A DNA stretch of 64,000 bases from Lachnospiraceae bacterium. Its GTDB lineage: Bacteria > Bacillota > Clostridia > Lachnospirales > Lachnospiraceae. Within the stretch, counting starts at the first letter, position 1. The number at the start of each line of letters is the position of its first letter. A program made the translations under genes and the position numbers. This document shows, one piece after another, positions 1-64,000 of this stretch. Where the stretch lies: assembly GCA_017556805.1 (NCBI GenBank), contig JAFYMC010000029.1, forward strand, positions 1 through 64,000, read 5' to 3'. A model generated the notes under the pieces. That model saw nothing but the letters and a program-made list of their open reading frames with translations. It had not been told where the DNA came from and made no database searches.

Positions 1-1
1 C

Positions 2-466
2 GAAGTAATCCGTTTCAATGCAGCGGAAACTCCGGTAAAGATGGGTACCTTCTCTCAGTACGACCATCCGCATACCTTGGCTCGTTACGCAGAAGTAGCT
101 GATTACCTTGGACTTAAGGGTAAGAACGACAGCGAAAAGGTGGAGAACTTAATTAAGGCGCTGGATGAGTTAAAGGCTAAGGTAGGCATTAAGGCAACCA
201 TCAAGGATTATGTTGCAGATGAGAAGGACTTCCTTGCAAGACTGGATGAGATGACCGAGCAGGCATTTGATGATCAGTGTACCGGTGCAAATCCGAGATA
301 CCCGTTAATGAGCGAGATTAAGCAGATGTACTTAAACGCATATTACGGAAAGCAGTTTGAAGAACCGAAGACTCCGGATGAGCGTCAGCTTGGGGAAGGT
401 GTTGACAAGACCGATATTAAGCAGAGCTTCCGTAGAGCAAAGAACGGCATCAATAAGAATCTGTAA
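2..466 (+). CDS. adhE: Bifunctional aldehyde/alcohol dehydrogenase, C-terminal fragment (5' end outside window)
   Basis: The frame is open from the first bases, so this is the last ~154 residues of a longer protein. The stretch CTGANPRYPLMSEIKQMY followed by LNAYYG near the end is characteristic of the C-terminal iron-dependent alcohol dehydrogenase half of AdhE, which reduces acetyl-CoA through acetaldehyde to ethanol and regenerates NAD+ in fermentation. Only this C-terminal helical part is visible, so a stand-alone iron alcohol dehydrogenase is not strictly excluded, but the wording of this motif favours AdhE. The next gene follows 14 bp after the stop with no terminator, so read-through into the downstream genes is likely. 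Confidence 0.85.
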   Translation, partial: EVIRFNAAETPVKMGTFSQYDHPHTLARYAEVADYLGLKGKNDSEKVENLIKALDELKAKVGIKATIKDYVADEKDFLARLDEMTEQAFDDQCTGANPRYPLMSEIKQMYLNAYYGKQFEEPKTPDERQLGEGVDKTDIKQSFRRAKNGINKNL

Positions 467-480
467 GGAGGAATGAGACT

Positions 481-1230
481 ATGAAACTGGATAGAGTGAT
501 TGCAGTAAGAAATAACAAGACGATTTATCGTGACGGTGATAAGTGTGTAAAGGTATTTGATGAGAATTATTCCAAGGCGGATGTATTGAATGAGGCACTG
601 AATCAGGCAAGAATCGAAGAGACCGGTTTAAACATTCCGAAGATCTTTGAAGTGACCATGATTGATGGAAAGTGGGCGATTGTTTCCGAATACATCAAGG
701 GAAAGACCCTGGCACAGTTAATGCAGGAAAATCCGGAGAAGAAGGATGAGTATCTGGAGATGTTTGTGGAGCTACAGACAACGGTACACAAGGCGACGTG
801 TCCGCTTCTTAACAAGTTAAAGGATAAGATGAACGGTAAAATCAGTAAGGCAGAGCTGGATGCCACCACACGTTATGATTTACATACCCGTTTGGAAGGT
901 ATGCCGAAGCATAACAAGGTATGTCACGGCGACTTCAACCCGTCTAATATTATCGTGACCGAGGACGGTACTCCGTATATCCTCGACTGGTCTCACGTAA
1001 CCCAGGGTAACGCTTCTGCGGATGCAGCAAGAACCTATCTTCTGTTCTGGTTAGAGGGTGATATTGAGGGTGCAAAGAAGTATCTTGATTTATTCTGCGC
1101 AAAGAGTAACACCGCAAAACAGTATGTACAGAAGTGGATGCCGATTGTGGCAGCTTCCCAGTCTGTAAAGGGTAACGAAAAAGAACGTGAATTCCTGCTT
1201 AGTTGGGTAGATGTTGTAGATTACGAATAG
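481..1230 (+). CDS. Aminoglycoside phosphotransferase-family small-molecule kinase (APH fold)
   Basis: This 249-residue protein has the marks of the APH/choline-kinase fold: an N-terminal lobe with a nucleotide-binding lysine region (KCVKVF), a hinge-like segment WAIVSEYIKGKTLAQL, the catalytic loop HGDFNPSNII near residue 149, and the metal-binding DWSH motif about 18 residues later. Such enzymes transfer the gamma-phosphate of ATP to a sugar, amino alcohol or drug hydroxyl. The substrate cannot be read from the sequence. It has a GGAGG ribosome site and sits directly between adhE and the redox module with no terminator visible, so it is probably in the same transcript. A resistance role is not implied by the fold alone. 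Confidence 0.75.
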   Translation: MKLDRVIAVRNNKTIYRDGDKCVKVFDENYSKADVLNEALNQARIEETGLNIPKIFEVTMIDGKWAIVSEYIKGKTLAQLMQENPEKKDEYLEMFVELQTTVHKATCPLLNKLKDKMNGKISKAELDATTRYDLHTRLEGMPKHNKVCHGDFNPSNIIVTEDGTPYILDWSHVTQGNASADAARTYLLFWLEGDIEGAKKYLDLFCAKSNTAKQYVQKWMPIVAASQSVKGNEKEREFLLSWVDVVDYE

Positions 1231-1242
1231 GAGGATATCAAT

Positions 1243-1482
1243 ATGAAAATCACAGTATGTATCGGTTCGTCCTGCCATATTAAGGGGTCACGTCAGGTGG
1301 TAGAGCAACTTCAGTATTTGATTAAGGAAAATAACTTAGATGATAAGGTAGAACTTGGCGGAACTTTCTGCATGGGCAACTGCCAGAAAGGTGTTTGCGT
1401 TACCGTTGATGATACCTTCTATTCCGTAACTCCGGATTCCACCAAGGAATTCTTTGAAAAACAAGTACTTGCAAAGGTGTGA
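1243..1482 (+). CDS. Thioredoxin-like [2Fe-2S] ferredoxin domain protein (first copy)
   Basis: The 79-residue protein carries four cysteines at positions 6, 11, 43 and 47 (C-X4-C and C-X3-C), the arrangement of the NuoE/Clostridium-type thioredoxin-like [2Fe-2S] ferredoxins. It is a bare cluster domain with no fused flavin or hydrogenase domain, so it is probably a soluble electron carrier or a redox partner of the downstream hydrogenase homologue. It has a clear AGGAGG site. A close paralogue follows immediately, overlapping or abutting its stop codon. Confidence 0.85.
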   Translation: MKITVCIGSSCHIKGSRQVVEQLQYLIKENNLDDKVELGGTFCMGNCQKGVCVTVDDTFYSVTPDSTKEFFEKQVLAKV

Positions 1483-1487
1483 AAATT

Positions 1488-1739
1488 ATGATCGTTCAGG
1501 TTTGTGTAGGCAGTTCCTGCCACTTGAAAGGGTCCGAAGAGATTGTGGAGCTCTTTCAGAAAGCCGTTGAAACGCATCATCTGGAACAGGAGATTACGCT
1601 TGTCGGTAGCTTTTGTATCGGCAAGTGTAATCGTATCGGTGTAACGGTTCAGGTGGATGATGACGTGTATACCGGCATTACAAGAGAAACATTTCAGGAG
1701 TTTTTTAAGGAAAAGGTTCTGGAAAAGCTGAGTGCGTAA
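1488..1739 (+). CDS. Thioredoxin-like [2Fe-2S] ferredoxin domain protein (second copy)
   Basis: This 83-residue protein is a paralogue of the preceding gene. With the ATG at 1488 the cluster cysteines again fall at positions 6, 11, 43 and 47, exactly as in the first copy, and an AAAGGTG sequence lies at suitable distance upstream. An in-frame GTG at 1479 overlapping the previous stop would add three residues and is the alternative start. The two copies are diverged, which argues against a very recent duplication and for two distinct partners in one electron-transfer or sensing chain. Confidence 0.83.
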   Translation: MIVQVCVGSSCHLKGSEEIVELFQKAVETHHLEQEITLVGSFCIGKCNRIGVTVQVDDDVYTGITRETFQEFFKEKVLEKLSA

Positions 1740-1753
1740 AGGAGTAACAGAAT

Positions 1754-3430
1754 ATGCCGAACTGTTTAACGCTGAAGAAATCAAATTGTAAAAACTGTTA
1801 TAAATGCATCCGTCATTGTCCGGTAAAGTCCATTCGTTTTTCCGGAGACCAGGCCCATATTATCGGAAACGAGTGTATTCTATGCGGTCAGTGCTTTGTG
1901 GTCTGTCCGCAGGAAGCAAAGCAGATTGTGGATGAAACCGAAAAGGTAAAGGTGCTCTTACAGAGTGGTGTGCCGGTGTATGTAAGTCTGGCTCCGTCCT
2001 TTGTAGCAAATTATGACGGCGTTGGAATTAATGCCATGCGGGAGGCGCTGCAAGAGCTGGGCTTTGCCGATGTGGAGGAGACCGCCATCGGAGCTACCAT
2101 GGTAAAGACCGAGTATGAGCGGATGTTAAGGGAAGAGGACAGAGATGTAATTATTACATCCTGCTGCCATTCGGTTAACTTATTGATTCAGAAATATTTT
2201 CCGAAAGAACTGGAATACCTCGCGAATGTAGCTTCGCCGATGCAAGCACATTGTCTGGATATTAAGAAACGTTTTCCGGATGCGAAGACCGTATTTATCG
2301 GTCCGTGCGTGGCAAAAAAGGATGAGGCGGAACATTACGGAAGTATCGTGGATGCCGTGTTGACCTTTGAAGAATTGACCGAGTGGCTGGCTGCAGAAAA
2401 AATCGAGCTACACAAAGCGATGGATTCTGCGGAGGAGAGTAAGGCAAGATTTTTCCCAACCACCGGCGGTATCTTAAAAACCATGGCACAGGACGCACCG
2501 GGCTATACTTATATGGCGATTGACGGTGTGGAAAATTGTATGGCGGCACTCCGGGATATTGAAAACGGAAAAATTCATAAGTGCTTTATCGAAATGTCTG
2601 CCTGTGTGGGTAGTTGTGTCGGTGGTCCGGTGATGGAAAAATACCACCGGTCTCCGGTGAAGGATTATATGGCGGTAGCACAGTATGCAGGCAAAAAGGA
2701 TTTTGATGTACGTCAGCCAGAGCCTTCGGAGCTTCGCAAGAATTTTGAGTTCATCGAGCTTCGTGCCCAGTCACCGGCGGAAAGTCAGATTACCGAGATT
2801 CTTCGTCAAATGGGTAAGTTCAAGCCGTCTCAGGAATTAAACTGCGGTTCCTGCGGCTATAACACCTGTCGTGAAAAGGCCATTGCAATCTTTAATGGGA
2901 AATCGGATGTGTCAATGTGTCTTCCGTTCTTAAAGGACAAGGCGGAAAGTTTTTCGGATGCAATCGTAAAGAATACGCCGAACGGCTTGATTGTACTGAA
3001 CGAGAATCTGGAGGTACAGCAGATTAATGCGGCAGCACAGAAGATTATGAATATTCGTGCAGCATCAGATGTGCTGGGAGATCAGGTGATTCGCATTTTA
3101 GAGCCGGATATTTTTCTTGACGTGTTGAACAGTGGCAAAGAGATTAAGAATCAAAGAGTTTATCTGGCAGAATACAAGCGGTATGTGGAACAGACGGTGG
3201 TACATGATAAAGAGTCCCGTATGCTCATTTGTATCATGCGAGATGTGACGGATGAGGAAAAGGAACGAGAGAAGAAGGAAAGCATCAGTCGAAGAACAGT
3301 GGAGGTTGCCGACCGGGTTGTGGACAAACAGATGCGTATTGTGCAGGAAATTGCGTCTCTTCTCGGTGAAACTGCGGCAGAAACAAAGATTGCACTGGCA
3401 AAATTAAAGGAGTCGATTTCTGATGAATGA
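1754..3430 (+). CDS. PAS-domain [FeFe]-hydrogenase homologue, putative sensory hydrogenase (HydS-like)
   Basis: Domain order in 558 residues: two N-terminal [4Fe-4S] ferredoxin motifs (CKNCYKCIRHCP and CILCGQCFVVCP), an H-cluster domain, a further four-cysteine cluster domain starting at C363 (CGSCGYNTC), a PAS domain from about residue 405, and a helical C-terminus ending in a signal-transmitter-like helix. H-cluster motifs are visible as TSCCHS (C137, C138), GPCVAKK (C185) and ACVGSCVGGP (C284, C288), so all expected cysteine ligands are present. Hydrogenase plus PAS is the architecture of group C sensory [FeFe]-hydrogenases, thought to sense H2 or redox state rather than turn over quickly. 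It overlaps the downstream phosphatase gene by 8 bp, which supports translational coupling and a sensor-output pair. Confidence 0.82.
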   Translation: MPNCLTLKKSNCKNCYKCIRHCPVKSIRFSGDQAHIIGNECILCGQCFVVCPQEAKQIVDETEKVKVLLQSGVPVYVSLAPSFVANYDGVGINAMREALQELGFADVEETAIGATMVKTEYERMLREEDRDVIITSCCHSVNLLIQKYFPKELEYLANVASPMQAHCLDIKKRFPDAKTVFIGPCVAKKDEAEHYGSIVDAVLTFEELTEWLAAEKIELHKAMDSAEESKARFFPTTGGILKTMAQDAPGYTYMAIDGVENCMAALRDIENGKIHKCFIEMSACVGSCVGGPVMEKYHRSPVKDYMAVAQYAGKKDFDVRQPEPSELRKNFEFIELRAQSPAESQITEILRQMGKFKPSQELNCGSCGYNTCREKAIAIFNGKSDVSMCLPFLKDKAESFSDAIVKNTPNGLIVLNENLEVQQINAAAQKIMNIRAASDVLGDQVIRILEPDIFLDVLNSGKEIKNQRVYLAEYKRYVEQTVVHDKESRMLICIMRDVTDEEKEREKKESISRRTVEVADRVVDKQMRIVQEIASLLGETAAETKIALAKLKESISDE

Positions 3431-4595
3431 TTTATGTACAGATATCGGTTACAAAAGTATTAATCATTACGGAGAACAGCTTTGCGGAGATCATGTGGAT
3501 GTGGTGGAAAGCGGCGAAAATTCCACGGTGATCGTACTGGCGGACGGGCTGGGAAGCGGGGTGAAAGCAAGCATTTTATCCACTCTTACCTCGAAAATAA
3601 TTTCCACCATGATGGCGGAAGGACTTCCCTTGGAAGAGTGTGTTTCCACGATTGCGGCAACGCTTCCGGTTTGTTCTTCCAGAGGAGTAGCCTATTCCAC
3701 CTTCACGATCATTCATGTGATTAACAACGATACAGCCGAACTGATTCAGTATGATAATCCCCATGTGATTTTGATCAGAGGGGAAGAAAATTACGACTAT
3801 CCGAAGACAGAAATGAACATCGGAGGAAAGAAAATCTATAAAAGTGTCCTGAAGTTAAGGGAAAATGATATTTTTATTGCCATGAGCGATGGATGTCCCC
3901 ATGCAGGTATCGGTACCGCATATAATTTCGGTTGGAGACGGGAGGATATCGCTACTTTTATGGAGACGCTGGCACCGGCAGGCTATACGGCAAAGACATT
4001 ATCTACGATTTTGGTGGATGAATGTAATAAGCTATACGGAAATCGTCCCGGGGACGATACGACTGCTTGTGTGGTACGGGTAAGAAAAAGAGAACCGATG
4101 AATATTTTATTCGGACCGCCGTCTAATCGGGATGATGGAGAACGTATGATGTCGTTGTTTTTCTCTAAAGAAGGAAAGCATATTATTTGCGGGGGAACTA
4201 CATCCTCGATTGCGGCGAAATATCTTGGAAAACCGCTTCGTGCAACGCTTAATTTTGAGCGTTCCGATGTGCCGCCGATTGCAACCATAGAAGGTGTAGA
4301 CTTGGTAACAGAAGGCGTGATTACAGTCAATAAGGTTTTGGAATATGCCAAGGATCATTTGGGTGAGAACGTCAACTACGAGCATTGGAGTGTTAAACAT
4401 GACGGAGCGTCTTTAATCAGCAGACTTTTGTTTGAGGAAGCCACTGATATTAATTTCTACGTAGGCAGAGCAATTAATCCGGCCCACCAGAACCCGGATT
4501 TGCCTATTAACTTTAACATCAAGATGAATCTGGTGGAGGAATTGTCCAAATGCCTGCGGCAGATGGGAAAACGCATTAAGGTTAGCTATTTCTAA
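3423..4595 (+). CDS. SpoIIE/PP2C-type serine phosphatase with an unassigned C-terminal domain
   Basis: Residues ~1-220 form a PP2C/SpoIIE phosphatase domain: LADGLGSGVKA near residue 40 and MSDGCPHAG and PGDDTTACVV further on supply the metal-binding aspartates. Residues ~220-390 (from NILFGPPSN) match no family I recognise, but are rich in conserved-looking glycines and end in a basic segment. The gene begins inside the end of the PAS-hydrogenase gene and ends 10 bp before the second hydrogenase. It is likely the output enzyme of the sensor, removing phosphate from a protein such as an anti-anti-sigma factor. No such partner is encoded in the window. Confidence 0.8.
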   Translation: MNDLCTDIGYKSINHYGEQLCGDHVDVVESGENSTVIVLADGLGSGVKASILSTLTSKIISTMMAEGLPLEECVSTIAATLPVCSSRGVAYSTFTIIHVINNDTAELIQYDNPHVILIRGEENYDYPKTEMNIGGKKIYKSVLKLRENDIFIAMSDGCPHAGIGTAYNFGWRREDIATFMETLAPAGYTAKTLSTILVDECNKLYGNRPGDDTTACVVRVRKREPMNILFGPPSNRDDGERMMSLFFSKEGKHIICGGTTSSIAAKYLGKPLRATLNFERSDVPPIATIEGVDLVTEGVITVNKVLEYAKDHLGENVNYEHWSVKHDGASLISRLLFEEATDINFYVGRAINPAHQNPDLPINFNIKMNLVEELSKCLRQMGKRIKVSYF

Positions 4596-4605
4596 GGAGA
4601 GGCAT

Positions 4606-6030
4606 ATGAGAAAGTTTGATACAAAAGTACAATATTTAAAATATAAGGTGCTGCGCGAGGTGGCTCGTCAGGCATGGAACGATACGCTTTTGGAGAACGT
4701 GTTGGAAATTCCGAAGACCATTGTGCCGGGAAAAACGCCAACCATGCGTTGTTGTGTGTACAAAGAGCGGGCAATTCTGGCAGAACGTGTAAAGGTTGCC
4801 ATGGGCGGTAATAAAGAGAATCCGAATATCATTGAGGTAATCGATATTGCTTGTGACGAGTGTCCGGCAGCGGGTTACGAGGTGACGGCTTCCTGTCGTG
4901 GTTGTCTTGCTCACAGGTGTGAAGATGTGTGTCCGAGAGGAGCGATTTCCTTTGACCATAACCATGTGGCTCACATTGATAAATCCAAGTGTGTGGAGTG
5001 TGGTCAGTGTGCAAAGGTATGTCCGTATTCGGCCATTGTAAACCGCAAGCGTCCGTGTCAGAATGCCTGTAAGATTAAGGCCATCTCCATTAACGAGAAC
5101 AATGCGGCATCCATTGACAATAACAAGTGTATCTCCTGCGGAGCCTGTGTATATCAGTGTCCGTTCGGCGCAATCATGGATAAGTCTTTTATCTTAAACG
5201 TAGTGGATTTACTGAAAAAGAGCGAACAGGGAAGGAACTATAAACTGTATGCAGTAGTGGCACCGTCCATTTCCAGCCAGTTTACTTATGCGAAGTTAGG
5301 GCAGGTTATCACAGGACTGAAGAAATTGGGCTTCCATACAGTAGTAGAAGCAGCACTGGGAGCGGACCTAGTAGCGATGAAGGAGTCCAGAGAACTTGTA
5401 GAAAAGGGATTTTTGACCAGCTCCTGCTGCCCGGCATTTGTGGCATACATAAAGTCGGAATTTCCGGATTTGGTGCCGTTTATTTCCCATAACCTTTCTC
5501 CGATGGCAGCAATTGGAGAATATATTAAGAAAACCAGTGAAAATGCAAAGGTAGTATTTATCGGACCGTGTACATCAAAGAAGATGGAAGCGCAGTTAGA
5601 ATCCGTAAAACCGCATGTAGATGCAGTATTGACTTTTGAAGAGTTACAGGCGCTGTTTGACAGCCGCGATATAGATATTACGACGTTAGAGGAAGGCGTA
5701 TTGGATAATGCATCTTACTTCGGACGTATCTTTGCAAGAAGCGGTGGTCTGTCTGATGCGGTATCCCAGGCTTTAAAGGAGCAGGGCATGGAGGGATTCC
5801 CGTTGAAGGCAAGCGTGTGCGACGGCATTGAAGCCTGTCGTGTGGCACTTTTAAAGAAGAGTAAAAACGTACTGGATGCCAACTTTATCGAGGGAATGGC
5901 ATGTACCGGCGGATGTATCGGCGGTGCGGGATGCCTAACCCATGGAGAGAAGAATAAAGCGGAAGTAGACAAATACGGACGGGAAGCAATGGAAAAAACG
6001 ATTTCAGACGCAGTTTCGGTGTTACAATAG
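4606..6030 (+). CDS. Monomeric ferredoxin-linked [FeFe]-hydrogenase (group B-like)
   Basis: The 474-residue protein has several N-terminal cysteine clusters (including CVECGQCAKVCP and CISCGACVYQCP) that can hold [4Fe-4S] clusters, followed by the H-cluster domain. The H-cluster motifs are TSSCCPAF (C274, C275), GPCTSKK (C322) and ACTGGCIGGAG (C433, C437). The second-shell cysteine used for proton transfer in active enzymes is kept (the CC pair). The motif variants differ from the canonical TSCCPGW and MPCTAKK of group A, which is why group B is preferred. It is the last gene of the module and is probably a catalytic H2-producing or H2-oxidising partner of the sensory hydrogenase. Confidence 0.83.
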   Translation: MRKFDTKVQYLKYKVLREVARQAWNDTLLENVLEIPKTIVPGKTPTMRCCVYKERAILAERVKVAMGGNKENPNIIEVIDIACDECPAAGYEVTASCRGCLAHRCEDVCPRGAISFDHNHVAHIDKSKCVECGQCAKVCPYSAIVNRKRPCQNACKIKAISINENNAASIDNNKCISCGACVYQCPFGAIMDKSFILNVVDLLKKSEQGRNYKLYAVVAPSISSQFTYAKLGQVITGLKKLGFHTVVEAALGADLVAMKESRELVEKGFLTSSCCPAFVAYIKSEFPDLVPFISHNLSPMAAIGEYIKKTSENAKVVFIGPCTSKKMEAQLESVKPHVDAVLTFEELQALFDSRDIDITTLEEGVLDNASYFGRIFARSGGLSDAVSQALKEQGMEGFPLKASVCDGIEACRVALLKKSKNVLDANFIEGMACTGGCIGGAGCLTHGEKNKAEVDKYGREAMEKTISDAVSVLQ

Positions 6031-6037
6031 CCGTAAT

Positions 6038-6066
6038 TTGGCAGATACAGTGGTAGGACATATGAT
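6038..6066 (+). promoter_or_regulatory. Sigma-A-like promoter for the YitT gene
   Basis: TTGGCA at 6038-6043 and TATGAT at 6061-6066 are separated by 17 bp and lie about 30 bp before the start codon. This gives the YitT gene its own promoter, separate from the hydrogenase operon. Confidence 0.55.
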
Positions 6067-6096
6067 TTTATTTTATCTTTTACGAGGAAAGAAAGT

Positions 6097-6948
6097 ATGA
6101 AAATCACAAAGTGTTGGTATGAGATAAAAGAATTTTTTGTTATTACCCTGGGTGCTGTGTTGGCGGGAGCAGCAATTTTCTTCTTTATGTTGCCCAGTCA
6201 TTTGGCGGTTGGTAGTGCCTCGGCATTAGCGATGGTATTAAGTAACTATATTCCGCTTTCGGTTTCTGCAATTAACCTAATCCTAAATGTGTTCCTTCTT
6301 CTTATAGGATTTATATTGATTGGTCCCGGGTTTGGTATAAAGACCGTATATACATCCATTATGGTTCCGGTATCCATGGGCGTATTTGAAATTTTTTTCC
6401 CAAACTTAGAATCGTTGACGGGAGACCCTCTGCTTGATGTGCTGTGTTACATCCTTGTTGTCGGAAAGGCAATGGCAATACTTTTTTCCCACAATGCCTC
6501 CTCCGGAGGTTTGGACATCGTTGCAAAGATAATGAATAAGTATCTAAAAATTGATTTAGGAAGTGCAGTGTCCGTTTCAGGGATTGTAGTGGCGTTGACA
6601 GCTGTTTTGTGCTATGACACGAAAACCGTTGTGCTTAGTGTTCTAGGGACCTATTTTGGTGGAATTATTGTGGACCACTTTATCTTTGGTTTGAATATAA
6701 AGCGACGCGTGTGTGTCATTTCTCCGAAGATAGAGGAAATAACAGAGTATGTTCTTCATCAGTTGCATAGCGGAGCTACATTAAACGAGATTACAGGTGC
6801 TTATGATAAAACTCTTAAGAAAGAGATCATTACCATTGTAGATAAACATGAGTATAGAAAGCTGATGGATTTTGTTAAGAAAGTTGACCCGAAAGCATTT
6901 GTAACTGTGTATGCAGTGAATGAGATTCGATATCAACCGAAGAAATAA
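6097..6948 (+). CDS. YitT family membrane protein (DUF161 plus DUF2179)
   Basis: The 283-residue protein has five or six hydrophobic segments in its first ~200 residues (for example FFVITLGAVLAGAAIFFFML and the following SASALAMVLSNYIP region) and a soluble C-terminal domain beginning near VCVISPKIEEITEYV, the DUF2179 domain. This is the two-domain layout of the YitT family. Substrates are not established for most members. The gene has its own promoter and is closed by a strong terminator, so it appears to be monocistronic between the hydrogenase and phosphate loci. Confidence 0.85.
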   Translation: MKITKCWYEIKEFFVITLGAVLAGAAIFFFMLPSHLAVGSASALAMVLSNYIPLSVSAINLILNVFLLLIGFILIGPGFGIKTVYTSIMVPVSMGVFEIFFPNLESLTGDPLLDVLCYILVVGKAMAILFSHNASSGGLDIVAKIMNKYLKIDLGSAVSVSGIVVALTAVLCYDTKTVVLSVLGTYFGGIIVDHFIFGLNIKRRVCVISPKIEEITEYVLHQLHSGATLNEITGAYDKTLKKEIITIVDKHEYRKLMDFVKKVDPKAFVTVYAVNEIRYQPKK

Positions 6949-6979
6949 TCGAACGTATTGCCCACATAAATTTGAAAAG

Positions 6980-7021
6980 AGTTCCTCTCATTGCCTTTTG
7001 GTGATGGGAGGAACTTTTTTG
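6980..7021 (+). terminator. Rho-independent terminator after the YitT gene
   Basis: AGTTCCTCTCAT at 6980-6991 pairs with ATGGGAGGAACT at 7004-7015 across a 12-nt loop, followed by a run of T to 7020. Confidence 0.85.
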
Positions 7022-7146
7022 TCCTGCGATTCCATAAATGATATCGTGCTGGATTTGGGTTATTTATTTTTGCTGATCGAAGAAGTCTGCTAAATATTTG
7101 AAGGATTGATAATCTAGTAGTGAGGTTTATAAGTTTATTGGCACAT

Positions 7147-7212
7147 TTTACAAAGGTTTTGCTTATATTTGACGTAACATGGCTTTTAGATTTCACATTC
7201 GCTTTTTATAAT
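7147..7212 (+). promoter_or_regulatory. Pho-box promoter of the alkaline phosphatase gene
   Basis: TTTACA (7147), TTGACG (7169) and TTCACA (7192) resemble PhoP half-sites, with spacings of 22 and 23 bp. A TATAAT -10 box lies at 7207-7212. The 16-mer TTTTAGATTTCACATT (7184-7199) is repeated exactly before pstS, with the same 15-bp offset from TTCACA to the -10 box. The -35 position is poor in consensus and occupied by the half-sites, as expected for an activator-dependent PhoP promoter. Confidence 0.65.
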
Positions 7213-7254
7213 GAACTTGTCTTATAAGATGAAAAACGAATGGAGGTAATAACA

Positions 7255-8862
7255 ATGAAAAAAGTCATTGCAAGTTTGTTGGCGCTGAGTATGATGGTGG
7301 GTGCTTTTGCCGGATGTGGCACAAACAAACAAAATGTAACAGTTAACAAAGAAAGTATTAACAACGAAACAGATGTGAACGATAGGGTTAAATTTGCCTA
7401 TGCTGCTGAAGAAAATGTAAAGAACGAGGAAAAAGATACAACACCTAAGTATGTATTTTTGTTCATCGGTGACGGTATGAGCTATCCTCAGATTCAATCC
7501 ACTTCCGATTATCTGGGGGCATTGGCTGATGAAGATTATTTCATGGCTCAGCCTAGTTTGGACGACAATCAAGGAGCAACGTTAGATGGACCTGAGTATA
7601 TGAATTTCATGAATTTTGAAGCGGCTGGTTCTGCGGTTACTTATGATGCAAACTCTTTTGCGCCGGACTCAGCATCTACCGCGACTTCTATTTCCACCGG
7701 ACGCAAGACTTACTCCGGTACGATTAATGTAGATGTTACCGGAACAGAACTTTTTGAAACAATCACAGAGAAAGTTCATAAGCAACTTGGAATGAAAGTC
7801 GGCATTATTTCTTCTGTGAACTTAAACCATGCTACTCCGGCCGCATTTTATGCACATCAGGTGAGCCGTAACAACTACTATGAAATCGGTGAAGAATTGG
7901 TAGCATCCGGATTTGAGTTTTTTGCGGGAGGTGGTTTGAAGAAGACTACCGGGTATGATAAGGAGAACCCTTTGCCTAATTTGTATGATATGGCTGAAGC
8001 GGCCGGTTATACCGTGACATTTACCAATGAGGAAGCTGCAGCTATTACTGCTGATTCCGGAAAAGTTATTCTGATTGACGAGCATTTGGCTGATTCTGAT
8101 GCCATGGCTTATGAAATCGATCGTACAGAGGAAATGTGGTCTTTAGCGGATTATGTTGAAAAAGGCATCGAAGTTCTGGATAATGATAAGGGATTTTTTA
8201 TGATGTGCGAAGGCGGTAAGATCGACTGGGCCTGCCATGCTAACGATGCAGCTTCTACCATTCATGATACGGTGGCTTTTGCGGATGCGATTCAGGTTGC
8301 TATCGACTTTGCAAAGAATCATGCCGACGAGACTCTGATCCTCGTTACCGGTGACCATGAGACCGGAGGTTTGACTATCGGATTTGCGGGTACGGACTAT
8401 GATACTTATCTGACCTTGCTGGAGAGTCAGAAAATCTCTTTCCAGAAGTTTGATGACGAATACACCGTTAACTACAAGGAAAACGGAACTACCTTTGAAG
8501 AAGCTTTGGCTGATATCGAAGCCCTGTTCGGCTTAAAGACCGAGGGCGAAGAGAGTGACAAGCTGGTTCTTACTGACTACGAATTAGAACAATTACGTGT
8601 TGCTTTTGAGAAAAGCATCAACGGTACAGAAACCGGCGAAGATGAGCAACGGGAGTATGTGATGTACGGTACCTATGATCCGTTGTCCGTCACGTTGACT
8701 CACATCCTGAACAATAAGTCCGGCATCTCATTCACGTCTTACAGCCATACCGGTTTGCCGGTTGCAGTGCTGGCTGAGGGGGTAAATGCCGATGAGTTTA
8801 ACGGATATTACGACAATACCGAAATCTATAACAAAATAGCAGAAATGCTAAAAGTAAAGTAA
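7255..8862 (+). CDS. Alkaline phosphatase, lipoprotein form (PhoA family)
   Basis: The start at 7255 is chosen because GGAGG lies just upstream and the protein then begins with a lipoprotein signal, MKKVIASLL...AFAGC, with the lipobox cysteine near residue 22. The 535-residue product has the alkaline phosphatase set: an early IGDGMSYPQ metal-site segment, DSASTATSISTG with the serine nucleophile, a metal-site segment around EGGKIDWACHANDA, VTGDHETGG, and a late HTGLP histidine. It should release phosphate from organic esters at the outer membrane face of the cell. Its promoter carries Pho-box-like repeats, matching the adjacent pst-phoPR genes. No key residue appears to be missing. Confidence 0.88.
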   Translation: MKKVIASLLALSMMVGAFAGCGTNKQNVTVNKESINNETDVNDRVKFAYAAEENVKNEEKDTTPKYVFLFIGDGMSYPQIQSTSDYLGALADEDYFMAQPSLDDNQGATLDGPEYMNFMNFEAAGSAVTYDANSFAPDSASTATSISTGRKTYSGTINVDVTGTELFETITEKVHKQLGMKVGIISSVNLNHATPAAFYAHQVSRNNYYEIGEELVASGFEFFAGGGLKKTTGYDKENPLPNLYDMAEAAGYTVTFTNEEAAAITADSGKVILIDEHLADSDAMAYEIDRTEEMWSLADYVEKGIEVLDNDKGFFMMCEGGKIDWACHANDAASTIHDTVAFADAIQVAIDFAKNHADETLILVTGDHETGGLTIGFAGTDYDTYLTLLESQKISFQKFDDEYTVNYKENGTTFEEALADIEALFGLKTEGEESDKLVLTDYELEQLRVAFEKSINGTETGEDEQREYVMYGTYDPLSVTLTHILNNKSGISFTSYSHTGLPVAVLAEGVNADEFNGYYDNTEIYNKIAEMLKVK

Positions 8863-8872
8863 TAGATCTGTT

Positions 8873-8904
8873 GACATCCCTGTCTTGGAACAGGGATGTT
8901 TTTT
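8873..8904 (+). terminator. Terminator after alkaline phosphatase
   Basis: ACATCCCTGT (8874-8883) pairs with ACAGGGATGT (8890-8899), with a T-run to 8904. The start of the YibE/F gene lies only 10 bp further on, so that gene depends on read-through or on a promoter not seen. Confidence 0.8.
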
Positions 8905-8913
8905 GGAGGATAC

Positions 8914-10053
8914 ATGAAAAAAGGAAAACTTAGATATTATGCACCGGTGGCAGTCTGTTTATTGTTGATTGTATTTCTTCTTCTGTTACCGACCGGGCAT
9001 GAAGATGCTATTCAATACAAAGAGGCAGAACGTTGTATTGCAAAAGTTACAGAAGTTGATAATTCCGCTATTATGGATACGGGGCTTGTCCGGTCCGGAG
9101 AACAGCGCTGTACGGTTACATTCCTGAATGGTATGTTTAAGGGAAAGACGGCAATTGCAATCAATCTGTTACAGGGTTCTCTAGAACAGGATAAATTATT
9201 TTCAGAGGGTGATACGGCACAGGTTGTCATTAGTTATAATGACGATACCATTAATCGGGTTTCTATGATAGACCATTTTCGAGTTCCGGGAGAATTATTA
9301 CTGGCAGGAATATTTATTTTGTTTCTCGTCATATTTGCAGGGCGTACAGGAGTGAGGGCTATACTATCCTTTGTATTAACAATCTTGGTAATCTGGAAGG
9401 TACTGGTGCCACTGTATTTGGGTGGCTATAATCCTATCTGGATTGGTCTGGCAATCAATCTTTTGTTGACTACTCTTATTATTGCATTGGTATATGGTTT
9501 TGATAAACGTTGTGCAGCAGCAGTCAGCGGTTCATTTCTTGGAATTCTGGTGACCTGTATTCTCGGTGTAATATTTACGGATTTGTTTAAAATACACGGT
9601 GCTGTCATGGCATATTCCGAAAGCCTGCTTTATGCCGGTTATCAGCACTTGAACTTGACTCAGATATTTATGGCCTCTATATTCCTTGGTTCCTCAGGAG
9701 CTGTTATGGACTTGTCTGTGGACATTACATCCGCAGTGTACGAGGTGGTTGAGAAGAAGCCGGATATTCGCCCTTGGGAAGCGGTAAAGTCGGGCATAAA
9801 TATAGGCCGGGCTGCCATGGGTACTATGACTACAACTCTTTTATTGGCCTATTCCGGAGGCTATATCGCCTTGTTAATGGTGTTTATGGCTCAGGGAACG
9901 CCAACAGAGCATATTTTCAACTATAAATATGTTGCCGGTGAAATTATTCATACGGTAATAGGCTCCTTTGGGTTGGTGAGTGTTGCTCCGTTTACTGCGA
10001 TGTGTGCCGGTTTGCTGTTGACAAAGAAAGCAAAGAATAGAAAATTACAATAG
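8914..10053 (+). CDS. YibE/F family multi-pass membrane protein
   Basis: The start at 8914 follows a GGAGG site; an upstream in-frame ATG at 8896 lies inside the terminator T-run and is unlikely. The 379-residue protein has an N-terminal membrane segment, an extracytoplasmic stretch of ~100 residues, then about seven more membrane segments, as in fused or single YibE/F proteins. The biochemical role of the family is not settled. Its location between alkaline phosphatase and pstS suggests a link to phosphate or cell-envelope stress, but this is inference from position only. Confidence 0.78.
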   Translation: MKKGKLRYYAPVAVCLLLIVFLLLLPTGHEDAIQYKEAERCIAKVTEVDNSAIMDTGLVRSGEQRCTVTFLNGMFKGKTAIAINLLQGSLEQDKLFSEGDTAQVVISYNDDTINRVSMIDHFRVPGELLLAGIFILFLVIFAGRTGVRAILSFVLTILVIWKVLVPLYLGGYNPIWIGLAINLLLTTLIIALVYGFDKRCAAAVSGSFLGILVTCILGVIFTDLFKIHGAVMAYSESLLYAGYQHLNLTQIFMASIFLGSSGAVMDLSVDITSAVYEVVEKKPDIRPWEAVKSGINIGRAAMGTMTTTLLLAYSGGYIALLMVFMAQGTPTEHIFNYKYVAGEIIHTVIGSFGLVSVAPFTAMCAGLLLTKKAKNRKLQ

Positions 10054-10070
10054 GAATAATATGAATGAGT

Positions 10071-10107
10071 GACATCTGGGTTTGGTGAAGCAGATGTCAT
10101 TTTTTTA
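10071..10107 (+). terminator. Terminator after the YibE/F gene
   Basis: GACATCTG (10071-10078) pairs with CAGATGTC (10091-10098) and is followed by a run of T. Confidence 0.8.
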
Positions 10108-10126
10108 TTGAAAAGAGCTTTGCGAT

Positions 10127-10181
10127 TTGACATAGATTTTACATTACTTGTATTTTAGATTTCACATTTGACACTTAGAAT
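10127..10181 (+). promoter_or_regulatory. Pho-box promoter of the pst operon
   Basis: TTGACA (10127) and TTTACA (10138) are 11 bp apart, and TTCACA (10161) follows 23 bp later. A TAGAAT -10 box is at 10176-10181, 15 bp from the start of TTCACA, exactly as in the alkaline phosphatase promoter. The shared 16-mer TTTTAGATTTCACATT lies at 10153-10168. Confidence 0.65.
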
Positions 10182-10236
10182 AATATCTGTAGCAAGGAAA
10201 AAGAAAATAAAGACTTGTCTGAAAGGAGACATTAAA

Positions 10237-11037
10237 ATGAAAAAATTGATTACTATGATGATAGTTGGAGCTCTGGCGATTTCCATGCTTGCAGGCTGCG
10301 GCAAGGAAAAAGGTTCTGTTGCCACCGATGGTTCCACTTCCATGGAAAAGGTGATTGGTGCTTTGGGTGAGGCGTTCCAAAACGATACCGGCATTAGTTT
10401 TACTTACAATCCTACCGGTTCCGGTTCCGGTATCAAGGCTGTGCAGGAAGATCGTTGCGACATCGGTCTTTCCTCTCGTGACCTGAAAGCCGAGGAAAAG
10501 GAAGCCGGATTAAGCGGCACCGTACTTGCTTATGACGGTATCGCAATTATTATTAATCCTGAGAACCCGGTTTCCGACCTGAGTTTGGAAACTATCGCAA
10601 AAATCTACACCGGCGAGATTACCAACTGGTCCGAAGTAGGCGGTAACGATGCCGAGATCGTTCTGATCGGTCGTGAGGCAGGTTCCGGTACCCGTGACGG
10701 CTTCGAGTCCATCACTGACACGGAAGATGCTTGCAAGTATCGTCAGGAACTGACTTCTACCGGTGACGTTATTACCACTGTTTCTCAGAATCCGGGTGCA
10801 ATCGGATATGCTTCCGTAGCATCTGTAAAGGACAGTGTAAAGGCTGTGACCGTTGATGGTGTGGCTGCAACTGAAGAAAATATCAAGAATGGCAGTTATG
10901 TGGTACAGCGTCCGTTTGTATTGGTAACTAAAACAGATACTCCTCTGAGCGACGCAGCTTTGAAGTTCTTTACTTACATCACTTCTGCTGATGCAAATGA
11001 GATTATTTCTGCAGCAGGTGTGGTTCCTGCAAACTAA
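10237..11037 (+). CDS. pstS: Phosphate ABC transporter substrate-binding lipoprotein
   Basis: The start at 10237 follows AAAGGAG and gives a lipoprotein signal ending in the lipobox LAGC. The 266-residue product has PstS landmarks: a GSTSMEKV-like opening loop, TGSGSGIKAVQ, and REAGSGTRDGFES, which bind phosphate through serine, arginine and aspartate side chains. It captures phosphate outside the membrane for PstC/PstA/PstB. It is the first gene of the pst operon behind a Pho promoter, and a hairpin after its stop probably keeps its mRNA more abundant than that of the downstream genes. Confidence 0.93.
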   Translation: MKKLITMMIVGALAISMLAGCGKEKGSVATDGSTSMEKVIGALGEAFQNDTGISFTYNPTGSGSGIKAVQEDRCDIGLSSRDLKAEEKEAGLSGTVLAYDGIAIIINPENPVSDLSLETIAKIYTGEITNWSEVGGNDAEIVLIGREAGSGTRDGFESITDTEDACKYRQELTSTGDVITTVSQNPGAIGYASVASVKDSVKAVTVDGVAATEENIKNGSYVVQRPFVLVTKTDTPLSDAALKFFTYITSADANEIISAAGVVPAN

Positions 11038-11059
11038 AAGATATGCAGATGCGCAGATG

Positions 11060-11083
11060 CGACGGTTATGCTACTGACCGTCG
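11060..11083 (+). promoter_or_regulatory. Intercistronic hairpin between pstS and pstC
   Basis: CGACGGT (11060-11066) pairs perfectly with ACCGTCG (11077-11083). There is no T-run, so it is more likely an mRNA-stabilising or partial-termination hairpin than a full terminator. Confidence 0.5.
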
Positions 11084-11109
11084 TTACTCTGTTATGAGGA
11101 GTAAAATAT

Positions 11110-12087
11110 ATGAAGAGACAAGAATATAGCCCATACGAGGAAAATGCCAAAAAATTTCAGGACGAACGGATGGAATCCGAAATTGAGGCGGTTAATTTGG
11201 CTCGAAAAAAGGCGTCAAAGAGAGAATGGGCCAAGTACACAGAGAAAATTATTCACATCATTTTTTTGTTGCTTGGCTTGATTACGGTTGGCTGTGTATT
11301 ATTGATTACGGTTTACCTGGTAATCTCCGGTATTCCGGCGATTCGTGAGATTGGTCTGGTAGATTTCCTGTTTGGCAAGGAATGGGCGTCTACGGCATCC
11401 GAACCGAAATACGGTATCTTACCGTTTATCCTGACCAGTATCTACGGAACTGCCGGTGCTATTGTAATCGGTGTTCCGGTTGGATTTTTAACCGCTGTGT
11501 ATCTGTCCAAACTGGCATCCAAAAAGGTGAAATCCGTCATGCAGTCTGCGGTCAGTCTGCTTGCCGGTATTCCTTCTGTAGTGTATGGTTTGGTAGGTAT
11601 GCTTGTGCTGGTTCCGGGCATCAGAAAGATTTTTGATGTGCCTGACGGTGCAAGCTTGTTTGCGGCTATTATTGTGTTGGCGATAATGATTTTGCCGTCT
11701 ATAATCAAGATGTCTATTACTGCATTGGATGCGGTTCCTAGAGAATATGAAGATGCGTCCTTAGCCTTGGGGGCAACGCCGATCGAAACCTATTTCAAGG
11801 TTTCTGTACCCGCCGCAAAAAGCGGTATTGCAGCTTCGGTTGTGCTGGGCGTGGGTCGTGCCATTGGTGAAGCTATGGCGGTTATGATGGTGGCCGGTAA
11901 TGTGCCGAATATGCCCGACTCTCTGTTCCAGAGCGTTCGCTTCCTGACTACTGCGGTATCCAGTGAAATGGCGTATTCCAGCGGATTGCAGCGACAGGCG
12001 TTGTTTTCTATTGCTTTGGTTTTGTTCCTGTTTATTATGCTGATTAATGCTACGCTGAACTTCTTCCTCAAGCGGGAAAAGGAGTAA
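11110..12087 (+). CDS. pstC: Phosphate ABC transporter permease PstC
   Basis: The 325-residue protein has a ~50-residue charged cytoplasmic N-terminus, then six membrane segments with the ABC permease loop EYEDASLALGATPIETYFK, the EAA-type motif that contacts the ATPase. The periplasm-facing FGKEWASTASEPKYGILPF segment is typical of PstC. It pairs with PstA to form the channel. It is preceded by a TATGAGGAG ribosome site and is 3 bp from pstA. Confidence 0.92.
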   Translation: MKRQEYSPYEENAKKFQDERMESEIEAVNLARKKASKREWAKYTEKIIHIIFLLLGLITVGCVLLITVYLVISGIPAIREIGLVDFLFGKEWASTASEPKYGILPFILTSIYGTAGAIVIGVPVGFLTAVYLSKLASKKVKSVMQSAVSLLAGIPSVVYGLVGMLVLVPGIRKIFDVPDGASLFAAIIVLAIMILPSIIKMSITALDAVPREYEDASLALGATPIETYFKVSVPAAKSGIAASVVLGVGRAIGEAMAVMMVAGNVPNMPDSLFQSVRFLTTAVSSEMAYSSGLQRQALFSIALVLFLFIMLINATLNFFLKREKE

Positions 12088-12090
12088 CTT

Positions 12091-12948
12091 ATGTTGAATC
12101 AATCATTATCGAAAAAAAGAAAAAGTTTTGAAGTGCTGATGAAAGCACTGATGGCAGTATCTGTGGGACTGACTGCTGCGTTAGTACTGTTCCTTTTGGT
12201 GTATGTGTTGATGCGGGGGATTCCGAACATTACTTGGGAGTTGTTGTCCACTAAGCCGAGCTATTTGACCGAACGCATCGGTATACTGCCTGATATTTTG
12301 AATACCGTATATATTGTACTTGCAACGCTACTTATCGTATTACCTTTGGGTGTGGGTGCAGCAATCTATCTGACCGAGTACGCATCCAATAAGAAAGTGG
12401 TTGGCATTATCGAATATGCCGCGGAAACCCTTTCCGGTATCCCTTCTATTATCTATGGACTGGTGGGTATGTTGCTGTTTTCCAACAATATGGGAACCTG
12501 TTTGATGGCAGGTGCATTGACTCTGGTGATTATGAATTTGCCGACCATTATGCGAACCACACAGGAGAGTTTAAAAACGGTTCCGCAGTCTTACCGAGAG
12601 GGTGCTTTTGGTCTGGGAGCCGGAAAATGGCGTGTGGTTCGTACCGTAGTTCTTCCGGGGTGTGTGGATGGTGTAATTACCGGCTGTATTTTGTCTGTTG
12701 GTCGTATTTTGGGTGAATCGGCAGCACTGCTGTTTACTGCGGGCTTTGCCCACGCAGTATACGGTCTGATTGACGGTTTGGCAGCACCGGGTGCGACTTT
12801 GACGGTTGCTCTTTATGTTTATGCTAAGGAACAGGGAGAATTTGGAGTGGCGTTTGCCATTGCTGCTATTCTGATGGTTCTGACGGTACTGATTAACTTT
12901 GCAGCATCATTAGTGCAGAAGTACTTCGCAAAAAGGAGAAGCTTATGA
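12091..12948 (+). CDS. pstA: Phosphate ABC transporter permease PstA
   Basis: The 285-residue integral membrane protein has six hydrophobic segments, an [15 protein letters not shown] loop typical of PstA, and the EAA-type loop [17 protein letters not shown]. It forms the phosphate channel with PstC. Its end overlaps the start of pstB by 4 bp, which indicates translational coupling. Confidence 0.92.
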
Positions 12949-13700
12949 GTAATATAATCACAGTGAAAGATATGTGTCTGTGGTATGGAGAACATCAGGC
13001 ATTGAAAAATGTAAATATTGAAATTCCGGAAAAGAGCATTACTGCATTCATCGGTCCCTCCGGCTGCGGTAAGTCTACTTTTCTCAAGACCTTGAACCGT
13101 ATGAATGATTTGATTCCGGGAGTGAAGATTACCGGAGATATTCGTTATGAAGGAACGGATATTTTCGGCAAGGACGTGGATGTGAATAACCTACGTAAGG
13201 AGATTGGCATGGTGTTCCAGAAGCCGAATCCTTTTCCTATGAGTATTTATGACAATATTGCCTACGGACCTCGTACCCACGGCATTACCAATAAGATGCA
13301 GTTAGATGATATTGTGGAGAGTGCATTGCGTGATGCGGCTATCTGGGATGAAGTAAAGGACCGACTGAAAAAGAATGCCCTTGGAATGTCCGGTGGTCAG
13401 CAGCAGCGTTTGTGTATCGCCAGAGCGTTGGCGGTTCAACCGAAGATTTTGCTGATGGATGAGCCTACCTCTGCCCTTGACCCGATTTCTACGTCTCGTA
13501 TCGAGGAATTGGTGCTGGAACTGAAAGAGAAGTACACGATTGTAATGGTTACCCATAATATGCAGCAGGCTGTCCGTGTGTCGGATTATACCGCATTTTT
13601 CTTACTTGGAGAGCTGGTAGAGTTTAGTAAGACGGATGATATTTTCTCTCAGCCGCAGGATAAGCGTACGGAAGATTATATTACCGGTAGATTCGGTTAA
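12945..13700 (+). CDS. pstB: Phosphate ABC transporter ATPase PstB
   Basis: The 251-residue ATPase shows Walker A GPSGCGKS, the PstB-type Q-loop [14 protein letters not shown], signature MSGGQQQR and Walker [12 protein letters not shown]. The NPFP element after the Q-loop glutamine is distinctive of phosphate importers. It energises PstCA and, with PhoU, takes part in phosphate signalling to the sensor kinase. Confidence 0.95.
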
Positions 13701-13711
13701 AGGAGGAAGAC

Positions 13712-14356
13712 ATGAGAAATCGATTTGATGAGCAGCTTTTTGAATTAAACAGAGAAATCATTGAAATGGGTGCTATGTGTGAAGAAGCAATTGCTGGGGC
13801 ATCCAAAGCGCTTACTACCGGGGATGTGGAATTGGCCGGCAAGGTAAGAACAAACGGAAATGTGATTGATCAGATGGAGCGGGATATCGAAGGACGTTGT
13901 ATGAAGTTGCTTCTTCATCAGCAGCCGGTTGCGAAAGATCTCCGTCTGATTTCAGCAGCCTTAAAGATGATTACGGATATGGAGCGTATCGGAGACCAGG
14001 CAGAAGATATTGCGGAAATTGTGACTGCTATGAACGGTCATACCATGGAAGGGATGGGCCTGATTGAGGAGATGGCGAGTGAAACGATTAAAATGGTGAC
14101 TTCCAGTGTGGATGCGTTTGTAAAAAAAGATGTGGAACTGGCAAAAAGGGTGATTGCACAGGATGATATTGTAGATGACTATTTTTCCAGAATAAAATGT
14201 GGTATAATTGCTTTGGTTGCAGAAAATTCTGCTGACGGCGAATTTGCACTTGATCTTTTAATGATTTCTAAGTACTTTGAGCGTATTGGGGATCATGCTA
14301 CCAATATAGCCGAATGGGTAATTTATTCTGTAACAGGGATGCACAAGGAGGTATAA
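13712..14356 (+). CDS. phoU: Phosphate signalling regulator PhoU
   Basis: The 214-residue all-helical protein has the two PhoU repeats, each with an E/D-rich metal-binding segment (DMERIGDQAEDIAEI and KYFERIGDHATNIAEW). PhoU links the Pst transporter to the PhoR kinase and damps the Pho response when phosphate is plentiful. An AAAGGAGG site precedes the start, and the response regulator gene begins 2 bp after its stop. Confidence 0.94.
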   Translation: MRNRFDEQLFELNREIIEMGAMCEEAIAGASKALTTGDVELAGKVRTNGNVIDQMERDIEGRCMKLLLHQQPVAKDLRLISAALKMITDMERIGDQAEDIAEIVTAMNGHTMEGMGLIEEMASETIKMVTSSVDAFVKKDVELAKRVIAQDDIVDDYFSRIKCGIIALVAENSADGEFALDLLMISKYFERIGDHATNIAEWVIYSVTGMHKEV

Positions 14357-14358
14357 CC

Positions 14359-15039
14359 ATGATATGGTATGTTGAGGATGATGCAAGCATCCGTGACATA
14401 GGAATTTATGCATTGAACTCCGCAGGATTTGAAACCAAAGGATTTGAGGACGGTCTTTCTTTTTGGGAGGCTCTGAAAAAAGAGAAACCGGAATTGATTG
14501 TTCTGGATGTGATGCTGCCGGGAATGGACGGTATTGAAATCCTGACTAAGATGAAAGAATCAATGGAGTTCTGTAGAATTCCGGTGATTATGGCAACTGC
14601 AAAAGGGCAGGAATACGATCGCGTCCGAGGTTTGGATTTGGGAGCTGACGACTATATGGTAAAGCCGTTCAGTATGATGGAGATGGTATCCAGAGTAAAG
14701 GCGGTACTGAGACGTAGCCAACCACAGCAGGTGTCCCAATTGTTCAAGGCGGGTGGCTTAATCGTTAATCTGGATGAGCACACTGTTACAGCGGATGGCA
14801 ATCGGGTGTTGCTTACTTACAAAGAATTTGAACTACTTCGGATGTTCTTATCTCATCCGGGAATGGTTTATACAAGAGAGCAACTATTCTCTCAGGTATG
14901 GAACCAGGAATATATGGGGGATTCCCGGACGTTGGATTCGCATATCCGTACATTGCGTCAGAAACTGAACGATTACGGAAAAAGGATAGAGACCGTACGT
15001 AATGTGGGTTATCGTTGGGAGGTTGGTTATGACAAGTAA
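14359..15039 (+). CDS. phoP: Phosphate response regulator (OmpR family)
   Basis: With the start at 14359 (AAGGAGG upstream) the protein has 226 residues: a receiver domain with the phospho-acceptor in VLDVMLPG (D50) and KPFSMMEM, then a winged-helix DNA-binding domain from about residue 130 (TYKEFELLRMFLSHPG and a terminal RNVGYRWE). It should bind the Pho boxes seen before the alkaline phosphatase and pstS genes. It overlaps the kinase gene by 11 bp. The name rests on its position behind pst-phoU. Confidence 0.92.
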   Translation: MIWYVEDDASIRDIGIYALNSAGFETKGFEDGLSFWEALKKEKPELIVLDVMLPGMDGIEILTKMKESMEFCRIPVIMATAKGQEYDRVRGLDLGADDYMVKPFSMMEMVSRVKAVLRRSQPQQVSQLFKAGGLIVNLDEHTVTADGNRVLLTYKEFELLRMFLSHPGMVYTREQLFSQVWNQEYMGDSRTLDSHIRTLRQKLNDYGKRIETVRNVGYRWEVGYDK

Positions 15040-16681
15040 AATCTTAAAATCAATCCTTTCTGTCGTAATAGCTGTATTGCTGGCGAGTCTTGTCATCATT
15101 ACCGGAGTGCTATATCGGTATTTTGGTACGATGCAGGAGACCCAGCTGAGAGACGAGTTAAGTTTGGCAGCAAGTGCAACAGAACAGCTCGGCGAAGGCT
15201 ATCTGGAAAAACTGGATTCTGACAGATATCGCCTGACATGGATAAATGCTGATGGCACGGTTATCTTTGATAGTCACGCGGATGTATCCTCTATGGAAAA
15301 CCACGCGAGTCGTGAAGAAATCAAAGAAGCGTTTCTTATGGGAACCGGAGGTAGTGTTCGCCGGTCGACTACGTTGACAGAGCAGACTATCTATGAGGCG
15401 ACACGCCTGAACGATGGAAGCGTTCTTCGAATTTCTGTAAGTCGGGCAACTGCATTGGTGCTGGTGCTTGGTATGATTCAGCCGATTGCGATTGTTTTGG
15501 TGATTGCTATTGTGCTTTCTGCATGGCTGGCACATCGCATGGCAAAGCATGTAGTGGAACCGCTGAATAAGCTGAATTTGGAAAAGCCGATGGAAAATGA
15601 AGCTTATGAGGAACTTTCTCCTTTGCTACATCGAATTCATGTACAACAGCTGGAAATTCAAAGTCAAGTGCAGACGTTGAAGCATAAGCAAAACGAATTT
15701 GAACAGATTACCGAAAATATGAAGGAAGCTTTGGTTTTGTTGGATGGATTGGGAAGAATTCTTAGTATTAATTCGGCAGCAAAAAAACTGTTTGGAGTGG
15801 GTGCTTCCTGCATTGGAGAAGATTTCCTGACGATTGACCGTAAGCAGAATATGCGTCTGGCTTTAGAAGAGGCCAGAACACAAGGGCATGCTGATTTCCG
15901 AGACAACAAGAACGGCCGAGAGTATCAGTTTGATTTAAGTCGCATTGATTCTGATGGAAATAATCGGGGGATGGTTATTCTTGCTTTCGATATTACGGAG
16001 CAGGTGGATGCAGAAAAGCATCGCCAAGAGTTTACTGCCAATGTATCGCATGAACTGAAAACACCGCTTCAGTCCATCATCGGTTCGGCGGAGCTTATGG
16101 AAAACGGCATTGTAAAAGAAGTGGATGTTCCGCGCTTTGTAGGACACATTCGAAAGGAAGCATCAAGACTGGTAAATCTGATTGATGATATTATTCGTCT
16201 GTCTCAGCTTGATGAAAGGGCCGAGATGCCGTCGGAAGAGGTTTCATTAAAGACGATTTCTGAGGAAGTTTGTGAGACTCTTGCAGATGCTGCAAAACTG
16301 AAAGATGTATCCCTGGAGGTTGTCGGTGACGAGGGGATAATGAGAGGTATTCGCAGATTGCTGTATGAGGTTATTTATAACCTTTGTGATAATTCTATTA
16401 AGTACAATAACCGTGGAGGTAGCGTTAAGATATCCATCTCTCAGAAGCAGGGACAGGTTAGCCTGATTGTACAAGACACCGGCATCGGTATTTCTCCGGA
16501 ACATCACGATAAGGTGTTTGAACGATTCTACCGTGTAGATAAGAGTCATTCCAAGCAATCCGGTGGTACAGGTCTTGGTCTGTCCATTGTGAAGCATGCC
16601 GTACAGTATCATCACGGTAAGATTGCAGTGGAAAGTGAAATAAATAGAGGGACTACGATTTCTGTTTTGTTTGATACGTGA
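15029..16681 (+). CDS. phoR: Phosphate sensor histidine kinase
   Basis: The start at 15029 overlaps the end of phoP. The 550-residue product has a membrane segment near residues 8-28, an extracytoplasmic domain, a second membrane segment near 150-175, a PAS-type domain (~215-320), a dimerisation domain with SHELKTPLQ (H341), and an ATPase domain with N, DTGIGI and GTGLGL boxes. It phosphorylates PhoP under phosphate limitation. The presence of both an extracellular and a PAS domain matches Firmicutes PhoR. Confidence 0.9.
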   Translation: MTSKILKSILSVVIAVLLASLVIITGVLYRYFGTMQETQLRDELSLAASATEQLGEGYLEKLDSDRYRLTWINADGTVIFDSHADVSSMENHASREEIKEAFLMGTGGSVRRSTTLTEQTIYEATRLNDGSVLRISVSRATALVLVLGMIQPIAIVLVIAIVLSAWLAHRMAKHVVEPLNKLNLEKPMENEAYEELSPLLHRIHVQQLEIQSQVQTLKHKQNEFEQITENMKEALVLLDGLGRILSINSAAKKLFGVGASCIGEDFLTIDRKQNMRLALEEARTQGHADFRDNKNGREYQFDLSRIDSDGNNRGMVILAFDITEQVDAEKHRQEFTANVSHELKTPLQSIIGSAELMENGIVKEVDVPRFVGHIRKEASRLVNLIDDIIRLSQLDERAEMPSEEVSLKTISEEVCETLADAAKLKDVSLEVVGDEGIMRGIRRLLYEVIYNLCDNSIKYNNRGGSVKISISQKQGQVSLIVQDTGIGISPEHHDKVFERFYRVDKSHSKQSGGTGLGLSIVKHAVQYHHGKIAVESEINRGTTISVLFDT

Positions 16682-16755
16682 CCATAATTATATTGAAATA
16701 TTAATAGGCGTCTGCAAAGAGATCGGAGAAGAAGGATTTATCATTATTTCCGAAC

Positions 16756-16784
16756 GCATAATCTCCCGCATTTTCCGCATACTA
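16756..16784 (+). promoter_or_regulatory. Sigma-G-type promoter of spoVT
   Basis: GCATA (16756-16760) and CATACTA (16778-16784) are separated by 17 bp. Both boxes match the Bacillus sigma-G consensus as I know it, and the site lies about 40 bp before spoVT, a known forespore gene. Confidence 0.65.
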
Positions 16785-16825
16785 ACTCCACAACAAAGTT
16801 ATGGAAAACACCGAAAGGAGTCAGT

Positions 16826-17371
16826 ATGAAAGCAACGGGAATTGTAAGAAGAATAGATGACTTAGGCCGTGTGGTAGTACCGAAGGAAATCAGAAGAACT
16901 TTAAGAATCCGTGAGGGGGACCCGCTGGAAATTTTTACCGATCGAGAGGGAGAAATCATCTTAAAGAAGTATTCTCCGATTGGGGAGCTTAGCGTATTTG
17001 CGAAGCAATTTGCGGAGTCTATGGCCCAGACCACGGGGCATATTGCGGTGATTGCGGACAGAGACCAGTTTATCGCTATGGCGGGGACCGCAAAGAAGGA
17101 ACTGCTTACAAAGTCGGTCAGCAGAGAGCTGGAGACGCTTATGACGGACCGGGAGAGTATTGTGGCCGCGAAGGGCGAAAAGGGCTATATTCCGGTGAGC
17201 CCGGAGGCGGACGAGTACGAGCAGCAGGTCATTGCGCCGATTATCAGTGAGGGAGATGTCATCGGTGCGGTGATGATTTTGTCCAAGGATAAGAAGGAGC
17301 GGTTCGGCAATATGGAGCTTAAGATTGCAGGGACTGCTGCGGCGTTTTTGGGCAGGCAGATGGAGCAGTAA
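16826..17371 (+). CDS. spoVT: Stage V sporulation transcription regulator SpoVT
   Basis: The 181-residue protein has an N-terminal AbrB/swapped-hairpin DNA-binding domain (GIVRRIDDLGRVVVPKEIRR) and a C-terminal GAF-like domain, the SpoVT architecture and length. It tunes forespore gene expression under sigma-G. The promoter upstream fits that timing, and a strong terminator closes the gene, so it is a single-gene unit between phoR and the HU gene. Confidence 0.93.
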   Translation: MKATGIVRRIDDLGRVVVPKEIRRTLRIREGDPLEIFTDREGEIILKKYSPIGELSVFAKQFAESMAQTTGHIAVIADRDQFIAMAGTAKKELLTKSVSRELETLMTDRESIVAAKGEKGYIPVSPEADEYEQQVIAPIISEGDVIGAVMILSKDKKERFGNMELKIAGTAAAFLGRQMEQ

Positions 17372-17390
17372 GAAGCGGAAAAAGGATAAG

Positions 17391-17456
17391 TCTCCTGTAG
17401 TGTGAACGGTTTTTTATTGCCTTGATAACAAATCTCATACTACAGGGGCTTTTTTT
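17391..17456 (+). terminator. Terminator after spoVT
   Basis: CTCCTGTAGTGTGA (17392-17405) pairs with TCATACTACAGGGG, with a G-T pair and a large loop, followed by a T-run ending at 17456. Confidence 0.75.
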
Positions 17457-17488
17457 CATGATTATTCCAAGGAAATGGCGCATAACTC

Positions 17489-17517
17489 TTGACAAAATCA
17501 GCAATTCGGAGTATAAA
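17489..17517 (+). promoter_or_regulatory. Sigma-A promoter of the HU gene
   Basis: TTGACA (17489-17494) and TATAAA (17512-17517) are spaced by 17 bp. This is a near-consensus promoter, fitting an abundant protein. Confidence 0.75.
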
Positions 17518-17553
17518 TAGAGTATCTAAATACTTTCGAGGAGGGAACTTTAC

Positions 17554-17829
17554 ATGAACAAGGCAGAGTTAGTAGCAGCAATTGCAGAGAACGCAGGATT
17601 ATCCAAGAAGGATTCCGAGAAGGCTTTAGCAGCTTTCGTTAGCGTAGTAACTGATGAGTTAAAGAAGGGTGAGAAGGTTCAGTTAGTAGGATTCGGTACT
17701 TTCGAAGTATCCGCTAGACCGGAGAGAACCGGTAGAAATCCGCAGACCAAGAAGACCATTACCATCCCGGCATCCAAGGCTCCGAAGTTCAAGGCTGGTA
17801 AGGCATTAAAGGATACCGTTAACGCATAA
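17554..17829 (+). CDS. hup: DNA-binding protein HU
   Basis: The 91-residue protein is full length for HU and contains the conserved [11 protein letters not shown] and the DNA-clasping arm [20 protein letters not shown]. It bends and compacts DNA as a dimer. A strong promoter, an AGGAGG ribosome site and strongly biased codons fit high expression. It has its own terminator. Confidence 0.96.
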
Positions 17830-17853
17830 GTTAATGTTACTTAGTTGCTAAAT

Positions 17854-17886
17854 AAAGGATCGCCTTTGGGCGGTCCTTTAACTTTT
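17854..17886 (+). terminator. Terminator after hup
   Basis: AAAGGATCGCC (17854-17864) pairs with GGCGGTCCTTT (17869-17879) with one G-T pair; the T-run is short. Confidence 0.65.
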
Positions 17887-17897
17887 CGGGTAGGCAA

Positions 17898-18018
17898 AGT
17901 GAGTATGCGAGCAAACTGCGTGAGCTTGCTCACATGCAGTGGCGCAGTCATGCGAACGCGCCCGCGACGTAGCGACAAAGTCGCGGAGTTCGGGGGGAGT
18001 GCATAGCACTGCCTGCCT
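17898..18018. repeat. GC-rich cluster of short inverted repeats
   Basis: The spacer between hup and rqcP holds at least three hairpins in tandem: GTGAGC/GCTCAC around 17928-17935, CGCGAC/GTCGCG near 17963-17983, and AGTGC/GCACT near 17998-18010. It is much richer in GC than the flanking coding DNA and has no ORF. This looks like a dispersed intergenic repeat unit, but a second copy is not seen in this window. Confidence 0.4.
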
Positions 18019-18044
18019 GAAGAGGATATAAGAAGGAGAACATT

Positions 18045-18284
18045 GTGAGATTAGATAAGTTTTTAAAGGTGTCTCGTCTGATTAAGCGCAGAACCGTTGC
18101 CAACGATGCCTGTGATGCGGGACGTGTTATGATTAACGATAAGCCGGCCAAGGCGTCCGCCAATGTGAAGGTGGGGGATGTTATCGAGATCGGATTCGGC
18201 GGCAAGGCAGTACGGGTAGAGGTACTGGATATTCAGGAAACCACGAAAAAGGAAGAGGCGAAGGAGTTGTTCCGTTATCTGTAG
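18045..18284 (+). CDS. rqcP: RNA-binding S4 domain protein RqcP (YabO)
   Basis: The 79-residue protein is one S4 domain (MRLDKFLKVSRLIKRRTVAN) of the YabO/RqcP family, which stabilises the P-site tRNA during alanine tailing in ribosome quality control. A GTG start is used with AAGGAGAA upstream. Its place before yabP is the usual Firmicutes order. Confidence 0.92.
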   Translation: MRLDKFLKVSRLIKRRTVANDACDAGRVMINDKPAKASANVKVGDVIEIGFGGKAVRVEVLDIQETTKKEEAKELFRYL

Positions 18285-18353
18285 GGAACGAAAAGCAGGT
18301 CTAAGGTAAGCACGTGCCGCATAGGCTGTTAAAAAGGCGGTATGAGGCACGGT

Positions 18354-18638
18354 ATGGAACAAAAACAGGAGATAGGGGCCCACAAGCTTTCCCTGCTTGG
18401 AAGAAAGACACTGTCCCTGACCGGGGTAAAGGAAGTGATTTCCTTTGACGCAAAGGAAGTGATTCTTGATACGGTCCAGGGGATGCTTTTGTTACGCGGT
18501 GACGAGATGAATGTAACGAGGCTTCTGGTGGAAAAGGGAGAAGTGGATTTGGAGGGCCGCATCGATAGTTTGGTGTATACGGAACGGGGCAAAGGAGCCA
18601 AGCGTTCGGAATCCTTTACGAAGCGTTTGTTCGGGTAA
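18354..18638 (+). CDS. yabP: Spore coat-assembly protein YabP
   Basis: The small beta-rich protein has the YabP/YqfC pattern (HKLSLLGRKTLSLTGVKEV and LRGDEMNVTRLLVEKGEVDLEG). It is required at mother-cell stages of sporulation in Bacillus. The ATG at 18354 is chosen because GAGG lies 6 nt upstream; an in-frame ATG at 18342 is possible but has poor spacing. It precedes yabQ as in other spore-formers. Confidence 0.9.
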   Translation: MEQKQEIGAHKLSLLGRKTLSLTGVKEVISFDAKEVILDTVQGMLLLRGDEMNVTRLLVEKGEVDLEGRIDSLVYTERGKGAKRSESFTKRLFG

Positions 18639-18654
18639 GGGGGGCGGACGTTTC

Positions 18655-19116
18655 ATGAACCGTGAAATTGCGGGAGATGTGCGATTTTTTCTGGCGGCAC
18701 TGGCATTGGGCGCCGTGGCGGCACTGGTGTATGATTTGCTGCGGGTATGGCGAAGGTTCCGCAAACAGACCTTGTTTGCGGTGTCCCTGCAGGATTTTGT
18801 ATATTGGTTTTTGCTTGGCCTTGCGGGATTTCGTCTGATTTATTATTACAATGCGGGGACGCTGCGCTTCTTTACGTTCTTCGGGATGTGTTTGGGCGCA
18901 GGGGTTTATACGGTGACATTGGGGCGTTTTTTTGTAACATATTGCCTGAAGCTGTTGCGTCTTCTGACATTTCCGATACGAAAGGGATTGCTTTTTTTGA
19001 AAAAACAAGGTAAACTGGTGGTAAGCAGAACATGCAAAAAGGTTCGGAAGCACAATCACCACGGAAGGATGGATGCACTTGCGACGGAGAAACGGAAAAA
19101 GAAAGACAGGATTTAA
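18655..19116 (+). CDS. yabQ: Spore cortex biosynthesis protein YabQ
   Basis: The 153-residue protein has about four hydrophobic segments (from RFFLAALALGAVAALVYDLL) and a charged C-terminal tail rich in lysine and arginine, as in YabQ. In Bacillus it is needed for cortex formation. Its end overlaps divIC by 44 bp. Confidence 0.88.
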   Translation: MNREIAGDVRFFLAALALGAVAALVYDLLRVWRRFRKQTLFAVSLQDFVYWFLLGLAGFRLIYYYNAGTLRFFTFFGMCLGAGVYTVTLGRFFVTYCLKLLRLLTFPIRKGLLFLKKQGKLVVSRTCKKVRKHNHHGRMDALATEKRKKKDRI

Positions 19117-19375
19117 GCTTCTTTTGGTTGTGGTACTTGTAATGTGCGGCGTTTTGACGTACAGTACCGGCAAGGCCAAGGCAGAGGAGCGGGAAAAGAC
19201 CAGACAGAAGGCAGGCACGGAGGCAGAGCTGGCATCGGAAGAAGAGCGTCAGAACGAGCTGGAGGAAGAGGCGGCCTATCGTCAGACCAAGAGCTACATC
19301 GAACGGATTGCCAGAGAGAAGCTTGGGCTGGTAAAGCCGGATGAGGTGATTTTACGCGGAGATGACGCCGAGTAA
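19073..19375 (+). CDS. divIC: Septum formation initiator DivIC/FtsB family protein
   Basis: The 100-residue protein has a basic N-terminus, a single membrane segment (LLLVVVLVMCGVLTYS), a charged coiled coil and the C-terminal YIERIAREKLGLVKPDEVIL motif of DivIC/FtsB. It acts in the divisome with FtsL and DivIB. It starts inside yabQ and is followed by a terminator. Confidence 0.9.
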   Translation: MHLRRRNGKRKTGFKLLLVVVLVMCGVLTYSTGKAKAEEREKTRQKAGTEAELASEEERQNELEEEAAYRQTKSYIERIAREKLGLVKPDEVILRGDDAE

Positions 19376-19400
19376 CGGTGGGAAATAAGTCGAGATTTTT

Positions 19401-19438
19401 AGGATTCGGGTCCGGATGCGGACTTCGGGTCCTTTTTT
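19401..19438 (+). terminator. Terminator after divIC
   Basis: GTCCG-loop-CGGAC with flanking AGGA/TCCT pairing lies around 19401-19432, followed by six T. The spoIIE control region begins within its T-run. Confidence 0.65.
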
Positions 19439-19501
19439 GTCGTACGATTCCCGCCGGATAGGCCGGTTTCGACAGACACCGCACTCTGCCCGTGCTAGAA
19501 T
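19436..19501 (+). promoter_or_regulatory. Spo0A-type promoter of spoIIE
   Basis: TCGACA (19469-19474) and TAGAAT (19496-19501) are 21 bp apart, the unusual spacing known for Spo0A-activated sigma-A promoters such as Bacillus spoIIE and spoIIG. Two 0A-box-like sites are present: TTTGTCGTA at 19436-19444, and TCTGTCGAA on the minus strand (19468-19476), overlapping the -35 box. Each matches TTTGTCGAA at 8 of 9 positions. Confidence 0.55.
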
Positions 19502-19538
19502 GTCCCGAAAAAGGACAAGCAGGAGGATGAGGGAAAGC

Positions 19539-21173
19539 ATGTTGTGGAGAAAAAAGACGGCGGGGCGGTGGCTGATGTATTTAGGCATGGTAGGAGGCGC
19601 TACAGCCTTCTGTACCGGACTGATCGGGTGTTTGTGGAAGGAGTCGTTACTTAAGTATACGGGGCTGGGGACGCTGGTGGCAGGCTTTGTATTTTTGTTT
19701 TTATGGGCAGGAGAGCATGCGTTACGAACGTTGCTTGGGTCTCATCGCGAAGAGCTGGTGCGGGCGGATATCAGGGATCATACGAAGAAGCGTCTGTTGG
19801 AGGCGGCCGCCTCTTTTGATGTGCTGTCCGGTGTATTCGACGGAGTGACGGAGGAGACGGCAGAGGATTTTCAGAATTTTGCGGTAACGTTACCGGAAAT
19901 GGTATGCCGGGATTGTATCAGATGCGGAGACTGTTGGGAGGTACATCCGGAGGAACGATTTGCGGCGGCCTATGCCATGTATGAAGCGGCAAGATACGGA
20001 GAGGTGCCGAAGCGTGCGGAGGTGGAGTATCGGTTTGACGGCTGCCTGCGTGCGGACCGGATTGCGGAGGAGTATGCGGTATTACCCCTGAAAGAGCAGG
20101 CAAATCAGTACGTACGCCGCCGGACGGAGGAAGGAAAGACAGCGGTGGTGACCCAGCTGCGGGTGGTGTCTGAGCTGTTAAAAGAGTATTCCGATGAGTT
20201 GTATGAGACAACGTTGGGAGACGGAAAAGTGGAGGAAGCGGTAGCGGAGGCACTGTACCGAATCGGAATTTACGCGGAGCAGATTGCGGTCATGAAGCGA
20301 AAGGGAAGAGGCGTTTGTGTGCGGATGCAGGCGCATTGTAAGCAGGGGCAGTGTGTTCCGATACGGCGGGCAATCCAGTGCCTGGGACTTTTGTTCGGCT
20401 GTCCCATGGAGGTAACCGGAGATTCGGAACGGTTTATCGGGGATGTTACGGGAGAGTTTACCTTTGAGGAGGAGCCGGGTTATATGGTGCTGACCGGAGT
20501 GGCGCGGGCCACAAAGAAGGATGAAGTGTTATCGGGGGACAGTTTTTCCTTTTTGTATCCTGACAGCGGGGAAACGGTGTTGCTGTTATCCGACGGTATG
20601 GGAAGCGGAGAGGCCGCAAGCCGGGACAGTGAGGCGGTCATCGGATTGCTGGAGCGTTTTCTGGCGGCGGGTTTTGATGAGAAAACGGCCATTCGGCTTA
20701 TTAATTCCGTGCTCCTTTTGCGGACGGAAGGAAAAAGCTACTCTACGGTGGATATCAGTGTGATTAACCCATACGGGGGTACTTGTGAATTTATTAAGCT
20801 GGGAGCTTCCGGAACTTACATCAAGCGTGAGGACTGGATTGAGCGGGTGGAATCCGCCACCCTTCCGGTGGGGATGTTCGGGGATGCGGATTACGACACA
20901 AAGGAGAAAAAACTGTATGACGGAGATTATATTATTATGACCAGCGACGGTGTGCCGGAGGCATTGGGTGAGCGATTGGAGGAGGTACTGTTTGCCGTCG
21001 GGAAAAAATTGACGGACCGGACGCCTCAGGGAGTGGCCGGCGAAATTTTAAAGGCGGCGCTGGAACTGTGTGAATTTAAGCCGAGGGATGATATGACCGT
21101 ACTGGTGGCGGAGATGGTAAAAAAGCAACTGCCGTACTATTTGCAGGGAAGAGGACGGGAGACAATCGGTTAA
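19539..21173 (+). CDS. spoIIE: Stage II sporulation phosphatase SpoIIE (short membrane domain)
   Basis: The start at 19539 has GAGGG 5 nt upstream and follows the predicted promoter. The product has 544 residues: two membrane segments (about 12-60), a cytoplasmic middle domain with a CRDCIRCGDCW cysteine group, and a C-terminal PP2C domain (LLSDGMGSGEAASRDSE, MTSDGVPE, RDDMTVLV). SpoIIE dephosphorylates SpoIIAA to activate sigma-F in the forespore. It is much shorter than Bacillus SpoIIE (~830 residues, ten membrane segments) because most of the N-terminal membrane domain is absent. Position between divIC and tilS confirms identity. Confidence 0.88.
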   Translation: MLWRKKTAGRWLMYLGMVGGATAFCTGLIGCLWKESLLKYTGLGTLVAGFVFLFLWAGEHALRTLLGSHREELVRADIRDHTKKRLLEAAASFDVLSGVFDGVTEETAEDFQNFAVTLPEMVCRDCIRCGDCWEVHPEERFAAAYAMYEAARYGEVPKRAEVEYRFDGCLRADRIAEEYAVLPLKEQANQYVRRRTEEGKTAVVTQLRVVSELLKEYSDELYETTLGDGKVEEAVAEALYRIGIYAEQIAVMKRKGRGVCVRMQAHCKQGQCVPIRRAIQCLGLLFGCPMEVTGDSERFIGDVTGEFTFEEEPGYMVLTGVARATKKDEVLSGDSFSFLYPDSGETVLLLSDGMGSGEAASRDSEAVIGLLERFLAAGFDEKTAIRLINSVLLLRTEGKSYSTVDISVINPYGGTCEFIKLGASGTYIKREDWIERVESATLPVGMFGDADYDTKEKKLYDGDYIIMTSDGVPEALGERLEEVLFAVGKKLTDRTPQGVAGEILKAALELCEFKPRDDMTVLVAEMVKKQLPYYLQGRGRETIG

Positions 21174-21194
21174 AGGAGACAAGGCGTCGGATGC

Positions 21195-21223
21195 TTGCCT
21201 TTTCCGGCAGAGTGGTGTAGAAT
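21195..21223 (+). promoter_or_regulatory. Sigma-A-like promoter for tilS-hpt-ftsH
   Basis: TTGCCT (21195-21200) and TAGAAT (21218-21223) with 17-bp spacing lie about 30 bp before tilS. Confidence 0.5.
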
Positions 21224-21254
21224 AAACACATGAGATAAACAGACGGAGGGACCT

Positions 21255-22664
21255 ATGCGGAGTACGTTTGAAAAAAAGGTAGAAGCCTTTATGAAAAAAC
21301 AGAATCTGGCAGACCCGGGCGACCGGGTGTTAATCGGTCTGTCCGGCGGGGCAGACTCTGTCTGTCTTTTGGCGGTGTTGCGGGAACTGGCAGATATCTT
21401 TTCCCTGTCTTTGGGCGCCTTCCATGTAAATCACGGCATCCGGGGCACTGAGGCGGACCGGGACGAGACCTTTTCCCGAGAACTGTGCGAAGGCTTCGGA
21501 ATTCCCTTTTACAGCGTGAGGGTGTCGGTTCCGGAGCTGGCGAAGGAGCGGCAGACGGGCCTTGAGGAGACCGGCAGACAGGTACGTTATGAGACGGCGG
21601 AGCGTTTGGCAACAGAGCACGGATACGACAAAATTGCCCTGGCCCATCATCGGAACGACGTGGCGGAGACGCTTTTATTTCATCTGTTCCGGGGGAGCTC
21701 TGTAAGCGGTCTTGCGTCGATTCCGGCAAAACGGGACCGGATTATCCGGCCGCTTCTTTCCTGTGAAAGGGAAGAAATCGAACGGTATCTGGCAGAGCGG
21801 AGTCTTTCTTATTGTACGGATACCACCAACGGGGAGACGGAATACACCCGGAATAAAATCCGGCATTGTATTGTGACGGTAGCGAAGGAAGACATTAACG
21901 CCGGTGCGGTGCGGCATATGGCGGAGACCGCGGAGGATTGTGCCGAGCTTTGTGACTATCTGGAGGCAGAGACGGAGAAGCTGTGCGTGAAAGCGGAGGT
22001 ATCCGAGGGCAAGCTTTCTTTTCCGGTTTCTTTGCTTGCAAAGGAGCATGCAGTGTTGCAAAAACGTGCAATCCATAGATTGATCGGCGAAGTGGCGGGC
22101 AGTAAAAGAGACATCACAAGAGAACATGTGGAGGCGGTACGGGAGCTTCTGTACAGCCAAAGCGGAAGTCGTATTTCTCTGCCTTACGGAGTAACGGCCG
22201 GACGGGATTTTGACCGGATTTTTATAAAAGGCGGCGGTGCGACGGAAGAAGAAACGAAGCCGGAGGCCCAAGTAATCGAGATCCCGGGCGAATATTGTTT
22301 GGGGGCCGGAGGGGAAACGTTACACATTCGAGTGTTTTCCTACAAAAAAAATGCAGAAATTCCAAAAAATGAGTATACGAAATGGTATGATTATGATAAA
22401 ATAAGAGGAGCGCTTTGCTTGCGCTCTTATAGAGAGGGAGACCGTATCGGATTAAGGAGCGGAACTAAGACGGTAAAATCCGTTTGGGTGGAACATAAAG
22501 TGCCGGTGGAGGAGAGAAAAACACGGGTGCTTTTAGCAGATGACGAGCAGGTACTTTGGATTCCGGGAGTCAGAAGTTGCGACAATTACCGTATCGACGA
22601 AGGGACAAAGACCGTGCTGGAGGTACAAAGAAGCGGAGGATACAAAAATGGAAGTAAATGTTAA
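21255..22664 (+). CDS. tilS: tRNA(Ile)-lysidine synthase
   Basis: The 469-residue protein has the N-type ATP pyrophosphatase loop LSGGADSVCLL near residue 28, the LxAFHVNHGIRG segment, the HHRNDVAETLLFHLFRGSS motif, and C-terminal TilS domains. It converts C34 of the CAU-anticodon isoleucine tRNA to lysidine, an essential step in decoding AUA. It overlaps hpt by 17 bp. Confidence 0.94.
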   Translation: MRSTFEKKVEAFMKKQNLADPGDRVLIGLSGGADSVCLLAVLRELADIFSLSLGAFHVNHGIRGTEADRDETFSRELCEGFGIPFYSVRVSVPELAKERQTGLEETGRQVRYETAERLATEHGYDKIALAHHRNDVAETLLFHLFRGSSVSGLASIPAKRDRIIRPLLSCEREEIERYLAERSLSYCTDTTNGETEYTRNKIRHCIVTVAKEDINAGAVRHMAETAEDCAELCDYLEAETEKLCVKAEVSEGKLSFPVSLLAKEHAVLQKRAIHRLIGEVAGSKRDITREHVEAVRELLYSQSGSRISLPYGVTAGRDFDRIFIKGGGATEEETKPEAQVIEIPGEYCLGAGGETLHIRVFSYKKNAEIPKNEYTKWYDYDKIRGALCLRSYREGDRIGLRSGTKTVKSVWVEHKVPVEERKTRVLLADDEQVLWIPGVRSCDNYRIDEGTKTVLEVQRSGGYKNGSKC

Positions 22665-23175
22665 GGTTTTAATATCCGAAGAAGAAGTAAAAGAAAAGAT
22701 TCGCGCAATTGCCGACAAGATTAATACGGATTACGCCGGCAAGGAATTGCATGTAGTATGTATTTTAAAGGGCGGCGTATTTTTTATGTGTGAATTGGTA
22801 AAACATATAACAGTACCGGTTACGCATGATTTTATGTCCGTGTCCAGCTACGGGGACGGTACCGTGAGCACCGGCAGAATTAAGTTGATTAAAGATTTGG
22901 ATGAGTCCATTGAGGGCAAGGATGTTCTGATTGTGGAGGATATTCTGGATACGGGACGTACATTGCATCATCTGATGGCGCTGTTACAGACGAGAAATCC
23001 GAAGAGTCTGCGCCTTTGTACCTTGCTTGACAAGCCGGACCGTCGTGTGATTGATGTGGACGTGGATTATGTGGGCTTCCAAATTCCGGATCTCTTTGTA
23101 GTAGGATATGGTCTGGACTATGCCCAGCATTATCGCAACCTGCCGTATATCGGTGTTGTGAATATGGAAGAGTAG
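22648..23175 (+). CDS. hpt: Hypoxanthine phosphoribosyltransferase
   Basis: The start at 22648 follows GGAGG and overlaps the end of tilS. The 175-residue enzyme has the PRPP-binding VLIVEDILDTGRTL motif and the flap region SVSSYGDGT. It salvages hypoxanthine and guanine to IMP and GMP. tilS-hpt-ftsH is the standard Firmicutes order. Confidence 0.95.
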   Translation: MEVNVKVLISEEEVKEKIRAIADKINTDYAGKELHVVCILKGGVFFMCELVKHITVPVTHDFMSVSSYGDGTVSTGRIKLIKDLDESIEGKDVLIVEDILDTGRTLHHLMALLQTRNPKSLRLCTLLDKPDRRVIDVDVDYVGFQIPDLFVVGYGLDYAQHYRNLPYIGVVNMEE

Positions 23176-23238
23176 AGAATTACGCGTCGGATACGCGTTT
23201 TGCGATAAGAGATAAGAGTAAGAAAGTGAGGATTTGTT

Positions 23239-25041
23239 TTGAAGGTTTCCATGAAAGGTTTCGGTTTTTATATTGTCACGATTTTCTTGATATTGTTTCT
23301 GGTTACGTATATTTCCGATACGATGCAGGCAAATGAAGAAAAGTACGGCATGAAGGATTATTATGCGGATTTAGAGGCCGGCGATATTGTAGGCGTGTCG
23401 ATTTATCCGAATGAGGAGACACCGACCGGTGAGGTGCGGATTGTCTTAAAGTCCGGCAATGTAAAGACCTTTTTTGTAACGGATGTGACAGCAGCAGAGG
23501 ATGCGGCGCTGACCAAGGATGTGGAAGTGTATGTAAACGAAATTCAGAAGCCGAACTGGTTTTTGACCGGTGTACTTCCGTATATTTTAGGGTTTGCGGC
23601 AATCTTTCTGATGTTCTCGTTCTTTACGAACCAGTCCTCCGGCGGCAACAATAAGATGATGAATTTCGGCAAGAGCCGTGCCCGGATGACCATGAACGGC
23701 ACCACTACCTTTAAGGATGTGGCGGGTCTCATTGAAGAAAAAGAAGAGTTAAGAGAAGTGGTGGATTTCCTTGCGGATCCGAGCAAGTATACAAAGGTAG
23801 GTGCCCGCATACCGAAGGGTATTTTGCTTGAGGGACCTCCGGGAACCGGTAAGACCCTCCTTGCAAAGGCAGTGGCCGGTGAGGCAAAGGTACCGTTTTT
23901 CTCTATCTCCGGTTCCGACTTCGTAGAAATGTTTGTCGGTGTGGGTGCTTCCCGTGTCCGTGATTTGTTTGCGGATGCGAAGAAGAACGCGCCGTGTATT
24001 GTATTTATCGATGAGATTGATGCGGTGGCAAGACGCCGTGGTACCGGTATGGGCGGTGGCCACGATGAGCGTGAGCAGACCTTAAACCAGATGTTGGTCG
24101 AGATGGATGGTTTCGGTGTGAATGAAGGTATTATCGTTATGGCAGCCACCAACCGTGTGGATATTCTGGACCCTGCGATTTTGCGTCCGGGCCGTTTTGA
24201 CCGTAAGGTATTGGTAGGAAGACCGGATGTGCGCGGCCGTGAGGAGATTTTAAAGGTACACGCAAAGGGCAAGCCGCTTGCTGACGATGTGGATCTTGCA
24301 CAGTTGGCCCAGACTACAGCGGGTCTGACCGGTGCGGATTTGGAGAATTTGTTAAATGAGGCTGCCATCGGTGCGGCAAAGGACGGCAGAAGCTTTATTG
24401 TAGAAGAGGATGTCAAGAAGGCATTTATTAAGGTCGGTATCGGTACGGAGAAGAAGAGCCGTATTATTTCCGACAAGGAAAAGAAGATTACCGCTTACCA
24501 TGAGGCCGGTCATGCGATTTTGTTTCATGTACTGCCGGATGTGGGACCGGTGTATGCCGTGTCCGTCATTCCGACCGGCAACGGTGCGGCCGGTTATACG
24601 ATGCCGCTTCCGGAGCGTGATGAGATGTTTATGACCAAGGGAAGAATGCGTCAGGATATTATTGTAAGCCTTGGCGGACGTATCGCGGAGGAGTTGATTT
24701 TAGACGATGTGACCACGGGAGCGTCTCAGGATATTAAGCATGCTACCGCAGTGGCGCGTAGTATGGTAACCCGCTACGGTTTCTCTGATGCCATCGGTAT
24801 GGTGAACTGTGAAAATGACGATGATGAGGTATTTATCGGTCGTGATCTTGCACATACCCGTTCCTACAGCGAAGGCGTTGCCAATGCCATTGATGAAGAG
24901 GTTCGTCGTATTATTGATGAGTGTTATGAAGAAGCAAAGCGTATTTTACAGGAGAATGAGAATGTATTACACGCTTGTGCCGAGCTCTTGATTGAGAAAG
25001 AGCGTATCAACCGTGAGGAATTTGAGGCACTTTTTGCATAA
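23239..25041 (+). CDS. ftsH: ATP-dependent membrane zinc metalloprotease FtsH
   Basis: The 600-residue protein has membrane segments near residues 5-24 and 110-130 flanking an extracytoplasmic domain, then an AAA domain (Walker A GPPGTGKT at 199-206, Walker [11 protein letters not shown]) and a protease domain with zinc motif HEAGH at 421-425. It degrades misfolded membrane proteins and regulators. A TTG start at 23239 with GTGAGG six nt upstream is preferred; ATG 23251 is the alternative. Confidence 0.95.
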
Positions 25042-25184
25042 GTCAAAAACGATAGGTGTTTGGAGGGCTTTTTTGGACAATTTTGTATCGGTTATGGGAA
25101 GATCTGGAGGCTTATAGGTCAAAAGTCACAAAAAAATTTTGAAAAAGGGGTAATGTTTGTGCACACTTATGTACAAAGTGATGC

Positions 25185-25190
25185 TATAAT
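25185..25190 (+). promoter_or_regulatory. Extended -10 promoter before a terminator-ended leader
   Basis: TATAAT at 25185-25190 preceded by TG at the extended -10 position (TGCTATAAT) could work without a good -35 box. No clear -35 hexamer is seen at 16-18 bp. Confidence 0.45.
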
Positions 25191-25196
25191 AACACT

Positions 25197-25291
25197 CGTA
25201 AACCCCAATACATTATATAGTTTTTGCTACACCCCATAAGTAACAAAATACCTTCTCCGAAAAGCCCGATGACATTTGTCATCGGGCTTTT
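25197..25291 (+). ncRNA. Candidate ~95-nt small RNA or attenuated leader
   Basis: Transcription from the extended -10 box would give a short RNA that ends at the perfect 13-bp terminator hairpin at 25261-25291, before the GH13 glycosidase start at 25345. It contains no ORF with a ribosome site. It may be a free-standing small RNA, the ftsH terminator region, or an attenuator for the glycosidase gene. No known RNA family is recognised. Confidence 0.3.
25261..25291 (+). terminator. Strong terminator between ftsH and the GH13 gene
   Basis: AAAGCCCGATGAC (25261-25273) pairs perfectly with GTCATCGGGCTTT across a 4-nt loop and ends in T. The A-run on the 5' side makes it potentially bidirectional. 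Confidence 0.85.
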
Positions 25292-25344
25292 CACGTGCAG
25301 TACACCGCCTACGGGATAAAGTAAACGAACAGAAAGAGGTCGTT

Positions 25345-27429
25345 ATGGAACGAGAAGTCAAGGCATTGTTTTCAGACGGAACAAAGGAATACAGATATCC
25401 AACGGAGCCTAAGCCGGGAGATACGGTAAGGCTTCGTTTTCGTGCATTAAAAGAAAGTGTACGGGAGGCGGTGCTTTGTATCGGCGGGGAAAGAAAGACG
25501 ATGTTGCCGGAACGGGAGGACGGATGCTTTGTATATTTTGCTACCGAATACACGGCAGGAGACGGGCCGGTGACCTATTATTTTGAGGCAGAGCTTTCGG
25601 AAGGTCGTTGCTTTTATGACCGCCGGGGGGCAGTGTATGAGCCGAGGGAAGAATACGCCTTCCGGGTAACCCCGGGGTTTGCGGTGCCGGAATGGGCAAA
25701 GGGTGCAGTGATGTACCAGATATTTACCGACCGTTTTTGCAACGGTACGGCAAAGAATGATGTGAAAACCAATGAATATTACTATATACAGGCGCCGGTA
25801 CAGGCAATAGAGGATTGGAATCGCCCGCCGCAAAGCATGGACGTGGGCTGCTTTTACGGCGGAGATTTGGAGGGAGTGCGGCAGAAGCTGGATTATTTGC
25901 AGGAGCTGGGTGTAGAAGTTATTTATTTTAATCCGCTGTTTGTATCCCCGTCCAATCATAAATACGACAGCCAGGATTACGATTATATCGACCCTCATTA
26001 CGGCGTGATTTTGCGGGAGGCAGGAGAGTGTCTGGCTCCGGGAGATACGGATAATTCTCATGCAACCTTATACGGCAGCCGTGTCAGTTTGCCGGAAAAT
26101 CTGGATGCCAGCAATGCTTTTTTTGCCTCTTTGGTGGAAGAGATCCATCGGAGAGGGATGCGTGTGATTTTGGACGGTGTTTTTAACCACTGCGGTTCTT
26201 TCCATAAGTGGCTGGACAGAGAGCGGATTTATGAGCATGCACAAGGGTATGCTCCGGGGGCCTATGTGGCGGAGTACAGTCCGTACCGCAGATTCTTTGA
26301 TTTCAGACAAGCGGCATGGCCGTACAATCCGCATTATGCGGGCTGGTGGGATCATGCAACGCTTCCGAAACTGAATTACGAGGCTTCGGAGGAGCTTTGT
26401 GAGTATGTATTAAATGTGGCGAAAAAATGGGTGTCGGCGCCGTATTGTGTGGATGGTTGGCGTCTGGATGTGGCAGCGGATTTGGGCCATTCGGAGGCGT
26501 TTAATCATATTTTCTGGCAAAGATTCCGGAAGGCTGTTAAGGAGGCCAATCCGGAAGCGTTGATTCTGGCGGAACATTACGGAAGCGCAAGAGAATGGCT
26601 TTTGGGAGATGAATGGGATTCCGTCATGAATTATGATGCCTTTATGGAGCCGGTGACCTGGTTTATGACCGGTATGGAAAAGCACAGCGATGCCTATCGG
26701 GGGGATATGGTAGGAAATGCGACGGCGTTTACGGATGCCATGAATCATCATATGGCGCAGTTTCAGACGGGTTCGTTACAGGCAGCTATGAACGAACTGT
26801 CCAACCATGACCATTCCCGCTTTTTGACGAGAACCAACGGAAAGGTGGGACGCCTGGCGACACTTGGTGCCGAGGCAGCGTCGGAAGGAATTCGTCGTTC
26901 TCTCTTTATGGCGGCGGTGACGTTGCAGATGACCTGGGTGGGAGCGCCTACGGTCTACTACGGAGATGAAGCGGGAGTTTGCGGTTTTACGGACCCGGAC
27001 AATCGTCGTACCTATCCGTGGGGCAGAGAGGATAAAGAGCTCATCGAACTGCATCGTGAGTTAATACGAATTCATAAATCCTATCCGGCATTAAAAACAG
27101 GTTCTTTAAAGATGATATATCAGGCAAAGGATGTACTTGCCTTCGGACGGTTTGATGATAAGGATATACTGACGGTGGCGGTAAACCGCGGAGAAGCGGA
27201 AGCGTATGTCGAACTGCCGGTGTGGGAACTGGGCGCACGTCCGGGAGCACCGATGGTGACGGTAATCGAAACCGGACGAGACGGTTTTTCCGTAGAGGCA
27301 AAATTTATACATGCGGATGACGGTGTGCTGCGGGTAATGTTGCCGCCGGAAAGCTCTTTTGTATGGAAGAATCTCTTGCCGCCGGGGAACTGCAGAGACA
27401 GGGAGGATTATACGCGCAATTTTAAATAA
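25345..27429 (+). CDS. GH13 alpha-glucan hydrolase (neopullulanase/cyclomaltodextrinase-like)
   Basis: The start at 25345 follows AGAGG. The 694-residue protein begins with a beta-rich N-terminal domain (~1-110, CBM34-like), then a GH13 barrel with VILDGVFNHCG, GWRLDVA (nucleophile D375), ILAEHYG (acid/base E410) and SNHDHSRF (D489), and a C-terminal beta domain. No signal peptide is visible, so it should act inside the cell on imported maltodextrins, cyclodextrins or pullulan fragments. No sugar transporter is adjacent. Confidence 0.88.
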   Translation: MEREVKALFSDGTKEYRYPTEPKPGDTVRLRFRALKESVREAVLCIGGERKTMLPEREDGCFVYFATEYTAGDGPVTYYFEAELSEGRCFYDRRGAVYEPREEYAFRVTPGFAVPEWAKGAVMYQIFTDRFCNGTAKNDVKTNEYYYIQAPVQAIEDWNRPPQSMDVGCFYGGDLEGVRQKLDYLQELGVEVIYFNPLFVSPSNHKYDSQDYDYIDPHYGVILREAGECLAPGDTDNSHATLYGSRVSLPENLDASNAFFASLVEEIHRRGMRVILDGVFNHCGSFHKWLDRERIYEHAQGYAPGAYVAEYSPYRRFFDFRQAAWPYNPHYAGWWDHATLPKLNYEASEELCEYVLNVAKKWVSAPYCVDGWRLDVAADLGHSEAFNHIFWQRFRKAVKEANPEALILAEHYGSAREWLLGDEWDSVMNYDAFMEPVTWFMTGMEKHSDAYRGDMVGNATAFTDAMNHHMAQFQTGSLQAAMNELSNHDHSRFLTRTNGKVGRLATLGAEAASEGIRRSLFMAAVTLQMTWVGAPTVYYGDEAGVCGFTDPDNRRTYPWGREDKELIELHRELIRIHKSYPALKTGSLKMIYQAKDVLAFGRFDDKDILTVAVNRGEAEAYVELPVWELGARPGAPMVTVIETGRDGFSVEAKFIHADDGVLRVMLPPESSFVWKNLLPPGNCRDREDYTRNFK

Positions 27430-27461
27430 CGGAATCTTGCCCGTGATGGTGAAGCGTAAAT

Positions 27462-27495
27462 AAAAAAGCCGCTCCGGTTTCGGAGCGGCAGTTTT
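27462..27495. terminator. Bidirectional terminator between convergent genes
   Basis: GCCGCTCCG (27468-27476) pairs with CGGAGCGGC (27481-27489) and is flanked by an A-run and a T-rich end, so it can serve both the GH13 gene and the minus-strand small membrane protein gene. Confidence 0.8.
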
Positions 27496-27505
27496 ACAAG
27501 ATAAA

Positions 27506-27739
27506 CTATTTTACGTTATTCTTTACAAAGCCGAGAATAGAAAGAATAAGACCGATAAGGCAAAGAACACCGAACGCCCAGGAAATGATACGTGCGATAA
27601 GTCCAACTACCGGAATCACGCTGAGTAAGCCTGCAACAAAACCTACGATTACCGGAGCAATGAGGAAAATTAAAAGGGAAATAACCAGATCCTTTACGGT
27701 CTTTACGGTGTTAAATTTGTTTAAAATATTCTTTAACAT
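27506..27739 (-). CDS. Small two-span membrane protein, function unknown
   Basis: The 77-residue protein starts with a short amphipathic N-terminus and has two long hydrophobic segments covering about residues 20-72 with a glycine/valine-rich turn between. ATG at 27739 has AAAGGAGG 8 nt upstream; an earlier in-frame start at 27760 overlaps that site. A TGTTATAAT extended -10 element on the minus strand (27772-27777) could drive it. It looks like the small Tim44/PspC-like or DUF4190-like membrane proteins in shape only; I cannot assign a family. Confidence 0.65.
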   Translation of the reverse strand: MLKNILNKFNTVKTVKDLVISLLIFLIAPVIVGFVAGLLSVIPVVGLIARIISWAFGVLCLIGLILSILGFVKNNVK

Positions 27740-27915
27740 GAAAGAAGCCTCCTTTTTCATAATTTGGCTTTATTATAACAGATGGAGTCGAAAAAGGGAA
27801 GTGAAAGATGAAAAACGCAAGAAATCATATGAAAATGTGAAAATCGAAGAATAGAGCAATGGTAGAATGGCGGGAGAACCGGAGTCGGGAGGAAGAACCG
27901 GAGAAGGGAGAGGTC

Positions 27916-28581
27916 ATGAGTACAACTGTATCGAAAAAGAAAAAAGAACAGCTGCGGGAGCATGCCAAAAAGGTGCTGGAACTGCTGGTAGAGGAATATA
28001 CGGCGGAGTATCGGTGTTATTTGAATCATGAGAATGCTTGGCAACTGCTGTTTGCTACCATATTGAGTGCCCAGTGTACCGATGCAAGAGTCAATATTGT
28101 AACGGCGGACTTGTTTCGGAAATATCCGAGTGTGGAGGCCTTTGCGGGAGCAGACTTATCGGAGCTTGAGGAGGATATACGACCGACGGGCTTTTATCAT
28201 AACAAGGCAAAGAATATCATCGGCTGTGCCCGGATGCTTTTGGAAAAGCACGGCGGAAAAGTGCCGGATACCATAGAAGAGCTGACGGAATTGCCGGGGG
28301 TGGGACGTAAAACCGCCAATGTCATCCGGGGGAATATTTATCACCAGCCCAGCATTGTGGTGGATACTCATGTGAAGCGGATTTCGAAAAAGTTGGGCTT
28401 TACCAAGGAAGAGGACCCGGAGAAAATCGAGTTTGCACTGATGGAGATACTGCCGGAGGAGTATTGGATTTTATATAATATTCACATTATCCAACTGGGG
28501 CGCACCATATGTACCGCCCGTTCGCCGAAATGCAACGAGTGCTTTTTGAAAGAGGTGTGCCCGTCCTGTGGGGGAAAATAG
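27916..28581 (+). CDS. nth: Endonuclease III
   Basis: The start at 27916 follows GGGAGAGG and gives 221 residues, the usual length; an upstream in-frame ATG at 27859 has no ribosome site. The protein has the helix-hairpin-helix LPGVGRKTANVI, the catalytic lysine in the preceding helical region typical of the family, the aspartate in VDTHVKRIS, and a C-terminal [4Fe-4S] loop (CTARSPKCNECFLKEVCPSC). It excises oxidised pyrimidines in base excision repair. Confidence 0.94.
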   Translation: MSTTVSKKKKEQLREHAKKVLELLVEEYTAEYRCYLNHENAWQLLFATILSAQCTDARVNIVTADLFRKYPSVEAFAGADLSELEEDIRPTGFYHNKAKNIIGCARMLLEKHGGKVPDTIEELTELPGVGRKTANVIRGNIYHQPSIVVDTHVKRISKKLGFTKEEDPEKIEFALMEILPEEYWILYNIHIIQLGRTICTARSPKCNECFLKEVCPSCGGK

Positions 28582-28614
28582 CAGGGGAGAAGGAACTTAC
28601 GAAAGGAGAAGACC

Positions 28615-29325
28615 ATGCGGTTTACGGCAATTGATATCGAAACAACGGGACTGGGACCGGAGAAATCGAAAATCATAGAAATCGGAGCGGCGAAGTACGA
28701 GGACGGTGTACAAAAGGAAGTGTTTTCTACCCTTGTGAATCCGCAGACCGCGGGGATACCGGAGCGGATTACGGAATTGACCGGGATTACGGATGAGATG
28801 GTAAAGGATGCGCCGCAAGAGGCGGAGGCCATGCGGTCCTTGCTCCGTTTTCTGGAGGGGGAAGAAGTTCTGCTGGGGCACAATATTCCCTTTGATTTCA
28901 GCTTTTTGAAGGTGGCGGCGGGACGTCTCGGTGTGGATTTCTCTTTCCAGGGACTGGATACGCTGGTCATTGCAAGATTGTGTCATCCGGAGCTTTCCAG
29001 TAAGACCCTGGCGGCCATGTGTGAGGCCTATGGGATTACCAACGAGCATGCCCACCGGGCCTATGAGGATGCCTGTACGGCGGCACAGCTGTATTTTTTG
29101 ATGGAGGAGCGGTTCGGTAAGAGTCACGGAGAGTGTTTTTTGCCGAAAGAGCTTTATTATAAGCCAAAAAAAACAGAACCGGTGACAAAGCGCCAGATCA
29201 GTTACTTGCAGGGACTGATTGCAATGCACGGTCTGGATTTGACACCGGATTATACGACGTTAACTAAAAGCGAAGCGTCAAGATTGATTGATAATTTGTT
29301 GGTAAAATACGGAAGAAGCGTTTAG
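28615..29325 (+). CDS. DnaQ-like 3'-5' exonuclease (PolC-type proofreading fold)
   Basis: The 236-residue protein has ExoI (AIDIETTGLG), ExoII (HNIPFDFSFL) and ExoIII (HRAYEDACTAA) motifs in its first ~170 residues, with all acidic residues present. The C-terminal ~50 residues (RQISYLQGLIAMHGLDL) are a small helical add-on. It is separate from a polymerase, so it probably acts in repair or RNA/DNA trimming. It follows nth by 33 bp and may be co-transcribed with it. Confidence 0.88.
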   Translation: MRFTAIDIETTGLGPEKSKIIEIGAAKYEDGVQKEVFSTLVNPQTAGIPERITELTGITDEMVKDAPQEAEAMRSLLRFLEGEEVLLGHNIPFDFSFLKVAAGRLGVDFSFQGLDTLVIARLCHPELSSKTLAAMCEAYGITNEHAHRAYEDACTAAQLYFLMEERFGKSHGECFLPKELYYKPKKTEPVTKRQISYLQGLIAMHGLDLTPDYTTLTKSEASRLIDNLLVKYGRSV

Positions 29326-29340
29326 GCGCTTCTTCTTTTT
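29312..29340. terminator. Terminator overlapping the exonuclease stop codon
   Basis: GAAGAAGCG (29312-29320) pairs with CGCTTCTTC (29327-29335), with TTTTT after it; the TAG stop is in the loop. The minus-strand gene ends 2 bp further on, so the hairpin probably serves both. Confidence 0.75.
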
Positions 29341-29341
29341 G

Positions 29342-30160
29342 TTACGGGGTCTGGAGTAACTGTTCCAAATCCCGCAAAATGGAAGGCTTCATTAAGGTGG
29401 TAAGCTCTTCTGCGCGAGTCTTTAACTCTTCGATTTTTCCTAACTCACCCCGGGACTTATAAAGTCGTGCAAGAACGGCATAGGTACCCGCAATATCCGA
29501 GCCGATGGAAACCGCATAGGAAAGCACCGTGACGGCATCCTCCGGATGACCGGCAGAGGCCAGCAGGGAGCCCCACTTTTGCAGGGAACGGATGAGCTGG
29601 GTGAAATTGTGGTCATAGGACATTAACGGATCCAAATTCGCGGTACCGTAGGTCAGCCGCAGCTCTGTATTGGAAACGCCTGTAAGATTTAAAATTTTGC
29701 TGTTAGAAAGCTTACAAATCTCCGATTCTACTTCGGCCAGTTCTTCCGAAAGGGGAGCGGAGTACTCGGAGCTGTTCGGAAAAGACCGGATTCCGGAGAC
29801 ATCGGTATCGGAAGAAAGTTCCGATAAAAGCTCGTCCACCGCATGCAGCTTGTCGGAGGACTCCGTTGTTACGGAAAACTCTCCGGTATGGTCGGTAAAA
29901 TCGGTAGGTGTGGTCTCTGTTACGCCTTCCTTTGCAATGCGGACCGGAGAGGCCGGGCCCGGCATGTAATGGCGGAACGGCAGGGAGCTGTAGGGAACCG
30001 TAATGTAATCCAGAGCAGAAATATCCTTTCTCGGAACAAACTTGGATTCCCGCTCCTTTTTCCAGAACTCCTCAGAATTCTTTTTGGCATTTTTATCGCG
30101 GGACTTGCTAAAACCGATAAAAACAATTATAATAAGCGATAGGCCGATTAATATAGGCAT
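29342..30160 (-). CDS. Membrane-anchored protein with C-terminal TPR-like helices, unknown function
   Basis: The 272-residue protein starts with one membrane segment (ILIGLSLIIIVFIGF), then a charged linker and low-complexity Ser/Thr/Pro-rich region, and ends with helix pairs (HPEDAVTVLSYAVSIGS and TYAVLARLYKSRGELGKIEEL) that look like tetratricopeptide repeats. It probably faces the cytoplasm as a scaffold. It is transcribed away from a tiny membrane peptide gene. I recognise no named family. Confidence 0.7.
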   Translation of the reverse strand: MPILIGLSLIIIVFIGFSKSRDKNAKKNSEEFWKKERESKFVPRKDISALDYITVPYSSLPFRHYMPGPASPVRIAKEGVTETTPTDFTDHTGEFSVTTESSDKLHAVDELLSELSSDTDVSGIRSFPNSSEYSAPLSEELAEVESEICKLSNSKILNLTGVSNTELRLTYGTANLDPLMSYDHNFTQLIRSLQKWGSLLASAGHPEDAVTVLSYAVSIGSDIAGTYAVLARLYKSRGELGKIEELKTRAEELTTLMKPSILRDLEQLLQTP

Positions 30161-30196
30161 AAGTCACAACCTTTCATGGAAAAGAGGTGGAATACT

Positions 30197-30295
30197 ATGT
30201 ACAATAAAAAAACAAAAAAATTATTCGCGGCAATCGTTGCCGGCATTTTGGTGCTGACTATGATTATTCCGCTGTTTGCTGCAGCACTTCGATAA
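30197..30295 (+). CDS. 32-residue single-pass membrane peptide
   Basis: ATG at 30197 has GAGGTGG about 7 nt upstream and opens a 32-codon frame: a lysine-rich N-terminus (MYNKKTKKLF) followed by one hydrophobic helix and a final arginine. A strong terminator starts 28 bp after the stop. Ribosome site, topology and terminator together support a real gene. The shape is like Prli42-type stressosome-tethering miniproteins, but the similarity is only in size and topology. Confidence 0.6.
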   Translation: MYNKKTKKLFAAIVAGILVLTMIIPLFAAALR

Positions 30296-30323
30296 GCAAT
30301 CGCATTACTATTACTATATCCGA

Positions 30324-30354
30324 GAAAACCGACGGTGTCAACCGTCGGTTTTCC
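30324..30354 (+). terminator. Terminator after the 32-residue peptide gene
   Basis: GAAAACCGACGGT (30324-30336) pairs perfectly with ACCGTCGGTTTTC across a 4-nt loop. Confidence 0.85.
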
Positions 30355-30365
30355 TCTTCTAAGGG

Positions 30366-30413
30366 AAATTCCGGGTTTGAATTCTTTTCTTTCAAACTCC
30401 GGAATTTTGTTAA
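30366..30413. terminator. Second terminator-like hairpin
   Basis: AAATTCCGGGTTTGAA pairs with TTCAAACTCCGGAATTT (one bulged base), followed by T-rich DNA. It stands directly behind the first terminator and before a possible TTGTTA-N18-TATGAT promoter (30407-30436) for the VanW gene. Confidence 0.55.
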
Positions 30414-30526
30414 AAAACGAAAACGAGGTTTATGATATCATGTCGGCATAAGAAGGAGGAGTACTCATATACTGAATTAATAGAAGGGAAAGGTTTGAGA
30501 ATGAATACATTCGGAAGGCGGACAGG

Positions 30527-31870
30527 ATGTTAAAACGGATTGTTACATATAGTTTGATAGGAGTGCTTGCGCTTTCGGCAGCGATGTTTATGGCGGGTCT
30601 TGCGGTGAAAAAGGGAAATACGGGCCGGATTGCGCCGGGGGTAACGGTGTGCGGACGGGATGTTTCGGGGATGACGTTAGACGAGGCGGAACGACTGCTG
30701 GCAGAGCTTGTGCCGGGGACCGTGACGGAGGTGCGGAGTCGGTTTTTGCCGGAAATGCGGGAGGAAATAGAGGAACGGGGGAAAACGATAAACGAGGAAA
30801 CGATTGCACTTACGGTACAGGAAAACGAAGTGTGTGTAACCGTAAGGGGTCCGATGTTCCGGCCGGACACGGAGAAAATGCTGCAGTCGGTGGCGGCAAA
30901 GAGCAGCGAAGTAAAGGTGTGGGAATGGTTGTATGCGGCGGTAACAGGGAGGCCTTACCGGGTACGGGAAGCGGAGGCTTCTTTTTTATGGGAGGAGGCA
31001 CGGTTCGGAGAGGCGATTGCCCTATTATGTGAGCTTACGGAGCGGGAGCGAAAAGATGCGACGGTGGCCTGGGAGAATGGCCGAATAAATGTGACGGAGA
31101 GCGTTCGCGGCTATCGGTTGGAGACGGAGTCGCTGTGGCAGGAGGCGGAGGATGTGGCCCGGGAGGCAATCGATCGGATGCAGGAGGGACCGGTGGAAGG
31201 TCTGGTGCTCCGGTTTTATGTAAAAGGAACTGCGTTGATGCCGGGGATTTCTACGACACAGGCAAGAAACTGCAACACGGTCATCGGGAGTTTTACCACA
31301 TCGTATGCAGGCGCCGGAAGGGGCCGGGTACAGAATCTGCACGTCGGTGCGGGAAAACTTCATGGGACGGTGGTGTTGCCGGGAGAGGAGTTCTCTGTGG
31401 CAGCGGCTCTGATGCCTTTTACGGAAGCAAACGGTTACGCGGCAGGCGGCACCTACATCGGCGGACAATTGTCGGAAAGCATCGGAGGCGGCGTATGCCA
31501 ATTGTCCTCCACGCTTTACAATGCTTTGCTGCAAACCCATCTTACGATTACGGAGCGCCATCCCCATTCCCTGCCGGTGGGCTATGTGTCTTTGGGACAG
31601 GATGCGGCCATCGCCGGGGACTACAAGGACTTGAAAGTTAAGAATACCACCAAGTCGCCGGTGCTGCTGCTCTGTGAGACCACCGGGACCGAGGTTAAGG
31701 TGACGGTGTATGGAAGCAAGGGGGCAAAACGAGAGGGTGTAACGTTAGAAAGTGTGGTGACGGAGGAAAAGAAAGACGGTGTGACGGTAGAGGTGTACCG
31801 GATAGAGACGGGGGAGGATGGGAAAGTGATAAGGGAGAAGGTGAGTGAGGATCGGTATGGGAGGAGATAA
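30527..31870 (+). CDS. VanW family protein
   Basis: The 447-residue protein has an N-terminal signal-anchor (YSLIGVLALSAAMFMAGLAV), a peptidoglycan-binding-like middle region with DVSGMTLDEAERLL, and a C-terminal VanW domain with GGGVCQLSSTLYNALLQT and ERHPHSLPVGY. It is exported and probably acts at the cell wall. VanW proteins are widespread outside vancomycin resistance clusters, and no van genes lie nearby, so no resistance role is claimed. It ends before a sigma-28 promoter. Confidence 0.86.
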   Translation: MLKRIVTYSLIGVLALSAAMFMAGLAVKKGNTGRIAPGVTVCGRDVSGMTLDEAERLLAELVPGTVTEVRSRFLPEMREEIEERGKTINEETIALTVQENEVCVTVRGPMFRPDTEKMLQSVAAKSSEVKVWEWLYAAVTGRPYRVREAEASFLWEEARFGEAIALLCELTERERKDATVAWENGRINVTESVRGYRLETESLWQEAEDVAREAIDRMQEGPVEGLVLRFYVKGTALMPGISTTQARNCNTVIGSFTTSYAGAGRGRVQNLHVGAGKLHGTVVLPGEEFSVAAALMPFTEANGYAAGGTYIGGQLSESIGGGVCQLSSTLYNALLQTHLTITERHPHSLPVGYVSLGQDAAIAGDYKDLKVKNTTKSPVLLLCETTGTEVKVTVYGSKGAKREGVTLESVVTEEKKDGVTVEVYRIETGEDGKVIREKVSEDRYGRR

Positions 31871-31916
31871 GGAGAACGCTTTTTTCTGAAAAAACATTTC
31901 GAATAAAGAAGATTTC

Positions 31917-31944
31917 TAAAGATTCCCCTCTCTTTTGCCGATAT
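31917..31944 (+). promoter_or_regulatory. Sigma-28 (FliA/SigD) promoter of the sugar operon
   Basis: TAAA (31917-31920), 16-bp spacer, GCCGATAT (31937-31944). This matches the flagellar sigma-28 consensus and is nearly identical to the flagellin promoter at 37407-37434. Confidence 0.75.
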
Positions 31945-31971
31945 AGTTCCATATAGGTATATTAGAAAAAG

Positions 31972-31999
31972 GATGTCTCAAAAGGAGTTTTCGGGACAT
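31972..31999 (+). promoter_or_regulatory. Leader hairpin enclosing a ribosome-site-like sequence
   Basis: GATGTCTC and GGGACATC form a stem that holds AAAGGAG in its loop region, about 45 nt before the chosen start of the cytidylyltransferase gene. It could modulate translation or be fortuitous. Confidence 0.35.
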
Positions 32000-32030
32000 C
32001 GTGAAATACAGCAGAAAAGAGGGCGAAGGT

Positions 32031-32804
32031 ATGAAAGTTGTTATCTTGGCGGGTGGTCTCGGTACCCGTATCAGTGAAGAAAGTCATTTGAAGCCGAAGC
32101 CGATGATTGCCATCGGGGATGCGCCGATTCTCTGGCACATTATGAAGGGCTATTCCCATTACGGATTTAACGAATTTGTCATTTGTTGCGGCTATAAAGG
32201 TCACATCATCAAGGAGTACTTTGCGGACTATTATCTGCATCGCTCCGATATTACCTTTGACTTTACCAACGGAAACGACATGATTGTGCACAACAACGTG
32301 GCGGAACCGTGGAAGGTAACGCTGGTGGATACCGGTCTCCATACCCAGACCGGCGGACGTATCAAGCGTATCCGCAACTACATCGGGGACGAGCCGTTCC
32401 TCTGCACCTACGGTGACGGTGTGTCGGATGTGGACATTAATAAACTGGTGGAATTTCATAAGAACCACGGAAAAATCGCTACCATTACGGCGGTACAGCC
32501 GGGCAATAAGTTTGGTGTGTTAGACATCGGAGAAAATCAGGTGATTCAAAAATTCACGGAAAAAGGCAAGGAAGAAGGCGGATGGATTAACGCCGGATTC
32601 ATGGTACTGGGACCGGAAATTTTTGACATGATAGACGAAGACTCCACCATCTTGGAGCGGAAACCGTTCGAAACCCTGGCATCCATGGGAGAATTGGTGG
32701 CGTACAAGTATGACGGCTTCTGGCAGTGTATGGACACCCAGAGAGACAAGCAGTATTTGGAAAGAAAGTTGGAGAGAGGTGATGCTCCATGGATCAAATG
32801 GTAA
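32031..32804 (+). CDS. rfbF: Glucose-1-phosphate cytidylyltransferase
   Basis: The 257-residue protein opens with the nucleotidyltransferase loop MKVVILAGGLGTRISEES and KPKPMI, and contains YGDGVSDVDI and VQPGNKFGVLD, all typical of RfbF. It makes CDP-glucose, the entry point to CDP-dideoxy and related branched sugars. An upstream in-frame GTG at 32001 would add ten residues not seen in the family. The usual partner CDP-glucose dehydratase (rfbG) is absent from the window. It is the first gene behind a sigma-28 promoter and overlaps the next by 16 bp. Confidence 0.9.
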   Translation: MKVVILAGGLGTRISEESHLKPKPMIAIGDAPILWHIMKGYSHYGFNEFVICCGYKGHIIKEYFADYYLHRSDITFDFTNGNDMIVHNNVAEPWKVTLVDTGLHTQTGGRIKRIRNYIGDEPFLCTYGDGVSDVDINKLVEFHKNHGKIATITAVQPGNKFGVLDIGENQVIQKFTEKGKEEGGWINAGFMVLGPEIFDMIDEDSTILERKPFETLASMGELVAYKYDGFWQCMDTQRDKQYLERKLERGDAPWIKW

Positions 32805-33754
32805 AGGTAAGTGTCATTATGCTGACCTATAACAGGGAAACATTGGTGGGACGTGCGATTGAGTCCATTCTGGCCCAGACCATGGAGGACTTTGAGTACA
32901 TTATCGTGGATAACGGTTCTACGGATAAGAGCGGAGAAATCGCAGAGGAGTATGCGAAAAAGGACGCTCGTATTCGGGTGCTTCATATCTCGAAGAGCAA
33001 CATCGGTACCGGACGAAATGCGGGACTGGATGCAGCAAAGGGAGAATATGTGACGTTTATTGATGATGATGATACCGCAGAGCCGGATATGTTAGAGTTC
33101 TTGTATGGGCTGGCGAAAGAGGCAGGGGCGGAGATTTCGGTGTGTGGTTCCGTAAAAGAAGCAGATGGTATATTGTCTCCAAATTGCGTGTTTGAAGAGA
33201 AGCTTACCATGACTCCGGAAGAGGCTGTAGTAACTCTTCTGGAACGAAAAAAAATAAAGACCGGTATGCCGGCAAAGTTGGTAAAGAGAGAATTGTTTGA
33301 GGAAGTCCGGTTTCCGGTGGAAGGAAAATATGAGGACATTCGTACCACATACAAATACTTTGCCATTGCAAATTGTGTGGTAGCTCAAGGGGCTCCGAAG
33401 TACAGGGTACTTCGTCATACCGGAAACAACTCGGCATTTACAACAAATGATGTGCTTCTGACGCCGGAACAGCTGGATGAGTACTTCGATGCGTTCAGAG
33501 AGCGGAAGGAATTCCTCTCTGCGAAACTTCCGAAGATAGCGGATTATGCGCAGTATAGCGAGTGGTCGTATATGATATCCATGTGCAATAAGATATCGAG
33601 AAATAAGCTGGTGTCCTGTCAGAAGCAGTTGGAATTTGTGAAGAAAGAGCTGACGGAGCATTATGAGGAGTTTTATGAGTCGGAGTATATCGAGGAGTTT
33701 GAACGGGAGTTTATGAGGGAGTATATTATCAGAAAGGGTGAGAAGAATAACTGA
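32789..33754 (+). CDS. Family 2 glycosyltransferase
   Basis: The 321-residue protein has the GT-A start VSVIMLTYNRETLVGRAIES and the nucleotide-sugar metal site FIDDDDTAEPDM (DXD). It has no strong membrane segment and should act in the cytoplasm, where flagellin glycosylation occurs. It is coupled by overlap to rfbF upstream and to the pyruvyltransferase-like gene downstream (17 bp). Confidence 0.87.
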   Translation: MDQMVKVSVIMLTYNRETLVGRAIESILAQTMEDFEYIIVDNGSTDKSGEIAEEYAKKDARIRVLHISKSNIGTGRNAGLDAAKGEYVTFIDDDDTAEPDMLEFLYGLAKEAGAEISVCGSVKEADGILSPNCVFEEKLTMTPEEAVVTLLERKKIKTGMPAKLVKRELFEEVRFPVEGKYEDIRTTYKYFAIANCVVAQGAPKYRVLRHTGNNSAFTTNDVLLTPEQLDEYFDAFRERKEFLSAKLPKIADYAQYSEWSYMISMCNKISRNKLVSCQKQLEFVKKELTEHYEEFYESEYIEEFEREFMREYIIRKGEKNN

Positions 33755-34826
33755 TTATTTAATTTATGGGCATGGTGGTTGTTATAATCATGGAGTGGAA
33801 GCGATTACCGGTTGTACAATTGAATTACTTAGGCAAGTCAATCCGGATTGTTTTATAACGCTTTCTTCGCATTTTCCGGACCAGGATAAAGAGTTTGGGT
33901 TAAGTCCCAATCGATTTGCGGTACGTAATCCGGAAGGTAAAAACAATGCGGAAGTATACAAAGAAACAATGGATTCCATTACAAAAAATACAATAGCCCT
34001 TCATGTCGGTGGAGACAACTATTGTTACAAAAATTGGCAGCGATATGCTGACATACATTATGATGTTAAGAGAAAAGGAGGAAAAAGCATTTTATGGGGA
34101 TGTTCCATTGATAAAGAGGCAATGGATGATGAAATGCTTTGTGCTCTGAAAACACATGATTTGATTCTTGCAAGAGAAGAAATTACATATCGAGCTTTGC
34201 TGGAAAAGGGAATCACACAGGTAGAAAAAGTAAGTGATATTGCATTCTCTTTAAAGGAAAAAGAAACATGGCTTCCTTTTCAGCATTATATTGCGGTTAA
34301 TTTGAGTCCTTTGGTATGCAGAAAAAATGAAACTGCCAAAATTGCTGTAAAGCAGTTGTTGGATGAATTATTAAGTATAACGGACTATAATATTGTTCTT
34401 GTTCCTCATGTTGTTATGTCGGTGGATAATGATTATGAAGTGTTGAAAGAACTTTCTAATCAATATACAGAAAGAGTGGTTTTGGTAAGCGATAAACTGT
34501 CAGCTGCGGAGTATAAGTATATTATCGCACATGCGGATTTGTGTGTGGCATCAAGAACACATGCAACGATTGCTGCGTACTCGTCCTGTGTTCCGGTGGT
34601 TGCAATCGGATATTCGGTAAAAGCCAGGGGGATTGCCGAAGATTTGAGTCAAGAAAAGTATGTAATGGAAATTGAATCGATTACGGGAGATAAGCTTGTT
34701 CGGATAACAAGAGAGTGTCTGCAAAACAGAGAACAAATCATTGATGTACTCAGAGAGAGGATTCCGGAGTATAGAAAGAAAGTTGTAAATGACAGGATTA
34801 TTCAGATGCTGAAAGTGTTTAGATAA
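33738..34826 (+). CDS. Polysaccharide pyruvyl transferase family protein
   Basis: The 362-residue protein has the PF04230 pattern: a glycine-rich start (YLIYGHGGCYNHGVEAI), a central LHVGGDNYCYKNW region, and C-terminal SRTHATIAAYSSCVPVVAIGYSVKARGIAEDL. Such enzymes add pyruvate ketals to sugars, but some members do other transfers. It begins at a GTG inside the end of the GT2 gene. From here to 37319 the DNA is noticeably richer in A and T than the flanking genes, which suggests a separate origin. Confidence 0.82.
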   Translation: MRRITDYLIYGHGGCYNHGVEAITGCTIELLRQVNPDCFITLSSHFPDQDKEFGLSPNRFAVRNPEGKNNAEVYKETMDSITKNTIALHVGGDNYCYKNWQRYADIHYDVKRKGGKSILWGCSIDKEAMDDEMLCALKTHDLILAREEITYRALLEKGITQVEKVSDIAFSLKEKETWLPFQHYIAVNLSPLVCRKNETAKIAVKQLLDELLSITDYNIVLVPHVVMSVDNDYEVLKELSNQYTERVVLVSDKLSAAEYKYIIAHADLCVASRTHATIAAYSSCVPVVAIGYSVKARGIAEDLSQEKYVMEIESITGDKLVRITRECLQNREQIIDVLRERIPEYRKKVVNDRIIQMLKVFR

Positions 34827-34848
34827 CGAATAAAGAGAGGAGAAAGTT

Positions 34849-36090
34849 ATGCATTATAAGTACGCACATCCAGAACTTTTTAAAGATGTTCCAAAAACTG
34901 ACTTCAAAAGCTATAGTGGAAATATTGTAATTTACGGAGCTGGCTTCCAAGGACTTTTGGCTGCACATTTATTGAAAAAACAAGGAGTAGATGTAATCTG
35001 TTTTGCTGATCAGAATAAAGAAAAGCAGGGGAAAACATACTTTAACCTTCCGATTATCAGTCCGGAAGAGATGGGTTTGAATTATTCGAAAACGCTGATT
35101 ATTGTAACACCATATTCGATTAAACCTGTATATGAGGAATTTAAGAATAAAGGATATAATGTTGTAACGCCATATTCTTTGTTTTTGGAGTTTGATTCAG
35201 ATGAGTTTGATTTGCTTGATGATTTGCCAGGATGGTACAGAAAAGATTCTTTAGATTGTAATGTTGATATGTTTTTGTTGAATTGCAATAATCTGTTGAC
35301 TAACCATCAACTTTTCTCAAGTGATTTGTCAGTATCGCAGGTTTGTAATCTGAAATGCAGAGAATGTACCAGTATTATGACATGTTATCAAAAACCGAAG
35401 CATTTTGCATTAGAAGAGGTTATTCAGAGTTTGAAAATAATGATGAAGGACAGATATTTTGATCATATTTATGTTGAGGGAGGAGAAACGTTTCTGTGGA
35501 AGCCGTTGCCGGAATTATTGCAATTTATGGTGGAGCAAGAACGAATCTATACGATTATTGTTATTACCAACGGAACCATAATACCTGATGAAGAGGTTCT
35601 GAATGCATTAAGTCATCCGAAAATATTTGTTAAAATATCTGACTATGGAAGTATTTCCAAAAAAGATAAACTAATGGAGATATTTAATGAGAGGGGCATC
35701 AGGTATAAGCTGCTTCTCCAAAAATGGTATAAAATGACAGCGTTTTCAAAGGCACCGCATACTCCGGAAAAACTAAAGGCTGTTGTTGAGAATTGTTGTA
35801 AATTGTCAAATGGAGTTACTTCGCCGTATGTTGCAGATGGCAAATTATTTTGCTGTCCAATTCAGGGAAATTTGCATAATACAGGGATTTACCCTTCGGA
35901 ACCGGAAGATTATGTGGATTTGACATTGCCTTATGATGAAGAACAGAAAAAGAAGATAGAAGCTTTTTATCAAGGGAAGAAGATTGTTGAGTTTTGCCGT
36001 CATTGTGATGGTAGGGGATATACCAATATCGAGGTTCCGCCGGCAGAGCAGCTGCAACCGGGGGAAGAGGTTAAGGTTATTTTCAAATAA
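34849..36090 (+). CDS. Radical SAM protein with N-terminal Rossmann-like domain
   Basis: Residues ~20-110 form a Rossmann-type segment (IVIYGAGFQGLLAAHLLKKQ) like the N-terminal nucleotide or acyl-sugar domains of PglD-type proteins. Residues ~158-300 carry a radical SAM core: CNLKCREC gives C166-X3-C170-X2-C173, followed by EGGETFLW. The C-terminus has further cysteines (NCCKL, FCCPI, FCRHCDG) that could hold an auxiliary cluster, as in SPASM-type enzymes. The substrate is unknown. Its place among glycosyltransferases in a sigma-28 operon suggests modification of a flagellar sugar or of flagellin. Confidence 0.8.
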   Translation: MHYKYAHPELFKDVPKTDFKSYSGNIVIYGAGFQGLLAAHLLKKQGVDVICFADQNKEKQGKTYFNLPIISPEEMGLNYSKTLIIVTPYSIKPVYEEFKNKGYNVVTPYSLFLEFDSDEFDLLDDLPGWYRKDSLDCNVDMFLLNCNNLLTNHQLFSSDLSVSQVCNLKCRECTSIMTCYQKPKHFALEEVIQSLKIMMKDRYFDHIYVEGGETFLWKPLPELLQFMVEQERIYTIIVITNGTIIPDEEVLNALSHPKIFVKISDYGSISKKDKLMEIFNERGIRYKLLLQKWYKMTAFSKAPHTPEKLKAVVENCCKLSNGVTSPYVADGKLFCCPIQGNLHNTGIYPSEPEDYVDLTLPYDEEQKKKIEAFYQGKKIVEFCRHCDGRGYTNIEVPPAEQLQPGEEVKVIFK

Positions 36091-36110
36091 TTGCGAAGGA
36101 AGATATTTGT

Positions 36111-37319
36111 ATGGGAAAAATATATTTTAGAACATTGGCGTATAACGCTGAGAAGACAATACGTCGTTGCGTAGATAGTATATTAAATCAGACATACAGA
36201 AGCGAGGATGTTGTTTTGTATATCTGCGATAACGGATCGACGGATGGGACGTATGATATTCTGAAGGAGTATGCGGAAAAAGACTCCCGGGTTGTTTTGT
36301 ATCAAAATAAAAAGAATCATGTCTGGGAAGGGGAGGAGATTCGACCTTTTAAGGATATGACGGTTTCTTTGAAGGAGGATGACTATTTCTGTGCCCTTGA
36401 TGCGGACGATTCCTATGAATTGAATTTTTTGGAAGAAATGATTCCGTTTCTGGAAGAAAATAAGCTGGACATTGCGGTGTGCGGGAGTAATCACATATCT
36501 GGCGAAAATAATTTGTTATTGGGAAAACGTTGCGTTGAAAATAATCTTTTTGTGCTTACACCTGAGGCGTTTTCCGACTGTTTTCAGGAGTACCATGGCT
36601 TTATGAGGACGGTCTGGGGTAAAGTATACAACAAAAGAGCTGCAGAAGCACTGGGCTTTTTTGAACATTTGCCGGAAGAAAGAAAGCATTTGAAAAATCA
36701 ACTTGATTACGGATGTGATACTTTTTTGACTTTTTCTGCGTTGCGTGAGGCGGAAAGAGTAGGGGTATACAAGGGGATTTTGCACAACTACTATATTTCG
36801 AGGAAATCCGTATCTTATCAGTATAGTGAAAATCGTATTTATTCGGATAAGATACTTTATGATGATGCATTGGAATTTTTAAATGTGAAATGTGGTCAGG
36901 TATCAATTAAGAATCAGCTTTTTATCCAAATGGTATATCATAATGCATTGAACGATACAATCAAGGTACTTGTAAGCTCGGATGCTACGGGAGAGCAGAA
37001 ATTACACGATATTTTTGATATCTTTTCGGATGAAAGAACCCTTGCCTCCATTACGCTCGGACAATATGCTGAGCCTAATCAAGGGTTTTTAGAAATAAGA
37101 AAGCATTTGTTTGATTTTGCAATCAACTTTTTTAAGGACAACATTCAATACATGCCGGAGGAGAAGTTCTTGGAATTATGCTATGCAGCAGAGCTTATGA
37201 GCGCGACTGTAGAGAATGCAGAGCTGTGGTTGTTTTTTAAAAAACGTCGTATTAATTACTATGTTATCAAAAACATGTTTCTTGAGGCAAGGGAGTTGCT
37301 TGATGAATTACTTGAATAA
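36111..37319 (+). CDS. Family 2 glycosyltransferase with C-terminal helical extension
   Basis: The 402-residue protein has the GT2 opening (TLAYNAEKTIRRCVDSILNQ), ICDNGSTDGTYDIL and the metal-site CALDADDSYELNFLEE. Beyond ~residue 250 it is helical with no known catalytic motif, perhaps a substrate-binding extension. It is the last gene of the sugar operon, followed by a terminator. Confidence 0.85.
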   Translation: MGKIYFRTLAYNAEKTIRRCVDSILNQTYRSEDVVLYICDNGSTDGTYDILKEYAEKDSRVVLYQNKKNHVWEGEEIRPFKDMTVSLKEDDYFCALDADDSYELNFLEEMIPFLEENKLDIAVCGSNHISGENNLLLGKRCVENNLFVLTPEAFSDCFQEYHGFMRTVWGKVYNKRAAEALGFFEHLPEERKHLKNQLDYGCDTFLTFSALREAERVGVYKGILHNYYISRKSVSYQYSENRIYSDKILYDDALEFLNVKCGQVSIKNQLFIQMVYHNALNDTIKVLVSSDATGEQKLHDIFDIFSDERTLASITLGQYAEPNQGFLEIRKHLFDFAINFFKDNIQYMPEEKFLELCYAAELMSATVENAELWLFFKKRRINYYVIKNMFLEARELLDELLE

Positions 37320-37337
37320 AAAGGGGCGAATGGGAGT

Positions 37338-37376
37338 CAAGGCGGTACCGTAGGGGGCCGCCTTGTTCGCTATTTT
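37338..37376 (+). terminator. Terminator closing the sugar operon
   Basis: CAAGGCGG (37338-37345) pairs with CCGCCTTG (37358-37365), followed by T-rich DNA. Confidence 0.65.
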
Positions 37377-37406
37377 ATATTTTCTGAAAAAAGTTCAAAA
37401 AGACTC

Positions 37407-37434
37407 TAAAGTTTTTTCTCGGCATTGCCGATAT
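37407..37434 (+). promoter_or_regulatory. Sigma-28 promoter of flagellin
   Basis: TAAA (37407-37410), 16-bp spacer, GCCGATAT (37427-37434). It stands in the expected place for a late flagellar gene. Confidence 0.85.
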
Positions 37435-37439
37435 AGCTA

Positions 37440-37617
37440 GTGTAAGGACAAAGACATTGTCCGACCGGAGAGTCGGTGACATCTCCGACGGCAGACGTCC
37501 AATCCTAGGTGGACAGGCTGCCGAACAAACCAAACTAAACAAAAGTGACCCGAAAGGATTCGGGGGACTTCATCCCTCATAGTGAGAGGATGGAACCATT
37601 ATAAGGAGGTAATTATT
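37440..37617 (+). promoter_or_regulatory. Long structured flagellin mRNA leader with CsrA-like hairpin
   Basis: The ~175-nt leader can form several hairpins. At 37549-37564 a 6-bp stem CCCGAA/TTCGGG presents exactly AGGA in its loop, the preferred CsrA presentation. A second hairpin, CATCC/GGATG near 37571-37592, lies just before the ribosome site AAGGAGG (37603-37609), which itself has the GGA core. In Bacillus, CsrA represses flagellin translation from two such sites. Confidence 0.5.
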
Positions 37618-39246
37618 ATGAGTATGGTAGTTCAACACAACATGCAGGCAATCAATGCCAACAGACAGTTAGGAATCGCAACTGGTGCAGTAGGTAAGTC
37701 CACTGAGAAGCTTTCTTCCGGTTTCAGAATCAACCGTGCAGCAGATGATGCAGCAGGCTTGGCTATTTCCGAGAAGATGAGAAGCCAGATTCGTGGTCTT
37801 AACCAGGCTTCCACCAACGCACAGGACGGTATCTCCCTCATCCAGACCGCTGAAGGTGCTCTTAATGAGACTCACTCCATTCTTCAGAGAATGAGACAGC
37901 TCTCCGTACAGGCAGCTAACGGTACTGAGACCGACGAAGACCGTTCCAACCTTCAGGACGAAGTTGCTCAGCTTCAGGACGAGTTAGATCGTATCGCTGA
38001 GACCACCGAGTTCAACACCATGAAGTTACTTGACGGTTCCTTCAGCGGAGCATCTGCTTCTTCTACCAGTGCAGGTCCGAAGTACGGCATCTATGATGGT
38101 GATCTTGGTGCATTCGTTACTTCTGATGTAGTAGGTGTTACTGTTACCGCTAATACTGCAGCAACTGCTGGCGGTGAGTCCGCAGTTTGGGATGCAGCAG
38201 GTAAGGCATTAACCCTTAACCTTGCAGAGAATAAGACCTATTCCCAGGAAGAGATTGATTCTCTCATCGAAAAGGCTAAGCAGGAAGATTCCAGCGCAAC
38301 CAATACTCCGGCTGCAATTACTGTTAAGTTTGCAAACGGTGTTTATACCGCAGAAGGTGATGTTACCAGTGCAGCTACTGTTGCTGGTAAGAAGGCAGAA
38401 GTTAAGGATGTAACTATCGGTGGATTTACTGTAGGTGCAAATAAGATTTCTGTTAAGGCTAATAAGTATGGTGCAGATATGAACGTTACTATTAACCTTA
38501 CCTTTGATGCAGATGCAGGCAAGGAAGAGGCTAAGCTTGGTACCGCTGCAACCTACGATATGACCGCAGATTCTCCGGGTGGTATTACTACTCCGGCAGA
38601 GTATGACTTAAAGCTTCAGACCGGTAAGGAATATACCGCAGAAGACATCGAGAAGATTCTTGCAGAGGCAGGTCTTGATGTAGATGTTACCTTAAGTGGT
38701 GTAGACGGTGCTCCGGATGAGCCGAATACCGTTATGGTTTCTTCTGCTGATGCAGCAGCAACCACTATCACCTTAGCAGGTGGTACCGGTATCGGTGACG
38801 AGGATGCTTACCTTGGTCAGGCTAACTACGATGTAACTTCCGCAAGCGGCGGTATGAAGCTTCAGGTTGGTGCTAACGAAGGTCAGACCATCAGCTTCAA
38901 TATCGATGATATGAGCGCTCTTTCCCTTGGTGTAAACGGTACCAATGTACGCGTTGACGATCAGGAGAAGGCAGCTAGCTCCATCAGTGCTATCGACGGC
39001 GCTATTGAGAAGGTTTCCAAGCAGCGTTCTGCTCTCGGTGCTATCCAGAACCGTCTTGAGCACACCATTGCAAACCTCGACGTTGCAGCTGAGAACCTGC
39101 AGACCGCAGAGTCCAGAATCCGTGACGTTGACATGGCTAAGGAAATGGTTGAGTACAGCAAGAACAACATCCTGTCTCAGGCTTCCCAGTCCATGCTGGC
39201 TCAGGCTAACCAGTCTAACCAGGGCGTTCTTTCCTTACTTGGCTAA
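37618..39246 (+). CDS. fliC: Flagellin
   Basis: The start at 37618 follows AAGGAGG. The 542-residue protein has intact D0/D1 ends: [19 protein letters not shown] with [20 protein letters not shown], and the C-terminal [20 protein letters not shown]. The conserved [13 protein letters not shown] segment is the D1 region recognised by TLR5 in many flagellins. Residues ~150-430 form a variable Ala/Thr/Asp-rich middle domain, the usual site of O-glycosylation. It has its own sigma-28 promoter and terminator and is flanked on both sides by glycosyltransferase genes. Confidence 0.96.
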
Positions 39247-39287
39247 TAGCTTGGCGGGATAAACGCAACATACACATAAGATTTTTC

Positions 39288-39324
39288 GGAGGGGCCCCGC
39301 ACCTAGGAGTGGGGCTCCTCTTTC
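39288..39324 (+). terminator. Flagellin terminator
   Basis: GAGGGGCCCCGCAC pairs with GTGGGGCTCCTC (39309-39320) with small mismatches and is followed by T residues. Confidence 0.75.
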
Positions 39325-39338
39325 ATTTGTAAAAAAGC

Positions 39339-39366
39339 TAAGTATTCCCCCTTCTTTTGTCGATAT
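39339..39366 (+). promoter_or_regulatory. Sigma-28-like promoter of the GT2-TPR gene
   Basis: TAAG (39339-39342), 16-bp spacer, GTCGATAT (39359-39366). It differs from the other two sigma-28 promoters at one base in each box but keeps the same spacing. Confidence 0.65.
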
Positions 39367-39403
39367 ATATCTATAAGGTGAACTATGTCCAAAGGGGGAT
39401 TTT

Positions 39404-41314
39404 ATGGAGAAAAAACGACCGATTTTAAGCATCTCCATGTTGGTTTCCAACAATCGGAGAGATACCATAGAAAAGTGTATGGAGTCCCTGGTACCGCTTA
39501 TGAAGGAGGTGCCGACGGAGCTCATTATTGTGGATACGGGGTGTACCGACGGTTCCGTGGATATTGCGAGGAAATATGCGGATAAGGTGGTGCAGTTTAC
39601 CTGGTGTAAGGATTTTTCCGCGGCCCGGAATGCAGGTCTTTCCGAATGTACCGGTGAATGGTTTTTATATTTGGATGATGATGAATGGTTTGAGGATGTA
39701 TCGGAGCTGATTGCATTTCTGAAGAGCGATGCGAAGAATCACTGCGATGCAGTGTGGTATATACAACGAAATTATGACAATTTTGAAGGCACGGCATATA
39801 ACGATACCTTTGTGGGACGTATGGTGAAGCTGACACCGGAGACAAAGTTTTGCGGGAAGATTCACGAGTGGCTGGAGCCGGTGCCGCGTATGATTAAGAG
39901 GACAGGGGCGTATGTACATCATTATGGATATGTGTACAAGAGTGAAGAAGATCGTTTGAAGCATTTGGAACGGAATCTTACCCTTGAGGAAGAAGCGGTA
40001 CGGGAGAATCCAAAGGACATCCGCATGTGTTGCCAGATGGTGCAGGAGTACCGGGCGGCAAGACGATACGAGGATGCGGAAAAGCTTGCAAGAGAGACAT
40101 TAAAAAATACAGAGTATGAAGTGACCAATTCCTTTGTGCAGTATTTGATGCTGGTGATTCCGCGGATTTACAGGGAGCAGGAGAGGTATGTGGATGCCAT
40201 TGCTGCCTTTGAAACGTTGGAACAAACGGCGGTACTGTTACACCAGACAAAGCAGGGACTGTATTATGAAAAAGCGCTGACCTACGGTTTTTTAAAGCAA
40301 AATGAAAACTTAATACAGACCTATTTAAAGTATTTGATGGAACTTACTGTTTTGCCGAAAGAGGGAGAGCCGATGGAGCACCCGGTAATGGATTTTGTTC
40401 AGTATCAGTCGGTTTTCTTTGTACAGCGGGCAGTGGAGTATGCGGTAAAAAATATGATTGCCGATGATTTGTACGCCTATGTGGAAGAAGTATACGGGTG
40501 GATTGACTGGGAGAAGACGGCGCAACCGAAGGAGATGTTACTGGGGCTGTTCCGATGCTATAAGGAGACCGGGAATGTAGGCTTATTGTCAAAGCATGTA
40601 CAGGCATTTCTTCGTAATCCGGAGTTGGAGCAGATGCTCTATGGAGCGGTACATTCTTTCTACGAGGAGTGTCCGGAAAGTAGGGATGCATTCCTTGAGG
40701 ACTTGGAATCTTTAAAGGTACAATCCGGGAATTTCCCGTTTTTCCATCTGCTCTATACGGAAAAACAGGGGACTACTACGGAGCAGGATATCAGAAATTA
40801 TTACGAAAAAAGCGACCGGAAGTATGACGAAGAGGTGGCAATGCTACTCCTTGGAAAAGCGGAGAAGAAACTGATGCAGTATAGTGAGCAGAAGAGAATC
40901 GGTGCGATTACCGGAGCGATGAAAGAATATATTGCCAGGGCAAAGACCTATGCGGATGCGGCATACGGTCCGGCGTTTTGGACAAATGCGGAGTGCGCTG
41001 TCGGGGAACAGTATTTAGAAATTCCGGGAGAAATCAACTTTGCTCGGACAATGGACGGCGTTCTTTCGGTAGAGGGCGGTGCTGTATTTGCCGCCGGTGT
41101 GAAGGAGGCACTGAAGTATCATTCGGCTATGCTGCCTGCAATTCGGGCGCTCCTAGAGGAGAGAGAAGTTCTTTCTCTGGCAAAGCAGTTAAAGGCTGTG
41201 GCAAAGGCGCAGTTGACGGAAGGAAAGACCGAGGAGGCGAAGGCAATTCTTTCCGAGCTGGCAATGATGTTGCCGGAGGATGAGGAAGTAAAGGAGTTGT
41301 TGGGAAAGATTTGA
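39404..41314 (+). CDS. Family 2 glycosyltransferase with long TPR-like C-terminus
   Basis: The 636-residue protein starts with a GT2 domain (LSISMLVSNNRRDTIEKCME, IIVDTGCTDGS, FLYLDDDEWFED) and continues with ~400 residues of helical repeats resembling TPRs. This architecture is common in protein-glycosylating GT2 enzymes that grip a polypeptide. With its own sigma-28-like promoter right after flagellin, it is a strong candidate for the enzyme that attaches the first sugar to flagellin. This is inference from context. Confidence 0.83.
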   Translation: MEKKRPILSISMLVSNNRRDTIEKCMESLVPLMKEVPTELIIVDTGCTDGSVDIARKYADKVVQFTWCKDFSAARNAGLSECTGEWFLYLDDDEWFEDVSELIAFLKSDAKNHCDAVWYIQRNYDNFEGTAYNDTFVGRMVKLTPETKFCGKIHEWLEPVPRMIKRTGAYVHHYGYVYKSEEDRLKHLERNLTLEEEAVRENPKDIRMCCQMVQEYRAARRYEDAEKLARETLKNTEYEVTNSFVQYLMLVIPRIYREQERYVDAIAAFETLEQTAVLLHQTKQGLYYEKALTYGFLKQNENLIQTYLKYLMELTVLPKEGEPMEHPVMDFVQYQSVFFVQRAVEYAVKNMIADDLYAYVEEVYGWIDWEKTAQPKEMLLGLFRCYKETGNVGLLSKHVQAFLRNPELEQMLYGAVHSFYEECPESRDAFLEDLESLKVQSGNFPFFHLLYTEKQGTTTEQDIRNYYEKSDRKYDEEVAMLLLGKAEKKLMQYSEQKRIGAITGAMKEYIARAKTYADAAYGPAFWTNAECAVGEQYLEIPGEINFARTMDGVLSVEGGAVFAAGVKEALKYHSAMLPAIRALLEEREVLSLAKQLKAVAKAQLTEGKTEEAKAILSELAMMLPEDEEVKELLGKI

Positions 41315-41336
41315 TTTATGTGAAAGAATGCATGGA

Positions 41337-41394
41337 AACTCCCCGTGGTGTCGAATGAAATGGTGATTTTGACGCCTACGGGGAGTTGCTTTTG
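41337..41394 (+). terminator. Terminator after the GT2-TPR gene
   Basis: AACTCCCCGT (41337-41346) pairs with ACGGGGAGTT (41378-41387) with further pairing inside, then TTGCTTTT. Confidence 0.7.
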
Positions 41395-41470
41395 AGTGCT
41401 TCGATTATTTTGTGTCCCTGGCATGGAGAACTTTGGCCCGCCTCACGTTGGAGAAGAAACCTCCGATTCG

Positions 41471-41941
41471 TTATGCCTTTTTTGCTTCTGATTCTACTTG
41501 CTTGATTTTTTGAAGTATGAGTCCGGAGGATAGTCGAAAATCCTCTATGGCGCGTTGAGCGTTACTGTTAGCTAAAAGCGCATTTTCTCGTGATTTTTGA
41601 GCATTGTCTGTGGCTTGACGGAGAAGGTCATATGCCTGAGAAATGATGCTGTCAGACGGAGAATCATCGGATTTGATTATTTCTAAGAGCTTTTCAACTA
41701 TGAGGGCATTACTTATAGTTAAGTTAGAAATATCCATGGCCAAAAGAGCATTTTTTCTGGCGTATTCAACATAGTCATAAGCGTTTACTTTTGCTTCTGC
41801 GAGTGCAGCTCGTAGTTCTAAGGAATGACGAATTTGAGTGGCCCTATTTGCCCCTTCATAGAACGTTTCTAAGGAAAGCTCTTTAGTAGAGAACGCTATT
41901 GTTTCCAGGGCAGTGTTACTACATGTGTTTTTGTGTGACAT
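41471..41941 (-). CDS. Helical repeat protein of unknown function, partner of an XRE regulator
   Basis: ATG at 41941 has AAGGGAG 8 nt upstream and gives 156 residues, almost all predicted helical and hydrophilic. Two similar segments, ARKNALLAMDISNLTISNA and SRENALLANSNAQRAIED, suggest an internal duplication and a coiled coil. No membrane segment or known motif is seen. It follows the XRE gene by 13 bp on the same strand. Confidence 0.65.
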   Translation of the reverse strand: MSHKNTCSNTALETIAFSTKELSLETFYEGANRATQIRHSLELRAALAEAKVNAYDYVEYARKNALLAMDISNLTISNALIVEKLLEIIKSDDSPSDSIISQAYDLLRQATDNAQKSRENALLANSNAQRAIEDFRLSSGLILQKIKQVESEAKKA

Positions 41942-41954
41942 ATGAATGCTCCCT

Positions 41955-42320
41955 TCATTTGTATTGAAAATAGTTGTGATACATTTGCAGATGCTCAGCT
42001 GAAGTACAAGGAGAATCTGATACACAGAAGGCGTCCTGGGTAACAGGAATTAGTAAATCATCGATAGGTGTATTCAGTAAAAGGCTAAGTGCAAATAGGT
42101 GATCAATGGAAGGTAGAATCTTTCCTTGAAACCAACGGTATACCGGTTGTGGGCAGGAAAGGTGTAATCTTTCCTGAACGGTATGCACAGAGTAGCCTTT
42201 ATTAAGGATATGCTGTTTCAGATTCTTTCCTGTTTTCTTCATATCAATAATCGGTTTTTTGTTTTGAAATAGATAGTTGGCTGTAATCAATGTTTCGGAA
42301 TCCTCCTTTGCAGGTATCAT
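41955..42320 (-). CDS. XRE-family helix-turn-helix regulator
   Basis: The helix-turn-helix spans roughly MKKTGKNLKQHILNKGYSVH through YRWFQGKILPSIDHLFALSL and LLNTPIDDLL, an XRE pattern frequent in Lachnospiraceae. The longest frame begins at 42320, but a TATAAT is immediately upstream of that ATG, while AAAGGAGG inside the frame is followed 11 nt later by TTG at 42290; the shorter start is therefore likely. It probably regulates itself and the helical partner gene. Confidence 0.7.
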   Translation of the reverse strand: MIPAKEDSETLITANYLFQNKKPIIDMKKTGKNLKQHILNKGYSVHTVQERLHLSCPQPVYRWFQGKILPSIDHLFALSLLLNTPIDDLLIPVTQDAFCVSDSPCTSAEHLQMYHNYFQYK

Positions 42321-42361
42321 GATTATAGAAAGAGTTTATCATAGACTTTTTGTTTTTGTCA

Positions 42362-42378
42362 TTGGACAGATAGTCCAA
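42362..42378. promoter_or_regulatory. Palindromic operator-like site upstream of the XRE gene
   Basis: TTGGAC-AGATA-GTCCAA is a perfect 6-bp-arm palindrome with a 5-bp centre, about 42 bp upstream of the longest XRE frame. Size and place fit an autoregulatory operator. Confidence 0.45.
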
Positions 42379-42402
42379 AAACGACATTTCAAAAAAATTA
42401 CA

Positions 42403-42442
42403 AAAACGAGGCTGTGTCTTAACGATACAACCCCGTTTTATA
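42403..42442. terminator. Bidirectional terminator-like hairpin
   Basis: AAAACGAGGCTGTGTC (42403-42418) pairs with GATACAACCCCGTTTT (42424-42439), with G-T pairs. The AAAA/TTTT ends allow termination in both directions; on the minus strand it closes the Rpn region. Confidence 0.7.
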
Positions 42443-42567
42443 AATCTTCGGTCAGCTCAATTTTTAACTTGAAGTTCCTGCTGCATCTGTGTATACAGTG
42501 GAAGGATCGCCTCCCAGGTGTCAGCTTTGAACAATCGTGCCTAGTGGTTATGTGTTCAGTATGAGCT

Positions 42568-42753
42568 TTATGCAGGATTTACAAGTTCCTGTTTGGTTTC
42601 GTTCAACAGATTTCGGAAGTCTTCTAACGAGAGTTCCAGCTGTTCTGCACCGTTCTCGGCGGAAAGAGCACCTTTACGAACCAAATCGCAAATCATTTCC
42701 TTTACGTATTCCTTTGCATATTCTTTTGCGAAATCTTCTACAAGCTTGCACAT
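42568..42753 (-). CDS. Small C-terminal Rpn fragment, possibly an independent small protein
   Basis: ATG at 42753 has GGAGGTGA 5 nt upstream, a near-perfect ribosome site, and encodes 61 residues, a charged helical segment (KLVEDFAKEYAKEYVKEMIC) and an HTH-like tail (GALSAENGAEQLELSLEDF). This is the usual C-terminal part of Lachnospiraceae PD-(D/E)XK/Rpn proteins, but here the upstream nuclease frame ends 39 bp before it and the bridging codons are in another frame. It may be the remnant of the broken gene or a separately translated regulator. Confidence 0.6.
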   Translation of the reverse strand: MCKLVEDFAKEYAKEYVKEMICDLVRKGALSAENGAEQLELSLEDFRNLLNETKQELVNPA

Positions 42754-42800
42754 AGTGTTCACCTCCGATTCGTTGTTTTTTAAATCATGTACTCGATTTG

Positions 42801-43439
42801 TCAGTCTGCGAAATTATCATTTTGTCCTTGGCTGTTCTTAAAGAATTCCATCAGCTCTGCGACATCGTCGTCTTCTGCTTCTGCATCAACCTCTTTGCTT
42901 GCGATGACATAGATGAGATGTTCTCTGTCATGAATTGAAACGGATGCTCCTTTATCGCGGAACGAACGCTCGATATGATAGAGGCGTCTTCTTCTGTTGA
43001 AAACATCAAATTTTGATATGTAGATGATATACACATCGTTTAGTTTTTCGTAATTTTCGCCCGGTTCCGAGACGTTCGCTGTGATACAGGAAGCATTATA
43101 GCGTACACGTTTCGCGTGGTTATCCTTATCTTCTTTTTGCACTTCTACATTAATGTTTCTGCCGTCTCCGGTAACACAAAGGGCGTCCAGTCGTACCGAC
43201 CTGCCATATAAGTTTTTGATAGAATTCTGCGGAATCAACTTCGTGACGACCAACTCCGGATCGTGCAGTATAATCCGGAGAATATCTTCTACTGCATCCT
43301 TGTCCTTTGCAACCATCTCGAAGAAGCTGTCGTCAAAAACATTAAACTTTTGAACGTATTTTTTCTTTTCTTCCAGTGTTGTGAGAATAACGCTCTCCTC
43401 CTTTATTATATCTTGTTTCTGTACTTTATGCAATGACAT
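42801..43439 (-). pseudogene. Rpn-family PD-(D/E)XK nuclease/putative transposase, C-terminally frameshifted
   Basis: The 212-residue frame has the Rpn/PD-(D/E)XK transposase pattern: KKKYVQKFNVFDDSFFEMVA, RLDALCVTGDGRNINVEVQK (the D...E-V-Q catalytic segment), RVRYNASCIT and YIIYISKFDVF. It stops after FKNSQGQNDNFAD. A -1 shift at about 42801 continues as LTNRVHDLKNNESEVNTMCK and joins the downstream small ORF, so one ancestral gene has been split. The best ribosome site (AAAGGAGG) points not to the ATG at 43439 but to an ATT codon at 43388, suggesting the original start may also be lost. Confidence 0.75.
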
Positions 43440-43725
43440 TTCTCGTTTCCATGGAATACTTGGCAGAATTCCGCCGAAGAATCAGAGCGACCTTTATGCC
43501 CTGACATGCGCGCTGTGTCGGAAGGACACTGTTTTGATATGTATTCAGTATACCATAGGATGTAGTAACACACCATCTCGGAAAATCTTATAAAGTTTCT
43601 GAAGGATTTTGGTGGTTTTGCACAAGGGTTGACACATGGGGAAAATGCAGCGAAAACCGCATGGTTAGCGGGTTATACCCACTGAATCCTTATTTTTCTC
43701 AATAAAACTTTAATAATCTAATGTC
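43440..43725. other. Intergenic stretch without a supported gene
   Basis: Between the Rpn start and the DUF368 promoter I see no ORF with a ribosome site. On the minus strand a TG-N-TATACT extended -10 element near 43545 could be the Rpn promoter. A GGCAGAATTCCGCC short inverted repeat lies near 43463. Nothing else is evident. Confidence 0.4.
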
Positions 43726-43767
43726 TTGAACAATCCCCATATTTGTGTATAATGGATTATGGGGATT
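43726..43767 (+). promoter_or_regulatory. Promoter of the DUF368-zinc operon with overlapping inverted repeat
   Basis: TTGAAC (43726-43731), 16-bp spacer, TATAAT (43748-43753). A perfect 10-bp inverted repeat, AATCCCCATA (43732-43741) and TATGGGGATT (43758-43767), brackets the -10 box, so a dimeric repressor could bind there. Confidence 0.6.
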
Positions 43768-43824
43768 TGTCTTTTTGTGTGTAGATAAAGAGCATCTCTG
43801 AAAACAACCAAGGAGTATAAACCG

Positions 43825-44784
43825 ATGAATTTTATTTTAGACATTATCCGCGGTGCGGTGATCGGTATCGCCAATATTATTCCGGGTGTCAGCGGAGGTA
43901 CCATGATGGTGACCATGGGCATTTATGACAAGCTGATCGGGTCCATTACCGGGATTGTAAAGAATTTTAAGAAGAGTATTAAGACGCTGTTTCCGTATAT
44001 TATCGGTATGGCGGTGGGCATCGGAGCCTTTGCGTTTTTGTTGACGAAGGTGCTGCTTGTTAAGGCGCCGCTTCCGACGGCGTTTGCCTTTATCGGTCTC
44101 ATCGTGGGCGGTGTACCGGTGCTGGTAAAGAAGGCGGTACAGGCCGGAAGTAAGAATGCTACAGAGTGCGAAGTAACAGAAGGTGTGACTGAGACAACAT
44201 CGGAAAATGCCAAGGCAGAGAAGACGGCAGCAGGTTCGACTACTACCAAGAAGCCTCACCTTGCTCTTTGCATCCTTATCTTTGCCCTCTTCTTTGCACT
44301 GATTATCGGCATGCAGTTTATGGGCGAAGGTGCGGATAAGAGTGTAACCTTTTCCGTAGGAACGGTGCTTGTTATGGTGATTATGGGTGTGTTGGCAGCG
44401 GCGGCTATGGTAATTCCGGGTGTCAGCGGTTCGTTGCTTTTGTTGGCTTTCGGTTATTATAATGCGGTAACCGGCGCGGTAACAGATTTTATTTCTGCGG
44501 TGTTTGATTTTGATATTCCGACGGCGTGGGACAAATTCCTGATTTTGTTCCCGTTCGGTATCGGTGTGTTACTTGGTATTTTCTTTGTGGCAAAGTTAAT
44601 CGAGTGGTTGCTTAAAAAGCATGAGAGACTGACCTATTGCGGTATTTTGGGACTTGTGTGTGCATCTCCGATTCCGGTATTTATGAATGCATTGGGCGGA
44701 GCAATCGGTGCGGTGGCAGTGATTGCCAGTGTGATTACCTTCGGAGCCGGTTTTGCGGTGGCTTATGTGATGGGAAGAGAGTAA
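43825..44784 (+). CDS. DUF368 membrane transporter (PopT-like)
   Basis: The 319-residue protein has eight or so membrane segments and the two family repeats IPGVSGGTMMV (N-terminal) and IPGVSGSLLLL (middle). DUF368 proteins have been linked to recycling of undecaprenyl phosphate across the membrane. A ~30-residue hydrophilic insert (GVTETTSENAKAEKTAAG) lies between segments near residues 115-150. The zinc-binding protein gene follows after 1 bp. Confidence 0.87.
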   Translation: MNFILDIIRGAVIGIANIIPGVSGGTMMVTMGIYDKLIGSITGIVKNFKKSIKTLFPYIIGMAVGIGAFAFLLTKVLLVKAPLPTAFAFIGLIVGGVPVLVKKAVQAGSKNATECEVTEGVTETTSENAKAEKTAAGSTTTKKPHLALCILIFALFFALIIGMQFMGEGADKSVTFSVGTVLVMVIMGVLAAAAMVIPGVSGSLLLLAFGYYNAVTGAVTDFISAVFDFDIPTAWDKFLILFPFGIGVLLGIFFVAKLIEWLLKKHERLTYCGILGLVCASPIPVFMNALGGAIGAVAVIASVITFGAGFAVAYVMGRE

Positions 44785-44785
44785 G

Positions 44786-45820
44786 ATGGCGAAGAGAAAA
44801 GCGTTATTTATGATTTGCCTGCTGGCGGTAGCCTTCGGACTGACGGCACTGGTGGCGGTATTGGCGGAAAAGGAAGAAACGTCCGATGGACTTCTTTGTG
44901 TGACTTCCTTTTATCCGGTGCAGCTTCTGGCGGAGTCGGTGACAGAGGGCGCAGAGGGCGTTACGGTGCGGAATTTGACGGAGAGTCATTCCGGGTGTAT
45001 TCACGATTATACGTTGACGACACAGGATATGCGATTGCTTTCTACAGCGGAACTGTTTTTGATTAATGGTGGCGAGATGGAGCTGTTCCTTCAAAAGGCA
45101 GCGGAAGAATATAAGGATTTGGAAATCGTGGATACCTCCAAAGGGTATGCCTTTTTGGAGGGCGTAGAGCACAGTCATGAGCATGGTACGGAAGCGGCTG
45201 AGAGGGAAGAAGAGACGCATTCGGAAGAAGGCTGTACAGATCCGACCCACCATCATGAGGCGGATGGTCACGACGAAGATGCCCATGCCGGTCATTCTCA
45301 CGCCATTAATGCCCATATTTGGATGGATATTGACGGGTATTTGTTGCAGCTTTCCCGGGTAGAGGAGGCTTTTGTGACGGCGGATCCGGCCCAGGCGGAG
45401 TTGTACCGGGCAAATGCGGAAGCGTGCCGCAAAGAGCTTGTAAAGCTAAAAGAGGAGTACACGAATGCGGCAGAGTCCTTAAAGGGGAAGGAAACCGTGG
45501 TATTCCACGAAGGTTTCGTATACTTGTTACATATGCTGGGAATCGAAACGGTGCATTGTCTGCCGATGGACTCCGATACTCAGATTGCGGCCGGCGAAGC
45601 GGCGGAGATTACGGAGGAGTGCAGGCGTCACGGTATTACCGTGTTGTATGCGGAAGCGGATTACGCCAAGTCGATAGAGGATACCTTTGGGGTGGAGATT
45701 TCCGGAGAGGTGGTTGTACTGGACCCGGTGACGGGAGGTTCCGGAACAGGCGTCTCTTACTATTGTGAACTTATGCGTCAGAATTTAGATCGTATCAAGC
45801 AGACCTACGGTCTGCGGTAA
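44786..45820 (+). CDS. znuA: Zinc ABC transporter substrate-binding protein
   Basis: The 344-residue protein has an N-terminal signal segment without a clear lipobox, the cluster A-I fold landmarks (VTSFYPVQLLAESV, HDYTLTTQDMRLL), a His/Asp/Glu-rich loop (HHHEADGHDEDAHAGHSH) and NAHIWMDIDG with the metal-site histidine. The long His-rich loop is diagnostic for zinc rather than manganese transporters. It is first in a substrate-binding, ATPase, permease set. Confidence 0.9.
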   Translation: MAKRKALFMICLLAVAFGLTALVAVLAEKEETSDGLLCVTSFYPVQLLAESVTEGAEGVTVRNLTESHSGCIHDYTLTTQDMRLLSTAELFLINGGEMELFLQKAAEEYKDLEIVDTSKGYAFLEGVEHSHEHGTEAAEREEETHSEEGCTDPTHHHEADGHDEDAHAGHSHAINAHIWMDIDGYLLQLSRVEEAFVTADPAQAELYRANAEACRKELVKLKEEYTNAAESLKGKETVVFHEGFVYLLHMLGIETVHCLPMDSDTQIAAGEAAEITEECRRHGITVLYAEADYAKSIEDTFGVEISGEVVVLDPVTGGSGTGVSYYCELMRQNLDRIKQTYGLR

Positions 45821-45829
45821 GGAGGAAGT

Positions 45830-46615
45830 ATGTTCGGCAGTTCGGATAAGAAAAAAAGGAATAAAGAGTTGCGGAAGCGTGCCGGGCATCTTTCGGAACG
45901 GGCGGCATGCGGTCTCCATTGCATCAAAATGGAGGATATCGGCGTATACGCCGGAAAGACGCCCATTATCGAGCATGTAAATGTGCATATTCATTGCGGA
46001 AAGCTGACGGCGATTATCGGCAGAAACGGTGCGGGTAAGTCCACACTTATCAAAGCGATTCTCGGGGAAGTGGCCCATACGGGTACCATCGAATTCCGCG
46101 ATATGAAGGAAAATAAGGTAAAGAAGTTAAAAATCGGTTATGTGCCGCAGCATTTGAACGTAAAGAAGGATGCACCGGTCAGTGTGTATGATTTGTTCGC
46201 CGGTTGTATCAGTAATGTGCCGGTGTTTTTGTATCGGAAAAAGACTTTGTACAATGAGATTTTAAATCGTTTGGCTTTGTTTGAGGCAGAGAATCTGATT
46301 GATAAGCGGTTGGGAGATTTGTCCGGCGGTGAGTTGCAGAGAGTGTTGTTATCCATCGCCTGTACCCCGGTGCCGAATCTGCTCTTGCTGGACGAACCGG
46401 TGTCCGGCGTGGACCGGAAGGGTATGGAACTGTTTTACCGGACCATCCACAATTTAAAGGAGAAGTACGATCTGTCCGTGATTTTGGTGTCCCATGACCT
46501 GACCTTGGTGAAGGAATATGCGGATTCTGTGATTTTGTTGGACAAGACCGTATTAAAGGAAGGGTCTCCGGAGGAAGTGATGGAAAGCGATGAGTTTCAC
46601 GAGATTTTCGGATAG
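45830..46615 (+). CDS. znuC: Zinc ABC transporter ATPase
   Basis: The 261-residue ATPase has Walker A GRNGAGKST, signature LSGGELQR and Walker B LLLLDEPVSGVD. It has an unusual ~35-residue basic N-terminal extension (SSDKKKRNKELRKRAGHL) before the domain. Context with the zinc-binding protein and permease assigns it to zinc uptake. Confidence 0.9.
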   Translation: MFGSSDKKKRNKELRKRAGHLSERAACGLHCIKMEDIGVYAGKTPIIEHVNVHIHCGKLTAIIGRNGAGKSTLIKAILGEVAHTGTIEFRDMKENKVKKLKIGYVPQHLNVKKDAPVSVYDLFAGCISNVPVFLYRKKTLYNEILNRLALFEAENLIDKRLGDLSGGELQRVLLSIACTPVPNLLLLDEPVSGVDRKGMELFYRTIHNLKEKYDLSVILVSHDLTLVKEYADSVILLDKTVLKEGSPEEVMESDEFHEIFG

Positions 46616-46627
46616 GAGGCGCAGAAA

Positions 46628-47431
46628 ATGGAGTTTTTAAGCTACGGATTTATGCGGAATGCGCTCATTGCGATTTGCATTATTACGCCGTTGTTCGGTA
46701 TTTTAGGTACCATGATTGTCAATAACCGGATGGCGTTTTTCTCTGATGCGCTGGGACATTCGGCACTGACCGGTATGGCCATCGGCGTACTTCTCGGTGT
46801 TGCGGGGACGGATGTACCGATGCTGTTGTTTGCTTTGGTGTTTGCACTGGTACTGAATCATATGAAGCGGAAGAGCTCAGCGTCTACGGATACGATAATT
46901 TCCGTGTTTTCGTCGTTGGGAACGGCGGTAGGTCTGGTGATTTTGTCCCGGGGCGGCAATTTTTCCAAGTATTCCGCTCTTTTGGTAGGAGATATTTTAA
47001 GCATTACCGCGAAAGAGATTTTGTGCCTGCTGGGTGTGCTGGTACTGACGCTGGTGTTCTGGCTGGTGTGTTTCAACAAGTTACATACCTGTAGCGTGAA
47101 TAAGAGTCTGGCTATGAGTAAAGGGCTTCCGGTGCGGCTCATTGAGGATTTGTTTGCGGTACTGATTGCGGTGATTGTGATGCTTTCCATTAAGTGGGTG
47201 GGCATTTTAATTATAAATGCGTTGTTGATTTTACCGACGGCAGCCGCCACTAATATTGCGGCAAATATGCGGGAGTATCATTTGTTTTCCGTGATTCTTT
47301 CCGTGTCGTCGGGACTCATCGGTCTGGTGCTGGCATATTATTTGAATGCGGCGGTGGGCCCGACTATTGTGATTGTGGCAGCGGTATTCTTTGCGGCAAC
47401 CTTTTTTGCGAGACCGCTGTTCCGGACGTAA
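46628..47431 (+). CDS. znuB: Zinc ABC transporter permease
   Basis: The 267-residue integral membrane protein has eight hydrophobic segments and the ABC-3 family pattern (FFSDALGHSALTGMAIGVLLG and IKWVGILIINALLILPTAAA). It forms the metal channel with the adjacent ATPase. Spacing to the ATPase gene is 12 bp. Confidence 0.92.
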   Translation: MEFLSYGFMRNALIAICIITPLFGILGTMIVNNRMAFFSDALGHSALTGMAIGVLLGVAGTDVPMLLFALVFALVLNHMKRKSSASTDTIISVFSSLGTAVGLVILSRGGNFSKYSALLVGDILSITAKEILCLLGVLVLTLVFWLVCFNKLHTCSVNKSLAMSKGLPVRLIEDLFAVLIAVIVMLSIKWVGILIINALLILPTAAATNIAANMREYHLFSVILSVSSGLIGLVLAYYLNAAVGPTIVIVAAVFFAATFFARPLFRT

Positions 47432-47503
47432 CCAATGGTTTTGGGGAATTATGAGATGCGATAAGTGAAAGCTTTTATAGTTTACATATGGGAGGATTTT
47501 GTT

Positions 47504-48625
47504 ATGAAGGACAAGGATATTTACAAACGGATTCTGGTGAATTTTCTGGTGACCATTGCGGCAGCGGTACTGTTAGTGCTGTTTACTGGGGATTTGTTGC
47601 GCTTTTTCCTGCCCTTTGTCATCGGATTTTTCATTGCGGCCATTGCAAATCCTATGGTGCGCTTCCTGGAAAAGAAGATGAAGGTAAAGCGTAAGTACGG
47701 CTCGGCGATTATTATTGTACTGGTACTGGCAGCCGTGGTGGGCGTGATTTATCTGATCGGTTCCATTCTTGTACGGGAATTGATGGGGCTGATTTCGGAC
47801 CTTCCGAAGCTGTTTGCCTCGGCGCAGGACCTGTTAAACGAACTGTCGGATAAACTGTACGGTATTTATGAAAAGCTTCCGGAGGGACTTAAGACCGGAA
47901 TCGGCAGTGTGGGAAATAGTCTGGAGACCTGGTTAGACAATGCGGTGGCGAATTTTAAGATGCCGTCTATCAGTGCGGCGGGGAATTACGTAGGTAGCTT
48001 TATTGAAGGTATCTTAATCGGCATTATCTCTATTTTGGCGGCGTACTTTTTCATCGCGGACAGAGATAAGCTGGTGGATGGATTGAAAAGGATTGTGCCG
48101 GCCTCTTTTCAGGAGTATTACGGCCTTGTAATGAACAACATTAAGTCTGCCATCGGTGGATACTTTAAGGCGCAGTTCAAGATTATGTTAATTATTATCG
48201 TGATTTTGTTTATCGGTTTTGAGGCTCTTGGGGTAAACTACTCGTTCTTGTTGGCACTTCTGACCGCGTTCCTTGATTTGTTGCCGGTGTTCGGTACCGG
48301 TACCATTATCGGCCCGTGGGTTGTGGTGGATATTATTACCGGAAAGTATATCGAGGCGGTTGTGTTGACCGTGCTTTATCTGGTGTGCCAGTTTACAAAA
48401 CAGATGCTGCAACCGAAGATGGTGGGCGACAGCATCGGACTGAATCCGCTTCTGACCTTATTCTTTATGTTTGTAGGATATCGGTTCGGCGGTATTCTCG
48501 GTATGATTATCGGCATTCCGGTGGGAATGATTCTTGTGAATTTTTACCGTATCGGTATCTTTGACAGGTTAATCCGGGGCTTTAAGATTATAGTAAACAG
48601 TATTAACGAGTATCGGAAGTATTAG
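47504..48625 (+). CDS. AI-2E family transporter
   Basis: The start at 47504 follows GGGAGG; the upstream in-frame start at 47465 has no ribosome site. The 373-residue protein has paired N-terminal membrane segments (LRFFLPFVIGFFIAAIANP), a central helical soluble domain and C-terminal segments with DLLPVFGTGTIIGPW and the family motif. The family includes AI-2 exporters and sodium/proton antiporters, so the substrate is not assigned. Confidence 0.88.
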   Translation: MKDKDIYKRILVNFLVTIAAAVLLVLFTGDLLRFFLPFVIGFFIAAIANPMVRFLEKKMKVKRKYGSAIIIVLVLAAVVGVIYLIGSILVRELMGLISDLPKLFASAQDLLNELSDKLYGIYEKLPEGLKTGIGSVGNSLETWLDNAVANFKMPSISAAGNYVGSFIEGILIGIISILAAYFFIADRDKLVDGLKRIVPASFQEYYGLVMNNIKSAIGGYFKAQFKIMLIIIVILFIGFEALGVNYSFLLALLTAFLDLLPVFGTGTIIGPWVVVDIITGKYIEAVVLTVLYLVCQFTKQMLQPKMVGDSIGLNPLLTLFFMFVGYRFGGILGMIIGIPVGMILVNFYRIGIFDRLIRGFKIIVNSINEYRKY

Positions 48626-48636
48626 GGGGCGAAACC

Positions 48637-49404
48637 ATGGCCGGGCAGGATGTGATTTTTGTAGAACAACTGAATGAACTGCTTTCCCGGTATGCCATTG
48701 GGAAAAAGCCTCTGGCAGCGCTCCTTGGTTGGGGGGCTACGACAATCCTTCGTTATGCGGACGGAGTGTGTCCGGCGGGAGAGTATGGAGCTCATCTGAA
48801 GAAACTGTATGAAGAACCGTTGTTTTATTTGGAGGTACTGGAAGCAAACAAGGAGCGTTTGACGCCGGTGGCCTATAAAAAAAGCAAAAACGCGGTGTTA
48901 TCCTATTTGACTTCCTCGAAGTTATGGTGTGGTGTGCAGTATATTATCGAGCGGGCGAAGGGAGATATTTCCCCGATGCGTGTGGTCATGACCTTATATT
49001 ATGCCCAGGCCTTTTCTTTGGGGCTCACGGATCAGGCACTGTTTTGGGAAGAGTGCGATTTGTCTTCGGAGGGAGTCCCTTATGGGTATTATTACGAGCA
49101 GCTGAGACAGAACGGTATCAAGCAGGGCATTTCTACCACGGGAATGTTTACGGAGGAAGAGGAAGCGTTTCTTGACGCGGCTTACCGGATGCTTCTTTGG
49201 TACGGTCCGGCAGAGCTTTCGCATATCTTCTCGACAGAGCGGAAATATCTTCGCATCAGTCGTATGGAGGGCGGAGGCAAGAAAATAAAAAATGCCGCCA
49301 TCGGCGGATTGTTCAAAAAGGTAGTACAGGGGTATAAAATCACCCGCCCGGAGGAATTCAATCTTTACTTTGCGGAACGGACGGGCCGGGGAAGAAAAAG
49401 ATAG
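48637..49404 (+). CDS. Orphan Panacea-like protein with N-terminal HTH
   Basis: Residues ~10-60 look like an XRE-type helix-turn-helix (AIGKKPLAALLGWGATTILR). Residues ~85-205 resemble the Panacea/DUF4065 (SocA-like) fold: VVMTLYYAQAFSLGLTDQAL, the VPYGYYYEQLRQNGI turn, and FLDAAYRMLLWYGPAELSHIF. HTH-Panacea proteins are antitoxins or proteolytic adaptors in toxin-antitoxin systems. No toxin candidate is adjacent: an AI-2E transporter is 11 bp upstream and a MerR gene follows. The match is by pattern only. Confidence 0.5.
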   Translation: MAGQDVIFVEQLNELLSRYAIGKKPLAALLGWGATTILRYADGVCPAGEYGAHLKKLYEEPLFYLEVLEANKERLTPVAYKKSKNAVLSYLTSSKLWCGVQYIIERAKGDISPMRVVMTLYYAQAFSLGLTDQALFWEECDLSSEGVPYGYYYEQLRQNGIKQGISTTGMFTEEEEAFLDAAYRMLLWYGPAELSHIFSTERKYLRISRMEGGGKKIKNAAIGGLFKKVVQGYKITRPEEFNLYFAERTGRGRKR

Positions 49405-49466
49405 GCGGAAACGATAGGGTGAAGAAGCTTTACAGTTATTTTTTATGAAAAAAATTCAAAAAGTAC

Positions 49467-49497
49467 TTGACTGTAAACCTTGTTGATACCGTACAGT
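49467..49497 (+). promoter_or_regulatory. MerR-type promoter with 19-bp spacer and dyad
   Basis: TTGACT (49467-49472) and TACAGT (49492-49497) are 19 bp apart, the long spacing that MerR regulators correct by twisting DNA. ACTGTA (49470-49475) and TACAGT form an inverted repeat across the spacer. Confidence 0.55.
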
Positions 49498-49529
49498 GTG
49501 GGTATCACAAGGAAACAGGAGGGATATCC

Positions 49530-50279
49530 ATGACAATCAAAGAAGTGGAACAATGTCTCGGAGTACCGAGAGCAACGGTCCGTTTTTACGAAAAGGAAGG
49601 ACTTCTCAGTCCGACCAGAAGTGAGAACGGTTACCGGGAATACAGCGAAGAAGATGTGGTGTTATTAAAGAAAATTATTATCTTCCGAAAACTGGGATTC
49701 GCGGTATCGGATATTGAAGATCTGCTGGACGGAGCAAAGTCCATGTCCGAAGCACTGGAAAACAACATAGAGAATCTGACAAAACAGATGCAGGAGCTAC
49801 AGGGAGCCATGACCCTTTGCCGGAAAATGCAGGAAAGCGGAGAACAAATCGAGACCTTCGACGCAGAAAAATACTGGAACGTGGTAGAAGAGGAAGAACA
49901 GAAGGGAAACCGTTTCCTGGATATTGCGAAGGATGTGGTGCAGCTTGAAAAAAGATTTGTACTGGAATACTTCGGATTTGTAGACTATAACGGAAACCGG
50001 AAGGATAAACGGGGGGTGTTAATCAGTTGGGCTGGTATAGTTTTCGGAATGGTACTTGCATTAGGTGTGTTGGGATGGTTTTCAAATCCACGGTTATCTG
50101 TCAAGACGGTGGTTGCGGGAATATTGGGAGCATTGGTAGTAATAAATATAATCAGGATACCGATTTATCTTCTGGCGAAAAAATACCCGAAAGTAAAAAA
50201 GCACGGTGAGAACATCTATCTGGGAGTGCTATTGACGGTAGCGGTTGTGTCGCTGATATTGATAAGACTATTTTGTTAG
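49530..50279 (+). CDS. MerR family regulator with C-terminal membrane domain
   Basis: The start at 49530 follows GGAGG. Residues 1-70 form the MerR winged helix (MTIKEVEQCLGVPRATVRFY, ENGYREYSEEDVVLLKKI), followed by a coiled coil (~75-125). Residues ~165-249 hold three hydrophobic segments, placing the regulator at the membrane. Its own promoter has the long MerR-type spacer, so it probably autoregulates. The signal is unknown. It is followed by a bidirectional terminator. Confidence 0.83.
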   Translation: MTIKEVEQCLGVPRATVRFYEKEGLLSPTRSENGYREYSEEDVVLLKKIIIFRKLGFAVSDIEDLLDGAKSMSEALENNIENLTKQMQELQGAMTLCRKMQESGEQIETFDAEKYWNVVEEEEQKGNRFLDIAKDVVQLEKRFVLEYFGFVDYNGNRKDKRGVLISWAGIVFGMVLALGVLGWFSNPRLSVKTVVAGILGALVVINIIRIPIYLLAKKYPKVKKHGENIYLGVLLTVAVVSLILIRLFC

Positions 50280-50291
50280 AAGAATAGAAAT

Positions 50292-50335
50292 AAGGCCGAT
50301 GTGTCTGTTCTTTAGATACATCGGCCTTGTTTTTT
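50292..50335. terminator. Bidirectional terminator between merR-like gene and typA
   Basis: AAGGCCGATGT (50292-50302) pairs with ACATCGGCCTT (50318-50328), with extra pairing inside and a T-run. The stem serves the plus-strand MerR gene and may also serve typA. Confidence 0.8.
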
Positions 50336-50350
50336 CTGCGCGGCGGCAAT

Positions 50351-52180
50351 TTAATTCTTCTTCATAGCCGCTCTCTTACGGAGAGTCGGGTCTAAAATCT
50401 TTTTACGAATTCGGAGCGTTTTCGGAGTGACTTCCAAAAGCTCATCCGTATCGATAAATTCAATGGACTGCTCCAGGCTTAAAATACGCGGCGGAGTCAG
50501 ACGCAGTGCGTCGTCCGCAGAGGAGGAACGGGTGTTGGTGAGCTGCTTTTTCTTGCAGACATTCACCTCGATGTCCTCGGTTTTACCGGTCTGGCCGATG
50601 ACCATGCCGGCGTATACCTTTTCGCCTGCACCCAGGAACAGCGTACCGCGCTCCTGCGCGTTGTACAGACCGTAGGTAATGGCTTCGCCGGTCTCAAATG
50701 CAATAAGACTGCCCTGCTTGCGGTACTGGATATCGCCCTTATACGGTGCGTAGCCGTCAAACAGAGTATTTAAAATACCGTTACCCTTAGTGTCGGTCAT
50801 AAACTCACCGCGGTAACCGATGAGCCCTCTGGACGGAATGGAAAACTCCAGACGGGTGTAGCCGCCGCTGGCGGTGGACATACCAAGAAGCTCGCCCTTA
50901 CGGGAGCTGAGTTTTTCAATCACGGTACCGGAGAATTCTTCCGGTACATCCACGATGGCGCGTTCCATCGGCTCGGTCTTTCTGCCGTCTTCTTCTTTAT
51001 AAAGAACCTCCGGCTTACTTACCGCAAATTCATAGCCTTCACGGCGCATATTTTCGATTAAAACAGACAGATGAAGCTCTCCGCGGCCGGATACCTTAAA
51101 GCTCTCGGTGGTATCGGTCTCTTCCACACGGAGACTGACGTCGGTGTTTAACTCACGGAACAGTCGGTCACGTAAGTGACGGGAGGTAACGAACTTTCCT
51201 TCCTGGCCCGCAAACGGAGAATCGTTTACGATAAAATGCATGGCAAGAGTCGGCTCGGAAATCTTCTGGAACGGAATGGCCTGTGGGTTCTCCGGGGAGC
51301 AGAGGGTGTCGCCGATGTGAATGTCGGTAATACCGGAGATTGCTACGATGGAGCCTACGCCTGCTTCGGGTACTTCCACCTTCTTTAAGCCGTCGAACTC
51401 ATACAGCTTGCTGATTTTTACCTTTTTGCATTTTTCCGGGTCGTGGGCATTCACCACAACCACATCCTGGTTCACGCGGACGATACCGTTTTCTACCTTA
51501 CCTACGCCGATACGGCCTACGTACTCGTTGTAATCGATGGTGCTGATTAAAAGCTGGGTACCTGCTTCCGGATCACCGGTCGGTGCCGGGATATACTCCA
51601 AAATGGTCTCGAATAACGGCTGCATGCTTTCCGGCTTCTCGTCAAGCTCTAAAATGGCAACGCCGGTCTTTGCGGAAGCGAAGACAAACGGGCAGTCAAG
51701 CTGCTCGTCGGAGGCATCCAAATCGATAAATAATTCCAGAACTTCGTCGATCACTTCCTTCGGACGTGCTTCCGGGCGGTCAATCTTATTAATACAAACG
51801 ATAACCGGGAGAGAAAGCTCCAGAGCCTTCTTTAATACGAATTTGGTCTGCGGCATGGCACCCTCGAAGGCATCTACCACGAGAATAACGCCGTTTACCA
51901 TCTTAAGGACACGCTCTACTTCGCCGCCGAAGTCCGCATGGCCCGGAGTGTCGATAATGTTAATCTTGGTATCCTTGTAATAAACTGCGGTATTTTTGGA
52001 TAAAATGGTAATACCGCGCTCGCGCTCGATATCGCCGGAGTCCATGACACGGTCTTGTACCGCCTGGTTCTGGCGGAACACACCGCTTTGCTTTAATAAT
52101 TCGTCAACCAATGTGGTTTTTCCGTGGTCAACGTGCGCAATAATCGCAATGTTACGTATGTTTTCACTCTTTGTAATCAT
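50351..52180 (-). CDS. typA: Ribosome-associated GTPase TypA/BipA
   Basis: The 609-residue protein has the translational GTPase G motifs (IAHVDHGKTT, DTPGHADFGGEVER, NKIDRPEA), the switch ERGITI and TypA-specific C-terminal sequences (GRGELHLSVLIENMRREG and RSSSADDALRL). It binds ribosomes during stress and growth at low temperature. ATG at 52180 has AGGAAGG upstream. Its promoter faces the SSB-like gene. Confidence 0.96.
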   Translation of the reverse strand: MITKSENIRNIAIIAHVDHGKTTLVDELLKQSGVFRQNQAVQDRVMDSGDIERERGITILSKNTAVYYKDTKINIIDTPGHADFGGEVERVLKMVNGVILVVDAFEGAMPQTKFVLKKALELSLPVIVCINKIDRPEARPKEVIDEVLELFIDLDASDEQLDCPFVFASAKTGVAILELDEKPESMQPLFETILEYIPAPTGDPEAGTQLLISTIDYNEYVGRIGVGKVENGIVRVNQDVVVVNAHDPEKCKKVKISKLYEFDGLKKVEVPEAGVGSIVAISGITDIHIGDTLCSPENPQAIPFQKISEPTLAMHFIVNDSPFAGQEGKFVTSRHLRDRLFRELNTDVSLRVEETDTTESFKVSGRGELHLSVLIENMRREGYEFAVSKPEVLYKEEDGRKTEPMERAIVDVPEEFSGTVIEKLSSRKGELLGMSTASGGYTRLEFSIPSRGLIGYRGEFMTDTKGNGILNTLFDGYAPYKGDIQYRKQGSLIAFETGEAITYGLYNAQERGTLFLGAGEKVYAGMVIGQTGKTEDIEVNVCKKKQLTNTRSSSADDALRLTPPRILSLEQSIEFIDTDELLEVTPKTLRIRKKILDPTLRKRAAMKKN

Positions 52181-52265
52181 ACCGAATTCCTTCCTATAAA
52201 ATGAAACTTTTGTTTCGGCTCAGAAAATCCTATAGTTACCATGATTTCATGGCATCACTTTCCTA

Positions 52266-52293
52266 AGTATAGCATAATTTTTCCGTTTGGCAA
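52266..52293 (-). promoter_or_regulatory. Sigma-A promoter of typA
   Basis: On the minus strand TTGCCA (52293-52288), a 16-bp spacer and TATACT (52271-52266) lie about 85 bp before the start codon. A TGAAACTTTTGTTTCGG inverted repeat (GAAAC...GTTTC) lies in the leader at about 52202-52215. Confidence 0.6.
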
Positions 52294-52409
52294 GAAAAAA
52301 ATGCGGCAGGGCTTAAAAAACGTACATATTAATAAGAAAAACGGCATAGCAAGGGAAAGGATATGTCGAAAAATGACATTAAGAAAGTATAAAGAAATGA
52401 TAAATCCTA

Positions 52410-52438
52410 TTGCACGATTTGGGAAAATATGGTAAACT
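52410..52438 (+). promoter_or_regulatory. Candidate promoter of the SSB-like gene
   Basis: TTGCAC (52410-52415), 17-bp spacer, TAAACT (52433-52438). The ~140 bp from here to the gene hold no other feature I can support. Confidence 0.45.
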
Positions 52439-52579
52439 TCGTCCTGTGATCGAAATTGTAAAAAAATCCCAATTAGAAAACAGTAGATGGATTCTAAAAC
52501 GAGGTTGGGAAACATAAATTAAAATGAGCGCAGGGCATCCTGTAAGGAAAACGTGAGAAAAAGAAGGGAGTCATAGGAA

Positions 52580-53209
52580 ATGACAGATAAGGTATTTGAA
52601 AACAACCAGGTAAGTATTGTAGGTGAGGTGCTCAGTGAGTTTGTGTACAGCCATGAGGTGTTTGGTGAAAGCTTTTATATGGTAGAGCTTTCCGTAAACC
52701 GCCTGAGTGATTCCGACGACGTAATTCCGGTGATGGTATCGGAGCGTTTACTGGATGTAACGAAGAGTTATGTGGGACAGTACGCACATATTCAGGGACA
52801 GTTCCGTTCCTACAACCGCCATGAGGAAACAAGAAATCGTTTGGTGCTTTCGGTGTTTGCCAGAGAGATTCGTCTGGAGGATACGCCGGATGAGAGCGTA
52901 AAGCCGAATTACATTTTCTTAGACGGGTATGTATGTAAGCCGCCGATTTATCGTAAGACACCGCTTGGCAGAGAAATTGCGGATGTACTGTTGGCGGTGA
53001 ATCGTCCGTATGGGAAGTCCGATTATATTCCGTGTATCTGCTGGGGCAGAAACGCAAGATTTGCGGACGGATTCCAAGTGGGCGGTCATGTGCAGCTTTG
53101 GGGCAGAATCCAGAGCCGTGAATATCAGAAAAAGTTATCCGAGACGGAATTTGAAAAGCGTATTGCTTATGAGGTGTCCGTAAGTAAATTAGAGTATTGC
53201 GAAGAATAA
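52580..53209 (+). CDS. Single-stranded DNA-binding-like protein with two OB folds
   Basis: The 209-residue protein appears to have two tandem OB-fold segments, ~8-95 (NQVSIVGEVLSEFVYSHEVF) and ~107-205 (NYIFLDGYVCKPPIYRKTPLG with GREIADVLLAVNRPYGKSDY). The second is SSB-like (IPCICWGRNARFADGFQVGG). No acidic SSB tail is seen; it ends in YCEE. It is a non-canonical SSB of the kind seen in Clostridia beside a normal ssb elsewhere. Promoter and terminator make it a single-gene unit. Confidence 0.78.
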   Translation: MTDKVFENNQVSIVGEVLSEFVYSHEVFGESFYMVELSVNRLSDSDDVIPVMVSERLLDVTKSYVGQYAHIQGQFRSYNRHEETRNRLVLSVFAREIRLEDTPDESVKPNYIFLDGYVCKPPIYRKTPLGREIADVLLAVNRPYGKSDYIPCICWGRNARFADGFQVGGHVQLWGRIQSREYQKKLSETEFEKRIAYEVSVSKLEYCEE

Positions 53210-53228
53210 TATTATGATAGAGTGAAGA

Positions 53229-53270
53229 GAGGAGTCTTGGTATCCCGGGGATGGCAGGATTCCTTTTTTT
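53229..53270 (+). terminator. Terminator after the SSB-like gene
   Basis: GGAGTC and GATTCC close an imperfect stem around GGTATCC...GGAT, followed by seven T. Confidence 0.65.
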
Positions 53271-53361
53271 ATACACTTCACGGCACTGCAACGCAGTAAT
53301 AAAACGGTAACAAAGTAACAAGGTAAGTTTAGAGGAAATAGGTTCATTTTGTCGAAAACGC

Positions 53362-53390
53362 TTGTAAAACGGCTAAAAAGATGGTATAGT
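53362..53390 (+). promoter_or_regulatory. Promoter of the opp operon
   Basis: TTGTAA (53362-53367), 17-bp spacer, TATAGT (53385-53390), about 50 bp before oppB. Confidence 0.6.
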
Positions 53391-53442
53391 TTAAAAGAAT
53401 GTGTGTAAGTGGATATTATTATATTAAAAGGAGTTGAGCAGT

Positions 53443-54369
53443 TTGGATTCAAAATTGGCATTCTATATCGTAAAGCGTGTTCTGCTTGCTTTATTTACGG
53501 TATTTCTTGTCATCACAATTACGTTTTTTGTTATGAAGGCGATTCCGGGAGGCCCTTTCTTAAGCGAGAAGTCTCCGAGTCCGGAGGTTATGGCACAGCT
53601 TGAGGCAAAGTATGGCTTGGACAAGTCTATTTTCGAGCAGTATACGACATACCTGAAGGGTGTTCTTCAGTTTGATTTCGGTCCGTCCATCAAAAACCGC
53701 GGACGTAATGTTACCGATTTGATTTTAGAAGGATTTAAGACCAGCGGTAAGCTTGGTATTATTGCGGCAGGAGTTGCCATTGCAATGGGCTTGACCATGG
53801 GTGCGCTTGCTGCGGTATTTCATGATAAGGTATTGGATAAGATTATCATGGTATTGTCCACTGCCAGTGTGGCTATGCCGTCCTTTGTCATAGCGACGAT
53901 ACTACTGTTGGCGTTTTGTGTAAAGATTCCGATATTCCCGTCCAACGGTTCTACGGCCGGCGGTCTGGTATTACCGGTCATCGCATTGAGCTTATATCCG
54001 ATGGCATATATTACCCGTCTGACCCGTTCCAGTATGTTGGATGTTTTGGGTCAGGATTATATCCGTACCGCAAGAGCCAAGGGTGTGTCCCCGGTAAAGG
54101 TTATTTTTAAGCATTCCTTAAAGAATGCAGTGACTCCGGTTATTACCTACGTAGGTCCGATGATTGCCTACATCTTAACCGGTAGTTTGGTTGTGGAGCA
54201 GATTTTCGTAGTACCGGGTATCGGTAAGTTTTTCTTCTCCAGTATTATTAACCGTGACTATCCGATGGTAATGGGTACTACCATTTTCCTTGCGACCATC
54301 ATGGTTATTATGACCTTGATCTCCGATATTTGCTATAAAATCTTCGACCCGCGTGTCGATTTGTCTTAA
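53443..54369 (+). CDS. oppB: Oligopeptide ABC transporter permease OppB
   Basis: A TTG start at 53443 is chosen because AGGAG (53429-53433) has good spacing to it; TTG 53434 abuts that site. The 308-residue protein has six membrane segments, opening IVKRVLLALFTVFLVITITFF and with the permease loop YIRTARAKGVSPVKVIFKHSLKNA. It forms the channel with OppC for peptides, possibly also for other substrates. Confidence 0.92.
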   Translation: MDSKLAFYIVKRVLLALFTVFLVITITFFVMKAIPGGPFLSEKSPSPEVMAQLEAKYGLDKSIFEQYTTYLKGVLQFDFGPSIKNRGRNVTDLILEGFKTSGKLGIIAAGVAIAMGLTMGALAAVFHDKVLDKIIMVLSTASVAMPSFVIATILLLAFCVKIPIFPSNGSTAGGLVLPVIALSLYPMAYITRLTRSSMLDVLGQDYIRTARAKGVSPVKVIFKHSLKNAVTPVITYVGPMIAYILTGSLVVEQIFVVPGIGKFFFSSIINRDYPMVMGTTIFLATIMVIMTLISDICYKIFDPRVDLS

Positions 54370-54383
54370 GGGAGGGCTTGACT

Positions 54384-55466
54384 GTGAAAAAGAGTGTAAA
54401 CGAAATGCCGAAGAAAAATCCCTTAAGCTTGCAGTTGAATTTGCAGAGCTTCGAGCCGGCAACGGAGGAAGAAAAGTTCCGCCAGCAGCGTATGCGTGAG
54501 AGTACCACCTTTTTTAAGGACGGTATGAGACGCCTTAAGAAGAACAAGATTGCAATGACTTGTCTTTGCATTGTTCTTGTCATTGTATTTATTGCAGCAT
54601 TTGTTCCGTTGTTCTATCCGTACAGCTACGATAACCAGCTGGGTGTAACCGCAGGACAGAAGACGGATGCTTCCTACAACAACTTAAAGCCGTTTGAGTA
54701 CGGTGAGACGGAGCTGCAGCGTATGGAAGACGGTGAGTTTATTTTCCCGCATATCTTCGGTACGGATGCTCACGGTCGTGACTACGCAATCCGCGTAATC
54801 TACGGTACCCGTATTTCTCTGTTGGTAGGTTTCTTTGCAAGTATCATCGTATTGATTATCGGTGCGATTTACGGTTCCGTATCCGGTTATTACGGCGGAA
54901 AGGTCGACCTGGTAATGATGCGTATTGTCGATATCATATACTCGCTGCCTGATTTGCTTATGATTATTTTGTTTGCGACGGTATTGAAGCAGACTCTGGA
55001 GCCTGCCCTTGAGGGTACGGCACTGGCAAAGCTGGGTACGGGTATGATCAGTATCTTTATTGTATTTGCATTGCTTTACTGGGTAGGTATGGCTCGTTTG
55101 ATTCGTGGTCAGATTCTTACCATTAAGCAGCAGGATTACGTGTTGAATGCACGTTCCATCGGTGCAAAGGGTAGCCACATTATCCGCCGCCATATGTTAC
55201 CGAACTGTATCAGTGTTATTATTATTTCCACGGCGCTTCAGATTCCGTCGGCGATTTTCACCGAGAGTTATCTGTCCTTCCTTGGCCTCGGTGTTTCCAT
55301 GCCGATGCCGAGCTTAGGTTCCCTTGCGTCCGAGGCACTGAGCGGCGTGTATTCCTACTCTTACCGTTTGATTATTCCGGCGGTAATGATTTGTTTGATT
55401 GTTCTTTCGTTAAATCTCTTGGGTGACGGTCTTCGCGATGCGTTTGACCCGAAGTTAAAGAAGTAA
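54384..55466 (+). CDS. oppC: Oligopeptide ABC transporter permease OppC
   Basis: GTG at 54384 has GGGAGG 7 nt upstream; TTG 54378 is too close to it. The 360-residue protein has a ~60-residue cytoplasmic N-terminus, a first membrane segment, a ~90-residue external loop including FGTDAHGRDYAIRVIYG, and five more segments with the EAA loop ARSIGAKGSHIIRRHMLPN. It pairs with OppB. Confidence 0.92.
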   Translation: MKKSVNEMPKKNPLSLQLNLQSFEPATEEEKFRQQRMRESTTFFKDGMRRLKKNKIAMTCLCIVLVIVFIAAFVPLFYPYSYDNQLGVTAGQKTDASYNNLKPFEYGETELQRMEDGEFIFPHIFGTDAHGRDYAIRVIYGTRISLLVGFFASIIVLIIGAIYGSVSGYYGGKVDLVMMRIVDIIYSLPDLLMIILFATVLKQTLEPALEGTALAKLGTGMISIFIVFALLYWVGMARLIRGQILTIKQQDYVLNARSIGAKGSHIIRRHMLPNCISVIIISTALQIPSAIFTESYLSFLGLGVSMPMPSLGSLASEALSGVYSYSYRLIIPAVMICLIVLSLNLLGDGLRDAFDPKLKK

Positions 55467-55479
55467 GGAGGAGGCTATT

Positions 55480-56496
55480 ATGAAACTGTTACAAGTAACC
55501 GATTTACACACCTCCTTTTTCACTCCGGCCGGTGAGGTAAAGGCAGTAAACGGACTTTCCTTCTCTCTTGATGAGGGAAAGGTACTGGGTATCGTGGGTG
55601 AGTCCGGTTCCGGTAAGAGCGTAACGGCATATTCCGTTTTGCAGATTCTGGCAAGCTCCGGTAAGATTGTATCCGGTAGCATTAAGTATAGAGGCGAAGA
55701 GCTGGTTGGTGCGTCCAAGGAGACCATGGGAAAGATTCGCGGTAATAAAATCAGTATTATTTTCCAGGACCCGATGACGAGCTTAAACCCGGTATTTACC
55801 ATCGGGAACCAGTTGATGGAAGCAATTATGCTTCACACGGACCGTAATAAGGAGCAGGCAAAAGAACGTGCCGTTGAGATGCTTCGTCTGGTAGGCGTAA
55901 ATGAGCCGGAGAAGCGTATCAAGCAGTATCCGCACGAGTTTTCCGGCGGTATGCGTCAGCGTGTTATGATTGCAATGGCACTGGCTTGTGAGCCGGATAT
56001 CCTCATTGCGGATGAGCCGACCACGGCACTTGACGTTACGATTCAGGCACAGATTCTTGACCTGATTAAGGACCTGCAGAAGCAGCTTGGTATGTCCGTA
56101 ATTCTCATTACCCACGACCTGGGTGTTGTGGCGGAAATGTGTGACGAGGTTATCGTTATGTATGCCGGTGAGGTGTGCGAGCGCGGTACCGCAGATGAGA
56201 TTTTCTATAACCCGAAGCATGAGTATACCAAAGGCCTCATGCGTTCCATTCCGACGGTAAGCGATGAAGACCGCCGTTTGGAGCCGATCGGAGGAACTCC
56301 GGTAGATTTGCTTAACATGCCGGACGGTTGTCCGTTTGCTCCGCGTTGTGACAGAGCCATGAAGGTTTGTCTGTCCCACAAGGCAAAGGAAATCGGCATT
56401 AACGAGAATCATGCCGCAAGCTGTTGGTTTAACTTTAAGGATGCCATCGCAGAAGGCAGAATGACTGAAAAAGAAGTGGAGGAGATGTACCGATGA
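55480..56496 (+). CDS. oppD: Oligopeptide ABC transporter ATPase OppD
   Basis: The 338-residue ATPase has Walker A GESGSGKS, signature FSGGMRQRV, Walker [11 protein letters not shown] and the C-terminal cysteine-containing peptide-transporter tail [14 protein letters not shown]. It overlaps oppF by 4 bp and starts 13 bp after oppC with GGAGG. Confidence 0.94.
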
Positions 56497-57461
56497 GTGA
56501 ATCCAAAAATCTTCTCGAGGTAAAGCACCTCAAGCAACACTTTGATATTCCGAACGGCTTTATGAAGTCTCTGAAGCTTAAGGCCGTGGATGATGTAACA
56601 TTCGAAATTAAAGAAGGCGAGACCCTCGGTCTGGTAGGTGAGTCCGGTTGCGGTAAGACCACGGTAGGTCGTACGATTTTGCAGCTGTATAAGCCGACGG
56701 CCGGTGAGGTTTGGTTTGACGGGAAGCTCATTCAGAGTAAGAAGTCTATTGCGGAGTTCCGTAAGCAGGCGCAGATGGTATTCCAGGACCCGTATTCTTC
56801 CTTGGACCCGCGTATGACCGTCAGTGATATTATCGGAGAGCCGTTAGATGTTCACAAGTTGTACGGCAACAAGAAGGAAAGAGAAGAAAAGATTCTCCAT
56901 CTCATGAGCTTGGTTGGCCTTAACAGTGAGCATGCATCCCGTTATGCCCACGAGTTCTCCGGCGGACAGCGTCAGAGAATCGGTATCGCAAGAGCACTTG
57001 CGGTTGACCCGAAATTTATTGTTTGTGACGAGCCGGTATCTGCTCTTGATGTTTCCATTCAGGCGCAGGTTGTTAATATGTTTGAAGATTTGCAGGAGCA
57101 GTTGGGTCTGACCTATCTGTTCATTGCACATGATCTTTTGGTAGTAAAGCACATTTCTACCAGAATCGCGGTAATGTATCTCGGAAAGATGATTGAAATC
57201 GGACCGTCCAACGAGTTATATCATCACCCGATTCATCCGTATACCCAGTCTCTTCTGTCTGCGGTTCCGATTCCGGACCCGAAGATTGCAAGAGCAAACG
57301 AGCGCATTCACCTGTCGGGTGATGTACCGAGCCCGCTTCATATGCCGAGCGGTTGCCCGTTCCGTACCCGTTGTCCGCGTGCAACGGAGAAGTGTGCGGA
57401 GGTAATGCCGGAGCTTAAGGAGATGGCACCGGGACACAAGGTGGCTTGTCATCACGTATAA
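56493..57461 (+). CDS. oppF: Oligopeptide ABC transporter ATPase OppF
   Basis: The 322-residue ATPase has Walker [10 protein letters not shown], signature [12 protein letters not shown], Walker [10 protein letters not shown] and the family tail [16 protein letters not shown]. It works with OppD under OppBC. The gene is coupled to oppD by overlap. Confidence 0.94.
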
Positions 57462-57566
57462 GCACCGAAGAGAAGGTAAAACGGTACAGGGAGTGTTGGG
57501 GCTTCATGTATGTGTTTATAGCCGCATAAGCGGTTATAATAGATGTTTTTAAGGAGGAAAAAAAGA

Positions 57567-59321
57567 ATGAAGATGAGAAAACTTCTGAGTGTATCACTTG
57601 CATTAGCAATGGTACTCGGCTGCATGGCATTTGCCGGATGCGGCGGTTCCAAGTCCGATGCGGGCGCTATGACGTTAAACGTTGGTGCTTATCCGGACAC
57701 GGTTGACCCGGCTCTCAACTCTGCAGTTGACGGTGCAACCTATATTGTTCACACCTTTTCCGGTCTTGTTGGTTATGAGCAGGACGCAAGCGGAAAGCTG
57801 GTTTTGGTTCCGGAGTGTGCGACTGAACTTCCGGCCGGTGTAAAGACCGACGACGGAAAGACCGCTTACACCTTCAAGCTTCGTGAGGGCTTAAAGTGGA
57901 GCGACGGTACTGCTCTTGATGCAAACGATTTCGTTTATGCTTGGAACAGAGCAGCAGATCCGGCTACCGCAGCAGACTACGGTTACATGTTTGAGGTAAT
58001 CGACGGTTATGCGGAGATGATGGAAGGAAACGGCAAGTTAAACGTGACCGCTTCCGCAGACGGTACCGAACTTACCGTTGTGCTTCCGGTTGACGTTCCG
58101 TATTTCCATGAGCTTTGTGCATTCCCGGCTTACATGCCGGTTCGCCAGGATATCATCGAGGAGAACGGTGATGCTTGGGCAACCAAGCCGGAGACCTTCA
58201 TCGGTAACGGTGCATACAAGGTAACCGAGTTCACCCAGACCCAGATGGTTCTTGAGAAGAACGAGCATTTCTACAATGCAGACAAGGTTGTAACCGATAA
58301 GCTTATTTTCGCGTTCAACTCGGATGATGCTTCCCTTTTGACCAACTTCCAGAACGGTTCCTACTTGTTCATCGATTCCGTTCCGAACGATGAAATCAAG
58401 TCCCTTCAGCAGGGTGAGTACAAGGATGAGTTCTTTGTAACCGGTCAGCTTGGTACCTATTATGTATCTTTCAATGTGAACGACAGTGCGTTAGACGGCT
58501 TTACCGAAGTAGAGAAGGCAAAGGTTCGTCAGGCTCTTGGTCTTATGATCGATCGTAACTACATCGTAGAAGAAATCGGTCAGGCAGGTCAGGTTCCGGC
58601 AGCAGGTTTCGTAGCAATGGGTCTCACTGAGCCGGATGGCAAGGAGTACATTGCAAAGAACGGCCCGGCTCGTGACGGTGCAGGTTACTATAGCGTAGCA
58701 GATGCAGATTATACTGCAAACTGTGATGCGGCTGTAGCTCTCTTAAAGGATGTTGCTTCCACCTCCGGTAAGTTTACCGTAGACGGCAATAAGGTAGTTG
58801 GTTTCCCGACCCTTACCTACATTACCAACGATGGTTCCGGTCATGAGGCAATTGCTGCATACCTTCAGCAGGTATGGGGTAACTACGGCTTCGAAATTAA
58901 GGTAGAGGTTCAGGAATGGGCTACTTTCCTCAACACCCGTAAGGAAGGTAACTACTCCATCGCTCGTAACGGTTGGTTAGGTGACTACAATGACCCGATT
59001 TCCTTCCTTGACATGTGGGTTTCCGGTTCCGGTAACAACGACTGTCAGTTCGGTAAGGGCGCACACGCTTCCTACAACGGTTATGACGGCAAGACTTGGG
59101 GCGAGAGCTACGATGCAATCATTGCAGAGGTTAAGACTTCCAGCGATGCTAACAAGCGTTTCGAGCTCATGCATGATGCAGAGGATATCCTGATGGAGTC
59201 CGGTGCTATCTGCCCGATCTACTACTACACCGATATCTTTATGTGCAGCGACAAGATTGACGGCTTCTTTGCAAGCCCGCTTGGATTCAAGTACTTCATG
59301 TACGCTTCTGTTGCTGAATAA
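57567..59321 (+). CDS. oppA: Oligopeptide-binding lipoprotein OppA
   Basis: ATG at 57567 follows AAGGAGG; the longer frame from 57543 adds residues before the signal. The 584-residue lipoprotein has a lipobox FAGC near residue 25 and the family 5 fold (TYTFKLREGLKWSDG, NDFVYAWNRAADP, GNGAYKVTEF). It delivers peptides to OppBCDF. Codon use is highly biased, fitting strong expression. A 363-bp palindromic element begins 9 bp after its stop. Confidence 0.94.
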   Translation: MKMRKLLSVSLALAMVLGCMAFAGCGGSKSDAGAMTLNVGAYPDTVDPALNSAVDGATYIVHTFSGLVGYEQDASGKLVLVPECATELPAGVKTDDGKTAYTFKLREGLKWSDGTALDANDFVYAWNRAADPATAADYGYMFEVIDGYAEMMEGNGKLNVTASADGTELTVVLPVDVPYFHELCAFPAYMPVRQDIIEENGDAWATKPETFIGNGAYKVTEFTQTQMVLEKNEHFYNADKVVTDKLIFAFNSDDASLLTNFQNGSYLFIDSVPNDEIKSLQQGEYKDEFFVTGQLGTYYVSFNVNDSALDGFTEVEKAKVRQALGLMIDRNYIVEEIGQAGQVPAAGFVAMGLTEPDGKEYIAKNGPARDGAGYYSVADADYTANCDAAVALLKDVASTSGKFTVDGNKVVGFPTLTYITNDGSGHEAIAAYLQQVWGNYGFEIKVEVQEWATFLNTRKEGNYSIARNGWLGDYNDPISFLDMWVSGSGNNDCQFGKGAHASYNGYDGKTWGESYDAIIAEVKTSSDANKRFELMHDAEDILMESGAICPIYYYTDIFMCSDKIDGFFASPLGFKYFMYASVAE

Positions 59322-59330
59322 TATTGGAAT

Positions 59331-59693
59331 CTTGATTTTTGAAGGGGTCACCGTAAGGTGCCCCTTCGTTGTTTTTTTGGGCCCCAGGTATAAGGAACGC
59401 CCGGTACAACATAGGTGTTCTCACTGTTACGGATATAAGTCTTTCTAATTACTCCGGGAAAGGATATTAAAAGAGGAACGCAATCGGTCTGACGCAATGT
59501 CCTTGTTGCGTGGCGACCTCGCTCAGACATCCTTGTCTGAGCGTTGCTGACAGGTTTGCGGAGTAATAAGAAAGTCTAATATCCTGCACAATGATTCGAC
59601 CACCTATGTTGTACCGGGCTTCCCTTATGGCGTAGGTATGCAAACGAAAGAAACGAAGGGGCACGCTTATGAAAAGTTCCTTCAAAAATCAAG
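59331..59693. mobile_element. 363-bp near-palindromic element (MITE-like) after oppA
   Basis: The ends are perfect 15-bp inverted repeats, CTTGATTTTTGAAGG (59331-59345) and CCTTCAAAAATCAAG (59679-59693). Inside, GCCCGGTACAACATAGGTG (59399-59417) is matched exactly on the other strand at 59601-59619, and GGATATAAGTC...ACTCCG (59431-59456) is matched imperfectly at 59559-59584. The centre has two perfect small hairpins, ACGCAA/TTGCGT (59492-59511) and GCTCAGACA/TGTCTGAGC (59521-59542). The whole could fold into one ~360-nt hairpin. It contains no ORF. No clear target-site duplication is seen, so transposon origin is inferred. Confidence 0.6.
59341..59378 (+). terminator. oppA terminator formed inside the element
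   Basis: GAAGGGG-TCACC-gtaa-GGTG-CCCCTTC at 59341-59367 is a strong stem followed by seven T. It lies within the left arm of the palindromic element. Confidence 0.8.
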
Positions 59694-59800
59694 TGAGAAA
59701 CCGAGAGAAAAGAGAGGACGTTATAGAGTGCTTCTTCTTGTGCTCCGAAGTATGTTATGATAGAATAAAAGTGGTTTTACGAGAGGGGAGGTTGTGAATC

Positions 59801-60763
59801 ATGGCAGATACGGTTTTGGTTTTAGGCGGCAGTTATTTTGTAGGCAGAAAGCTGGTGGAGTTTCTGGCGGAGAGTGGGTATGCGGTGACAGTATTAAATC
59901 GCGGTACGAGGCCGCTTTCTGTAGAAGGAGTACAGCAGATTTGCTGTGACCGGAATGATGGAGGGGGGATGAAGAAAGCCCTTGCCGGGAAGGCATTTGA
60001 TTATGTCATTGATGTGAGCTGGCAGGATGTGTCCTGGGTGGAAAAGCTTTGCGACGCACTTTCTTTTGAGTCGGTGAAGAAACTGGTGTTTATCAGTTCC
60101 AGTGCGGTGTATGATGTGGAGCGTCTGCAGATTCCCTTTGCGGAGTCCGATGCGCTGGCAGAGAATAAGTGCTGGACCTTTTACGGCAAAGGGAAGATTG
60201 ATGCGGAGAAGTATTATGCAGACATCCTAAAGGACAAACAAACAGAGCTTGTGATGGTGCGCCCGCCGTATATTTACGGGGAATATAATTATGCCCAGAG
60301 AGAAAGCTTGATTTTTAGGCAGCTGATGGAGGATAAGCCGGTGGTGATTCCGGCATCGAATCCCAGATTACAGTTTATTTATACGGAAGATTTGGCGGCA
60401 ATTGTGGAGTGTTTGTTGAAAAGTGAAACCGGTAAGGTAAGTGTATTCAATGTAGGAAACAGAACGGCGGTTACCTCGAAGGAATGGGTGGAGGTCTGTG
60501 CAAAGGTTGCCGGTAAAGTGCCGGAGATTTTGGAAGCGGATTACGAGACGCTTGGTAGAACCGTAAGAGATTTTTATCCGTTCTTTGATTATGATAATGT
60601 GCTGGAGGTTTCGAAAATCAATGGGATTATCAGTAGGGAAACCGATTTTGAGGAAGGACTTAAGAAGTCTTTTGCCTGGTTCTTGGAAAATAGAGGAAAT
60701 ATTGTATTTAAGGAAAATGTGGATAAGAATTTGTATGAGATGATTGCGGAGTTGTCGGTGTAA
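59801..60763 (+). CDS. NAD-dependent epimerase/dehydratase (extended SDR)
   Basis: The 320-residue protein has the Rossmann start VLVLGGSYFVGRKLVEFL, ISSSAVYD with the catalytic serine, and FYGKGKIDAE carrying the Y-X3-K pair. The bound NAD(P) acts on a sugar nucleotide or related substrate; atypical SDRs of the same family also occur in RNA-binding and repair proteins. Function is not assigned. It stands alone between the palindrome and the purine genes. Confidence 0.82.
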   Translation: MADTVLVLGGSYFVGRKLVEFLAESGYAVTVLNRGTRPLSVEGVQQICCDRNDGGGMKKALAGKAFDYVIDVSWQDVSWVEKLCDALSFESVKKLVFISSSAVYDVERLQIPFAESDALAENKCWTFYGKGKIDAEKYYADILKDKQTELVMVRPPYIYGEYNYAQRESLIFRQLMEDKPVVIPASNPRLQFIYTEDLAAIVECLLKSETGKVSVFNVGNRTAVTSKEWVEVCAKVAGKVPEILEADYETLGRTVRDFYPFFDYDNVLEVSKINGIISRETDFEEGLKKSFAWFLENRGNIVFKENVDKNLYEMIAELSV

Positions 60764-60783
60764 AACACTTTTGCTTATAACTC

Positions 60784-60800
60784 CATAAGTAATACTTATG
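60784..60800. promoter_or_regulatory. Small palindrome upstream of purM
   Basis: CATAAGT-AAT-ACTTATG is a perfect 7-bp-arm inverted repeat. Downstream are a TATGAT box (60855-60860) and a CCCCTC/GAGGGG hairpin (60876-60894) before purM. The palindrome might be an operator; no known purine-repressor site was recognised. Confidence 0.35.
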
Positions 60801-60917
60801 AATCATATGAATATTTTTCGTGACATTCCTACTAGGAAAAGCGCGAAAAGTATGCTATGATAAAGGTAACTTCCCCTCGGTAGGTGAGGGGCACAAAGCA
60901 GACAGGAGGATATGACG

Positions 60918-61943
60918 ATGGATTACAAGAAAGCCGGAGTGGATATTGAGGCTGGTTACAAGGCAGTGGAATTGATGAAGGAGCATGTAAAGGGTACGAT
61001 GCGTCCGGAGGTTTTGAACGGTCTCGGAGGTTTTTCCGGTGCGTTTGCATTGGATCGTTTTATGACAATGAAGCAGCCGACCTTACTTTCCGGTACGGAC
61101 GGTGTAGGTACGAAGCTGAAGCTCGCTTTTATTTTGGACAAGCATGATACCATCGGTATCGACTGTGTTGCAATGTGTGTAAATGACGTAGCTTGTGCAG
61201 GCGGTGAGCCGTTATTTTTCCTTGACTACGTTGCATGCGGTAAGAACATTCCGGAGAAGATTGCTACCATCGTCAGCGGTGTGGCAGAGGGATGTAAGCA
61301 GGCCGGCGCTGCACTTATCGGTGGTGAGACCGCAGAGATGCCGGGCTTCTATCCGGAAGATGAGTATGACCTTGCAGGTTTTGCGGTTGGTATCGTAGAT
61401 CGTGCAGAGATGATTACCGGCGAGAATATGAAGGACGGCGATGTACTTATCGGTATCGCTTCCTCCGGTATTCACAGTAACGGTTACTCCTTAGTTCGTA
61501 AGGTATTCCCGATGGAGCGTAAGCCGTTAGATGTTTATTATGAGTCCCTGGGCATGACCCTTGGCGAGAAGCTTTTGACCCCGACCAAGATTTATGTGAA
61601 GGCTCTTTCTTCCTTAAAGACCAACGGTATCGTTGTAAAGGCTTGCAGCCACGTAACCGGCGGCGGTTTCTACGAGAACATTCCGAGAATGCTTCCGGAA
61701 GGTATCCGCGCGCAGGTGAAGAAGAATGCTTATGAAGTACCGGCAATCTTTAAGATGCTTGCGAAGGACGGTAACATCGAAGAGCAGATGATGTACAATA
61801 CCTACAACATGGGTATCGGTATGGTAATCGCTGTAGATAAGGCTGATGCAGATAAGGCAGTTGCTACCTTAAAGGCAGCAGGCGAAGAAGCATATATCCT
61901 CGGCGAGGCTGTAAACGGCGAAAAGGGTATTGATATTCTGTAA
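60918..61943 (+). CDS. purM: Phosphoribosylformylglycinamidine cyclo-ligase
   Basis: ATG at 60918 has AGGAGG 8 nt upstream; ATG 60912 is too close. The 341-residue enzyme has the PurM signatures [34 protein letters not shown] and [11 protein letters not shown]. It closes the imidazole ring to make AIR in purine synthesis. It leads the purM-purN-purD cluster. Confidence 0.96.
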
Positions 61944-61955
61944 TACATAAATTAT

Positions 61956-62006
61956 GGCGTGTGCGGTGTCCGGCCTTTTGTAAGGACGATGCGGTACGCG
62001 CCTTTT
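61956..62006 (+). promoter_or_regulatory. Hairpin between purM and purN
   Basis: GGCGTGTGCGGTGTCC and GGACGATGCGGTACGCGCC form an imperfect stem followed by TTTT. It may be a weak terminator that reduces purN-purD expression or an mRNA-stability element. Confidence 0.45.
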
Positions 62007-62028
62007 CGATTTCATAAAGGAGGTCCCT

Positions 62029-62655
62029 ATGATAAAAATCGTAGTTTTGGTATCCGGCGGCGGAACGAATTTACAGGCGATTATAGATAAGATGGACAGC
62101 GGTGCCATTACCAATGCGGAAATCGTAGCCGTAATCAGTAACAAGGCAGATGCTTACGCTCTGGAAAGAGCAAGAAACAAAGGTATTGCGGCGGAGTGTA
62201 TTTCTCCGAAGAGCTTTGCATCCCGTGCCGAGTTTAACGAAGCACTGTTGGCGGGTGTACAGAAGTATGAGCCGGACTTGATTGTACTTGCAGGCTATCT
62301 TGTGATTTTGCCGGCTTGCTTGATTCAGGCATATCCGCAGAAGATTTTAAATATTCATCCGTCCCTGATTCCGTCCTTTTGCGGCGACGGTTTTTACGGA
62401 CTGCATGTCCATGAGGCGGTTCTTGCCAGAGGCAATAAAGTAACCGGTGCTACGGTGCATTTTGTGGATGAGGGTACGGATACCGGCCCGATTCTCATGC
62501 AGAAGGCAGTTGCCGTAAAGTGCGGCGATACCCCGGAGGTACTGCAGCGTAGGGTTATGGAAGAGGCAGAGTGGGAGATTCTCCCGGCAGCAATTAACGC
62601 CATTGCCAACGGTAAGGTGATCTGGCAGGACGGCAAGGCGTTTGTATTAGACTAA
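62029..62655 (+). CDS. purN: Phosphoribosylglycinamide formyltransferase
   Basis: The 208-residue protein starts with VVLVSGGGTNLQAIIDKM and has the catalytic HPSLIPSF, HVHEAVLARGNKVTGATVHFVDEGTDTGPI set of formyltetrahydrofolate-dependent GAR transformylases. It catalyses the first formyl transfer of purine synthesis. Confidence 0.95.
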   Translation: MIKIVVLVSGGGTNLQAIIDKMDSGAITNAEIVAVISNKADAYALERARNKGIAAECISPKSFASRAEFNEALLAGVQKYEPDLIVLAGYLVILPACLIQAYPQKILNIHPSLIPSFCGDGFYGLHVHEAVLARGNKVTGATVHFVDEGTDTGPILMQKAVAVKCGDTPEVLQRRVMEEAEWEILPAAINAIANGKVIWQDGKAFVLD

Positions 62656-62673
62656 ATAACGGAGGATGTAATA

Positions 62674-63948
62674 ATGAAGGTATTAATCGTAGGCGGCGGC
62701 GGAAGAGAGCACGCCATTGCGTGGAAGGTAGCCCAGAGTAAGAAGGTAGACAAGATGTATTGTGCACCGGGCAATGCAGGTATTGCGGAGTTTTGTGAGT
62801 GTGTAAATATCGGTGTGATGGAGACCGAGAAGCTTGCCGAGTTTGCGGCACAGGAAAAGATTGATTTGACCATTATCGGACCGGACGATTCGCTCGGTGC
62901 GGGAGTGGTGGATGCGTTCGAAGCAAAGGGACTTCGCGTATTCGGACCGCGGAAGAATGCGGCAATCATCGAAGGTTCCAAGGCATTCTCCAAGGATTTG
63001 ATGAAGAAGTACAACATTCCGACTGCGGCATACGAGGTGTTTACCGATGCGGCAGCTGCCATCGAGTACTTAAAGATGAGCCCTTACCCGACCGTATTAA
63101 AGGCGGACGGTTTGGCTCTGGGTAAGGGCGTTTTGATTTGCAATAATTACGATGAGGCGGTTGCAGGTGTTAAGGCGATTATGGAAGACAAGCAGTTCGG
63201 TAGCGCCGGCGACAAGCTGGTTATCGAAGAGTTCATGACCGGTCCGGAGGTTTCCGTATTGGCATTCTGTGACGGTAACATCATCAAGACCATGACCAGT
63301 GCGCAGGACCACAAGCGCGCAAAGGACGGCGACCAGGGACTCAATACCGGCGGTATGGGTACCTTCTCCCCGACTCCGTTCTACACTGCTGAGGTGGACG
63401 AGTTCTGTAAGAAGTACATTTACCAGCCGACCATGGATGCCATGAAGGCAGAGGGCAGACCGTTTGTAGGTGTGCTTTTCGTAGGTTTGATGTTGACCCC
63501 GAACGGTCCGCGTGTACTTGAGTACAACGCCCGTTTCGGCGATCCGGAGACTCAGGTAGTGCTTCCGCGTATGGAAAATGACATTGTGGATGTATTCGAG
63601 GCTTGCATCGACGGTAAGCTTGATACCATCGACCTTAAGTTTGCGGACAATGCGGCGGTTTGTGTTGTACTTGCTTCCGACGGTTATCCGGAGCATTACG
63701 AGAAGGGCTTCCCGATTGAGGGACTTGATACCTTCAAGACCAAGGACGGCTACTATGTATTCCATGCCGGCACGAAGTTTGACAACGGCAAGGTAGTAAC
63801 CAACGGAGGCCGTGTCCTCGGTGTGGTTGCGGTAGGTGATGACTTAAAGGGTGCTCGTGCCAATGCCTATGCGGCAACGGAGTGGATTTCCTTTGCCAAC
63901 AAGTATAAGAGAAACGATATCGGTAAGGCAATCGATTTCGTACAGTAA
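62674..63948 (+). CDS. purD: Phosphoribosylamine-glycine ligase
   Basis: The 424-residue ATP-grasp enzyme starts MKVLIVGGGGREHAIAWK, and contains KADGLALGKGVLICNN and the RFGDPETQVVLPRM motif of PurD. It joins phosphoribosylamine to glycine, the second step of purine synthesis. It is coupled to purN and ends 52 bp before the window edge, where no further feature is seen. Confidence 0.96.
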   Translation: MKVLIVGGGGREHAIAWKVAQSKKVDKMYCAPGNAGIAEFCECVNIGVMETEKLAEFAAQEKIDLTIIGPDDSLGAGVVDAFEAKGLRVFGPRKNAAIIEGSKAFSKDLMKKYNIPTAAYEVFTDAAAAIEYLKMSPYPTVLKADGLALGKGVLICNNYDEAVAGVKAIMEDKQFGSAGDKLVIEEFMTGPEVSVLAFCDGNIIKTMTSAQDHKRAKDGDQGLNTGGMGTFSPTPFYTAEVDEFCKKYIYQPTMDAMKAEGRPFVGVLFVGLMLTPNGPRVLEYNARFGDPETQVVLPRMENDIVDVFEACIDGKLDTIDLKFADNAAVCVVLASDGYPEHYEKGFPIEGLDTFKTKDGYYVFHAGTKFDNGKVVTNGGRVLGVVAVGDDLKGARANAYAATEWISFANKYKRNDIGKAIDFVQ

Positions 63949-64000
63949 GAGCATAGATCGGGTTTGAGATTGTAAGAACAAAGGCTGCTTGTCTAAGGGG

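Follow-up and report, generated by a model that had tools for sequence, protein, structure and literature searches.

Gene sets that pair a PAS-containing [FeFe]-hydrogenase homologue (HydS) with a serine phosphatase are already known, both from a rumen bacterium and from thermophiles that make ethanol, and the pair has been proposed to switch ethanol and H2 production. In Ruminococcus albus, a published cluster of eight genes that fits this description is reported to drop 111-fold when an H2 consumer is present in co-culture, and that work likewise proposed the HydS/phosphatase idea (PMC6776011). Deletion of hfsA and/or hfsB in Thermoanaerobacterium saccharolyticum reportedly gives ~1.8-fold ethanol, with higher adhE transcripts and NADH-ADH activity (PMC5707799); deletion of hfsC and/or hfsD brings no such rise in ethanol or adhE. 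Loss of hfsB is also reported to raise hydrogenase activity, and in hfsB mutants NADH-ADH activity increases without ALDH activity, for which the authors suggested possible post-transcriptional control. In T. thermosaccharolyticum, hfsD alone, returned to a whole-operon deletion, is described as bringing the high-ethanol phenotype back, so in that species the phenotype does not depend on the phosphatase. H2 sensing by group C hydrogenases is called putative in the literature, very low activity is reported for these enzymes, and the signal path from a sensory hydrogenase to gene expression is given as unknown in one study (PMC11376134). A first-pass annotation of the DNA analysed here held that the physiological output of such a module was not established; this view is out of date, because the R. 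albus co-culture drop and the effect of hfsABCD on ethanol yield, seen in the hfsA/hfsB deletions, make the output partly known.

The window, a stretch of 64,000 nucleotides at the start of a Lachnospiraceae contig, carries the five co-directional genes that the first-pass annotation had grouped as a redox module at 1243-6030. All five ORFs were confirmed on the + strand, with intergenic distances of -4, +14, -8 and +10 bp; the proposed overlap of the phosphatase start with the HydS end is real and measures 8 bp, and Pfam supports each of the domain calls (two 2Fe-2S proteins, a PAS-hydrogenase, a SpoIIE-type phosphatase and a second hydrogenase). The genes of the module are thus genuine, while its description had overlooked the end of adhE, an APH-like kinase gene that begins 14 bp after adhE, and the C-terminal domain of the phosphatase (Table 1).

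Table 1. Features of the adhE-kinase-hydS-phosphatase-hydA2 locus in the window.
Feature	Position	Strand	Basis or remark
adhE 3' end (bifunctional acetaldehyde/alcohol dehydrogenase)	2..466	+	Frame open from base 2; contig start cuts gene
APH/RIO-like kinase, 249 aa	481..1230	+	PF01636 51.8 bits, PF01163 38.5 bits
[2Fe-2S] thioredoxin-like ferredoxin-domain protein 1, 79 aa	1243..1482	+	PF01257 39.7 bits, E 5.3e-10
[2Fe-2S] thioredoxin-like ferredoxin-domain protein 2, 86 aa	1479..1739	+	PF01257 40.6 bits, E 2.9e-10
HydS, PAS-containing group-C [FeFe]-hydrogenase homologue	1754..3430	+	PF02906 + PF04060 + PF00989 (PAS)
HydS C-terminal tail, residues 523-552, proposed coupling helix	3320..3409	+	Conservation across 33 non-redundant HydS
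Phosphatase PP2C/SpoIIE catalytic domain	3423..4082	+	PF07228 54.9 bits; ORF 3423-4595
Phosphatase C-terminal domain, no Pfam name, residues 221-390	4083..4592	+	30 invariant columns, 26 sequences
Monomeric [FeFe]-hydrogenase, group B1 by NCBIfam, HydA2 counterpart	4606..6030	+	PF02906; TIGR04105

On pRUMAL01 of R. albus 7 the genes run rex-adhE-kinase-[2Fe-2S]-[2Fe-2S]-HydS-SpoIIE phosphatase-HydA2, and the window has the identical order, with similar spacing, from adhE on. Its six complete genes share 63-82% protein identity with their R. albus 7 counterparts (kinase 77%, 2Fe-2S proteins 76% and 63%, HydS 72%, phosphatase 82%, group B hydrogenase 80% to HydA2), and the adhE fragment is 54% identical. 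By order and identity, the five genes at 1243-6030 are genes 4-8 of the R. albus-type eight-gene cluster. That cluster starts with rex, whereas the window's contig opens within adhE, leaving only the last ~155 codons, and rex is not in view. Synteny and identity show the locus to be the 3' part of a predicted fermentation operon of the R. albus rex-adhE-kinase-2Fe2S-2Fe2S-hydS-phosphatase-hydA2 type. The check for conserved co-occurrence proposed in the first-pass annotation was run: the gene order extends beyond one strain and recurs in R. albus 7 and many Clostridia loci. In the closest relative found (L031), whose phosphatase is 98% identical to the window's, the adhE ORF is 905 aa long and scores 1404.7 bits against the NF010378 cut-off of 951; within the 1.0 kb that its contig holds before adhE lies an ORF that we read as AraC-like, not rex.

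The wider comparison covered 115 loci: the best-scoring 80 of 586 confirmed close relatives (78-98% phosphatase identity; the near set) and those 35 of the 48 phosphatase places in a class sample of 148 genomes that were retrieved with wide flanks (the far set). The near and far sets cover separate ranges of identity, but many of the rows are closely related: the same phosphatase half recurs in L097 and L098, and L075 and L087, at minimum, also belong to the class-sample genomes behind the kinase, adhE and phosphatase counts. Gene calls in the locus scans were simple ORFs, and a locus with too little flank entered the counts as a miss, except where stated. The phosphatase count of 48 leaves out rows that match the catalytic domain alone (E 8.5e-11 or worse; most are frames of ~750-850 aa, taken as SpoIIE) and the second half of a split gene in G042.

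In 112 of these 115 loci the gene immediately before the phosphatase is of the HydS type, so the arrangement is far beyond chance, and in 77 the overlap between the two is exactly 8 bp. A phylum-wide search found the pairing in 29 of its best-scoring 30 loci. In the class sample, 47 of the 48 phosphatase genomes have a HydS match (G121 is the exception), and the phosphatase match is absent from 8 of the 55 HydS genomes. This supports one part of the first-pass annotation: the association of the group-C (PAS) hydrogenase homologue with a PP2C/SpoIIE phosphatase is both tight and widespread, and the pair shares its operon with a catalytic-looking hydrogenase. No HydS-phosphatase fusion was seen among the loci read by eye, and our literature search found neither a direct biochemical HydS-phosphatase link nor anything joining hydrogenase, phosphatase and 'group C3'.

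Pfam gives HydS the group C architecture: a single chain carries an H-cluster domain, a C-terminal FeS domain and PAS. It falls below the NCBIfam TIGR04105 cut-off (189.4 vs 450 bits), and alignment with the genome's own group-A-type enzyme places Gly and Ser at two H-cluster methionine positions. Its 30-residue tail is the most conserved among the segments compared, with a mean top-residue frequency of 0.81 vs 0.55 for the H-cluster domain across 33 non-redundant HydS; one aligned homologue, which continues into an AAA+-like part, has the tail replaced. This conservation suggests that the tail is likely a phosphatase-coupling helix, and as such it looks new. Read by eye, four long HydS forms (L149, L150, L151 and L153) run on into a sigma54-activator-like AAA+ part, and the HydS of L152 has the same length.

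In the phosphatase, D23, D41-G42, D156-G157 and D211-D212 are invariant among 26 sequences, and we take the aspartates to be metal ligands. Five PDB profile matches were obtained: 5mqh ('Serine phosphatase'), 3t91 and 5ucg (both SpoIIE), 3pu9, and 3w40 (RsbX). The C-terminal domain was matched in 95 of 299 phylum genomes, and in 3 genomes of one genus it stands alone as proteins of 156-159 aa beside HydABC-like genes. Pfam and PDB profile searches gave it no convincing family; a single PDB match to phosphoheptose isomerase (E 0.0099) was unconvincing. This unnamed conserved domain looks new. A further SpoIIE-like ORF, with a weak match (E 7e-6), lies at 19416-21173 of the window.

We give a probability of about 60% to the reading that this is an H2- and redox-controlled operon in which HydS sets the phosphatase, which in turn acts within the ethanol/H2 branch, on a regulator or an enzyme. 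The last gene of the locus passes TIGR04105 (monomeric group B1 [FeFe]-hydrogenase) with 570.7 bits against a cut-off of 450, close to R. albus HydA2 itself (577.4 bits), and a hydrogenase of this group B/HydA2 type follows in 71 of the 80 near loci (best 80 of 586) and 13 of the 35 far ones. HydS might instead work mainly on this neighbouring catalytic hydrogenase, by redox or physical contact, or serve as an electron sink, with the phosphatase secondary. Such an account would fit the restoration of the ethanol phenotype reported for hfsD alone, the reported rise in hydrogenase activity on hfsB loss and the two [2Fe-2S] carriers in the operon. However, among the 22 far loci that have no group-B-type hydrogenase within 1.2 kb, 20 keep HydS beside the phosphatase (L121 and L137 do not); together with the invariant aspartates and the very low activity reported for group C enzymes, this makes it unlikely.

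The first-pass annotation had expected the phosphatase to act in a STAS anti-anti-sigma partner switch. We found no support for this: neither the window's gene run nor the annotated recurrent neighbour clusters contain a linked STAS substrate or RsbW-like kinase, L121 being an exception for the kinase. In its broader form, the phosphatase would dephosphorylate a STAS anti-anti-sigma factor or a DRTGG protein, opposed by an RsbW-like kinase such as the ATPase beside a group-D-like hydrogenase at G000:C6. The SpoIIE-family fold agrees with this, as does L121 (G096), where the phosphatase is followed by genes for a DRTGG-like protein, an RsbW-like ATPase, a group-D-like hydrogenase, a second DRTGG-like protein, a PHP-like protein (DRTGG and PHP being our own naming) and HydABC-like proteins; at C6 the genome of the window carries a comparable gene set that lacks the phosphatase. 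Searches of its assembly (86% complete) with PF01740 and PF13581 gave two PF01740 STAS matches, in frames of 141 aa and 564 aa. The 141-aa frame, the sole small one, adjoins an RsbW/SpoIIAB-type ATPase, a pair that we read as SpoIIAA-SpoIIAB, and the genome has another SpoIIE-like ORF; both points argue against partner switching here. As the opposing kinase, the RsbW-like ATPase was rejected, its genome co-occurrence with the phosphatase not being significant: the C6-type ATPase (71 genomes kept, rows with E worse than 1e-31 left out) occurs in 28 of 48 phosphatase genomes, and is thus absent from 20, vs 43 of 100 others (p=0.11). We regard partner switching as quite improbable.

The kinase reaches the cut-off of none of the 25 NCBIfam families listed, and among solved structures its closest relatives are of the Bud32 type (E 0.001) and choline kinase (E 0.006). 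In 31 of 36 class matches of at least 54% identity its gene comes immediately 3' of adhE, and two more are cut at contig ends; the count keeps 36 of 43 rows, without the second fragment from G039 and six rows at 25-33% identity. The pairing also occurs in Collinsella, of another phylum. This conserved APH/RIO-like kinase gene looks new as a neighbour of adhE; no pairing of adhE with an aminoglycoside phosphotransferase was found in titles and abstract starts of the papers listed, which is not proof of its being unpublished. Most far loci lack the kinase (it is present in 6 of 35), and 17 of the 34 genomes that have it gave no phosphatase match, which means that any opposing role cannot be its alone.

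A kinase-phosphatase cycle on AdhE itself, with the APH-like kinase adding the phosphate and the PP2C removing it, or the reverse, would give post-translational control of ethanol flux. The adhE-kinase adjacency, Collinsella included, and the reported gain of NADH-ADH without ALDH activity in T. saccharolyticum hfsB mutants point in this direction. Against it, 17 of 56 kinase loci have no adhE 5' of the kinase (six end there and eleven have another ORF), G126 has the kinase, HydS and phosphatase without an adhE match, and the kinase may act on a small molecule, as its Bud32-type and choline kinase relatives suggest. We consider the cycle doubtful.

With 67 of 75 AdhE genomes kept (eight with only half-length matches left out) and single-domain alcohol dehydrogenases in L065 and L129 removed, a long adhE and the phosphatase are no more than 10 kb apart in 13 of the 30 genomes that have both, or 17 of 30 counting four split by contig ends; the long match is absent from 18 of 48 phosphatase genomes. 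Phosphatase-linked adhE comes in several gene orders and two divergent AdhE types. Parsimony on the phosphatase tree (47 rows, the partial G062 left out) needs 11 changes of adhE adjacency, a weak clustering (24 of 500 shuffles were as low). Of 31 relatives, near-copies included, 18 have Rex-box-like sites ahead of adhE or rex-adhE, vs a mean of 3.1 and a maximum of 8 in approximate dinucleotide shuffles. L031 has two such sites before adhE, and none was found in the R. albus stretch; the two matches in the window, whose contig begins inside adhE, are located elsewhere.

In the favoured reading, in which HydS sets the phosphatase, the HydS H-cluster would read the H2 or redox state, and the change would pass through the C-terminal [4Fe-4S] and PAS domains to the conserved tail. 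The tail would dock on the SpoIIE/PP2C phosphatase, the product of the next, overlapping gene, and set its activity. The phosphatase might then alter the phosphorylation of a regulator or enzyme in the ethanol/H2 branch, perhaps opposed by the APH-like kinase as the likeliest local enzyme, and expression of adhE and the group-B hydrogenase would be high at high H2. Rex, responding to NADH/NAD+, may be a second input at the same promoter, given the Rex-box-like sites in relatives. The favoured reading draws on the gene-for-gene match to R. albus 7, the R. albus co-culture drop, the hfsA/hfsB deletion effects, the HydS-phosphatase pairing, the conserved tail and aspartates, the linkage of adhE to both phosphatase and kinase, and those sites. 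Counting against it are the hfsD result in T. thermosaccharolyticum, the lower share of far loci with a group B/HydA2-type hydrogenase, the patchy occurrence of the kinase, the phosphatase genomes without a long adhE match and HydS genomes without a phosphatase match, the weakly clustered adhE adjacency, the AraC-like ORF before adhE in L031, the failure to find a Rex-box-like site in the R. albus stretch or a direct biochemical HydS-phosphatase link in the literature searched. That the HydS tail gates a PP2C with a new C-terminal domain against an AdhE-partner APH/RIO-fold kinase, so that H2 sets AdhE or a shared regulator beside Rex/NADH control, is a tentative and rather unlikely elaboration; if true, clostridial fermentation would have two undescribed regulatory parts in the kinase and the phosphatase domain. 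How H2 tips fermentation towards ethanol or towards acetate plus H2 determines the energy yield and fuels methane formation in guts and rumens, and this choice is also a target for engineering thermophiles that produce ethanol. The conserved tail, the extra phosphatase domain and the adhE-linked kinase are defined parts open to testing.

Compared with described systems, the window resembles Thermoanaerobacterium hfsABCD in having a PAS hydrogenase (hfsB), a serine phosphatase (hfsC) and a ferredoxin-linked hydrogenase (hfsD) in one operon, whereas adhE and the kinase are not described as members of hfsABCD in the available text. Its HydS has all the parts of group C hydrogenases (H-cluster domain, C-terminal 4-Cys FeS domain and PAS) and matches TmHydS in the Gly/Ser reported at the two methionine positions, but it keeps a Cys-Cys pair where TmHydS reportedly has Ala (A131) replacing a cysteine. 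With the SpoIIE, RsbU and RsbX PP2C phosphatases the window's phosphatase has the PPM catalytic domain in common, and it differs from them by its extra unnamed C-terminal domain and by its tie to HydS instead of STAS/RsbT genes.

All five open reading frames (ORFs) that the first-pass annotation had joined into an H2/redox signalling module were found at their coordinates and in the same direction, separated by −4, +14, −8 and +10 bp, and domain searches agreed with its assignment of every gene. Against the NCBIfam threshold for group B1 (TIGR04105, 450 bits), the last hydrogenase qualifies with 570.7 bits, and HydS, the PAS-bearing hydrogenase, falls well short with 189.4 bits. The operon extends beyond these genes: the end of adhE and a kinase gene precede them. 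Base 1 of the window is also base 1 of contig C30 in its genome (G000), and adhE is the first gene visible. Among the relatives found, L031 is the closest (its phosphatase is 98% identical); at the corresponding place it carries a 905-aa adhE ORF whose score on the bifunctional AdhE model, 1404.7 bits, exceeds the cut-off of 951.

Coordinates of features in the window, in two further contigs of its genome and at relatives' loci
Feature	Sequence	Coordinates	Remark
3' end of adhE	window	2-466	by comparison with L031
APH/RIO-like kinase gene	window	481-1230	249 aa; 14 bp after adhE
SpoIIE-like phosphatase ORF	window	19416-21173	585 aa
Second adhE-kinase pair	L155 (G000:C16)	6695-10099	
Second putative sensory hydrogenase run	L146 (G000:C6)	1862-5244	hydrogenase 428 aa
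TnpB-related gene	L119	5786-7246	
TnpB-related gene	L120	3004-4623	
TnpB-related gene	L122	2971-4575	
TnpB-related gene	L123	3236-4846	
TnpB-related gene	L124	8771-10339	
TnpB-related gene	L125	6273-7748	
TnpB-related gene	L127	9128-10684	

We compared 115 loci of relatives: a near set of 80 (the best-scoring of 586 confirmed) and a far set of 35 from a class sample of 148 genomes. A HydS-type gene lay immediately upstream of the phosphatase gene in 112 of them, and the two genes overlap by 8 bp in 77 of the 115. The remaining loci are L101, at a contig edge, L121, whose genome (G096) has a HydS match ~15 kb off on the same contig, and L137. A phylum-wide search of 299 genomes with the C-terminal domain of the phosphatase found HydS upstream in 29 of the 30 best-scoring loci (exception L174), three of these genomes also belonging to the class sample. 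Within the class sample, HydS was matched in 47 of 48 phosphatase genomes, and 8 of 55 HydS genomes had no phosphatase match. The L121 phosphatase immediately precedes a run of DRTGG-like, RsbW-like ATPase, group-D-like hydrogenase, DRTGG-like, PHP-like and HydABC-like genes.

For 33 HydS sequences that are <70% alike, divided at borders that we set, the mean top-residue frequency was 0.81 in residues 523-552, vs 0.68 in the N-terminal clusters, 0.55 in the H-cluster domain, 0.73 in the C-terminal FeS domain and 0.49 in PAS. Residues 523-552 make up a tail located after PAS, with 6 more residues up to the stop. We infer that this tail couples HydS to the phosphatase, which is a separate protein. 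In L149, L150, L151 and L153, HydS homologues of 873-881 aa, a sigma54-activator-like AAA+ part takes the place of the tail, as aligned for L150. This part appears to be fused to the hydrogenase-FeS-PAS sensor, reads as having a helix-turn-helix-like end, and apparently represents a second output type of the same sensor. The second putative sensory hydrogenase of the window's genome, with no PAS seen, stands in a run with DRTGG-like, RsbW-like ATPase, DRTGG-like and PHP-like genes, adjoined by a NuoE-like gene on the opposite strand.

The C-terminal domain of the phosphatase has 30 invariant columns among 26 sequences, found no convincing Pfam family and gave a single, unconvincing PDB match. 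It was matched in 95 of the 299 phylum genomes; three genomes of one genus, which also carry the two-domain form, encode it alone (156-159 aa) between two HydABC-like gene sets. At L184 and L189, from two genomes, the phosphatase is apparently split between its catalytic and its C-terminal domain, either genuinely or through a frameshift. The further SpoIIE-like phosphatase of the window has an N-terminal membrane part seemingly much shorter than usual.

Neighbours were counted wherever at least 6.5 kb of sequence was available on the upstream side of the phosphatase; the adhE numbers exclude L065 and L129, where the gene is a single-domain alcohol dehydrogenase. The 41 near loci yielded kinase in 29, adhE in 23, LysR in 22 and rex in 15; the 30 far loci yielded kinase in 5, adhE in 9, rex in 6 and a bifurcating-type NuoF in 11. 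The phosphatase occurs in 48 class-sample genomes, long AdhE in 67 and both in 30; adhE lies within 10 kb of the phosphatase in 13 of these 30, or 17 with the contig-end splits (G000, G008, G039, G108), vs a chance expectation of the order of 1%, roughly estimated from genome size. Upstream adhE with kinase is one of several orders: adhE-kinase lies downstream at L118, divergent adhE downstream at L120, L122, L123 and L126 and upstream at L154, and L209 reads phosphatase-rex-adhE. These differing orders suggest repeated association. On a quick tree of 47 rows the adhE-adjacency label changes 11 times, a weak clustering (24 of 500 shuffles were as low). Of 31 relatives, near-copies among them, 18 have Rex-box-like sites, with at most three mismatches to the consensus, ahead of adhE or rex-adhE (100 shuffles: mean 3.1, maximum 8); two such sites lie within 85 bp of adhE at L031, and the Ruminococcus albus stretch yielded none. 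A lactate dehydrogenase-type gene, another fermentation branch enzyme, follows the phosphatase or hydrogenase gene at L038, L048, L052, L054 and L067 (Pfam-checked in L067 only).

For the kinase, we retained 36 class-sample matches of at least 54% identity, dropping a second G039 fragment and six rows at 25-33%. In 31 of the 36, adhE is directly 5' on the same strand with aligned ends within 180 bp; the window and G008 kinases are cut at contig ends where adhE fragments are present, and those of G010:C13, G126 and G027 lack it. Half of the 34 kinase genomes had no phosphatase match. Among 56 wide loci with the kinase, adhE is immediately upstream in 39; of the other 17, six are cut off at that point and eleven carry a different ORF, which is rex or LysR in five. 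These counts associate the kinase with both adhE and the HydS module. In Collinsella aerofaciens, too, adhE is followed by such a kinase (50% identical). The kinase scored under the cut-offs of all 25 NCBIfam families listed, resistance families included, and we see no reason for a resistance-gene label. The second adhE-kinase pair of the window's genome has a kinase 75% identical to the window's; the 14 kb fetched around it held no HydS or phosphatase match.

At seven loci, the next gene downstream of the phosphatase (four) or adhE (three) is TnpB-related and encodes 486-539 aa. All seven score under the TnpB family cut-off, six matching the model in its C-terminal third alone and L125 over most of its length. 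In an alignment with three TnpB proteins from a single genome, all seven have another residue in place of the first RuvC aspartate and six in place of the glutamate (L119 keeps it); both are catalytic residues of TnpB. The gene appears to be a domesticated TnpB without nuclease activity, located in a fermentation operon.

The comparisons show which operon this is, that its sensor and phosphatase genes overlap, that the tail and the catalytic site are conserved, and that adhE, kinase and rex are linked to it. In the mechanism we propose, H2 would act on the H-cluster of HydS, the signal would pass through the FeS and PAS domains to the tail and from there to the phosphatase, and a phosphoprotein substrate would in turn set adhE and hydrogenase expression. 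The partner-switching (STAS) output suggested earlier found no support. The kinase, the HydS tail and the extra phosphatase domain are the parts worth following up. In Thermoanaerobacterium saccharolyticum, according to PMC5707799, deleting hfsA and/or hfsB raised ethanol ~1.8-fold, with higher adhE transcript and NADH-ADH activity, and deleting hfsC and/or hfsD gave no such rise. In T. thermosaccharolyticum, the high-ethanol phenotype requires hfsD and hydAB, and hfsD alone, reintroduced after whole-operon deletion, brought it back (PMC11837493), which argues against a required phosphatase role in that phenotype.

The known counterpart is plasmid pRUMAL01 of R. albus 7, with the order LysR, rex, adhE, phosphotransferase, two (2Fe-2S) genes, HydS, SpoIIE phosphatase and HydA2 hydrogenase gene. 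Of the eight genes that run from rex to hydA2, seven recur in the window in identical order. The six complete window genes are 77, 76, 63, 72, 82 and 80% identical, in gene order, the adhE fragment is 54% identical, and HydS and the phosphatase overlap by 8 bp in both; the window operon is of the R. albus 7 type. According to PMC6776011, a putative eight-gene R. albus cluster drops 111-fold when the bacterium is grown together with an H2 consumer; the cluster includes a putative sensory hydrogenase, the ferredoxin-only hydrogenase and a bifunctional alcohol/aldehyde dehydrogenase. The authors propose that the group C enzyme senses H2 and that a serine or threonine phosphatase may modify downstream regulators. 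Judging by these contents and by the placement of hydA2-hydS on pRumal01 in PMC10838669, this is probably the pRUMAL01 cluster compared here. The rise of adhE on HydS loss in Thermoanaerobacterium and of the cluster at high H2 in R. albus both fit HydS restraining its output at low H2.
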